From Gammaproteobacteria bacterium (GTDB lineage Bacteria > Pseudomonadota > Gammaproteobacteria > GCA-002705445 > GCA-002716945): a stretch of DNA of 38,531 nt. The position numbers and the translations under genes are program-made. Below, one piece after another: positions 1 to 38,531 of this stretch. The notes beneath the pieces are model-generated. The model saw only the letters and a program-made list of their open reading frames with translations, searched no databases and was not told the DNA's origin. Position 1 is the stretch's first letter. Each line of letters starts with the position of its first letter. The stretch spans positions 1-38,531 of the forward strand of contig JAURQW010000011.1 of the NCBI GenBank assembly GCA_030835925.1, given 5' to 3'.

Positions 1-262
1 AAAAGGGCCTTTTATAGATTATCACTTACAGTCAAAAGTTGATAATGCTGTTGAAAATAATGATAAAAAACCTATTAAGACATGGTCTAGAAGATCTGTT
101 ATATCACCTGATATGGTCGGGTTGACTATAGGTGTACATAATGGGAAACAACATGTACCAGTGTATGTGAGTGAGAACATGGTGGGTCACAAATTAGGTG
201 AATTTTCACCTACAAGAGTTTTTAAAGGACATTCTGGAGATAGAAAAGCTAAGGCTAAATAG
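1..262 (+). CDS. rpsS: 30S ribosomal protein S19, 5'-truncated by the window edge
   Basis: Frame ending TAG 260-262 reads [13 protein letters not shown]...[63 protein letters not shown], characteristic uS19. Confidence 0.95.
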
Positions 263-268
263 ATAATT

Positions 269-610
269 ATGGATACTCGTGCAATTTTAAAATACCAAAG
301 AATATCTGCTCAAAAATGTAGATTGGTTGCAAATGCTATAAGAGGTTTGAAGGTTGAAAAAGCTCTTGAATTTTTGCAATTTAATAACAAGAAAGCTTCT
401 GGCTTGATACTAAAAGTTTTAGAGTCAGCGGTAGCTAATGCAGAAAATAATAATTCTCAAGATATTGATGATTTAATGGTGAAAAATATATTAATAGACG
501 AAGGACCAACAGGTAAGAGACATATGCCAAGAGCACGTGGAAGAGTAAATGAAATTTTAAAAAGAAGCAGTCACATTACAGTTATTGTTTCTGATGGGAA
601 AGAGGTTTAG
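269..610 (+). CDS. rplV: 50S ribosomal protein L22
   Basis: [21 protein letters not shown]...[27 protein letters not shown]; position in S10 operon. Confidence 0.97.
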
Positions 611-612
611 AT

Positions 613-1302
613 ATGGGACAGAAAGTACACCCAACAGGTATACGATTAGGCATTTCTACTGATTGGAATTCAAAGTGGTATGCAAACGCTAAAGAGTTTC
701 CTAAATTCTTAATGGAAGACATCAAGGTAAGAGATTATCTGCGTAAAGAGTTAAAACAAGCATCTGTAAGCAGGATATTAATAGAACGTCCGACAAAAGA
801 AGCCGTTGTTTCTGTATTCTCTTCTAGACCCGGGATAGTGATAGGGAAAAAAGGCGAGGATATAGAAAAATATAGAAATCAAATTTCAAAAATAATAGGT
901 TTGCCGATAAATAAAATAAAACTTAATGTTGTGGAAATTAGAAAACCCGAATTAGATGCTCAATTAGTATCAGAAGGTATTGCTCAACAACTAGAAAGAA
1001 GAATTATGTATAGAAGGGCTATGAAAAGAGCTGTTACAAACACAATGAGACTAGGTGCTTTAGGTATAAAAGTTAATGTAGCTGGAAGATTAAATGGAGC
1101 AGAGATTGCTAGAAGTGAATGGTATAGAGAGGGGAGAGTTCCTTTACATACTTTAAAAGCAAACATAGATTATGGATTTTCTGAAGCCTTGACAACTTAT
1201 GGAATTATAGGCATCAAAGTTTGGATTTATCATGCGGAAGAGAATGCTGATGATAAAACAAATGATAAAAAGATTTCTAAAAAAAATAATAGTGGTAAAT
1301 AA
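613..1302 (+). CDS. rpsC: 30S ribosomal protein S3
   Basis: [16 protein letters not shown] domain [17 protein letters not shown]. Confidence 0.98.
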
Positions 1303-1304
1303 AA

Positions 1305-1718
1305 ATGTTACAACCAAAAAAGACTAAATATAGAAAGCAACAAAAAGGTAAATTAAGAGGATTTGCTACATCAGGTGCTAAGGTCAGTTTTGGTGAATAT
1401 GGCCTTAAAGCGACTACGAGAGGAAGAGTGACTGCTAGACAAATTGAGGCAGCTAGGAGAGCAATGACGAGACATATTAAACGTGGTGGTAAAGTATGGA
1501 TAAGAATTTTTCCTGATGTACCTATCACAAAAAAACCCGTCGAAGTAAGAATGGGTAAAGGAAAAGGTAATGTTGAATATTGGGTAGCTAAAATACAACC
1601 AGGCAAAGTATTATATGAAATGGAAGGAGTTTCAGAAGAAGTTGCAAGAGAAGCTTTTAGACTTGCAGCTGCTAAGCTACCGATCATAACTACATTTGTT
1701 ACAAGGGCAATTATGTGA
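1305..1718 (+). CDS. rplP: 50S ribosomal protein L16
   Basis: [19 protein letters not shown]...[32 protein letters not shown]. Confidence 0.98.
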
Positions 1719-1915
1719 TGAATACTGAAGAATATAGAAAAAAAACAAATGATGAACTTCAACAAGAATTAAATAAACTTGTTAAAGAACGCTTTAATTT
1801 AAGGATTCAAAGAGGGTCTGGATTAAATCCTAAACCTCACTTGTTTTCTATAAATAAAAAAAATATAGCAAGAATTAAAACAATATTAAATGAGAAAAAA
1901 ATAGATGGAAAATAA
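1718..1915 (+). CDS. rpmC: 50S ribosomal protein L29
   Basis: [34 protein letters not shown] at 1718 overlaps the rplP stop (ORF track uses a GTG at 1715). Confidence 0.93.
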
Positions 1916-2150
1916 AAAAGTTAAAACAATATTAGCAAAAGTACTTAGCAATAAAATGGATAAGTCTGCAACTGTTATTGTTGAAAGACAAATTAAGCAT
2001 CCGGTTAATGGAAAGTTTATTAAAAGAACAAGTAAGTATCATATTCATGATGAAAATAATGAATGTGAAGTAGGCCAACAGGTTAAAATACAACAATGTA
2101 GACCAATATCAAAAACAAAATTTTGGTCTTTGTTTAAGGAAGATAAGTAA
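1905..2150 (+). CDS. rpsQ: 30S ribosomal protein S17
   Basis: [65 protein letters not shown]. Confidence 0.96.
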
Positions 2151-2154
2151 AAAA

Positions 2155-2523
2155 ATGATACAAATGCAAACTACATTACAGTCAGCAGATAATAGCGGAG
2201 CAAAGAAGCTGATGTGCATTAAAGTTCTTGGTGGTTCACATAGAAGATTTGCAACTATTGGTGATGTTATCAAAGTAGCTATAAAAGATGCAATGCCAAA
2301 AGGTAAAGTTAAAAAAGGTGAAGTTTACAATGCTGTGATAGTAAGAACAAAAAAAGGAATTAGAAGATCCGATGGTTCTGCGATTAGATTTGATAGTAAC
2401 GCCGTTGTTTTATTGGATAATAAGCTTGAGCCACTAGGAACAAGAATATTTGGCCCTGTAACAAGAGAGTTAAGAGCGTTAACATTTATGAAAATAATAT
2501 CATTAGCACCAGAGGTATTATAG
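2155..2523 (+). CDS. rplN: 50S ribosomal protein L14
   Basis: [31 protein letters not shown]...[18 protein letters not shown]. Confidence 0.98.
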
Positions 2524-2532
2524 AGAAAGATT

Positions 2533-2850
2533 ATGAAAAAATTAAAGAAAGGTGACTCAATAATTGTTATTGCAGGTAAAGATAAAGGTAAGAAAGGTGA
2601 GATTTTGAAAGTAGTTGAACCAGATAAACTAATTATATCTAATATTAATCTTGCAAAGAAACATGTTAAGGGTAATCCAAATAAAGGCGAAAGTGGTGGC
2701 ATCATAGAGAAAGAAATGCCAATACATATATCAAATGTAATGATGTTAAACCCAATTTCTAAAAAAGGTGATCGTGTTGGTTTTAAGAACCTAGAGGATG
2801 GGAAAAAAGTTAGAGTATATAAATCTAATAAAGAGGTTATAGATATTTAG
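2533..2850 (+). CDS. rplX: 50S ribosomal protein L24
   Basis: [26 protein letters not shown] motif. Confidence 0.97.
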
Positions 2851-2851
2851 C

Positions 2852-3388
2852 ATGAATACATATAATGAATATTATAGAGAAAATGTAGTGCCTGCACTAA
2901 TGGATGCTTTAAAAGTGAAGTCACCTATGGAGGTTCCTAGGTTGAAAAAAATCACCTTAAATATGGGACTAGGCTCAGCTGTTAGTGATAAAAAAGTTTT
3001 AGAATCTGCTCAGGAAGAGCTATCCCAAATTACTGGGCAAAAAGCAGTATTAACATATGCAAAAAAATCAATCGCTAACTTTAAGTTAAGAGAGGGCATG
3101 CCCATTGGCTGCAAAGTGACTCTAAGAAAAGAAAAGATGTATGATTTTTTTGAAAAATTAATAAAAATATCATTACCCAGAACAAGAGATTTTAGAGGAT
3201 TAAACCCAAACTCTTTTGATGGAAGGGGTAATTATACACTTGGTGTTAAAGAGCATATAATTTTTCCAGAGATTGATTTTGATAAAATTGACAAGATCAA
3301 GGGGCTTGATATCACTATAACAACGAGTGCAAAAAATAATCAGGAGGCAATGGAATTATTTAAACAATTTAATTTTCCATTTAAATAA
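2852..3388 (+). CDS. rplE: 50S ribosomal protein L5
   Basis: [15 protein letters not shown]...[33 protein letters not shown]. Confidence 0.98.
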
Positions 3389-3390
3389 AT

Positions 3391-3696
3391 ATGGCTAAAC
3401 TATCAATAATTCAGAGAGAAAAAAAACGCGAAACGTTGGTTTTGAAATATGCTCAAAAGAGACAGGAAATAAAAGATAAATTAAAAAATCCTGGTTTAGA
3501 AATGGATGAGTTAATGTTACTGAGAAAGCAACTTCAGAAGCTTCCGCTCAATTCAGCGCCTAATAGATTAAGAAATAGGTGTTCATTAACTGGTAGACCT
3601 AGAGGTGTATATAGAAAATTTGGTCTTGGAAGATCTAAGTTGAGAAAAGCGGCCATGAGAGGAGATATTCCTGGTTTAACAAAAGCGAGTTGGTAA
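3391..3696 (+). CDS. rpsN: 30S ribosomal protein S14, long zinc-independent form
   Basis: 101 aa; [44 protein letters not shown]. Confidence 0.97.
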
Positions 3697-3702
3697 AAGA
3701 TT

Positions 3703-4095
3703 ATGAGTATGAGTGACACAATAGCAGATTTATTAACAAGAATAAGAAATGCCCAAAGAGCTGAAAAATCTTCGGTGCTTATACCTTTTTCAAAAATGAA
3801 ACATTCTATATGCAAGGTACTAGAGGAAGAAGGATATATCGAGTCTACTGAAATAATAGGGGATGTTAAAAAAAATCTTATGGTTATGCTTAAATATTAT
3901 GAAGGTAAGCCTGTTATAGAAAATATAGACCGTGTTAGTAAACCTGGATTAAGAATCTTTAAATCATCTAAAGAAGTACCTACAGTGAAAAATGGTCTTG
4001 GTATTTGTATTGTGTCTACATCTCATGGTGTCATGACTGATAAAAAAGCCAGAGAAAATAACTATGGAGGAGAGATAATTTGTTTTGTCTCATAA
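3703..4095 (+). CDS. rpsH: 30S ribosomal protein S8
   Basis: [18 protein letters not shown]...[14 protein letters not shown]-type C-terminus. Confidence 0.98.
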
Positions 4096-4105
4096 GTAAT
4101 TAAAA

Positions 4106-4633
4106 ATGTCAAAAATTGCAAGAAAACCTATAGTTATACCCGAAGGAATTAAGTTCTCAATTAATGCCAATATGATTGATATAGAGGGGCCAATGGGCAA
4201 ATTATCATTTACTAAACATGAAAATATTTCCATAGATCAGGATGAAGGATCAATTTTGGTAAAGACAAATGATGAAGAACAAGTGGCTCTCTCAGGAACA
4301 ACCAGAGCATTGTTATTCAACATGGTTCATGGTGTATCCAAAGGTTGGGTTAAAAAACTTAAAATGATTGGTGTTGGATACAGAGCTAAAGCAGATGCTA
4401 AAAATCTAGAGATAACTGTAGGTTTCTCTCATCCAGTCAAATATCCTATTCCTGAAGGATTAAAAATTGAGACTCCAGCTCAAACAGAGATAGTTATAAC
4501 AGGAATTGATAAACAAAAAGTAGGTCAAGCGGCAGCTGAAATAAGATCATATAGACCACCTGAACCTTATAAAGGCAAAGGAATAAGATATGAAGATGAG
4601 ATAGTAATCAAAAAAGAGGCTAAAAAGAAATGA
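4106..4633 (+). CDS. rplF: 50S ribosomal protein L6
   Basis: MSKIARKPIVIPEG...GVGYRAKADAKNLEITVGFSHPV...RPPEPYKGKGIRYEDE. Confidence 0.98.
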   Translation: MSKIARKPIVIPEGIKFSINANMIDIEGPMGKLSFTKHENISIDQDEGSILVKTNDEEQVALSGTTRALLFNMVHGVSKGWVKKLKMIGVGYRAKADAKNLEITVGFSHPVKYPIPEGLKIETPAQTEIVITGIDKQKVGQAAAEIRSYRPPEPYKGKGIRYEDEIVIKKEAKKK

Positions 4634-4995
4634 TCCGAGTAAATCGAGATAGAAAAAATTCGCGTTTAAGGCGCGCAAGAAAAACAAGAATGAGAATTAG
4701 CGAGTCTAATGCTCATAGGTTGAGCGTGTATAGATCTGTTAAACATATCTACTTGCAGTTATTAAATTCAAATGGAAGTAAAGTTTTAACAACAATATCT
4801 ACTAATCAAAAAGATGTTAGAAAAACAGCGCCATCCAATAATATTGAATCATCAAAGGTAATTGGTAAGTTGATGGCAGATTATATTAAAAAAGAAAAAA
4901 TTGAAAAAGTTGCCTTTGATAGGTCGGGTTATAAATATCATGGAAAGATTAAAGCATTAGCTGATTCTATTCGTGAAAATGGAGTAAAAATATAA
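4630..4995 (+). CDS. rplR: 50S ribosomal protein L18
   Basis: [31 protein letters not shown]...[28 protein letters not shown]. Confidence 0.97.
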
Positions 4996-5486
4996 TGGCA
5001 TACGATGATAAGAAGTCAGATTATATAGAAAAACTTGTGTCTGTGAACCGTACAGCTAAGGTTGTAAAAGGTGGTAGACAATTCGGTTTCACAGCTCTTA
5101 CTGTTGTCGGTGACGGCAACGGACGAGTAGGTTATGGATATGGAAAAGCCAAAGAAGTTCCTATTGCGATTCAAAAGGCTATGGAAAAGGCAAAAAAGAG
5201 CATGATATCTGTTGCTCTTAAAAATGGAACCCTTCATCATACAGTTACCCATGCTCATGGATCTGCAAAAGTATATATGCAGCCAGCGGGTGAAGGTACT
5301 GGTGTTATTGCTGGCGGTGCAATGAGAGCGGTATTTGAAGCAACTGGTATTCATAATGTTTTGGCAAAAAGCATTGGTTCTACAAACCCAATTAATGTTG
5401 TTAAAGCCACTGTAAAAGGATTAGAGTCAATGTTTTATCCAGCTTATGTGGCTGCTAAACGTGGTAAAAAAACAAGCGAGTTATAA
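4995..5486 (+). CDS. rpsE: 30S ribosomal protein S5
   Basis: [42 protein letters not shown]. Confidence 0.98.
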
Positions 5487-5487
5487 G

Positions 5488-5679
5488 ATGGTTAAGAGAG
5501 ATGACAAAACTATAATAGTTAAGCAAACAAAGAGTTTGATTGGAAGCACCAAGAAACAAATATCTTCAATGAAAGGTCTTGGTTTAAGAAGAATAAATCA
5601 TACAGTGTCACTTGTCGATACGCCAGAAATAAGAGGCATGATAAAAGTTGTACGCCATATGGTTGAAGTTAGTAATTAA
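5488..5679 (+). CDS. rpmD: 50S ribosomal protein L30
   Basis: From ATG 5488: [55 protein letters not shown]; track ORF is over-extended to 5446. Confidence 0.95.
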
Positions 5680-5690
5680 AAGGTAAAAGA

Positions 5691-6110
5691 ATGAGTAGTT
5701 TATTAAATGAATTAAAACCTAATGCTGCAAGTAAATCTAACAAGAAAAGAGTTGGAAGAGGCATTGCCTCTGGAACTGGCAAAACATGTGGTCGTGGACA
5801 TAAAGGTCAAAAATCTAGAACAGGTGGTACGGTTCAAGTAGGTTTTGAAGGCGGGCAAATGCCATTACAAAGAAGGTTGCCTAAAGTAGGGTTTAGCTCT
5901 AGGGTAAATAATTTTTCAACAGAGATAAAATATGATCGTCTTGAAAAAGTTACAGAAGATGAAATCACTATAGAATTATTAAAGAAATACAAATTAATTA
6001 AATCAAAAATTAAAAAGGTGAAAGTTATTGGCCCTTGTACTATCAAGAGTAAAAAAGTCTTAAAAGATATAACTTGCACTAAATCAGTTACAGAGCATTT
6101 AAAGAAATAG
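5691..6110 (+). CDS. rplO: 50S ribosomal protein L15
   Basis: [51 protein letters not shown]. Confidence 0.97.
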
Positions 6111-6116
6111 AGAATT

Positions 6117-7466
6117 ATGTCAAGAGCAGGTAATAATATATCAGGTGGTTTAGGTGGCTTAACAAAATCCACCGAGCTAAGACAACGAATATTTTTCGTT
6201 GTTTTTGCTTTGATAGTTTTTAGATTAGGTAGTTTTATTACTTTGCCCGGTATAGATCCTTCTGTGATGAAATTTTTATTTGAACAACAAAGAGGAAGTA
6301 TTCTCGATATGTTCAATATGTTTTCGGGTGGTTCTCTAGAAAGGATGTCCATTTTTGCACTTGGTGTTATGCCTTATATTTCTGCATCTATAATTATACA
6401 AATGATGACACATGTTTATTCGCCTCTCATTCAATTGAGGAAAGAGGGTGAGCGTGGAAGAAAAAAAATTACTAAATACACGCGATATTTCACTGTAATC
6501 TTGGCATTCATGCAATCACTTGGTGTTGCTAATGCTCTTCAAAATCAAAATTCATCATCAACAACCTTGGTGTTAGACCCAGGTTTTACATTTCTGGCGA
6601 TAGGAGTTATAACGCTTGTTACAGGTACTATGTTTCTAGTTTGGCTAGGCGAACAAATTACTGAAAGAGGAATTGGAAATGGAATTTCAATTTTAATTTT
6701 TGCGGGAATAGTAGCAGGATTACCATCTGCTATTGGCAACACAATTGATTTAGCAAGAAATGGTGAACTACAAGGATTCACTGTAATTCTTATATTCTTA
6801 TTAGTCATTTTGATAACAGCTTTTGTGATTTTTATTGAGAGAGGTCAAAGGAAAATCCCAATTAATTATGCTAGAAAGATGCAAGGCAGAAAAATGTACG
6901 CAGCTCAAAGTTCGCATTTACCACTAAAAATAAACATGGCTGGTGTTATACCGCCAATTTTTGCCTCTGCAATAATTCTTTTCCCAGCAACTATTGCTAG
7001 TTGGAGTGGCACTGGTGGAGAACCTGGTTTAGTACAGAATATTGCATTGTCACTATCCCCAGGTCAGCCTTTGTACATCTTGCTTTATTCATTTGCTATA
7101 ATATTTTTCTGTTATTTTTATACTGCTTTAGTTTTTAATGCTAGAGAGACAGCAGATAATCTTAAAAAGACTGGAGCATTCATCCCTGGTATAAGACCCG
7201 GAGATCAAACGGCTCAGTATATTGACGATATCACCACAAAATTAACAACAATTGGAGCTATTTACATAACTACAGTTTGTTTGTTGCCGGAGTTCTTGAT
7301 CTTATACTTTAATGTACCGTTTTATTTTGGCGGAACATCATTATTGATCGTTGTAATAGTAGTAATGGATTTAATGGCACAAATACAGTCGCATTTACTT
7401 TCTCATCAGTATGAAGGTATGATGAAAAAGGCTAATTTAAAGGGTATAGGCGGGGGAATGAGGTAA
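6117..7466 (+). CDS. secY: Sec translocon subunit SecY
   Basis: [28 protein letters not shown]...[16 protein letters not shown]...; 449 aa multi-pass protein after rplO. Confidence 0.98.
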
Positions 7467-7470
7467 TATT

Positions 7471-7584
7471 ATGAAAGTTAGAGCATCAGTAAAGAAATTA
7501 TGTAGAAATTGTCGTGTAATAAGAAGGAATAGAGTTGTTAGGATTATATGTAAAGATCCTAGACATAAGCAAAGACAAGGTTAA
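7471..7584 (+). CDS. rpmJ: 50S ribosomal protein L36 (absent from supplied ORF track)
   Basis: [37 protein letters not shown], 37 aa between secY and rpsM; CxxC...C...H zinc pattern. Confidence 0.97.
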
Positions 7585-7638
7585 ATAGGTTGTATTAATA
7601 GTAAATGAAATATAAAATCATCGTTCGAGAGAAAATAA

Positions 7639-7998
7639 ATGGCTAGAATTGCAGGAATAAATTTACCGAATGGCAAACATATATGGATTGCATTAACCGC
7701 AATCTATGGTATTGGCCCTACTAGAGCGAATAAAATTTGCTCAGATTCGGGTGTAGATAGAACTAAAAAAGTTAAAGATTTAGATGAAAAAGATCTCGAG
7801 GTTTTAAGAAATTTTGTAGAGAAATATCAATTAGAGGGCGATCTCAGAAGAGAGAACTCAATCAATATTAAAAGATTGATGGATATTGGTTCATATAGAG
7901 GCATAAGACATCGTAAAGGCCTGCCATTAAGAGGGCAAAAAACAAAAAATAATAGTAGGACTAGAAAAGGACCAAGAAAATTATTAAAGGCAAAGTAA
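7639..7998 (+). CDS. rpsM: 30S ribosomal protein S13
   Basis: [26 protein letters not shown]...[31 protein letters not shown]. Confidence 0.98.
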
Positions 7999-7999
7999 T

Positions 8000-8389
8000 A
8001 TGGTAACAACAACTAAACCAAAAAAGAAAAAAGAAAAGAGAGTAGTTAATGAAGGTGTGGCACACATATACGCATCATTTAATAATACTATTGTAACAAT
8101 CACAGATAAACAAGGTAACACATTATCTTGGGCTACATCTGGTGGCTCAGGATTTAGAGGATCAAGAAAAAGCACTCCTTTTGCTGCTCAAATAGCAGCG
8201 GAAAAAGCTGGAATAAAGGCAGCGGAGTATGGAGTAAAAAGTCTAGAGGTTCTAGTAAAAGGCCCAGGCCCAGGTAGAGACTCAGCAGTTAGAGCTTTGA
8301 ATAGCTCAGGATATAAGATTACAAATATAACGGATATAACACCGCTTCCTCATAATGGATGTAGACCACCTAAAAAGAGGAGAGTATAG
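8000..8389 (+). CDS. rpsK: 30S ribosomal protein S11
   Basis: [45 protein letters not shown]...[13 protein letters not shown]. Confidence 0.98.
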
Positions 8390-8392
8390 TTT

Positions 8393-9016
8393 ATGGCTAA
8401 GTTCACAGGATCAAAATGTAAATTAATGCGAAGAGAAGGTACTGACTTATATTTAAAGTCTGGCTCAAGGTCGTTAGAAACAAAATGTAATTTAGAAAAA
8501 AAACCAGGCCAAACTGGTGATGCTAGAAGAGCAAAAAACTCTGACTACTCCTTGCAGCTTCGAGAAAAACAAAAAGTTAAAAGAATATATGGTGTGTTGG
8601 AAAAACAGTTTAGAAATTATTATAAAAAGGCTGCTAGCAAAAAAGGATCAACTGGCGAGAACCTTCTTAATATGTTGGAATCAAGATTAGATAATGTTGT
8701 TTATAGGCTAGGGTTTGGCTCAACAAGATCTGAGTCAAGACAGCTTGTTAATCACAAAAATATCCAGGTTAATGGTGATATTGTGAATATTGCGTCATAT
8801 CAAGTGAATCCAAATGATAAAATCTCAGTTAGAGATAATAAAAAAGATCAACTTAGAATCAAGTTATCAATAAGTTTGGCTGAAACTCGAGGGTTCAATG
8901 ACTGGGTTGAAGTAGACACAAAGAATCTTAAGGGAACATTTATGAGAAATCCAGAAAGAAAGGAATTGCCTTCTGAAATAAATGAATCATTAATCGTAGA
9001 ATTATACTCAAAATAG
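8393..9016 (+). CDS. rpsD: 30S ribosomal protein S4
   Basis: [13 protein letters not shown]-type N-terminus; [38 protein letters not shown]. Confidence 0.97.
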
Positions 9017-9023
9017 GTGATAC

Positions 9024-10010
9024 ATGACTAAAAACAACTTTCTAAAACCAAAACTTGTAGATATAGAGATGTTAAATACTTCTCATGCAAAAATAACAAT
9101 AGAGCCGCTTGAAAGAGGGTTTGGTCACACTCTAGGTAATGCCCTAAGAAGAGTTTTGCTATCATCTCTTCCTGGTAGTGCTGTTACAGAAGTTACTATT
9201 GATAATATTTTACATGAATATAGCACCATAGAAGGCGTTCAAGAAGATGTGCTTGAGATATTGCTCAATATAAAAAAACTAGCACTAGTATTACATGATA
9301 AAGAAACTATAGATGTCACGCTCAGAAAAAAAGGTTCGGGACCAGTTCTTGCATCTGACATTTCACCTAATCCTGATTTAGAGATAAAAAATCCAGATTT
9401 TTGTCTTGCTAATATTACAAATGAAAAAACTGAACTTGTTATAAACATGACAGTATCTACTGGAAGAGGTTATCAGCAAGCTCAAAAAAGGAAATTTAAT
9501 GAACAAGAGGATCTAGGTATTGGAAAAATGCAACTAGATGCATCCTTTAGTCCTGTAATACAAGTTACATATAATGTTGATACCGCAAGGGTAAAACAAA
9601 GAACTGACTTAGATAAGTTGATAATTGATTTAAAAACAAACGCAACTATCGAGCCTGAAGATGCTATTAGAAAAGCAGGCCAGATTCTCAGAGATCAACT
9701 AGAGGTCTTTACTTATTTAGAAGTTAAAGAGGAAATGGTGGAAGATAATGAAGGTCCTCAAATTGACCCAGTTTTATTGAGACCAGTGGATGATTTAGAA
9801 CTTACTGTTAGATCTGCTAATTGCTTAAAAGCTGAAAATATTTATTATATCGGAGATTTGGTGCAAAGGAGCGAAAACGAGTTACTAAAAACACCAAATT
9901 TAGGTAAAAAGTCTCTTACTGAAATAAAAGATGTATTAGCTACACACAGCCTATCTCTAGGAATTAAATTAGAGGATTGGCCGCCCAAAACAATGGAAAA
10001 GAGAACATGA
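9024..10010 (+). CDS. rpoA: DNA-directed RNA polymerase subunit alpha
   Basis: [34 protein letters not shown] and alpha-[46 protein letters not shown]. Confidence 0.98.
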
Positions 10011-10360
10011 GACATAGAAAAAGTGGAAGACAATTAAATAGAAATTCATCTCATAGAAAAGCTTTGATGAAAAACTTAGCATTATCATTGTTTGAATATG
10101 AAAAAATTACCACATCACTTCCAAAGGCTAAAGAGCTGAGGAGGGTTGCAGAACCACTAATAACTCTCGCTAAAGAGGACACCCTTGTTCGCAGAAGACT
10201 TGCCTACTCAAAGATCAGGAGCAAGAAAGTTGTAAAAAAACTATTTGAAGTTTTAGGCCCAAGGTTTAAAAATAGACCTGGTGGATATCTTAGAATACTT
10301 AAAGCTGGACATAACCTGGGAGACGCGTCACCTCAGGCGTACATAGAACTTACTGATTAG
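10007..10360 (+). CDS. rplQ: 50S ribosomal protein L17
   Basis: [61 protein letters not shown] 10007 overlaps rpoA stop (ATGA). Confidence 0.97.
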
Positions 10361-10366
10361 AAAAAA

Positions 10367-13216
10367 CTAGTTAAGTTTGTTTTTCAGGAACTTACCAGTA
10401 TAAGATTTTTTATTTTTAGAAACCTGTTCTGGCGTACCTTCTGATATAACGTATCCACCACCAGTGCCACCCTCTGGCCCCAAGTCTATTACCCAGTCTG
10501 CAGTTTTAATTACTTCAAGGTTATGCTCAATTATGATTAATGTGTTACCTCGTTCTTTTAACTTGTTTAACACCTGAAGAAGTTTAGCGACATCATGAAA
10601 ATGTAGACCAGTTGTTGGTTCATCTAGAACATATAATGTTTTACCCGTATCTCTTCTAATTAATTCTTTTGCTAATTTAATTCTTTGAGCTTCACCTCCA
10701 GATAATGTTGTAGCATTTTGCCCTAGTTTTATATAGGATAGTCCAACCTCATTTAATATCTCTAGCTTCTTACTAATAACAGGAATATTTTCAAAGAACT
10801 CTAGAGCCTTTGCTACTGTAAAATTTAAAATATCATTAATATTTTTTGTTTTAAATAAAATCTCTAAGGTCTGTGGGTTATACCTTTGTCCATCACACTT
10901 ATCACACTTCACGTATACATCAGATAAAAAATGCATTTCAACCTTTATAACTCCATCTCCTTCACAAGATTCACATCTTCCTCCTTTAACATTAAAACTA
11001 AATCTACCAGTTTTATAGCCTCTTGATTTAGCTTCTGGTGTTTGTGAGAATAAATCTCTTATATGAGTAAAAATTCCTGTATAAGTTGCTGGATTCGATC
11101 TAGGTGTTCGACCAATAGGACTCTGATCAATTTCAATTATTTTATCTATGTTTTCAAGACCATCGACTTTTTCACAAGCTACTTGAGAATTATCCTTATC
11201 TAAAAAATTATTATAAATATAATCAAACAAAACGTTGTTAATTAAACTGGATTTTCCGGAGCCAGATACACCAGTTACGCATGTTAATAGTCCAACAGGG
11301 ATGCTAACGTCTAGATTTTGTAAATTATTCAAATGAGCTTTATGTATTTTAAGGATCTTTTTATTATTATACGCTACTCTTTTTTTTGGAACTTGAATCT
11401 GTTTTTCACCAGATAGGTACTGACCTGTAAGTGATGTTTTCAACTTTTTTATACCCTCTGGTGCACCTGTATATACAATATTGCCTCCTGAGTTGCCTGC
11501 CCCAGGGCCGACATCAACAATATGATCTGATGCGAGCATGGTATCTTCATCATGCTCAACGACAATTACTGTATTACCTAAAGCTTTAAGATCTCTAAGA
11601 GTTTTTAGTAGCTTATCATTATCTCTTTGATGTAGACCGATCGATGGTTCATCTAGTATATACATAACACCGACTAAGCCAGAACCAATTTGACTAGCCA
11701 GCCTGATTCTTTGTGCCTCCCCGCCTGATAATGTTTCTGCGCTTCTATCAAGAGTTAGATATGTTAAACCAACATTATTTAAAAAACTCAATCTGCTAGT
11801 AATTTCTAAAATAATCCTCTGAGAAATCTCTTTTTTCATACCTGTAAGTTTCAATTTTTTAAAGAAATTATAACAATCCTCTATTGTCAACGATGTTATG
11901 CTACTTATTGATTTTTTAGAAATGAACACATTCCTACTTTTCTTATTCAGTCTTGTGCCTGAGCATTCATCACATTTATGTATACTTAAATATTTCGATA
12001 ATCTTTCTTTCGCTGAATACGATCCTCTATCATATTGTTTTGAAAATTTGTTTAATACACCATCCCATTTTTCCTCTTTGATGACATAATCACTTGGATC
12101 TCTTTTGCCGTATCTAGCATATTTCATTTTAATAATATCTTTATCGCTTCCATAAAAAAGAACTTTTTTGAATGACTTGGGAAGTTTTCTATATGCAACT
12201 GTAAGATCGACATTGTAGTGTTCTGATAAACACTGAAGTAATAAACTATAATATGCGCTTTTATCATCCCAGCCATAGATTGCACCCTTAAGTAAACTCA
12301 GCTCTTGATTTACTATTATCTTGCTTGGATCAAAAGATTCTTTTACACCTAAGCCATCACAAGATTCACAGGCGCCAGCAGGGCTATTAAATGAGAATAG
12401 TTTTGGTTCAACTTCAGTTACTGTGTAACCACAGTGAGGACATGAGTACTTAGTTGAAAAAATGTTCTGTATTCTATTAGAATCCATATCTAATATATAT
12501 ATTATCCCATTAGATATATTCGAAGCAGTCTCAATGGATTCAGAAATTCTAAGTTTATTTTCTTGATTAACCTTTAGCCTATCTACCACTAATTCAATGT
12601 CATTCTTTTTTTTTGGATTAATTAAATGATCTAATAAATGTTTTGAAATATCGGATATTTCCACAATTTCTTCATTCACCCTAATTCTTTGATAACCCTG
12701 ATGTGAAAACGATTCTATTAATTTAGTATGCTCTCCCTTTTGACTTTTTACAATTGGAGACAATATCATAATATTTTCTTCAGAGAGGTCATTCAAAACT
12801 TTATATGTCATGTCAGATATCGACATTGCTTCTAGATCAACAGAATGATCCGGACATCTTGGTGTTCCAACCCTTGCATATAATAATCTAAGATAATCAT
12901 AAATCTCAGTTACCGTTCCAACTGTAGATCTAGGATTATGAGATGATGATTTTTGTTCTATTGATATAGCTGGAGATAAACCTTCAATAGTATCAACATC
13001 TGGTTTGTCCATCATAGATAAAAATTGTCTAGCATATGATGATAAGGACTCCATATATCTTCTTTGTCCTTCTGCAAAAATTGTATCAAAAGCAAGAGAT
13101 GACTTTCCAGAGCCTGATAAACCAGTAATAGTTATTAGTTTATTTCTTGGGAGCTCTAGGTTAATATTTTTTAGATTATGTGTTCTTGCGCCTTTGACAA
13201 AAATATTCTTTTTCAT
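10367..13216 (-). CDS. uvrA: excinuclease ABC subunit UvrA
   Basis: 949 aa; two ABC ATPase halves (GLSGSGKSSLAFDTIFAEGQRRYMESLSSYARQFL; GVSGSGKSSLINNVLF; LSGGEAQRIRLA) and zinc-finger cysteines. Confidence 0.99.
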   Translation of the reverse strand: MKKNIFVKGARTHNLKNINLELPRNKLITITGLSGSGKSSLAFDTIFAEGQRRYMESLSSYARQFLSMMDKPDVDTIEGLSPAISIEQKSSSHNPRSTVGTVTEIYDYLRLLYARVGTPRCPDHSVDLEAMSISDMTYKVLNDLSEENIMILSPIVKSQKGEHTKLIESFSHQGYQRIRVNEEIVEISDISKHLLDHLINPKKKNDIELVVDRLKVNQENKLRISESIETASNISNGIIYILDMDSNRIQNIFSTKYSCPHCGYTVTEVEPKLFSFNSPAGACESCDGLGVKESFDPSKIIVNQELSLLKGAIYGWDDKSAYYSLLLQCLSEHYNVDLTVAYRKLPKSFKKVLFYGSDKDIIKMKYARYGKRDPSDYVIKEEKWDGVLNKFSKQYDRGSYSAKERLSKYLSIHKCDECSGTRLNKKSRNVFISKKSISSITSLTIEDCYNFFKKLKLTGMKKEISQRIILEITSRLSFLNNVGLTYLTLDRSAETLSGGEAQRIRLASQIGSGLVGVMYILDEPSIGLHQRDNDKLLKTLRDLKALGNTVIVVEHDEDTMLASDHIVDVGPGAGNSGGNIVYTGAPEGIKKLKTSLTGQYLSGEKQIQVPKKRVAYNNKKILKIHKAHLNNLQNLDVSIPVGLLTCVTGVSGSGKSSLINNVLFDYIYNNFLDKDNSQVACEKVDGLENIDKIIEIDQSPIGRTPRSNPATYTGIFTHIRDLFSQTPEAKSRGYKTGRFSFNVKGGRCESCEGDGVIKVEMHFLSDVYVKCDKCDGQRYNPQTLEILFKTKNINDILNFTVAKALEFFENIPVISKKLEILNEVGLSYIKLGQNATTLSGGEAQRIKLAKELIRRDTGKTLYVLDEPTTGLHFHDVAKLLQVLNKLKERGNTLIIIEHNLEVIKTADWVIDLGPEGGTGGGYVISEGTPEQVSKNKKSYTGKFLKNKLN

Positions 13217-13272
13217 GATAAAGAAATGATATCATCAAATACTTGGAATTAAATCATTTACCTTGAGGAATT

Positions 13273-13494
13273 ATGATTATCACAATTTTAAAATGGTTGA
13301 GCAGCATATCTGTTCTAATAGGTGTACTTTGTACTAATTTGAACATTTATCCATATAATATATATTTTCAATCACTAGGTGCTATTAGTTGGGTATTTAT
13401 AAGTGTCTATATTAAAGATAGATCACTAATGTTAAATTTTTTACCACAATTACCCTTATTTGCCATTGGATATTATTTATTGTTTACTGGATAA
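13273..13494 (+). CDS. small hydrophobic (2-3 TM) membrane protein, function unknown
   Basis: 73 aa MIITILKWLSSISVLIGVLCTNLNIYPYNIYFQSLGAISWVFISVYIKDRSLMLNFLPQLPLFAIGYYLLFTG; SD-like GAGG upstream. Confidence 0.65.
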   Translation: MIITILKWLSSISVLIGVLCTNLNIYPYNIYFQSLGAISWVFISVYIKDRSLMLNFLPQLPLFAIGYYLLFTG

Positions 13495-13636
13495 TGACTA
13501 ACTTTATAAGTATTTTTCTTCCATATATTAATAATAAATTATATGAAATGTATACTTTCAGTTAAATACCCCTATCCGTAGATAAATATTTGGGTTATAG
13601 TTAATATCTTATTAGTGATTTTTAGTATGAGTATAC

Positions 13637-14068
13637 ATGTCAGTAAATAAAGTTATATTATTAGGAAGAGTAGGGGTTGATCCTGAAGTTAAATTTATGC
13701 CTAGCGGCAATGCCGTGGTTAATTTATCTATTGCTACTAGCAGGAAATTTAAAAATCAAGAATCTGGTGCTTATGAGGATAAAACTGAATGGCATAGAGT
13801 CGTGTTCTTTAATAAACCAGCAGAGACAATTGGTCAATATGTAAAGAAGGGTCAGCAACTATATGTAGAGGGCAGGCTTCAAACCAGAAAATGGCAAGAT
13901 AAAGACGGAATAGAAAAATATTCTACAGATATTATATCTGATAATTTTACATTTGTTGGGTCAAAGTCTGATTCCATGGGTGATTCACAATTTGACAATC
14001 AATCTCAAAAACCTGATGACTTTAACCAAAGTGCTCCGTCAAATCAAGATGATGATGTTCCATTCTAG
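13637..14068 (+). CDS. ssb: single-stranded DNA-binding protein
   Basis: MSVNKVILLGRVGVDPEVKFMPSGNAVVNLSIATSRK...; acidic C-terminal tip DDDVPF. Confidence 0.98.
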   Translation: MSVNKVILLGRVGVDPEVKFMPSGNAVVNLSIATSRKFKNQESGAYEDKTEWHRVVFFNKPAETIGQYVKKGQQLYVEGRLQTRKWQDKDGIEKYSTDIISDNFTFVGSKSDSMGDSQFDNQSQKPDDFNQSAPSNQDDDVPF

Positions 14069-14073
14069 ATTAA

Positions 14074-15447
14074 ATGCTGGAAAATAAAAAATTTTTTATA
14101 AAAACTCATGGCTGTCAGATGAACGAATATGATTCTGATAAGCTTGGAGATATTCTCAAGCATAATTTAAGAATGATCGAAACTAAAGATTTCGAAAATG
14201 CTGATTTATTAATATTAAATACATGTTCTATCAGAGAGAAAGCTCAAGATAAAGTTTACCATCAACTAGGAAGATGGAAGAAAATTAAGAAAAAAAATCC
14301 GAGCCTTTTAATTGCTGTAGGAGGATGTGTTGCTTCTCAGGAAGGCAGGCAACTAAGATCTAGAGCGCCAGAAATAGATATTATCTTTGGACCACAGACT
14401 ATCCATAGGATACCTAAGATGATCAAAGATCTTCATACTAATAAAACAAAAGTAGAAATAGATGTAACTTTTCCAGAGATAGAAAAATTTGATTATCTGC
14501 CATCTGTTACCAATAATAATATTTCATCATATATATCTATTATGGAGGGGTGCAGTAAGTACTGTACATTTTGTGTTGTTCCTTACACTAGAGGCGAAGA
14601 AGTGAACAGAACTTTAGATAGCATACTCTATGATGTTAGAGAACTTTCAAATAAAGGAGTAAAAGAAATTACATTCCTTGGTCAAAATGTTAATGCATAT
14701 AAGTCTAAAAACTATAATGGAGAATATATTTCTTTTTCGGATTTAATAAAGCATGTTTCTTTCATAAATGGTATAGAGAGGATTAGATATACTACATCTC
14801 ACCCTATTGATTTTTCCGAAGATTTAATACAAGAATATCATAACCCTAAATTAGCTAATAATTTACATTTACCTGTTCAGTCAGGTTCAGATAGAATACT
14901 TTCTAAAATGAAAAGAAAACATACTGTACTTGAATATAAAAATATTATTCGTAATGTTAGAAAGATTAGACCAAATATTAATCTCACGTCAGACTTCATA
15001 GTTGGTTATCCTGGTGAGACAAATTCAGATTTTATTGATACTATGGAATTTATAGCTGAAATAAATTTTAGTGATGCATATAGCTTTATATATAGTCCGA
15101 GACCTGGTACGCCAGCATCAATTGAGGCGGATAGCATTAGCAGTGATGTTAAAGTAGATAGGTTGAATCAGCTAAAAGAGCTGATAAATCATCAATCAAA
15201 AAAATATTCAGAAAAAATGCTAGGAACAACAGAAAAGGTTTTGGTAGAAGGTCTTTCTATTAAAAGAAAAACAGAGGTTTTTGGGCGAACAGATAACAAT
15301 AAAGTGGTAAATTTTAAAGGGACTGAAAACCTAATAGGTCATCTAGTAGATGTACATATTGATGAGGTTAGAGGTAATACTCTTCACGGTACTTTAAGTG
15401 ACATGATATTAAATTTAAACAAAACTTATGAGCATAAAATACTTTGA
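14074..15447 (+). CDS. miaB: tRNA-2-methylthio-N6-dimethylallyladenosine synthase MiaB
   Basis: KTHGCQMNEYDSDK; radical SAM motif EGCSKYCTFCVVPYTRGEE; TRAM-like C-terminus. Confidence 0.97.
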   Translation: MLENKKFFIKTHGCQMNEYDSDKLGDILKHNLRMIETKDFENADLLILNTCSIREKAQDKVYHQLGRWKKIKKKNPSLLIAVGGCVASQEGRQLRSRAPEIDIIFGPQTIHRIPKMIKDLHTNKTKVEIDVTFPEIEKFDYLPSVTNNNISSYISIMEGCSKYCTFCVVPYTRGEEVNRTLDSILYDVRELSNKGVKEITFLGQNVNAYKSKNYNGEYISFSDLIKHVSFINGIERIRYTTSHPIDFSEDLIQEYHNPKLANNLHLPVQSGSDRILSKMKRKHTVLEYKNIIRNVRKIRPNINLTSDFIVGYPGETNSDFIDTMEFIAEINFSDAYSFIYSPRPGTPASIEADSISSDVKVDRLNQLKELINHQSKKYSEKMLGTTEKVLVEGLSIKRKTEVFGRTDNNKVVNFKGTENLIGHLVDVHIDEVRGNTLHGTLSDMILNLNKTYEHKIL

Positions 15448-16409
15448 CTGAAAAAATCACTCATCAAAATCTAATATTGCAACCACAAGATAATGAGAGA
15501 TTAGCTAATCTTTGTGGTTTACTAGATGAGAACCTCAGACAAATTGAATCTTACATGAATGTTCAAATATCAAATAGAGGTAATAAGTTTATTATAAAAG
15601 GACATGAGGATATAGTTCCTCAGACATCTGACCTTATTGAAAAGCTATATGATATTTCTAGAGAAGAAGAACTGACATCAAAGCAACTCCATATGTATAT
15701 GAACAAAAATAGTGATAGTATGTCAAAGACTGAACATGAGATACCTGATGATGAAGTAACTATAAAATGTAGAAAGCTTACAATACGTCCAAAGTCAAAA
15801 TCTCAACAAGAGTATCTTGGTGCTATCCTTAACAATGATTTAACATTTGGGATAGGATCGGCTGGAACAGGTAAAACATATTTAGCTGTAGCATGTGCTG
15901 TATATTTTTTAGAAAAAGATTTATGCAAGAAAGTTTTCCTTGCTAGGCCTGCAATTGAAGCTGGTGAAAAACTAGGATTTCTCCCCGGAGATCTGTCAGA
16001 AAAAGTTAATCCTTACTTACAACCTATTTATGATGCTCTCTACGAAATTTTAGGTTTTGAAAAAGTAAATAAGTTGATAGAAAAAAAGGTAATAGAAATA
16101 GCGCCTTTAGCCTATATGAGAGGAAGAACTTTGAATGATGCCTTTATAATTCTGGATGAAGGTCAAAATACCACTATAGCGCAAATGGAAATGTTTCTAA
16201 CTAGGATTGGTTATGGATCTAAAACTGTTGTAACTGGTGATACTAGTCAAATTGATTTACCTAGAGGCTCTAAGTCAGGTCTAAAAGACTGTTTAGAATT
16301 TATGCCTAGGGTTAATGGTGCCCATATTACAGAATTTAAAGCAAGCGATGTAATGAGACACAGAATAGTGAAAGATATTATAAAAGAATATGAGAAAAGA
16401 AAAAAATAA
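15444..16409 (+). CDS. PhoH-like ATPase (TTG start overlapping the miaB stop)
   Basis: GIGSAGTGKTYLAVACAVYFL (Walker A), DAFIILDEGQNTTIAQMEMFLTRIGYGSKTVVTGDTSQIDLP; precedes ybeY. Confidence 0.96.
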   Translation: MTEKITHQNLILQPQDNERLANLCGLLDENLRQIESYMNVQISNRGNKFIIKGHEDIVPQTSDLIEKLYDISREEELTSKQLHMYMNKNSDSMSKTEHEIPDDEVTIKCRKLTIRPKSKSQQEYLGAILNNDLTFGIGSAGTGKTYLAVACAVYFLEKDLCKKVFLARPAIEAGEKLGFLPGDLSEKVNPYLQPIYDALYEILGFEKVNKLIEKKVIEIAPLAYMRGRTLNDAFIILDEGQNTTIAQMEMFLTRIGYGSKTVVTGDTSQIDLPRGSKSGLKDCLEFMPRVNGAHITEFKASDVMRHRIVKDIIKEYEKRKK

Positions 16410-16860
16410 TCCGCTTACTATTAGAATAATAAAAGATAAGATAAAAACATATATACCTTCGCCTTATAAAATAAAGAAGTGGGCAAATCTATCTTTCAAT
16501 AAAAGAAAAAAGGCTGTTGTGATAATTAAGTTAGCTAGTTCAGATGAAATAATGAAAATAAATAAACAGTTCTTCAATAAAAACAACCCATGCAATGTTC
16601 TATCTTTCCCAAACAATTCAGTTCTAGATAGCGGTGAATATGTTTTGGGTGATATAATTATATGCCCTGATATTGTCAAAAAAGAATCAGATTTATATAA
16701 TAAAGATATTGATAGTAGGTGGGCACATATGATAATCCACTCGATGTTACATATACAAGGTTATACTCATGAAAAGAAAAATGACAAGTTAATGATGGAA
16801 AAAAGAGAAAGAGAACTAATGAAATTTTTAGGATACCAAGATCCATACTATGCCAACTAA
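16390..16860 (+). CDS. ybeY: endoribonuclease YbeY
   Basis: LGDIIICPDIVKKE...HMIIHSMLHIQGYTHEKKNDKLMMEKRERELMKFLG, HxxxHxxxxxH motif. Confidence 0.95.
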   Translation: MRKEKNNPLTIRIIKDKIKTYIPSPYKIKKWANLSFNKRKKAVVIIKLASSDEIMKINKQFFNKNNPCNVLSFPNNSVLDSGEYVLGDIIICPDIVKKESDLYNKDIDSRWAHMIIHSMLHIQGYTHEKKNDKLMMEKRERELMKFLGYQDPYYAN

Positions 16861-17665
16861 TATTAAAAAACTATTAAATAATATTATCGCTATATTTAAA
16901 AATCATCCGAAAGATAAAGCCGAGTTATTAGGTATATTAAAACATGCAGTATTAGATGGTCATATTGATAATGAGTCACTTAGAATGATAGAAGGAGTTT
17001 TTCGAGTATCAGAAGTCCAGGTGAGAGATATAATGATACCAAGACCTCATATGACAGTTATTGATATAACAGATCAGATAGATGAGATAATAAAAAAAGT
17101 AGCCTCTTCAGGCCACTCACGTTTTCCTGTGATAGATGATAGCCGTGATGAAATCATTGGAGTTTTACTAGCCAAAGATCTTTTAAAAAGATCCATAAAA
17201 GATGATAATGATGATCTCCATGAATTGTTAAGACCTGCAGTTTTTATACCTGAAAGTAAAAGACTTAATATTCTTTTGAACGAATTTAAATCAAGTCGAA
17301 ATCATATAGCAATTGTAATTGATGAACATGGCGGAGTATCTGGTCTTGTTTCTATTGAGGATGTTATAGAGGAAATCGTTGGAGAAATTGACGATGAGCA
17401 TGATAAAAAATCAGAATCTAGAATTATAGCTCAAAGTCATGATGATTATATAGTGGATGCTTTAACGACCTTGGATGAGTTTAACTCATACTTCCTAACA
17501 AATTTTAGTGATAATGATATTGAGACTATTGGTGGATTCTTAATTAATAAGTTTGAAAAAGTTCCTCTTAATGGAGAAATAATAGTCATATCAGGTTTAT
17601 CTTTTAAAGTTCTTTCTGCTGACTCTAGAAAAATTAAAAGAATAAAATTAAGTAAAAATACTTAA
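16850..17665 (+). CDS. corC: CorC/HlyC-family CBS-domain protein
   Basis: EGVFRVSEVQVRDIMIPRPHMTVID...SGHSRFPVIDDSRDEIIGVLLAKDLLK; C-terminal transporter-associated domain. Confidence 0.93.
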   Translation: MPTNIKKLLNNIIAIFKNHPKDKAELLGILKHAVLDGHIDNESLRMIEGVFRVSEVQVRDIMIPRPHMTVIDITDQIDEIIKKVASSGHSRFPVIDDSRDEIIGVLLAKDLLKRSIKDDNDDLHELLRPAVFIPESKRLNILLNEFKSSRNHIAIVIDEHGGVSGLVSIEDVIEEIVGEIDDEHDKKSESRIIAQSHDDYIVDALTTLDEFNSYFLTNFSDNDIETIGGFLINKFEKVPLNGEIIVISGLSFKVLSADSRKIKRIKLSKNT

Positions 17666-17672
17666 ACCTATC

Positions 17673-19154
17673 GTGTTAACAATGAAAAACACATTTGTTA
17701 GATATCTACTTCTTATAACTTCAGGTTTTATCTATACAGCATCGTTTTCACCATTTGATTTTAAAATTGGGATCTTTATCTCTATATTTATATATTTTTA
17801 TTTAATATCTAATAGTTCTAGAAAATCAAGTATCTTAGAATCATACATATATGGTTTAGCAATCTTTACATCTGGAGTATCATGGATATTTAATAGTATT
17901 TATTATTATGGAGGAGAGCACTTTTTATTCTCAATTATGATGACTCTTGTCTTCATTATATATATGAGTATCTTTTTTATCCCTATAGGGTTTTTCATTA
18001 ATAAAAAAAGCAATCTTTCAGATATACATTTCCCGCTAATTGCTGCTTCCATTTGGGTTTTAATGGAAATCATTCGGTCGAGTCTATTTGGTGGCTTCCC
18101 ATGGCTTTTAGTAGGTACAAGTCAAGTCGGGACTATTTTTGATAGTTTATATCCATTTATGGGAGTGTATTCAGTTAGCTTTATGGTAGTAATTATATCA
18201 ACTGTTATGGCATCAAAGATATCTTATCAAATAAAATTCAGAGTATTTAAAATATATGCATTATTTATATCCTCCCTATTTTTAATAATAAATATAATTC
18301 CAATACAATCAACCGACTCTCATCAACCTATAAAGGTAAGTGTAATTCAGCCAAATATACATTTAGGTTTAAAGTATAATGAGTCTCAGCTTGAGAATAT
18401 TAAAAAAAAGTATATCGATATTCTGGAAAATGAAATTAATAACTTTGTTGTAATGCCTGAAACCGCAATACCAAAAATTTATCAATTTGATAAAAAATTT
18501 TATAATGATCTTGTAAACAAATTCAACTTTGATTTTATAACTGGAATATTTAATTATGATCAATCTAAAGACAAGGTGTACAACAGTATGTTGATGTTAG
18601 AGAATAAAAAAGAATTTTTTTATAACAAGCGACACCTTGTTCCTTTTGGAGAGTACACACCTTTAGAAAATATTTTTAGTTATATAGCCGATATTTTGAA
18701 TATACCAATGTCAAGCATAGAACATGGGAAATCTAATCAGAACCCCATATATTATAGAGGTACTATTATTTATCCTCTGATATGTTACGAAATAGCATAC
18801 TCATCTTTAATCAAACCTAAAGAGGATAAATATGGTTTGATTATAACTATCAGTAATGACGCTTGGTTTGGAGATACTTTTGCTCCTCATCAACATCTTC
18901 AGATAGCCAAAGTTCGTGCTTTGGAGTCAAGCTTGCCAATAATAAGAGCTGCAAATACGGGCATATCAGCTATTCTAGATAAAAGAGGGGCTATCATAGA
19001 TAAGATTGAATTAAATCATTCAGGCTATATCAATGCCGAGGTATTTCCATCTAAGGGATTAACTCCATACATGTATTTTGGAGATTACCCTATATTGATG
19101 TTAATATTCTCAATTATGTTGTTTTATTGGAAAAAATATAAAATATATGGATAA
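17673..19154 (+). CDS. lnt: apolipoprotein N-acyltransferase (start GTG 17673 or ATG 17682)
   Basis: Multi-TM N-terminus plus CN-hydrolase domain (VMPETAIPKI, KRHLVPFGEYTP, YPLICYEIAYS). Confidence 0.95.
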   Translation: MLTMKNTFVRYLLLITSGFIYTASFSPFDFKIGIFISIFIYFYLISNSSRKSSILESYIYGLAIFTSGVSWIFNSIYYYGGEHFLFSIMMTLVFIIYMSIFFIPIGFFINKKSNLSDIHFPLIAASIWVLMEIIRSSLFGGFPWLLVGTSQVGTIFDSLYPFMGVYSVSFMVVIISTVMASKISYQIKFRVFKIYALFISSLFLIINIIPIQSTDSHQPIKVSVIQPNIHLGLKYNESQLENIKKKYIDILENEINNFVVMPETAIPKIYQFDKKFYNDLVNKFNFDFITGIFNYDQSKDKVYNSMLMLENKKEFFYNKRHLVPFGEYTPLENIFSYIADILNIPMSSIEHGKSNQNPIYYRGTIIYPLICYEIAYSSLIKPKEDKYGLIITISNDAWFGDTFAPHQHLQIAKVRALESSLPIIRAANTGISAILDKRGAIIDKIELNHSGYINAEVFPSKGLTPYMYFGDYPILMLIFSIMLFYWKKYKIYG

Positions 19155-21573
19155 AGACTATAAACCTAGAGAGATTGAAGAAAACATTCAAGAGTTGTGG
19201 AAAAAATCTGATTGTTTTAAAACAGATCTTAATAATTCAAAAAATAAATTCTATTGCTTAAGCATGTTTCCATATCCAAGTGGCAAACTCCACATTGGGC
19301 ATGTTCGAAATTATACTATAGGGGATGTGATATCTAGAGGTCAGAAAATGCTAGGTAAAAACATATTTCAGCCTATGGGGTGGGACTCTTTTGGTTTACC
19401 AGCTGAGAATGCTGCAATAGCAAATAAAATTCATCCATCTGAATGGACAAAAAAGAATATTGATCATATGAGAGAGCAGTTAAATAGACTTGGTTATGCA
19501 TATGATTGGAGTAACGAAATATCAACCTCTAAACCTAGTTACTACAAATGGGAGCAATGGTTTTTCCTCAAGCTATTAGAAAAAGATCTTGTATATAGAA
19601 AAGAATCTGAGGTTAATTGGGACCCTATTGATAATACAGTTTTAGCTAATGAGCAAGTAATCGATGGGAAAGGCTGGAGATCTGGTGCCGAAGTCGAGAG
19701 AAAAAAAATACCCCAATGGTTTCTGAAGATCACAAATTATTCTAATGAATTATTAGAAAGCATAGAAAGTCTAGAGAGCTGGCCATCAAGAGTAAGAATG
19801 ATGCAAAAGAATTGGATTGGGATGTCAAAAGGCAATCTTATAAAATTTAAGATAAAAAATACTAATGAGTATCTAGAAGTATATACAACAAGATCTGATA
19901 CGATATATGGAGTGAGTTTCATTGCAGTATCACCTGATCATTTCCTTATGGAAAGAATTAAAAATAAAGAAATTAATACTTTCATTAATAAGTATAAAAC
20001 ATTAAAAGTATCTGAAGAAACTGTCAGCAATATAGAAAAAGAAGGTTTTGATACCGGATTACTCGCAGTCAATCCAATTAGTGGAAAAGACATACCGATA
20101 TGGGTTGCAAATTATGTTTTAGCAGATTATGGCACAGGTTGCGTCATGTCAGTCCCCGCTCATGATGATAGAGACTATGAATTTGCTAGTAAATACAATT
20201 TACCAATAAAGTCTGTTATTGAAGGCGATAATAAAAAAGAAAATGCCGCTTATACGGGTTCTGGGATTTTAATTAATTCTGAAAAGTATAATGGCCTTGA
20301 TTCGGAATCAGCTAAAAATAAAATATTAGATGATTTATTGAAAAAAAGTGCCGGAGAATCAAAAGTAAATTATAGATTGAGAGATTGGGGTATCTCTAGA
20401 CAACGTTATTGGGGATGTCCGATACCAATATTTTATCATAAAGATGGTACTGTATATCCAGTTCCCGAAAAAGACTTGCCTGTGACTCTTCCTGAAGATA
20501 TTGATTTTACAAAAGAGGGTAACCCTCTTGATAACCATCCGACATGGAAATATATTAAATGTCCTTATACAGGTAAGGATGCAATCAGAGAAACTGATAC
20601 ATTTGATACTTTTTTTGAATCATCTTGGTATTACCTTAGATTCTTGTCTTCAGATTATACTGATGGCGTAATGGAAGAATCAAAAAAATCATGGTTGCCT
20701 GTGGATCAATATATTGGGGGAATCGAACATGCGATTCTTCATCTTTTATATGCTAGGTTTTTTCATAAACTTATGAGAGATGTTGGTATTGTTGATGATT
20801 CTGAACCATTTTCATCTCTTCTATCTCAAGGCATGGTGTTACAAGGTGGAATTAAAATGTCGAAATCAAAAGGAAATACAATTGATCCGGATGATATTAT
20901 CAAAAAGTATGGAGCAGACACTATTAGACTATTCATTATGTTTTCAGCGCCACCAGAGCAGAGCTTGGAGTGGTCAGATACTGCAATAGAAGGATCTTAT
21001 AAATTTTTAAAACGCTTGTGGGCATTGAGTTATAATGTTTTAAATAAAAAAAGAAATGATAAATCATCAAATCAGGAAATAAGTGACAGTGACATAAACA
21101 TGAAGATTAATAAAACCGTGAAAAAAGTTACTCATGATGTCTTTGAAAGGAACAGTTTTAATACTGCAATAGCAGCGATTATGGAGTTGTTGAATAATTT
21201 AACAAAATATCATCAACACCATAATTCTTCGAATGATATCTCACTAAGTGGCATTAAAATAATTCTAAAAATGCTGTCACCCTTCGCACCACATATTACT
21301 CAGAAAATATGGACTGATGTTGGAGAAACTTCAATTCTAATGCAAGAATCTTGGCCTGAGGTAAACGATAGCGCGTTGGAAGAATCAAAAAAAGAGATTA
21401 TAATTCAGATCAATGGTAAACTCAGAGGTAAGCTTGTTGTTAATGTTGATCTAGACAAAGATCAAATTACTAAACTAGCACTACAAGATGAGAAGCTAAA
21501 AATATATCTTATGGATAGTGAAATCAAAAAGGTTATATATGTTAAAGGAAAGCTAGTTAATTATGTTATTTAA
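19147..21573 (+). CDS. leuS: leucyl-tRNA synthetase
   Basis: FPYPSGKLHIGHVRNYTIGDVISR and KMSKSKGNTIDPDDIIKKYGADTIRLF. Confidence 0.99.
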   Translation: MDKDYKPREIEENIQELWKKSDCFKTDLNNSKNKFYCLSMFPYPSGKLHIGHVRNYTIGDVISRGQKMLGKNIFQPMGWDSFGLPAENAAIANKIHPSEWTKKNIDHMREQLNRLGYAYDWSNEISTSKPSYYKWEQWFFLKLLEKDLVYRKESEVNWDPIDNTVLANEQVIDGKGWRSGAEVERKKIPQWFLKITNYSNELLESIESLESWPSRVRMMQKNWIGMSKGNLIKFKIKNTNEYLEVYTTRSDTIYGVSFIAVSPDHFLMERIKNKEINTFINKYKTLKVSEETVSNIEKEGFDTGLLAVNPISGKDIPIWVANYVLADYGTGCVMSVPAHDDRDYEFASKYNLPIKSVIEGDNKKENAAYTGSGILINSEKYNGLDSESAKNKILDDLLKKSAGESKVNYRLRDWGISRQRYWGCPIPIFYHKDGTVYPVPEKDLPVTLPEDIDFTKEGNPLDNHPTWKYIKCPYTGKDAIRETDTFDTFFESSWYYLRFLSSDYTDGVMEESKKSWLPVDQYIGGIEHAILHLLYARFFHKLMRDVGIVDDSEPFSSLLSQGMVLQGGIKMSKSKGNTIDPDDIIKKYGADTIRLFIMFSAPPEQSLEWSDTAIEGSYKFLKRLWALSYNVLNKKRNDKSSNQEISDSDINMKINKTVKKVTHDVFERNSFNTAIAAIMELLNNLTKYHQHHNSSNDISLSGIKIILKMLSPFAPHITQKIWTDVGETSILMQESWPEVNDSALEESKKEIIIQINGKLRGKLVVNVDLDKDQITKLALQDEKLKIYLMDSEIKKVIYVKGKLVNYVI

Positions 21574-21574
21574 A

Positions 21575-22063
21575 ATGAAAAACCTATACTCTATTTTTAT
21601 GATTATGATTATGATGAGCGCCATTACATCATGTGGTTACACAATGCGCGGCAGCTTAAATTTACCCCCTTCTTTGGAAAAAATATCCGTGTACTCAGCT
21701 ACCTATAGCGAGCTAGTAAACTCAATAAATTCTACTATTATAAATTCTGGCATCACTGCAACTAGCTCTAACAATAAAGATCTATATCGAATTGTAATAC
21801 TTTCAGAAAAACTTAATAGACGACAGCTTTCAATGAATATTACTGGCAGAGTAAATGAATATGAATTGATTTATGAAGTTAGATATGAAATTAATTCACC
21901 CAAGCAGAAAAACTTATCTGATTCTATAATTTTATATCGTGATTATTCCTTTGATGAAAATAATGTTATGGGTAATTCAGACAGAGAAGATGATATCCAT
22001 AAAGAAATGATATCAACTGCTTCTACTCTAATATTTAACAAGTTAAGAGCTCTTGCTAATTAA
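21575..22063 (+). CDS. lptE: LPS-assembly lipoprotein LptE
   Basis: Lipobox region ITSCGYTMRGSLNLPPSLEKISVYS; directly after leuS. Start uncertain (21563 or 21575). Confidence 0.9.
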   Translation: MKNLYSIFMIMIMMSAITSCGYTMRGSLNLPPSLEKISVYSATYSELVNSINSTIINSGITATSSNNKDLYRIVILSEKLNRRQLSMNITGRVNEYELIYEVRYEINSPKQKNLSDSIILYRDYSFDENNVMGNSDREDDIHKEMISTASTLIFNKLRALAN

Positions 22064-22767
22064 TCTTTTTTGCTTGCTATAGGACTATAGGGTGAATTCC
22101 TTATCTTGTCATGCAGAGTCATTCTATAATCTATAAATCTATCTACGTTATTAAAATGCATAAATGGATTACCATTAATCTCTTCTTTTAATGATGATTG
22201 TTTTTTTATGGAATAATTATGTCCTGGCAAAATAATTGTTTCTGAATCTAAGTTATCTTTTATATCCTTCAGCGTATGATACATTTCTTCTGGATTACCT
22301 CCATGCAGATCACATCTACCACATCCAAAAACAAATAGAGTATCCCCTGCAATTAGATTATTCCCAACATAATAACAAGTTGAGCCTGGAGTATGTCCAG
22401 GTGTGTGCAAAGATTTAATCTTAGTTTTACCAAGCTTTATAATATCCCCTCCATGGTTTATAGAAAAGTTATCATAATCTTTCGCCCAAAAGACCTTTTC
22501 TTTTTTATTAATATGAATTTGAGTATCAAACTTATCGAGAACTTCATCTACTGCGTTAACATGATCATTATGACTATGAGTTAATAATATCTTTTTTAAT
22601 ACAAGGTTATTATTATTTAAATATTCATATATTTTAGTCATATCCCATGCTGGATCTACAATTGCAGACTCTTTGGTATCATTATCCGTGATAACATAAA
22701 TTAGGTTCTGCATCGGACCTATATCGAAAGTTTTAATTGTATAAGTTTGTTTTTGTTGTTGCATCAT
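22060..22767 (-). CDS. MBL-fold metallohydrolase, glyoxalase II-like
   Basis: ILLTHSHNDHVNAVDEV, LHTPGHTPGSTCYYVGNNLIAGDTLFVFGCGRCDLHGGNPEEMYHTLK, LPGHNY. Confidence 0.93.
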   Translation of the reverse strand: MMQQQKQTYTIKTFDIGPMQNLIYVITDNDTKESAIVDPAWDMTKIYEYLNNNNLVLKKILLTHSHNDHVNAVDEVLDKFDTQIHINKKEKVFWAKDYDNFSINHGGDIIKLGKTKIKSLHTPGHTPGSTCYYVGNNLIAGDTLFVFGCGRCDLHGGNPEEMYHTLKDIKDNLDSETIILPGHNYSIKKQSSLKEEINGNPFMHFNNVDRFIDYRMTLHDKIRNSPYSPIASKKD

Positions 22768-22818
22768 AGCTGTTTTTGTAATACTTTAGTCAAAAGCAAA
22801 TAATTATGTATTAATGTT

Positions 22819-23100
22819 ATGACAGAGATTGTTTTAAAGCCAGAATTAATTAAGGGTTTACAGGAAGTTCTTGTAAAGCATGACCCTGCAAATGAAGACC
22901 CTATACTAGCCGCTCAATATCTATCAGCAGTTGTAGGCTCCATAGTTTCAACGTCTGGTATTCCTAAAGCAGATCAAGGTGATATATTAAAACAACTTCT
23001 TGACTTTATACAGTATGTCTATGATCAGCAAAGCCAAGCAAACGAATCTTCGCCGCCACAGCCAGCTACCGATGCTTTTGGTAAGTGGACCCCTAAATAA
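22819..23100 (+). CDS. small conserved-looking protein of unknown function
   Basis: 93 aa MTEIVLKPELIKGLQEVLVKHDPANEDPILAAQYLSAVVGSIVSTSGIPKADQGDILKQLLDFIQYVYDQQ...DAFGKWTPK; fills the gap between two confident genes. Confidence 0.65.
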   Translation: MTEIVLKPELIKGLQEVLVKHDPANEDPILAAQYLSAVVGSIVSTSGIPKADQGDILKQLLDFIQYVYDQQSQANESSPPQPATDAFGKWTPK

Positions 23101-23101
23101 A

Positions 23102-24127
23102 TTACTTTATATTGGAAGTAATCTCTCGAATTAAATTTGTACCCTTGTAGACTAAACCGGTGTACATTTGTAATAGATCAGCTCCACATTCTAATTTATA
23201 AATAGCTGATTCTTTTGTGGTTATACCGCCAGTCCCAATAATATTTATTTTACTACCTACTTGGTCCTTGATAGCTTTTATGAGATTATTGGATTTATTC
23301 AATAATGGTTTGCCACTTATACCACCTTCAATATTTATTGATTTATCATTCAATACGCTTTTGTCAACTGTTGTATTAGTTGCTATGATCCCATCAATCT
23401 CATAATCAATTGCTATTTTACAAAAACTTTCAAGGCTATCATATTGAATATCTGGTGAAATCTTCAAAACTAGCGGCACATGTTTGCGATGCTTTTTTGT
23501 CAAGCTATCATGTTTTTTCTTTACTTGTTTTAAAAAGAAATTTAAAGAGCTTTCAGAATGAAGGTCCCTTAAATTCTTCGTGTTCGGAGATGATATGTTC
23601 AGGGTAATATAATCTGCCAAGAAAAAAATTTGTTCCATACAGTATTCATAATCCTCGTGGGCTTTTTCTATTTTTGTAGTACTATTTTTACCTATATTAA
23701 TTCCAATAGGTATACCTCTATCGATTTTAAGTAAATTATTTTTAAGATAATTTACACCTTTATTATTAAACCCAAGACGGTTGATTATAGCCTGATCATC
23801 TTTAACTCTAAATATTCTTGGTTTTGGATTTCCAAACTGAGGCTTTGGTGTAACTGTTCCTAATTCTATAAAACCAAACCCAATATTAGTTATAAAGTTT
23901 ATATAATCTCCATTTTTATCAAATCCTGCAGCTAAACCTAATTTGTTCGGAAAATTTATTCCCATAATATTTTCATTACGACTATTTGGTTTCGATACTA
24001 AAAATCTCTTTAGATATGATCCATAAATTTTCTCAGCAATATATAAACTTATTTCATGAGCTTTTTCTGGTGGAAGCATAAAGATAAATTTTTTATACAC
24101 TTCAAAAAACATAGGCATAAGTTTCAT
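23102..24127 (-). CDS. pyrD: dihydroorotate dehydrogenase (quinone), class 2
   Basis: NKLGLAAGFDKNGDYINF...GFIELGTVTPKPQFGNPKPRIFR...NISSPNTKNLRDLH...IIGTGGITTKESA. Confidence 0.97.
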   Translation of the reverse strand: MKLMPMFFEVYKKFIFMLPPEKAHEISLYIAEKIYGSYLKRFLVSKPNSRNENIMGINFPNKLGLAAGFDKNGDYINFITNIGFGFIELGTVTPKPQFGNPKPRIFRVKDDQAIINRLGFNNKGVNYLKNNLLKIDRGIPIGINIGKNSTTKIEKAHEDYEYCMEQIFFLADYITLNISSPNTKNLRDLHSESSLNFFLKQVKKKHDSLTKKHRKHVPLVLKISPDIQYDSLESFCKIAIDYEIDGIIATNTTVDKSVLNDKSINIEGGISGKPLLNKSNNLIKAIKDQVGSKINIIGTGGITTKESAIYKLECGADLLQMYTGLVYKGTNLIREITSNIK

Positions 24128-24140
24128 AATATTACTTTAT

Positions 24141-24159
24141 AAGAATGAGAATCATTGTC
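24141..24159. promoter_or_regulatory. Fur-box-like 19-mer in the pyrD/rubrerythrin divergent intergenic region
   Basis: AAGAATGAGAATCATTGTC matches 15 of 19 positions of the classical Fur consensus GATAATGATAATCATTATC; contains AATGA-GAA-TCATT. Confidence 0.6.
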
Positions 24160-24185
24160 ATGTTATTAAGTTTATCATAATAGCG

Positions 24186-24214
24186 TTGACAACTCATATT
24201 ATTAAATTTAGAAT
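24186..24214 (+). promoter_or_regulatory. sigma70-type promoter of the rubrerythrin operon
   Basis: TTGACA (24186-24191), 17-nt spacer, TAGAAT (24209-24214), upstream of the rubrerythrin start at 24286. Confidence 0.75.
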
Positions 24215-24224
24215 GATTCTAAAT
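24206..24224. promoter_or_regulatory. Irr-box/ICE-like operator palindrome over the -10
   Basis: Perfect inverted repeat ATTTAGAA-TGA-TTCTAAAT; an extra TTCTAA half-site at 24227-24232 lies 10 bp from the TTCTAA at 24217-24222. Confidence 0.65.
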
Positions 24225-24285
24225 GGTTCTAATTTATTAGTTATTACTATTTTAGATTATTTATTTCACAATAAGGAGAAAAAAA

Positions 24286-24705
24286 ATGAGTTTAAAAGGT
24301 TCAAAAACTGAACAAAATCTTAAGGACGCTTTTGCTGGAGAGTCTCAAGCAAACAGAAGGTATTTATATTTTGCAGCTAAAGCTGATGTTGAAGGTCAAA
24401 ACGACATAGCAACTGTTTTTAGATCAACTGCTGAAGGAGAGACTGGTCATGCACATGGTCACTTAGAATATCTAGAAAAAGAGTGCGGTGATCCTGCAAC
24501 TGGTGAGCCAATTGGAAATAGCGAAATGAATCTTAAGGCTGCTATTGCTGGTGAAACCCATGAATACACTGATATGTATCCTGGTATGGCCAAATGCGCC
24601 AGAGACGAAGGTTTTGATGAAATTGCAGATTGGTTTGAAACACTTGCAAAAGCCGAAAGGTCTCATGCAAATAGATTCACAAAAGCATTGGAGTCAATGG
24701 CTTAA
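24286..24705 (+). CDS. rubrerythrin-family diiron protein lacking a rubredoxin domain
   Basis: KTEQNLKDAFAGESQANRRYLYFAAKADVEG...STAEGETGHAHGHLEYL...AGETHEYTDMYPGMAKCARDEGFDEIADWFETLAKAERSHANRF; strong SD AAGGAG. Confidence 0.96.
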   Translation: MSLKGSKTEQNLKDAFAGESQANRRYLYFAAKADVEGQNDIATVFRSTAEGETGHAHGHLEYLEKECGDPATGEPIGNSEMNLKAAIAGETHEYTDMYPGMAKCARDEGFDEIADWFETLAKAERSHANRFTKALESMA

Positions 24706-24715
24706 TAAATAATAC

Positions 24716-24746
24716 TTAGCTCCACTAGTTCTTCTAGTGGAGCTAA
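24716..24746 (+). promoter_or_regulatory. 13-bp perfect RNA hairpin between rubrerythrin and the Fe-S protein gene
   Basis: TTAGCTCCACTAG (24716-24728)-TTCTT-CTAGTGGAGCTAA (24734-24746); no following T-tract. Confidence 0.8.
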
Positions 24747-24768
24747 CTAGCGATAAGGGAGCATTGTT

Positions 24769-26070
24769 ATGGAAGGTGGTTTACAGAAGCCTACGCGTTT
24801 TGATATAGATTGGAAAAATGCTGATTACCTCAATGAGGATCTATTTGAGAAAGAATTAAGAAGAGTTGCAGATGCCTGTCATGGTTGCAGACGATGTGTT
24901 AGTTTATGTAATTCTTTTCCAACATTATTTGATCTAATAGATGAGTCAAAAACTTTTGAAGTTGATGGTGTATCCTATAATCAATTTAGTGATGTAATAG
25001 ATCACTGCTATTTATGTGACCTATGCTTTTTAACTAAATGTCCATATGTTCCTCCTCATGAATGGGAAATTGATTTTCCCCATTTGATGTTAAGAGGAAA
25101 GGCTATAAAATTTCATAAATCAAAAACATCATTTAGAGATAAACTCTTAACATCAACAGATTTGCTAGGTAAACTAGGCTCACGAAAGATTATTGCCCCG
25201 ATAATTAATTTTTTCAATAGCACCAAGATTTTTAGGATTGCTCTCGAAAAGATACTCAATATTCATAGAAATGCTAAACTGCCTAAATTTTCAAGCATTA
25301 CTTCAAAAGGTAAGCATAATTCAATAGTTAACAATAACAAAACTGTCGATAAAGTTGCTATTTTTACGACATGTTATCACAATTATAATGAGCCAGTTGT
25401 TATTGATGATTTAGTTGATGTTTTAAAACATAACAATATTCATATAGAGATAATTAAAGATGATAAATGTTGTGGAATGCCTAAACTAGAGTTAGGTGAT
25501 TTAAAAACTGTAGAAAAGATGATGCAGCATAATATTAAAAAATTTAAAAAGTATGTAGATGATGGCTATAGGATTATTGCTCCAGTTCCTTCATGTGTAT
25601 TGATGTTCAAGCAAGAGCTACCATTATTATTCCCTGACAATAATGATATTAAATCTATATCTAAAGCGCTTTGTGATCCCTTTGAATATTTACTTTTACT
25701 TCATGAGCAAAATAAACTTAATACTAATTTCACAAATAATATCGGATCTGTATTTTACCAAGTTGCCTGCCATCAGAGAGTTCAAAATATAGGTCAGGTC
25801 ACAAAAAAAATTCTTGAACTTATTCCTGGCACAGATGTTGAGGCTTTAGAAAGATGTTCGGGTCATGATGGAACATATGGTGTCAAAAAAGAGACTCATG
25901 ATATTGCTATTAAAATTGCCAGACCTATTGTCAAGGAGTATCAAAAGAATGAGGCACAACACTTTACGAGCGATTGTACTCTAGCTGCGCATCATATAGT
26001 GAACGCAATGGGAAATAAGGTTATTCCAAACCATCCGATTTCTCTGATTAAAAGAGCATATGGCATATAG
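24769..26070 (+). CDS. (Fe-S)-binding heterodisulfide reductase/GlpC-like protein with CCG-type domains
   Basis: Two 4Fe-4S motifs (CHGCRRCVSLC; CYLCDLCFLTKCPY) plus DKCCGMPKLE and variant RCSGHDGTYGV. Confidence 0.9.
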   Translation: MEGGLQKPTRFDIDWKNADYLNEDLFEKELRRVADACHGCRRCVSLCNSFPTLFDLIDESKTFEVDGVSYNQFSDVIDHCYLCDLCFLTKCPYVPPHEWEIDFPHLMLRGKAIKFHKSKTSFRDKLLTSTDLLGKLGSRKIIAPIINFFNSTKIFRIALEKILNIHRNAKLPKFSSITSKGKHNSIVNNNKTVDKVAIFTTCYHNYNEPVVIDDLVDVLKHNNIHIEIIKDDKCCGMPKLELGDLKTVEKMMQHNIKKFKKYVDDGYRIIAPVPSCVLMFKQELPLLFPDNNDIKSISKALCDPFEYLLLLHEQNKLNTNFTNNIGSVFYQVACHQRVQNIGQVTKKILELIPGTDVEALERCSGHDGTYGVKKETHDIAIKIARPIVKEYQKNEAQHFTSDCTLAAHHIVNAMGNKVIPNHPISLIKRAYGI

Positions 26071-26092
26071 ATATAGATAAGGAGATACTAAT

Positions 26093-26674
26093 ATGAAAAA
26101 GTTAATAACATCTGATTTACTCTCATTGGAAGAATATGATAAATCTAGAGAAGAAATAAAACAAAACTTATTACTACATAAGAAAAATAGATCCATAAAG
26201 ATAGGTGATAATGTCCTATTGTTATTTGAGGATTATGAAACTATAAAATATCAAGTTCAAGAGATGTTAAGGATAGAAAAAATATTTAAAGAAAAGGATA
26301 TCCAAGATGAAATAGATGCCTATCAGTCACTCATTCCTGATGGGAATAATCTTAAAGCAACCATGTTGATAATGTATACTGATGTAAATGAAAGAAAAAT
26401 CATGTTAAATAAGCTATGTGATCTAGAAAATAGAGTCTGGCTATCTATAAACAACTCTAAAAAGATATTCGCTGTTTCAGATGAAGACTTAGAGAGATCA
26501 AGAGAAGAAAAAACATCTGCAGTTCATTTCTTAAGGTTCCAATTAAGCGATGCAGATAAAAAATTATTCAAAGAAATAGATGATATTATTATCGGAATAG
26601 ATCACAAAGAATATAACTATGAAACTAATTTACAAAGAGACACTATGTCGTCTTTGGCGAAAGATCTTGATTAG
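26093..26674 (+). CDS. DUF3501 family protein
   Basis: FEDYETIKYQVQEMLRIEKIF, YQSLIPDGNNLKATM, SAVHFLRFQL, GIDHKEYNY fit the DUF3501 pattern I recall. Confidence 0.88.
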   Translation: MKKLITSDLLSLEEYDKSREEIKQNLLLHKKNRSIKIGDNVLLLFEDYETIKYQVQEMLRIEKIFKEKDIQDEIDAYQSLIPDGNNLKATMLIMYTDVNERKIMLNKLCDLENRVWLSINNSKKIFAVSDEDLERSREEKTSAVHFLRFQLSDADKKLFKEIDDIIIGIDHKEYNYETNLQRDTMSSLAKDLD

Positions 26675-27073
26675 TTATTTATTTCTGACTTTGATGAGTA
26701 CTTCTGTTTGTTCTAGAACTACGTTTTTAGGTATTTCCGGTAATCTAGAAAACTCTACCTTGTCAACGGCAATATCTGTAAGCTTATTAGTGCTAATGTT
26801 ATACACATGATGATGTGACTGCAAATTCGTATCATAGAACTTACAATTATTTTGTATATCAATCATCTTAAGCAAGCCTTTAGATTCAAAAGTACATAAA
26901 GTGTTATATATAGTGGCTTGAGATATGGGTAAATTAGAAGACTTTATATGATCAATCAACTCATTTGCAGTGAAATGTTGATGTTTCTTGAAGATAATAT
27001 CAGCAATTTCTAAGCGTTGCTTAGTAGGCATGATACTATTTTCCTTTAATAAGTTTGAATATTTATGTTCCAT
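26675..27073 (-). CDS. Fur-superfamily regulator, Irr-like
   Basis: MPTKQRLEIADIIFKKHQHFTANELIDHIK...ATIYNTLCTFESKGLL...FYDTNLQSHHHVYNISTNKLTDI; HHH motif, no CxxC zinc pairs. ATG chosen at 27073 (track start 27100). Confidence 0.87.
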   Translation of the reverse strand: MEHKYSNLLKENSIMPTKQRLEIADIIFKKHQHFTANELIDHIKSSNLPISQATIYNTLCTFESKGLLKMIDIQNNCKFYDTNLQSHHHVYNISTNKLTDIAVDKVEFSRLPEIPKNVVLEQTEVLIKVRNK

Positions 27074-27112
27074 GACATAATTATATAATTTACAGTACAA
27101 TTATTAAACACT

Positions 27113-28003
27113 TTATTTATTAATCTTTTTAATTATTTCATGTATTACAGATGAATCTTTTTCTTGCTTTTTATCAATCACTGACTGATGCATTAGCTTT
27201 CTACTATACTTAGTGCCTTTGAGATTTATATTTAAGTTCCTAGCTATCTTTAATGCAATATCTAAATCTTTTAAATGTAATTTAGACTTAAATCCCGGTT
27301 TATAATCACTATTAATCATTCTAAGGCCATGCACTTCTAAGATTTTACTATTTGCAAAACCTCCCATTAAAGCGTCCCTGATCAGGTTAAGGTCGCATCC
27401 GGACTTTTTAGCTACAAGCAATACCTCACTGACAGCTACCATTGTCCCCGCAACCAATATTTGATTACATGCTTTAGTTATTTGGCCTGAACCACTTTTG
27501 CCTATATATGTTATGTTTTCACCCAAAACTGATAATATTGGCAAGATCTTCTTAAATATTTTTTTTTGGCCGCCGACCATTATTGATAAATTTCCATTAA
27601 TAGCACCAATCTCCCCTCCAGAAACGGGGGCATCTATTAAGTATGATTTTTTTAACTTAAGTTTATTAGATATCTCTGTAGTAACATCAGGAGAAATTGT
27701 GCTCATATCAATCAGAATTGTATTATGCAGAATATTTTCATAAAGACCATCATTTCCTAATACAACTTTTTGCACATCATTAGATTTAGGAAGATTAAGT
27801 ATAATGATTCTACATAATTTTGGTAAGTCTGAAATATTTTTAACATAAGCGCCGCCAATAGCAGATATCTCATTAATAACTTTTTTTCTTCTAGCAAAAA
27901 AAGAAATCTTATATCCTGACTTGAGTAGGTTCTTTACCATAGGCTTACCCATGATACCAAGACCAATAAATCCAATTTCGCAATGAGCTTTTTTACTATC
28001 CAT
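27113..28003 (-). CDS. NAD(P)-dependent beta-hydroxyacid dehydrogenase (3-hydroxyisobutyrate dehydrogenase / tartronate semialdehyde reductase family)
   Basis: IGFIGLGIMGKPMVKNLLKSGY, DAPVSGGEIGAINGNLSIMVGG, GSGQITKACNQILVAGTMVAVSE. ATG chosen at 28003. Confidence 0.93.
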   Translation of the reverse strand: MDSKKAHCEIGFIGLGIMGKPMVKNLLKSGYKISFFARRKKVINEISAIGGAYVKNISDLPKLCRIIILNLPKSNDVQKVVLGNDGLYENILHNTILIDMSTISPDVTTEISNKLKLKKSYLIDAPVSGGEIGAINGNLSIMVGGQKKIFKKILPILSVLGENITYIGKSGSGQITKACNQILVAGTMVAVSEVLLVAKKSGCDLNLIRDALMGGFANSKILEVHGLRMINSDYKPGFKSKLHLKDLDIALKIARNLNINLKGTKYSRKLMHQSVIDKKQEKDSSVIHEIIKKINK

Positions 28004-28036
28004 GATATATTGTATAGAATCTGTGCAATATATCAT
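28002..28036. repeat. perfect 11-bp inverted repeat in a divergent intergenic region
   Basis: ATGATATATTG (28002-28012), 13-nt spacer TATAGAATCTGTG, CAATATATCAT (28026-28036). Confidence 0.85.
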
Positions 28037-29035
28037 ATGAAAATTACGTATAAAAAATTTATAAGTTCTTCAAGGATCCCTGAATATGGAATATATTTGA
28101 TTTTAGGAAAGCCATATCATTTACAGAATGAAGTTCAATCTAAGATTGAACAATATTATACAAATAAGGAGTATATGATTAAAAAGATTATTGTTGATTC
28201 AGATTTTAATTTAGAAGCCATAAAAGATGATTTTGAAAATTATTCTTTATTTTCAGAAAATAAGTTCATTTTGTTCAATATTATCTCAAACACTATACCA
28301 AAAAACCTTTCTGAATATTTACTTGAGAGAAAATCTACACCTGATCTTGTTATTCTCATAAAACTAAGCCCTCAAGCCCCCTCTTTTAAAAAGACAAAGA
28401 TTTACTCTAAAATAGATGCAGATGGTTGTGTTATAGAAATACATGAATTGACAGGGTTAAATTTGATTGAGTGGATGAAGATGAAGTTCAAAAAAAATAA
28501 TATAACATATACTGAAGAACTATTTAAAAAGCTGATTGATAAAAACGAGGGAAACACATCTGCAATATCCCAAGAGTTATATAAAATGTCATTGCTTGAC
28601 ATAAATGATGTTGGCATTTATTTTGATTTCATCCAAAAGGAATATAAATATTCAGAATTTGATTTAATTGATTCAATAATCGATTGTAATATTCAAAAAG
28701 CATTAAAGATTCTTGGCTATCTTAAATCAATTAAATCACCGGAGGTATATATTCTTTTTTTAATTAATAGTGAGATTAAAAAAATTCATTCTTTAGTATA
28801 TAAACTAAGTCCTCCTCCATATATACCCAGTTTTAAAAAAAATATCTATGATAGATTTTCTGAGAATTATAATAAAGAACACTTGATGGGTTTATTACAA
28901 AGTTGTTATGCTATAGATAGGTCAATTAAGTTAGGTATTAAGAATACTGATATATGGCATGACCTTGAAGTATTGGTCATTGATTTTATAATGAAAAAAC
29001 CATTGCTTCATCAATTGAAAAATGAGGTTGTATAA
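28037..29035 (+). CDS. holA: DNA polymerase III subunit delta
   Basis: MKITYKKFISSSRIPEYGIYLILGKPYHLQNEVQ...; HolA-like length and organisation; upstream of proA-nadD-rsfS. Confidence 0.9.
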   Translation: MKITYKKFISSSRIPEYGIYLILGKPYHLQNEVQSKIEQYYTNKEYMIKKIIVDSDFNLEAIKDDFENYSLFSENKFILFNIISNTIPKNLSEYLLERKSTPDLVILIKLSPQAPSFKKTKIYSKIDADGCVIEIHELTGLNLIEWMKMKFKKNNITYTEELFKKLIDKNEGNTSAISQELYKMSLLDINDVGIYFDFIQKEYKYSEFDLIDSIIDCNIQKALKILGYLKSIKSPEVYILFLINSEIKKIHSLVYKLSPPPYIPSFKKNIYDRFSENYNKEHLMGLLQSCYAIDRSIKLGIKNTDIWHDLEVLVIDFIMKKPLLHQLKNEVV

Positions 29036-30292
29036 ATGAATATTAAAAAATATATATCAACTCTCAGTAAGCAGGCGCTATTGTCATCAAATAAATCTGG
29101 AACATACAGTTCTTCTCAGAAAAATAATACCCTGAGAACAATTTCGCGTAATCTTAAAAGTGATACAAAAAAAATACTCGATGCTAACAAAATTGATTTA
29201 ATTAATGCAAAACGAAAAGGTATTAAAGACAGTATGATTGATCGGCTCATTTTAAATAAAGAGAGAATTGACTCTATGCGAGATGGACTTAAGAAAATTA
29301 TCTCCATACCAGACACACTTTATCGGACATCCAACGCTACTAAACAAAAAAATGGGATATACATTAGCCAAATGAGAGTTCCGCTAGGAGTCATAGGTAT
29401 GATTTATGAGTCAAGACCAAACGTAACGATAGATGCCGCAGGTTTATGTGTTAAATCTGGTAACAGTGTCATATTAAGAGGCGGATCGGAATCAATTAAT
29501 AGCAACAAAGCGTTGATGAGATGTATAAAAAAAGCACTGGAAGATAACGGCATAGATCTCCATGCTGTTCAATTAATAGAGACCATAGACAGAAACGCAA
29601 TTGATCATTTGTTGTCGATGAATCAATATATAGATGTAATTATTCCAAGAGGAGGAAAGAGTTTGATAGAGAAAGTAATGTCAACTTCAAAAATTCCTAT
29701 GATTAAACATCTCGATGGAAACTGTCATGTATATATTGATAATAAAGCTAATCAGGAAATGGCTTTTAAGATAAGTATAAATTCTAAAATGCAAAGGTAT
29801 GGTGTATGCAACGCAATGGAAACTCTTTTAATACATAAAAGTTTTTCAAAAAAATGTCTTAAAAAAATTCTTAGTACATATTCTGAGAATAATGTTGAGA
29901 TACGCGGATGTAAAAATATCAAGAAATTACATCCTGTTGCAAAGTTGGCACAAGAAAAGGATTGGAGTGAGGAGTATTTGTCTCCAATAATATCCATTAA
30001 AATAGTTGAATCACTCAATGAAGCTATTGCACATATAACAAAGTATGGTTCATTGCATACCGATGCTATAGTATCTGATAATAAAGATTCTATAAATCAA
30101 TTTAAAAAATTAGTTAATTCAAGCTCGGTTATGGTCAATACGTCAACTAGATTTGCCGATGGATATGAATATGGCTTAGGGGCAGAAATTGGTATTAGCA
30201 CAGATAAGTTACATGCTAGAGGCCCTGTAGGCTTAGATGGTTTAACAAATCTGAAATATATTGTTACTAGTAAGGGAAAAATTAGAAGCTAA
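29036..30292 (+). CDS. proA: gamma-glutamyl phosphate reductase
   Basis: RMPLGV-like RVPLGVIGMIYESRPNVTIDAAGLCVKSGNSVILRGGSE; CNAMETLLIH; EIGISTDKLHARGPVGLDGLTNLKYIV. Confidence 0.97.
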   Translation: MNIKKYISTLSKQALLSSNKSGTYSSSQKNNTLRTISRNLKSDTKKILDANKIDLINAKRKGIKDSMIDRLILNKERIDSMRDGLKKIISIPDTLYRTSNATKQKNGIYISQMRVPLGVIGMIYESRPNVTIDAAGLCVKSGNSVILRGGSESINSNKALMRCIKKALEDNGIDLHAVQLIETIDRNAIDHLLSMNQYIDVIIPRGGKSLIEKVMSTSKIPMIKHLDGNCHVYIDNKANQEMAFKISINSKMQRYGVCNAMETLLIHKSFSKKCLKKILSTYSENNVEIRGCKNIKKLHPVAKLAQEKDWSEEYLSPIISIKIVESLNEAIAHITKYGSLHTDAIVSDNKDSINQFKKLVNSSSVMVNTSTRFADGYEYGLGAEIGISTDKLHARGPVGLDGLTNLKYIVTSKGKIRS

Positions 30293-30296
30293 AAAA

Positions 30297-30923
30297 ATGT
30301 CTAAGCAACGTATCGGTATTTATGGTGGCGCATTTGATCCTTTGCATAATGGTCACATAAAGCCAATAGATCAAGTTTCTAGAGAGCATGATTTAGATCG
30401 CATTCATTTTATACCTACAAATATTTCAAATTCTGAAAAAAAAATCTTTGCATCACATGTTGATCGACTAGAAATGCTTAGTATTGGTTTAAATAATCCA
30501 GCATACATAGCAGATAATCGGGAAATAATACGAAAAGGTATATCCTATACTATTGATACTATTGAATCAGTTATAGAGGAGTATAGGGGAGAGAGTATTT
30601 ATCTGATCATTGGTTCAGATATTTTACCAACATTAAATAAATGGAAAGACTTCGCTAATATAATGCTATTATGTAATATCATTGTTCTAGCAAGAATGAC
30701 TAAAAACAATGATTCTTTGATTAATCAGGAGTTAAAACCACTTATTTGTTCAGATCTAGCTATATTTCATAGCAATTCCTATGGTAAAATTTACTTACAG
30801 GATACGCCTTTGATAAACATATCATCAACAGAAATACGAAGTAGATTGCAAAATAATCAAAAGGTATCAAACTTAATCCCATTGCGATTAGATCAATGGT
30901 TGCAAAAACGGAAGATTTATTAA
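30297..30923 (+). CDS. nadD: nicotinate-nucleotide adenylyltransferase
   Basis: IGIYGGAFDPLHNGHIKPI...IIGSDILPTLNKWKDFANIM...ISSTEIRSRL. Confidence 0.96.
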   Translation: MSKQRIGIYGGAFDPLHNGHIKPIDQVSREHDLDRIHFIPTNISNSEKKIFASHVDRLEMLSIGLNNPAYIADNREIIRKGISYTIDTIESVIEEYRGESIYLIIGSDILPTLNKWKDFANIMLLCNIIVLARMTKNNDSLINQELKPLICSDLAIFHSNSYGKIYLQDTPLINISSTEIRSRLQNNQKVSNLIPLRLDQWLQKRKIY

Positions 30924-30926
30924 TAT

Positions 30927-31271
30927 ATGGAAGCTCTTAAAAAATCTATTAAAAATATCTTAGAAGACAATAAAGCAGAAAGTATTGTGATGATGGATGT
31001 TAAAAATAAATCCTCTGTTACTGATTTGATGTTTATAGCATCAGGTCGATCAACAAGACATGTAAAAGCTATCGCAGATAATTTGGTTACAAAACTTAAA
31101 AAAAATAAAATTAAGCCATTGGGAGTAGAGGGATATACTAAATCTGAATGGATACTACTGGATTATGGTGATTTACTTGTCCATGTTATGCACCCAGAAA
31201 CTAGAGATTTTTATTCACTCGAAAAACTATGGGATGAAAGTATTGATTCAGATAATTTTACATATAAATAG
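30927..31271 (+). CDS. rsfS: ribosomal silencing factor RsfS
   Basis: [21 protein letters not shown]...[37 protein letters not shown]. Confidence 0.96.
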
Positions 31272-31274
31272 TTT

Positions 31275-34200
31275 ATGGAAAGATTAGTATCATACTTGGT
31301 ATATTTTATATCTTTAATATTACTTATATCATTTTCTATAATATTTCTCACTGAGAATTCGAATATAGTCTCAAAGCTTTATAAAAATGATATTATAAAT
31401 TCAATCCAAAAAAGTTCTTCACTAACATATGATTTTAAGAAACTATCAGTCCAGTGGGCTGGCTTAGACCCAAGTTTGATATTTGAAGAAGTATCTTTGC
31501 ATAATGAAAAAGTAAAACAGCATTACCTAGATAGTGAAAAATTGATAATAAAAATCAATCTTTTTAAGTCTTTATCAGAATTGAGCATCATACCTGAAGA
31601 GGTGAATTTAGTGAAATCTAACATAGATTTAGTGTTTGAAAATAATGGAATATTTATCAAAGACTATAATCTTCTGAGTACAAGCAAAGACATTAATAAT
31701 TCCAATGTTAATAGCATAAAGTATAGGGTTAGTGATTCTAATATTAGAGTATTTGATAAGATTAACTCACATTCTCATGATTTAATAAACATCAATATGG
31801 TTATAATTAAACAGAATGATGATATTGAACTATTTACTACATTTAATCATCAGTCTTCGAAAGAAATAATTCATTTAGCATCAAGTTTCTCTATCTACAA
31901 TAATAAGATAAATGGAAAAGTTTATAGTCAAGGTGTAAATATTAACATAAATGACCCTGTACACTTTTATAAAAATATGAGTGCAACATTCAATAAACTT
32001 GATTATATATTTTGGGCAGAAATATCTGATAATAATATTATTAATATTCATGGAAACTTGGAAGTTGCACAGTCTATGATATCTAACAATTTAAGTAAAG
32101 ATCATATTATATTTAACAAGTTTAATTCTCAAGTATCTTATAATAATACAAATAATCAAGATCAGATTAAACTTACAAATATGTCTTTTGGCACTAAGAA
32201 TAATAAATATAAAGAAAACTATATTAAGTTAACTAGAAAAGAAGATGTACTATCAAGTTTATCAATTCATTCTTTATATGTTAACGATTTAAAATCCTTG
32301 TTGAGGTTATTCACGATGTCTTCATTAAAATTAGTTAGAGATTCTATAGACCAAATTACACATGGGCATATAAATAATATACATTTGAACAATATGCATG
32401 ATAAAACGCTATTGAAGTATATGTTTTCATTTGACGAAACTGGATTTCAAAACAAAATTTTCATGCTATCAGATATATCAGGAAAAATAAAAGGCGATTA
32501 CCAAAAAGGCTATCTCAAATTAAACAGTCAAGACGTTAATCTTCTGTATCAATCTAATAAGTACCCTATAAGCAAAATAGATGGTGACATATATCTTAAA
32601 TATATGGATGACAAACTTTTAATGAGTTCGAGTAATATACAATTAGATGATGCACATACTGCAAAAATATTAGGATCTTTTTCACCTGAAAGGACCAAGT
32701 ATCAAGTTGAAATTAATGGTAATATTAATAATGTTTTTTCTAAACTTCCGCTTAACTTTAATATAAGCGATAAAGTTAAAAAAACTAATATCAATACAAA
32801 TTATAATATTGATTATAGAGTTTATGAGATAAATAATAAAACTCATACATATGGTGCAATATCACTATCAGATCTCCTGGTGAGCAATAATTCTGCTAAT
32901 GTTACATTTAACGCAAAAAAAATACGCATAAACTTCTTCGATAAATATTATCAATCTTCTAACTCAGAAATTTTTTTAAATAATACCAAGTTTTTGTTTT
33001 CTCTAGATACTGATATATCTGATAAACAAATAAAATATATAGCTAATAGTAGCGGATTACTTTCTGACTCATTTATAAGAAGATTTGTTAAACATAAATT
33101 AATTAATTCATTTGCAGGAGAGTCTAAAGCAAATATTGAGTTAACCTATGAATTAAAGAACAAAAAAATATCAATGAAATTAAGTTCTAGTTTAGAGGGA
33201 ATGGCGTTTAATATTATTAGTCCTTTTAATAAATCCTCAGATGAGGCTCAGAATTTTCAACTATCTTATGCTATAGAAAATAATAGAAAAAATAGGATCA
33301 ATATTAAATACAATTCATATGATATTGAATTCTCAAAAGCTAAATCAAAATTATATGCTATAGTTAATTCCCCATATATCTCCGGAACCCTTGTGCTTCC
33401 AGATAAAATTTCTTCAGATGATAGACTTACTGCTAGATTGAAATATTTTGATTTAAATAAATTTCAAGGTATAGCTGATCCTGCTGGATATCCATATATA
33501 GATATGAGTATGAAGAGAGTAAAGATTAATAATAATTATTTTGATGATTTTAAAATCAGGACATCACCATTAAGTAATGGCATGTTAATTGATCAGTTAG
33601 ATTTTGCGAATAGTAATTTAGTGATGACTGGCAATGGAAGATGGTTAAATAATAAAAAGGGGCAAATTACCCTGTTTGATGCTGAATTTAAGAGTAATAA
33701 TTTTGGTCAGTCACTCAATGCATTGGGCTATAAAGACTTGATTAAAAATGGATCATTATCCTCTCAGTTAATTGGACAATGGGAAGGGTCGCCAGACTTT
33801 TTTTCGTTAAATAACTTTGATGGTAAGATAACCCTTAATATAATGGATGGTGAATTTCTTCAAGTTAGCAAACAATCGAGAGCCATTGGCCAACTACTTG
33901 GATTATTTAGTATTTCCTCTTTACAAAAAAGATTATCACTGGATTTTAGTGATTTTTTTTCAAGTGGCTTAGCATTTGACGACATGAATGGTGAATTTAT
34001 ATTTCTGAACTCGCAAGCCAAAGCCAATAACCTAGTGCTGAAAGGATCTTTTGGGGAGATGAGGGTGAATGGCTCTTCTGATCTAAAAAATAAAACTCAT
34101 GATCAGTTATTAGTTTATATACCTGACTTATCTTCAATGAGTCTCATTTCTGGAACACTTTTAGGTGGCCCGGTTGGAGCGCTGGCGTCAATATTTTATG

Positions 34201-34325
34201 ATAAATTCTTAGAGCAAATTGGTATAGATACAAATCAGCTTGCAGCAGTAGAATATTCCATACAAGGATCATGGGATAATCCTGAAATAAAAGTAATAGA
34301 ACCATTTAAACCTATCACAAATTAA
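31275..34325 (+). CDS. yhdP: YhdP/AsmA-like large envelope protein
   Basis: 1016 aa, N-terminal TM, beta-rich body, AsmA-type C-terminus (DGEFLQVSKQSRAIGQLLGLFSISSLQKRLSLDFSDFFSSGLAFDDMNGEF); precedes nit-tldD. Confidence 0.88.
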   Translation: MERLVSYLVYFISLILLISFSIIFLTENSNIVSKLYKNDIINSIQKSSSLTYDFKKLSVQWAGLDPSLIFEEVSLHNEKVKQHYLDSEKLIIKINLFKSLSELSIIPEEVNLVKSNIDLVFENNGIFIKDYNLLSTSKDINNSNVNSIKYRVSDSNIRVFDKINSHSHDLININMVIIKQNDDIELFTTFNHQSSKEIIHLASSFSIYNNKINGKVYSQGVNININDPVHFYKNMSATFNKLDYIFWAEISDNNIINIHGNLEVAQSMISNNLSKDHIIFNKFNSQVSYNNTNNQDQIKLTNMSFGTKNNKYKENYIKLTRKEDVLSSLSIHSLYVNDLKSLLRLFTMSSLKLVRDSIDQITHGHINNIHLNNMHDKTLLKYMFSFDETGFQNKIFMLSDISGKIKGDYQKGYLKLNSQDVNLLYQSNKYPISKIDGDIYLKYMDDKLLMSSSNIQLDDAHTAKILGSFSPERTKYQVEINGNINNVFSKLPLNFNISDKVKKTNINTNYNIDYRVYEINNKTHTYGAISLSDLLVSNNSANVTFNAKKIRINFFDKYYQSSNSEIFLNNTKFLFSLDTDISDKQIKYIANSSGLLSDSFIRRFVKHKLINSFAGESKANIELTYELKNKKISMKLSSSLEGMAFNIISPFNKSSDEAQNFQLSYAIENNRKNRINIKYNSYDIEFSKAKSKLYAIVNSPYISGTLVLPDKISSDDRLTARLKYFDLNKFQGIADPAGYPYIDMSMKRVKINNNYFDDFKIRTSPLSNGMLIDQLDFANSNLVMTGNGRWLNNKKGQITLFDAEFKSNNFGQSLNALGYKDLIKNGSLSSQLIGQWEGSPDFFSLNNFDGKITLNIMDGEFLQVSKQSRAIGQLLGLFSISSLQKRLSLDFSDFFSSGLAFDDMNGEFIFLNSQAKANNLVLKGSFGEMRVNGSSDLKNKTHDQLLVYIPDLSSMSLISGTLLGGPVGALASIFYDKFLEQIGIDTNQLAAVEYSIQGSWDNPEIKVIEPFKPITN

Positions 34326-34357
34326 TATATTCTTAATGTTCATACTCGAGAGAAATA

Positions 34358-35179
34358 ATGACAAAAGTAGCATCTATACAGTTATCATCAGGGCCAAATG
34401 TGCAAGCCAATTTATTAGAGGTTGGCAAATATTTGGAACAGATCTCAAAAACTAGTTCCAAGCTTGTGGTTTTGCCTGAAAATTTTGCATTGATGCCAGA
34501 GGATGATTCTGAATTTCTTACACACGGTGAAACTGTTGGAAGCGGTCCAATTCAAGACTTTATTTCTCAGCAAGCAAAAGACCACAAGATATGGATAATT
34601 GCAGGAACAATTCCTATCAAGACTGATAACCCAAAAAAGGTAACGTCTACCACTTTTGTTTTCAATGAAATGGGAGAGGTAGTTAGCAGATATGACAAGA
34701 TACACTTGTTTGATGTTGAATTACCTAATTCTAACGAGTCGTATAATGAATCTGAAGTCTTCAATAGTGGCAATGATTTAAAAGTTATAGAAACACCCAT
34801 AGGCAGAGTAGGCTTGGCGATTTGTTATGACCTAAGGTTTCCAGAGCTGTTTAGATTACAAAAGGAATCCAATGTAGAAATACTTGTAATACCATCAGCA
34901 TTCACGGAGCAAACTGGAAAAGTCCATTGGGAAACTTTAGTTAAAGCCAGAGCCATAGAGAATTTATGTTATGTTGTAACATCTTGTCAAGATGGATATC
35001 ATATTAGCGGAAGACAGACCCATGGTAATAGTATGATTGTTAATCCATGGGGACAGATTTCATCAAGGTTGCCATCTGGATCAGGGTTTATAGAATCAGA
35101 AATTAATTTAAATAAACTGAATTCTATCAGAGAAAAGTTTCCAGTTTTAGAACATATTAATCTTATAGGTAAAAAATGA
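34358..35179 (+). CDS. carbon-nitrogen hydrolase, Nit/deaminated-glutathione amidase-like
   Basis: VVLPENFALMP, YDKIHLFDVELP, VGLAICYDLRFPELFR. Confidence 0.94.
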   Translation: MTKVASIQLSSGPNVQANLLEVGKYLEQISKTSSKLVVLPENFALMPEDDSEFLTHGETVGSGPIQDFISQQAKDHKIWIIAGTIPIKTDNPKKVTSTTFVFNEMGEVVSRYDKIHLFDVELPNSNESYNESEVFNSGNDLKVIETPIGRVGLAICYDLRFPELFRLQKESNVEILVIPSAFTEQTGKVHWETLVKARAIENLCYVVTSCQDGYHISGRQTHGNSMIVNPWGQISSRLPSGSGFIESEINLNKLNSIREKFPVLEHINLIGKK

Positions 35180-36606
35180 ATTTCATAAAAGATCACATAA
35201 TCAGTAGTTACGATTTATCAGATGGTAAATTAGAAAATGTTTTATCAGCTGCCTGTCCGACTAATATAGACTTTGCAGATTTATATTTTCAGTATACTAA
35301 TTCAGAAAGCTGGCAATTAGAAGACGGTATAGTGAAAAATGGTTCTTCTAATATTGATAGTGGTGTCGGCATAAGGTCAGTTTCTGGTGATAAGACAGGT
35401 TTTTCTTATAGCAATAATTTCCAATATGAAAATTTACTCTCTGCAGCTAATACATCTAAATGTATTGTTAATAGTGGGCAAGATAAAGAAATAAAAATAG
35501 GTACTGAAAAAGACATCCGTAGATTATATGAGCCAATTTCTCCATTAAACTACAAAGAAGATAATGCAAAAGTTGAGTTTTTAAAGGATATTGATAAATA
35601 TATACGTAGCAAAGATAACAGGGTTGATCAAGTGATTGTGAGTCTAGCTGGCGTTTACGATTCAATTTTAATACTTAATACTGATGGTATTAAAGCTTTT
35701 GATGATAGGCCTTTAGTAAGATTTAGTGTCATGGTAATTTTAAAAGTTGGCGATAGAAGAGAAAGAGGCTCCGCTGGTGGTGGAGGCAGATATACATATG
35801 AAGAGATTATAGGTAAAAAATTTGGTTATGAATTTGCAGACGAAGCTCTTAGGCAGGCGACTGTTAATCTAGAGGCTGTAGATGGTAAAGCAGGTGCGAT
35901 GACAGTAGTCCTTGGACCTGGATGGCCTGGGGTTTTATTACATGAAGCTATTGGACATGGTCTTGAAGGTGATTTTAATAGAAAAAAAACCTCTGCATTT
36001 TCAGATTTAATTGGCAAACAGGTGGCTTCTAATCAATGTACCATAGTCGATGACGGAACAATCTCAAAGAGAAGAGGTTCTTTGTCAATAGATGATGAAG
36101 GTTGTGAGACTAAGTGTAATACATTAATTGAAAACGGTATTTTAAAAGGTTACATGCAAGATAAAATTAATTCAAAGCTTATGAATGTTGATCCAACAGG
36201 CAACGGCAGAAGAGAGAGTTATGCATGTCTACCGATGCCAAGAATGACCAATACTTTTATGTTGCCAGGTGAATATAATCCTAAAGAGATTATTGAATCA
36301 GTCCAAGATGGGATTTATGCGGTTAATTTTTCAGGCGGCCAGGTCGACATCACTAATGGTCAGTTCGTCTTTACAGCCTCAGAAGCTTACACTATAAAAA
36401 AAGGCAAAATACAAGAGCCTATAAAAGGTATGACTCTGATTGGTAATGGCCCTGAAGTCTTAAAAAAAGTTTCAATGGTTGGAAATGATTTGAAGCTCGA
36501 TGATGGAGTCGGCACTTGTGGTAAAGATGGACAAAGTGTACCCGTAGGTGTTGGGCAACCTACGCTAAAAATTGATGAGATAACTGTTGGAGGCACCCAG
36601 GTTTGA
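35176..36606 (+). CDS. tldD: metalloprotease TldD
   Basis: HEAIGHGLEGDFNRKKTSAFS (HExxxH), GNGRRESYACLPMPRMTNTFMLPGEYNP. Confidence 0.97.
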   Translation: MNFIKDHIISSYDLSDGKLENVLSAACPTNIDFADLYFQYTNSESWQLEDGIVKNGSSNIDSGVGIRSVSGDKTGFSYSNNFQYENLLSAANTSKCIVNSGQDKEIKIGTEKDIRRLYEPISPLNYKEDNAKVEFLKDIDKYIRSKDNRVDQVIVSLAGVYDSILILNTDGIKAFDDRPLVRFSVMVILKVGDRRERGSAGGGGRYTYEEIIGKKFGYEFADEALRQATVNLEAVDGKAGAMTVVLGPGWPGVLLHEAIGHGLEGDFNRKKTSAFSDLIGKQVASNQCTIVDDGTISKRRGSLSIDDEGCETKCNTLIENGILKGYMQDKINSKLMNVDPTGNGRRESYACLPMPRMTNTFMLPGEYNPKEIIESVQDGIYAVNFSGGQVDITNGQFVFTASEAYTIKKGKIQEPIKGMTLIGNGPEVLKKVSMVGNDLKLDDGVGTCGKDGQSVPVGVGQPTLKIDEITVGGTQV

Positions 36607-37925
36607 AGAATAAGGATAACAGTATTTCAGACTATAAAAATAAACTACAAAAAATTATAAATAAACTAGATAGTAAATTTGATTATGAATTTAATATGAG
36701 TTTATCAGATGGCTATTCTGTCACTTCAAGATTTAGTGAAGTAGAAAATATAGAATATCATCAAGATATGGCGCTAAATGTCTCCGTATATAAAGACTAT
36801 CAAAAAGGAAGTGCTTCTACTAACGACTTATCTGAAAAAAGTATTCAACAGGCAATAGAAAAAGCTCAGAATATATCTATTAACACTCAAGCAGATGATT
36901 GCCAGGGATTGCCAGAGAGTCAATATACAACACAAAAATGGGAAGACATGGATATCTATTATCCTAAAACGCTAGATATCAAAAACATTATTGATTTAAC
37001 GAAAGATTGTGAAAGTAGTGCTTTTCAGAAGGACAAAAGAGTCACAAATTCTGAAGGATCCTCTTTTACATTTTCAGATAACACCCATATGATTCTAAAT
37101 AGTAATGGTGCCTATGGAACGTTTGATTCAACAGATTATTCTCTATCATGTATAGCTCTTGCTGAGCAAAATAAGTTGATGGAGAGAGATTATTGGTATT
37201 CTTCAACGAGGGATTATGATGCTTTGGAATCATCTAAGCATATAGGTGAAAAAGCTGCAGAACGCGTTATTGCAAGACTTGGTGCAAAGACCATAAAAAC
37301 TAGGGTTTGTCCTGTCCTGTTTTCACCGGAAATGACTTCATCTCTGATAAGTAGTTTTTTATCCGCTATTAACGGATCTTCAATATATAAAAAATCTAGT
37401 TTTCTTATAGACAAGATAGATAAAAAAATATTTCCAGATTTTGTAAACATACAAGAGGATCCAAGCTTATCAAATGGATCCGCAACACGGCCTTATGATT
37501 CTGAGGGAGTATTAACTCAAAAAAAAGATATTATAAAAGATGGCATATTAAAAACTTATTTACTCGATACATATGCAGCTAGAAAATTAAAATCAAAATG
37601 TACTGGCAATGGAGTATTGACCAACATACTTGTTTCATCTAAAAAACCTGAAGCCAATTTATTACAAAATATGACTGATGGTCTCTACATAACGGATATG
37701 ATGGGAAGCGGTGCTAATTCATTAACTGGAGATTATTCACGCGGTGCTTTTGGCTATCTAATTAAAAATGGCGAGATACAGTATCCAGTCACTGAAATCA
37801 CAGTAGCTTCTAATTTACTACAGATGTTTGAGAATATAGTATCCCTCGGTGATGATGTGGATAATAGAAATAGAATTAGAACTGGATCGATGCTAATAGA
37901 TAATATAACTATTGGTGGAACGTAA
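36603..37925 (+). CDS. pmbA: metalloprotease PmbA/TldE (TTG start overlapping the tldD stop)
   Basis: TRVCPVLFSPEMTSSLISSFLSAINGSSIYKKSSFL..., GANSLTGDYSRGAFGYLIKNGEIQYPVTEITVA. Confidence 0.96.
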   Translation: MKNKDNSISDYKNKLQKIINKLDSKFDYEFNMSLSDGYSVTSRFSEVENIEYHQDMALNVSVYKDYQKGSASTNDLSEKSIQQAIEKAQNISINTQADDCQGLPESQYTTQKWEDMDIYYPKTLDIKNIIDLTKDCESSAFQKDKRVTNSEGSSFTFSDNTHMILNSNGAYGTFDSTDYSLSCIALAEQNKLMERDYWYSSTRDYDALESSKHIGEKAAERVIARLGAKTIKTRVCPVLFSPEMTSSLISSFLSAINGSSIYKKSSFLIDKIDKKIFPDFVNIQEDPSLSNGSATRPYDSEGVLTQKKDIIKDGILKTYLLDTYAARKLKSKCTGNGVLTNILVSSKKPEANLLQNMTDGLYITDMMGSGANSLTGDYSRGAFGYLIKNGEIQYPVTEITVASNLLQMFENIVSLGDDVDNRNRIRTGSMLIDNITIGGT

Positions 37926-37956
37926 ACTTAATCTGAAAATCAAGTTGCGTATATTA

Positions 37957-38531
37957 CTATCCAAACCTTTTCTTTAAGATATTATAACCAATAACTGCAG
38001 CAATTATAGAACCAACAAAAATACCTAATTTGCTTGCATCAATTAATTCTATTGAGCTAAATGCTAAATTATTAATAAACAAACTCATTGTGAATCCAAT
38101 GCCACATAAAAAAGATATACCAAGTATATCTATCATTTTTATACCATCAGGTAGTGTGCATATTTTCAGCTTAATAGATAAGTATGTAAATAATGTAATA
38201 CCAATTGGTTTGCCTAGTAGTAAACCAAGCATTATTCCAGTAGAGATTGGACTCATAAAGCTATCAAAAGATAAAGCCTGAAAGTTAATGTCGCTATTGA
38301 AAAAAGCAAAAAGCGGCAAAATGAATATCCCTACATAATTATGAACTGGATGTTCCAGATCTTTTAACATTGAGAGCTCATTATCTTTTCTTGAACTGTT
38401 GGGTATGGTTGTTGCAAGAAGTACTCCCGCAAGCGTTCCATGGACACCAGATTTTAAAATGCAGTACCATAAAAATATTCCCAAAATAACATAAATTATT
38501 TTTCTTTGGACATCAAGTAAGTTAATCATTA
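37957..38531 (-). CDS. nhaA: Na+/H+ antiporter NhaA, C-terminal part only (N-terminus beyond window)
   Basis: SGVHGTLAGVLLATTIP...LEHPVHNYVGIFILPLFAFFNSDI...GKPIGITLFTYL...GISFLCGIGFTMSLFINNLAF. Confidence 0.94.
   Translation of the reverse strand, partial: MINLLDVQRKIIYVILGIFLWYCILKSGVHGTLAGVLLATTIPNSSRKDNELSMLKDLEHPVHNYVGIFILPLFAFFNSDINFQALSFDSFMSPISTGIMLGLLLGKPIGITLFTYLSIKLKICTLPDGIKMIDILGISFLCGIGFTMSLFINNLAFSSIELIDASKLGIFVGSIIAAVIGYNILKKRFG

Follow-up and report, generated by a model that had tools for sequence, protein, structure and literature searches.

A palindrome lying over the −10 element of an aerobic-type rubrerythrin promoter is probably the operator of an Irr-clade repressor, which is encoded convergently after the operon and would control it in response to peroxide. 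From comparative sequence evidence, the system is best read as a PerR-like peroxide regulon run by an Irr-clade repressor outside the Alphaproteobacteria. Known accounts treat Irr as alphaproteobacterial; what is new here is an Irr-clade regulon, predicted from sequence, beyond that class. The predicted operator, the promoter geometry, their conservation, the clade of the regulator, its co-occurrence with the site and the targets in common can all be read in the genomes compared. The proposal gives a testable regulator for a widespread aerobic rubrerythrin operon.

The rubrerythrin locus and its promoter

The window, i.e., the whole analysed stretch of 38,531 nucleotides, comes from a genome of the GTDB class Gammaproteobacteria, which takes in the betaproteobacteria. 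Its operon consists of a rubredoxin-less rubrerythrin gene, RFO and a DUF3501 gene (Table 1) and thus belongs to the aerobic-type RBR-RFO-DUF3501 clusters (PMC5114695). It is divergent from pyrD, and the two share one common intergenic region. The convergent Fur-superfamily gene that the initial annotation had placed after the operon is real, as its Pfam match shows.

Table 1. Features of the rubrerythrin locus in window coordinates.
Feature	Position	Strand	Basis
pyrD, dihydroorotate dehydrogenase, divergent neighbour	23102..24127	-	name from sequence alone
Fur-box-like site AAGAATGAGAATCATTGTC	24141..24159	+	15/19 to 19-bp Fur consensus; ends 26 bp upstream of -35
-35 TTGACA, rubrerythrin operon promoter	24186..24191	+	read in sequence; in 19/19 same-family loci
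Predicted operator ATTTAGAAT-G-ATTCTAAAT, Irr-box / Per-box type, over -10	24206..24224	.	conservation
-10 TAGAAT, within palindrome left arm	24209..24214	+	read in sequence
Extra TTCTAA half-site	24227..24232	+	read in sequence; not conserved in relatives
rbr, rubredoxin-less (aerobic-type) rubrerythrin, 139 aa	24286..24705	+	Pfam Rubrerythrin 8e-29
RFO, rubrerythrin-associated GlpC-like Fe-S oxidoreductase, 433 aa	24769..26070	+	family searches; name from PMC5114695
DUF3501 protein, 193 aa	26093..26674	+	PF12007 7.9e-65
Irr-clade Fur-superfamily regulator, 132 aa	26675..27073	-	PF01475 7e-19; convergent with operon; coordinates from its ATG

The TTGACA-N17-TAGAAT promoter and the perfect palindrome over its −10 are all present where they had been described, with a 17-bp spacer between −35 and −10. 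The symmetry is indeed perfect over 19 bp, but a 9-1-9 notation fits it better than the 8-3-8 arms proposed earlier. The further TTCTAA half-site does lie 10 bp on from the palindrome; it is not conserved in relatives and is probably incidental. The earlier description, sound for promoter and palindrome, had missed a Fur-box-like site at fixed spacing. This site matches 13–16 of the 19 consensus positions in 18 of 19 same-family loci. It ends 26 bp upstream of the −35 of rbr at 14 of these loci and 23–24 bp upstream at the other four, with no fixed distance to pyrD.

The ICE/Irr-box consensus of the Alphaproteobacteria is TTTAGAA-N3-TTCTAAA, and the likeness noted at the outset holds, although it is not specific to Irr. 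TTAGAATGATTCTAA agrees with the Per-box consensus of streptococci, TTANAATNATTNTAA (PMC2518855), no less than with the Irr box; its sequence alone therefore does not distinguish between Irr and PerR. Palindromy by itself was likewise rejected as evidence for an operator, since the AT-rich window contains chance palindromes: among odd palindromes, seven have arms of at least 8 and two have arms of at least 9. The 0.92-Mb genome contains a single exact copy of the 17-mer core TTTAGAANNNTTCTAAA. If up to two mismatches are allowed, there are 39 sites, fewer than the 58 of a reversed control pattern; these mismatched sites are therefore noise, and the list of 39 was rejected as a source of targets.

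Conservation of the palindrome and its pairing with the regulator

Among 57 genomes searched with RFO, 34 gave a match. Each of the 19 same-family loci returned has TTAGAATNATTCTAA upstream of rbr, at one and the same place in the promoter, and the regulator gene adjoins the operon in all 19, as it also does in G030. The promoters of these loci uniformly combine TTGACA and TAGAAT with a 17-bp spacer (16 bp in one), whereas the leader from palindrome to ATG ranges from 20 to 64 bp. Between genera, identity is 0.93 within the 19-bp palindrome vs 0.43 in the remainder of the aligned 135 bp. An alignment of homologous promoters had been set beforehand as the test that could refute the operator, and in it no same-family relative that has retained the operon has lost the palindrome. 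Such comparative evidence places the palindrome well beyond chance. In L108 (G013:C16:42800-46000), the operon has been lost and the operator is retained between pyrD and irr, possibly as a relic.

In other families, the operator takes the form TTTAGA(A/C)TNA(G/T)TCTAAA and lies 30–39 bp past the −35. This is near the expected start site, which is also a position for a repressor.

The pairing of operator and regulator was assessed at 80 named rbr loci, mostly from beta- and gammaproteobacteria with a few from alphaproteobacteria. Across these loci, the highest operator score found in front of rbr has a bimodal distribution, and a variant of the operator precedes this operon in about half of them. 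Scores of 12 or more out of 14 were reached by 39 of the 80 promoters vs 42 of 2,671 300-bp tiles overall, promoters included. A search of the same genomes with the IrrA model also gave two groups, at 96 bits or more and below 70 bits. With the operator counted as present at a score of at least 11, 33 loci have both operator and Irr-class protein, nine the operator only, nine the protein only and 29 neither (Fisher p = 8e-7, uncorrected for phylogeny).

Some of these exceptions, nine genomes in each direction, may reflect draft gaps or a site located elsewhere. Indeed, G070, which bears irr but has no site at the scored rbr, carries the operator at another rbr (L354). G035, a genome 97% complete, carries the operator but gave no Irr-class match. 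In 20 gammaproteobacterial genomes from outside the family, TTAGANTNANTCTAA gave 11 matches. Eight of these lie at the rbr operon, and no match comes from the eight genomes of this set whose only Fur-superfamily match is canonical Fur. A relaxed operator pattern gave no match in eight genomes without Irr, which were drawn from the operator-negative set. The circuit of regulator, operator and target first put forward for this one genome is thus supported in its pairing, but it is no isolated curiosity, being widespread in beta- and gammaproteobacteria.

Predicted regulon and identity of the regulator

Within 25 same-family genomes, TAGAATNATTCTA occurs 52 times, compared with 12 times for the reversed control. 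Twenty of these sites belong to rbr, with those outside the returned loci (including that of G024) assigned by position; 19 lie upstream of ftsH, six upstream of a peroxiredoxin gene, and one each at iscR and katG. The remainder comprise the G013 site between pyrD and irr, three sites inside ORFs and one other. The second operator core of the window genome is found about 16 bp upstream of ftsH (L097:2059-2071; G000:C22:48558-48570), and the ftsH site is also present in 18 other family members and four Thiobacillus genomes.

Further sites mark genes of peroxide defence. G007 (L124, G007:C4:41000-49000) has no rbr operon; katG is found next to pyrD where the operon would be, retaining the operator, and the Irr-clade gene lies about 2.3 kb further on. 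A katG gene of an Acidiferrobacterales genome also has a site upstream. In the Thiobacillus locus L350 (G060:C37), the operator TTAGACTTGTTCTAA lies between katG and a divergent oxyR, the latter named from sequence alone, which suggests that Irr and OxyR inputs meet in this region. In three genomes of lucinid-clam symbionts (L326, L355, L356), the operator separates irr from a CCP/MauG di-haem peroxidase gene. Collectively, the predicted sites at rbr, katG, peroxiredoxin, oxyR-katG and the di-haem peroxidase outline a peroxide-defence regulon, as expected of PerR. They combine clear peroxide targets with the unexpected target ftsH in a conserved regulon outside the Alphaproteobacteria.

Thiobacillus also has MsrB divergent from rbr and further sites adjacent to leuA and def/LysM. 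Near-palindromes of the TTAGACNNNGTC type were observed upstream of irr in five beta- or gammaproteobacterial loci (L238, L243, L247, L250 and L268); none was seen in the window's own irr promoter. Self-regulation of beta/gammaproteobacterial irr through sites of this type is possible.

The best curated models for the regulator are IrrA (114 bits) and Irr (109 bits), followed by PerRA (83 bits) and Fur (24–40 bits). The NCBIfam cut-offs of 150 bits for IrrA and 170 bits for Irr are not reached, and the protein is therefore filed as Irr-clade rather than as an IrrA equivalog. A maximum-likelihood tree places it in one clade (support 100/91), with canonical Fur and S. aureus PerR outside it. This clade has 65 rows: the same-family proteins, 39 beta/gammaproteobacterial proteins, 10 alphaproteobacterial Irr and a fragment of Leptospira PerRA. 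The alphaproteobacterial Irr form a tight subclade of their own, whose position among the beta/gamma branches is weakly supported. In this tree the regulator branches with Irr rather than with Bacillota PerR, and it has neither the Arg/Glu residues of Fur nor a place on the Fur branch. No relatives were found in viral contigs.

Essentially all 64 Irr-clade rows have PerR/Irr-type residues at S51, N57, D81, H87, H89 and D100; the corresponding residues of Fur are G, R, E, H, H and E. The complete H-D-H-H-D metal site and the recognition-helix Asn (H33, D81, H87, H89, D100; N57) are retained equally widely. The CxxC structural zinc motif is absent from all 15 same-family proteins, and the CP haem-regulatory motif from all 54 beta/gammaproteobacterial proteins. 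The CP motif is also lacking in R. sphaeroides Irr (PMC3413700) and is thus not required of the Irr family. The HXH haem motif (H87, H89) is conserved, but it occurs in Fur as well and is therefore not diagnostic of Irr. The HHH motif, on which the initial annotation had based the likeness to Irr, was rejected as a marker because it was present in all six canonical Fur proteins sampled. N57, D81, D100 and the absence of CxxC are informative instead.

Most same-family genomes also encode canonical Fur. None was found in the window genome, which is 83% complete, probably because a contig is missing.

Competing explanations and known systems

In the proposed mechanism, a dimer of the regulator would bind TTAGAATNATTCTAA over the −10 and block sigma-70 RNA polymerase; we infer this binding, the repression and the peroxide or iron signal. 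Peroxide would inactivate the repressor either by a PerR-like route, via bound Fe2+, or by an Irr-like one, via haem. Derepression would then yield rubrerythrin, its Fe-S electron-transfer partner RFO and the DUF3501 protein, which would clear peroxide and safeguard enzymes that depend on iron. In the window's family, this regulator would also control ftsH; in relatives, its targets would be peroxiredoxin, katG, iscR, oxyR-katG or the di-haem peroxidase. Given these targets and the intact PerR-type site, release by peroxide appears to be the most economical signal.

That the conserved TTAGAAT represents only a −10, with an incidental palindrome in AT-rich DNA, is extremely improbable. TAGAAT is indeed the −10, and chance palindromes with 9-bp arms do occur in the window, but the right arm ATTCTAA, outside the −10, is as invariant as the left, which argues for an operator and not merely a −10 box. 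In addition, the palindrome persists downstream of the −10 in GC-rich relatives and recurs upstream of other stress genes. It is also very unlikely that the palindrome is a variant Fur box recognised by canonical Fur rather than by the Irr-like protein. Against the widespread presence of Fur in the family and the Fur box 26 bp upstream of the −35 stand the different sequence of that separate canonical box, the tracking of the palindrome with Irr and not with Fur, and three genomes (G039, G027 and G048) that have Fur and the operon but neither Irr nor the palindrome. The nearby Fur box itself could be read by canonical Fur. Such a dual input, in which Fe-Fur at 24141-24159 activates or shapes rbr expression and the Irr-like protein represses at the −10, so that output needs both iron sufficiency and peroxide, would add to the best explanation rather than replace it. 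The near-constant spacing of the box to the −35, combined with its varying distance to pyrD, speaks for this arrangement, which we nevertheless regard as rather unlikely: the box could belong to pyrD instead, it is missing from L017, from the katG variant G007 and from loci outside the family, and common descent may account for part of the fixed spacing.

The regulator might instead be a haem/iron sensor like rhizobial Irr, repressing at low iron and released by haem, so that the operon follows iron status and not peroxide. Its closest curated models, its place in the tree and its HXH motif agree with this, as does the alphaproteobacterial precedent: haem-free Irr binds DNA and dissociates when haem acts at HXH (PMC7762939), and its targets include a rubrerythrin-like gene and ccpA (PMC3413700). 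Yet the targets found belong to peroxide defence and not to haem synthesis or bacterioferritin, the CP motif is missing throughout the beta/gammaproteobacterial proteins, the full PerR metal site is retained, and HXH is shared with Fur. We consider the haem/iron role doubtful and prefer the peroxide-responsive Irr-clade repressor. It is conceivable, though still speculative, that the Irr clade is an ancient peroxide regulator of the Proteobacteria, functionally the counterpart of PerR, that the rhizobial haem/iron role is a later specialisation of the alphaproteobacterial branch, and that in the window's family the promoter also integrates Fe-Fur bound at a fixed upstream site. In beta- and gammaproteobacteria, this ancient regulator would control rubrerythrin, catalase-peroxidase, peroxiredoxin and the protease FtsH. 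Predicted sites are present in Thiobacillus and Thioalkalivibrio, which makes the proposal testable in cultivable hosts.

The three genes of the operon are identical in kind to those of the aerobic-type rubrerythrin cluster described previously, but a search of that paper found no regulator or operator (PMC5114695). Canonical Fur shares with the regulator the superfamily and the HHH motif; it differs in having Gly, Arg, Glu and Glu in place of S51, N57, D81 and D100, and its box is a different, neighboring site. PerR of the Bacillus/Streptococcus type is similar in the H-D-H-H-D residues, the recognition-helix Asn and a Per-box-compatible operator, and its targets overlap in kind with those predicted here (catalase/peroxidase, peroxiredoxin). 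It differs in that the regulator lacks the CxxC structural-zinc motif and groups with Irr, apart from S. aureus PerR. Leptospira PerRA (PDB 5nl9) is the best PDB match (2.5e-16), lies in the same clade and also lacks CxxC, and its autoregulatory sites resemble Irr boxes (PMC8638967). PerRA is, however, a spirochaete protein on a long branch of unsure placement, represented here only by the matched stretch of its sequence.

Published descriptions place Irr almost exclusively in Alphaproteobacteria (PMC7762939, PMC8638967), and RegPrecise likewise lists it as narrowly distributed there (PMC3840689); no report of an Irr regulon in beta- or gammaproteobacteria was found in the open-access literature. 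The alphaproteobacterial Irr/IrrA proteins share with the present regulator one clade, an ICE-like operator, the HXH motif and the lack of CxxC, and the ICE/Irr-box operator expected at Irr target promoters is represented here by the predicted, conserved site. The differences are the gammaproteobacterial host, scores under the curated cut-offs, and targets that consist of peroxide-defence genes together with ftsH and iscR. An Irr-clade peroxide regulon of this kind would change the account of how the functions of Irr and PerR arose.
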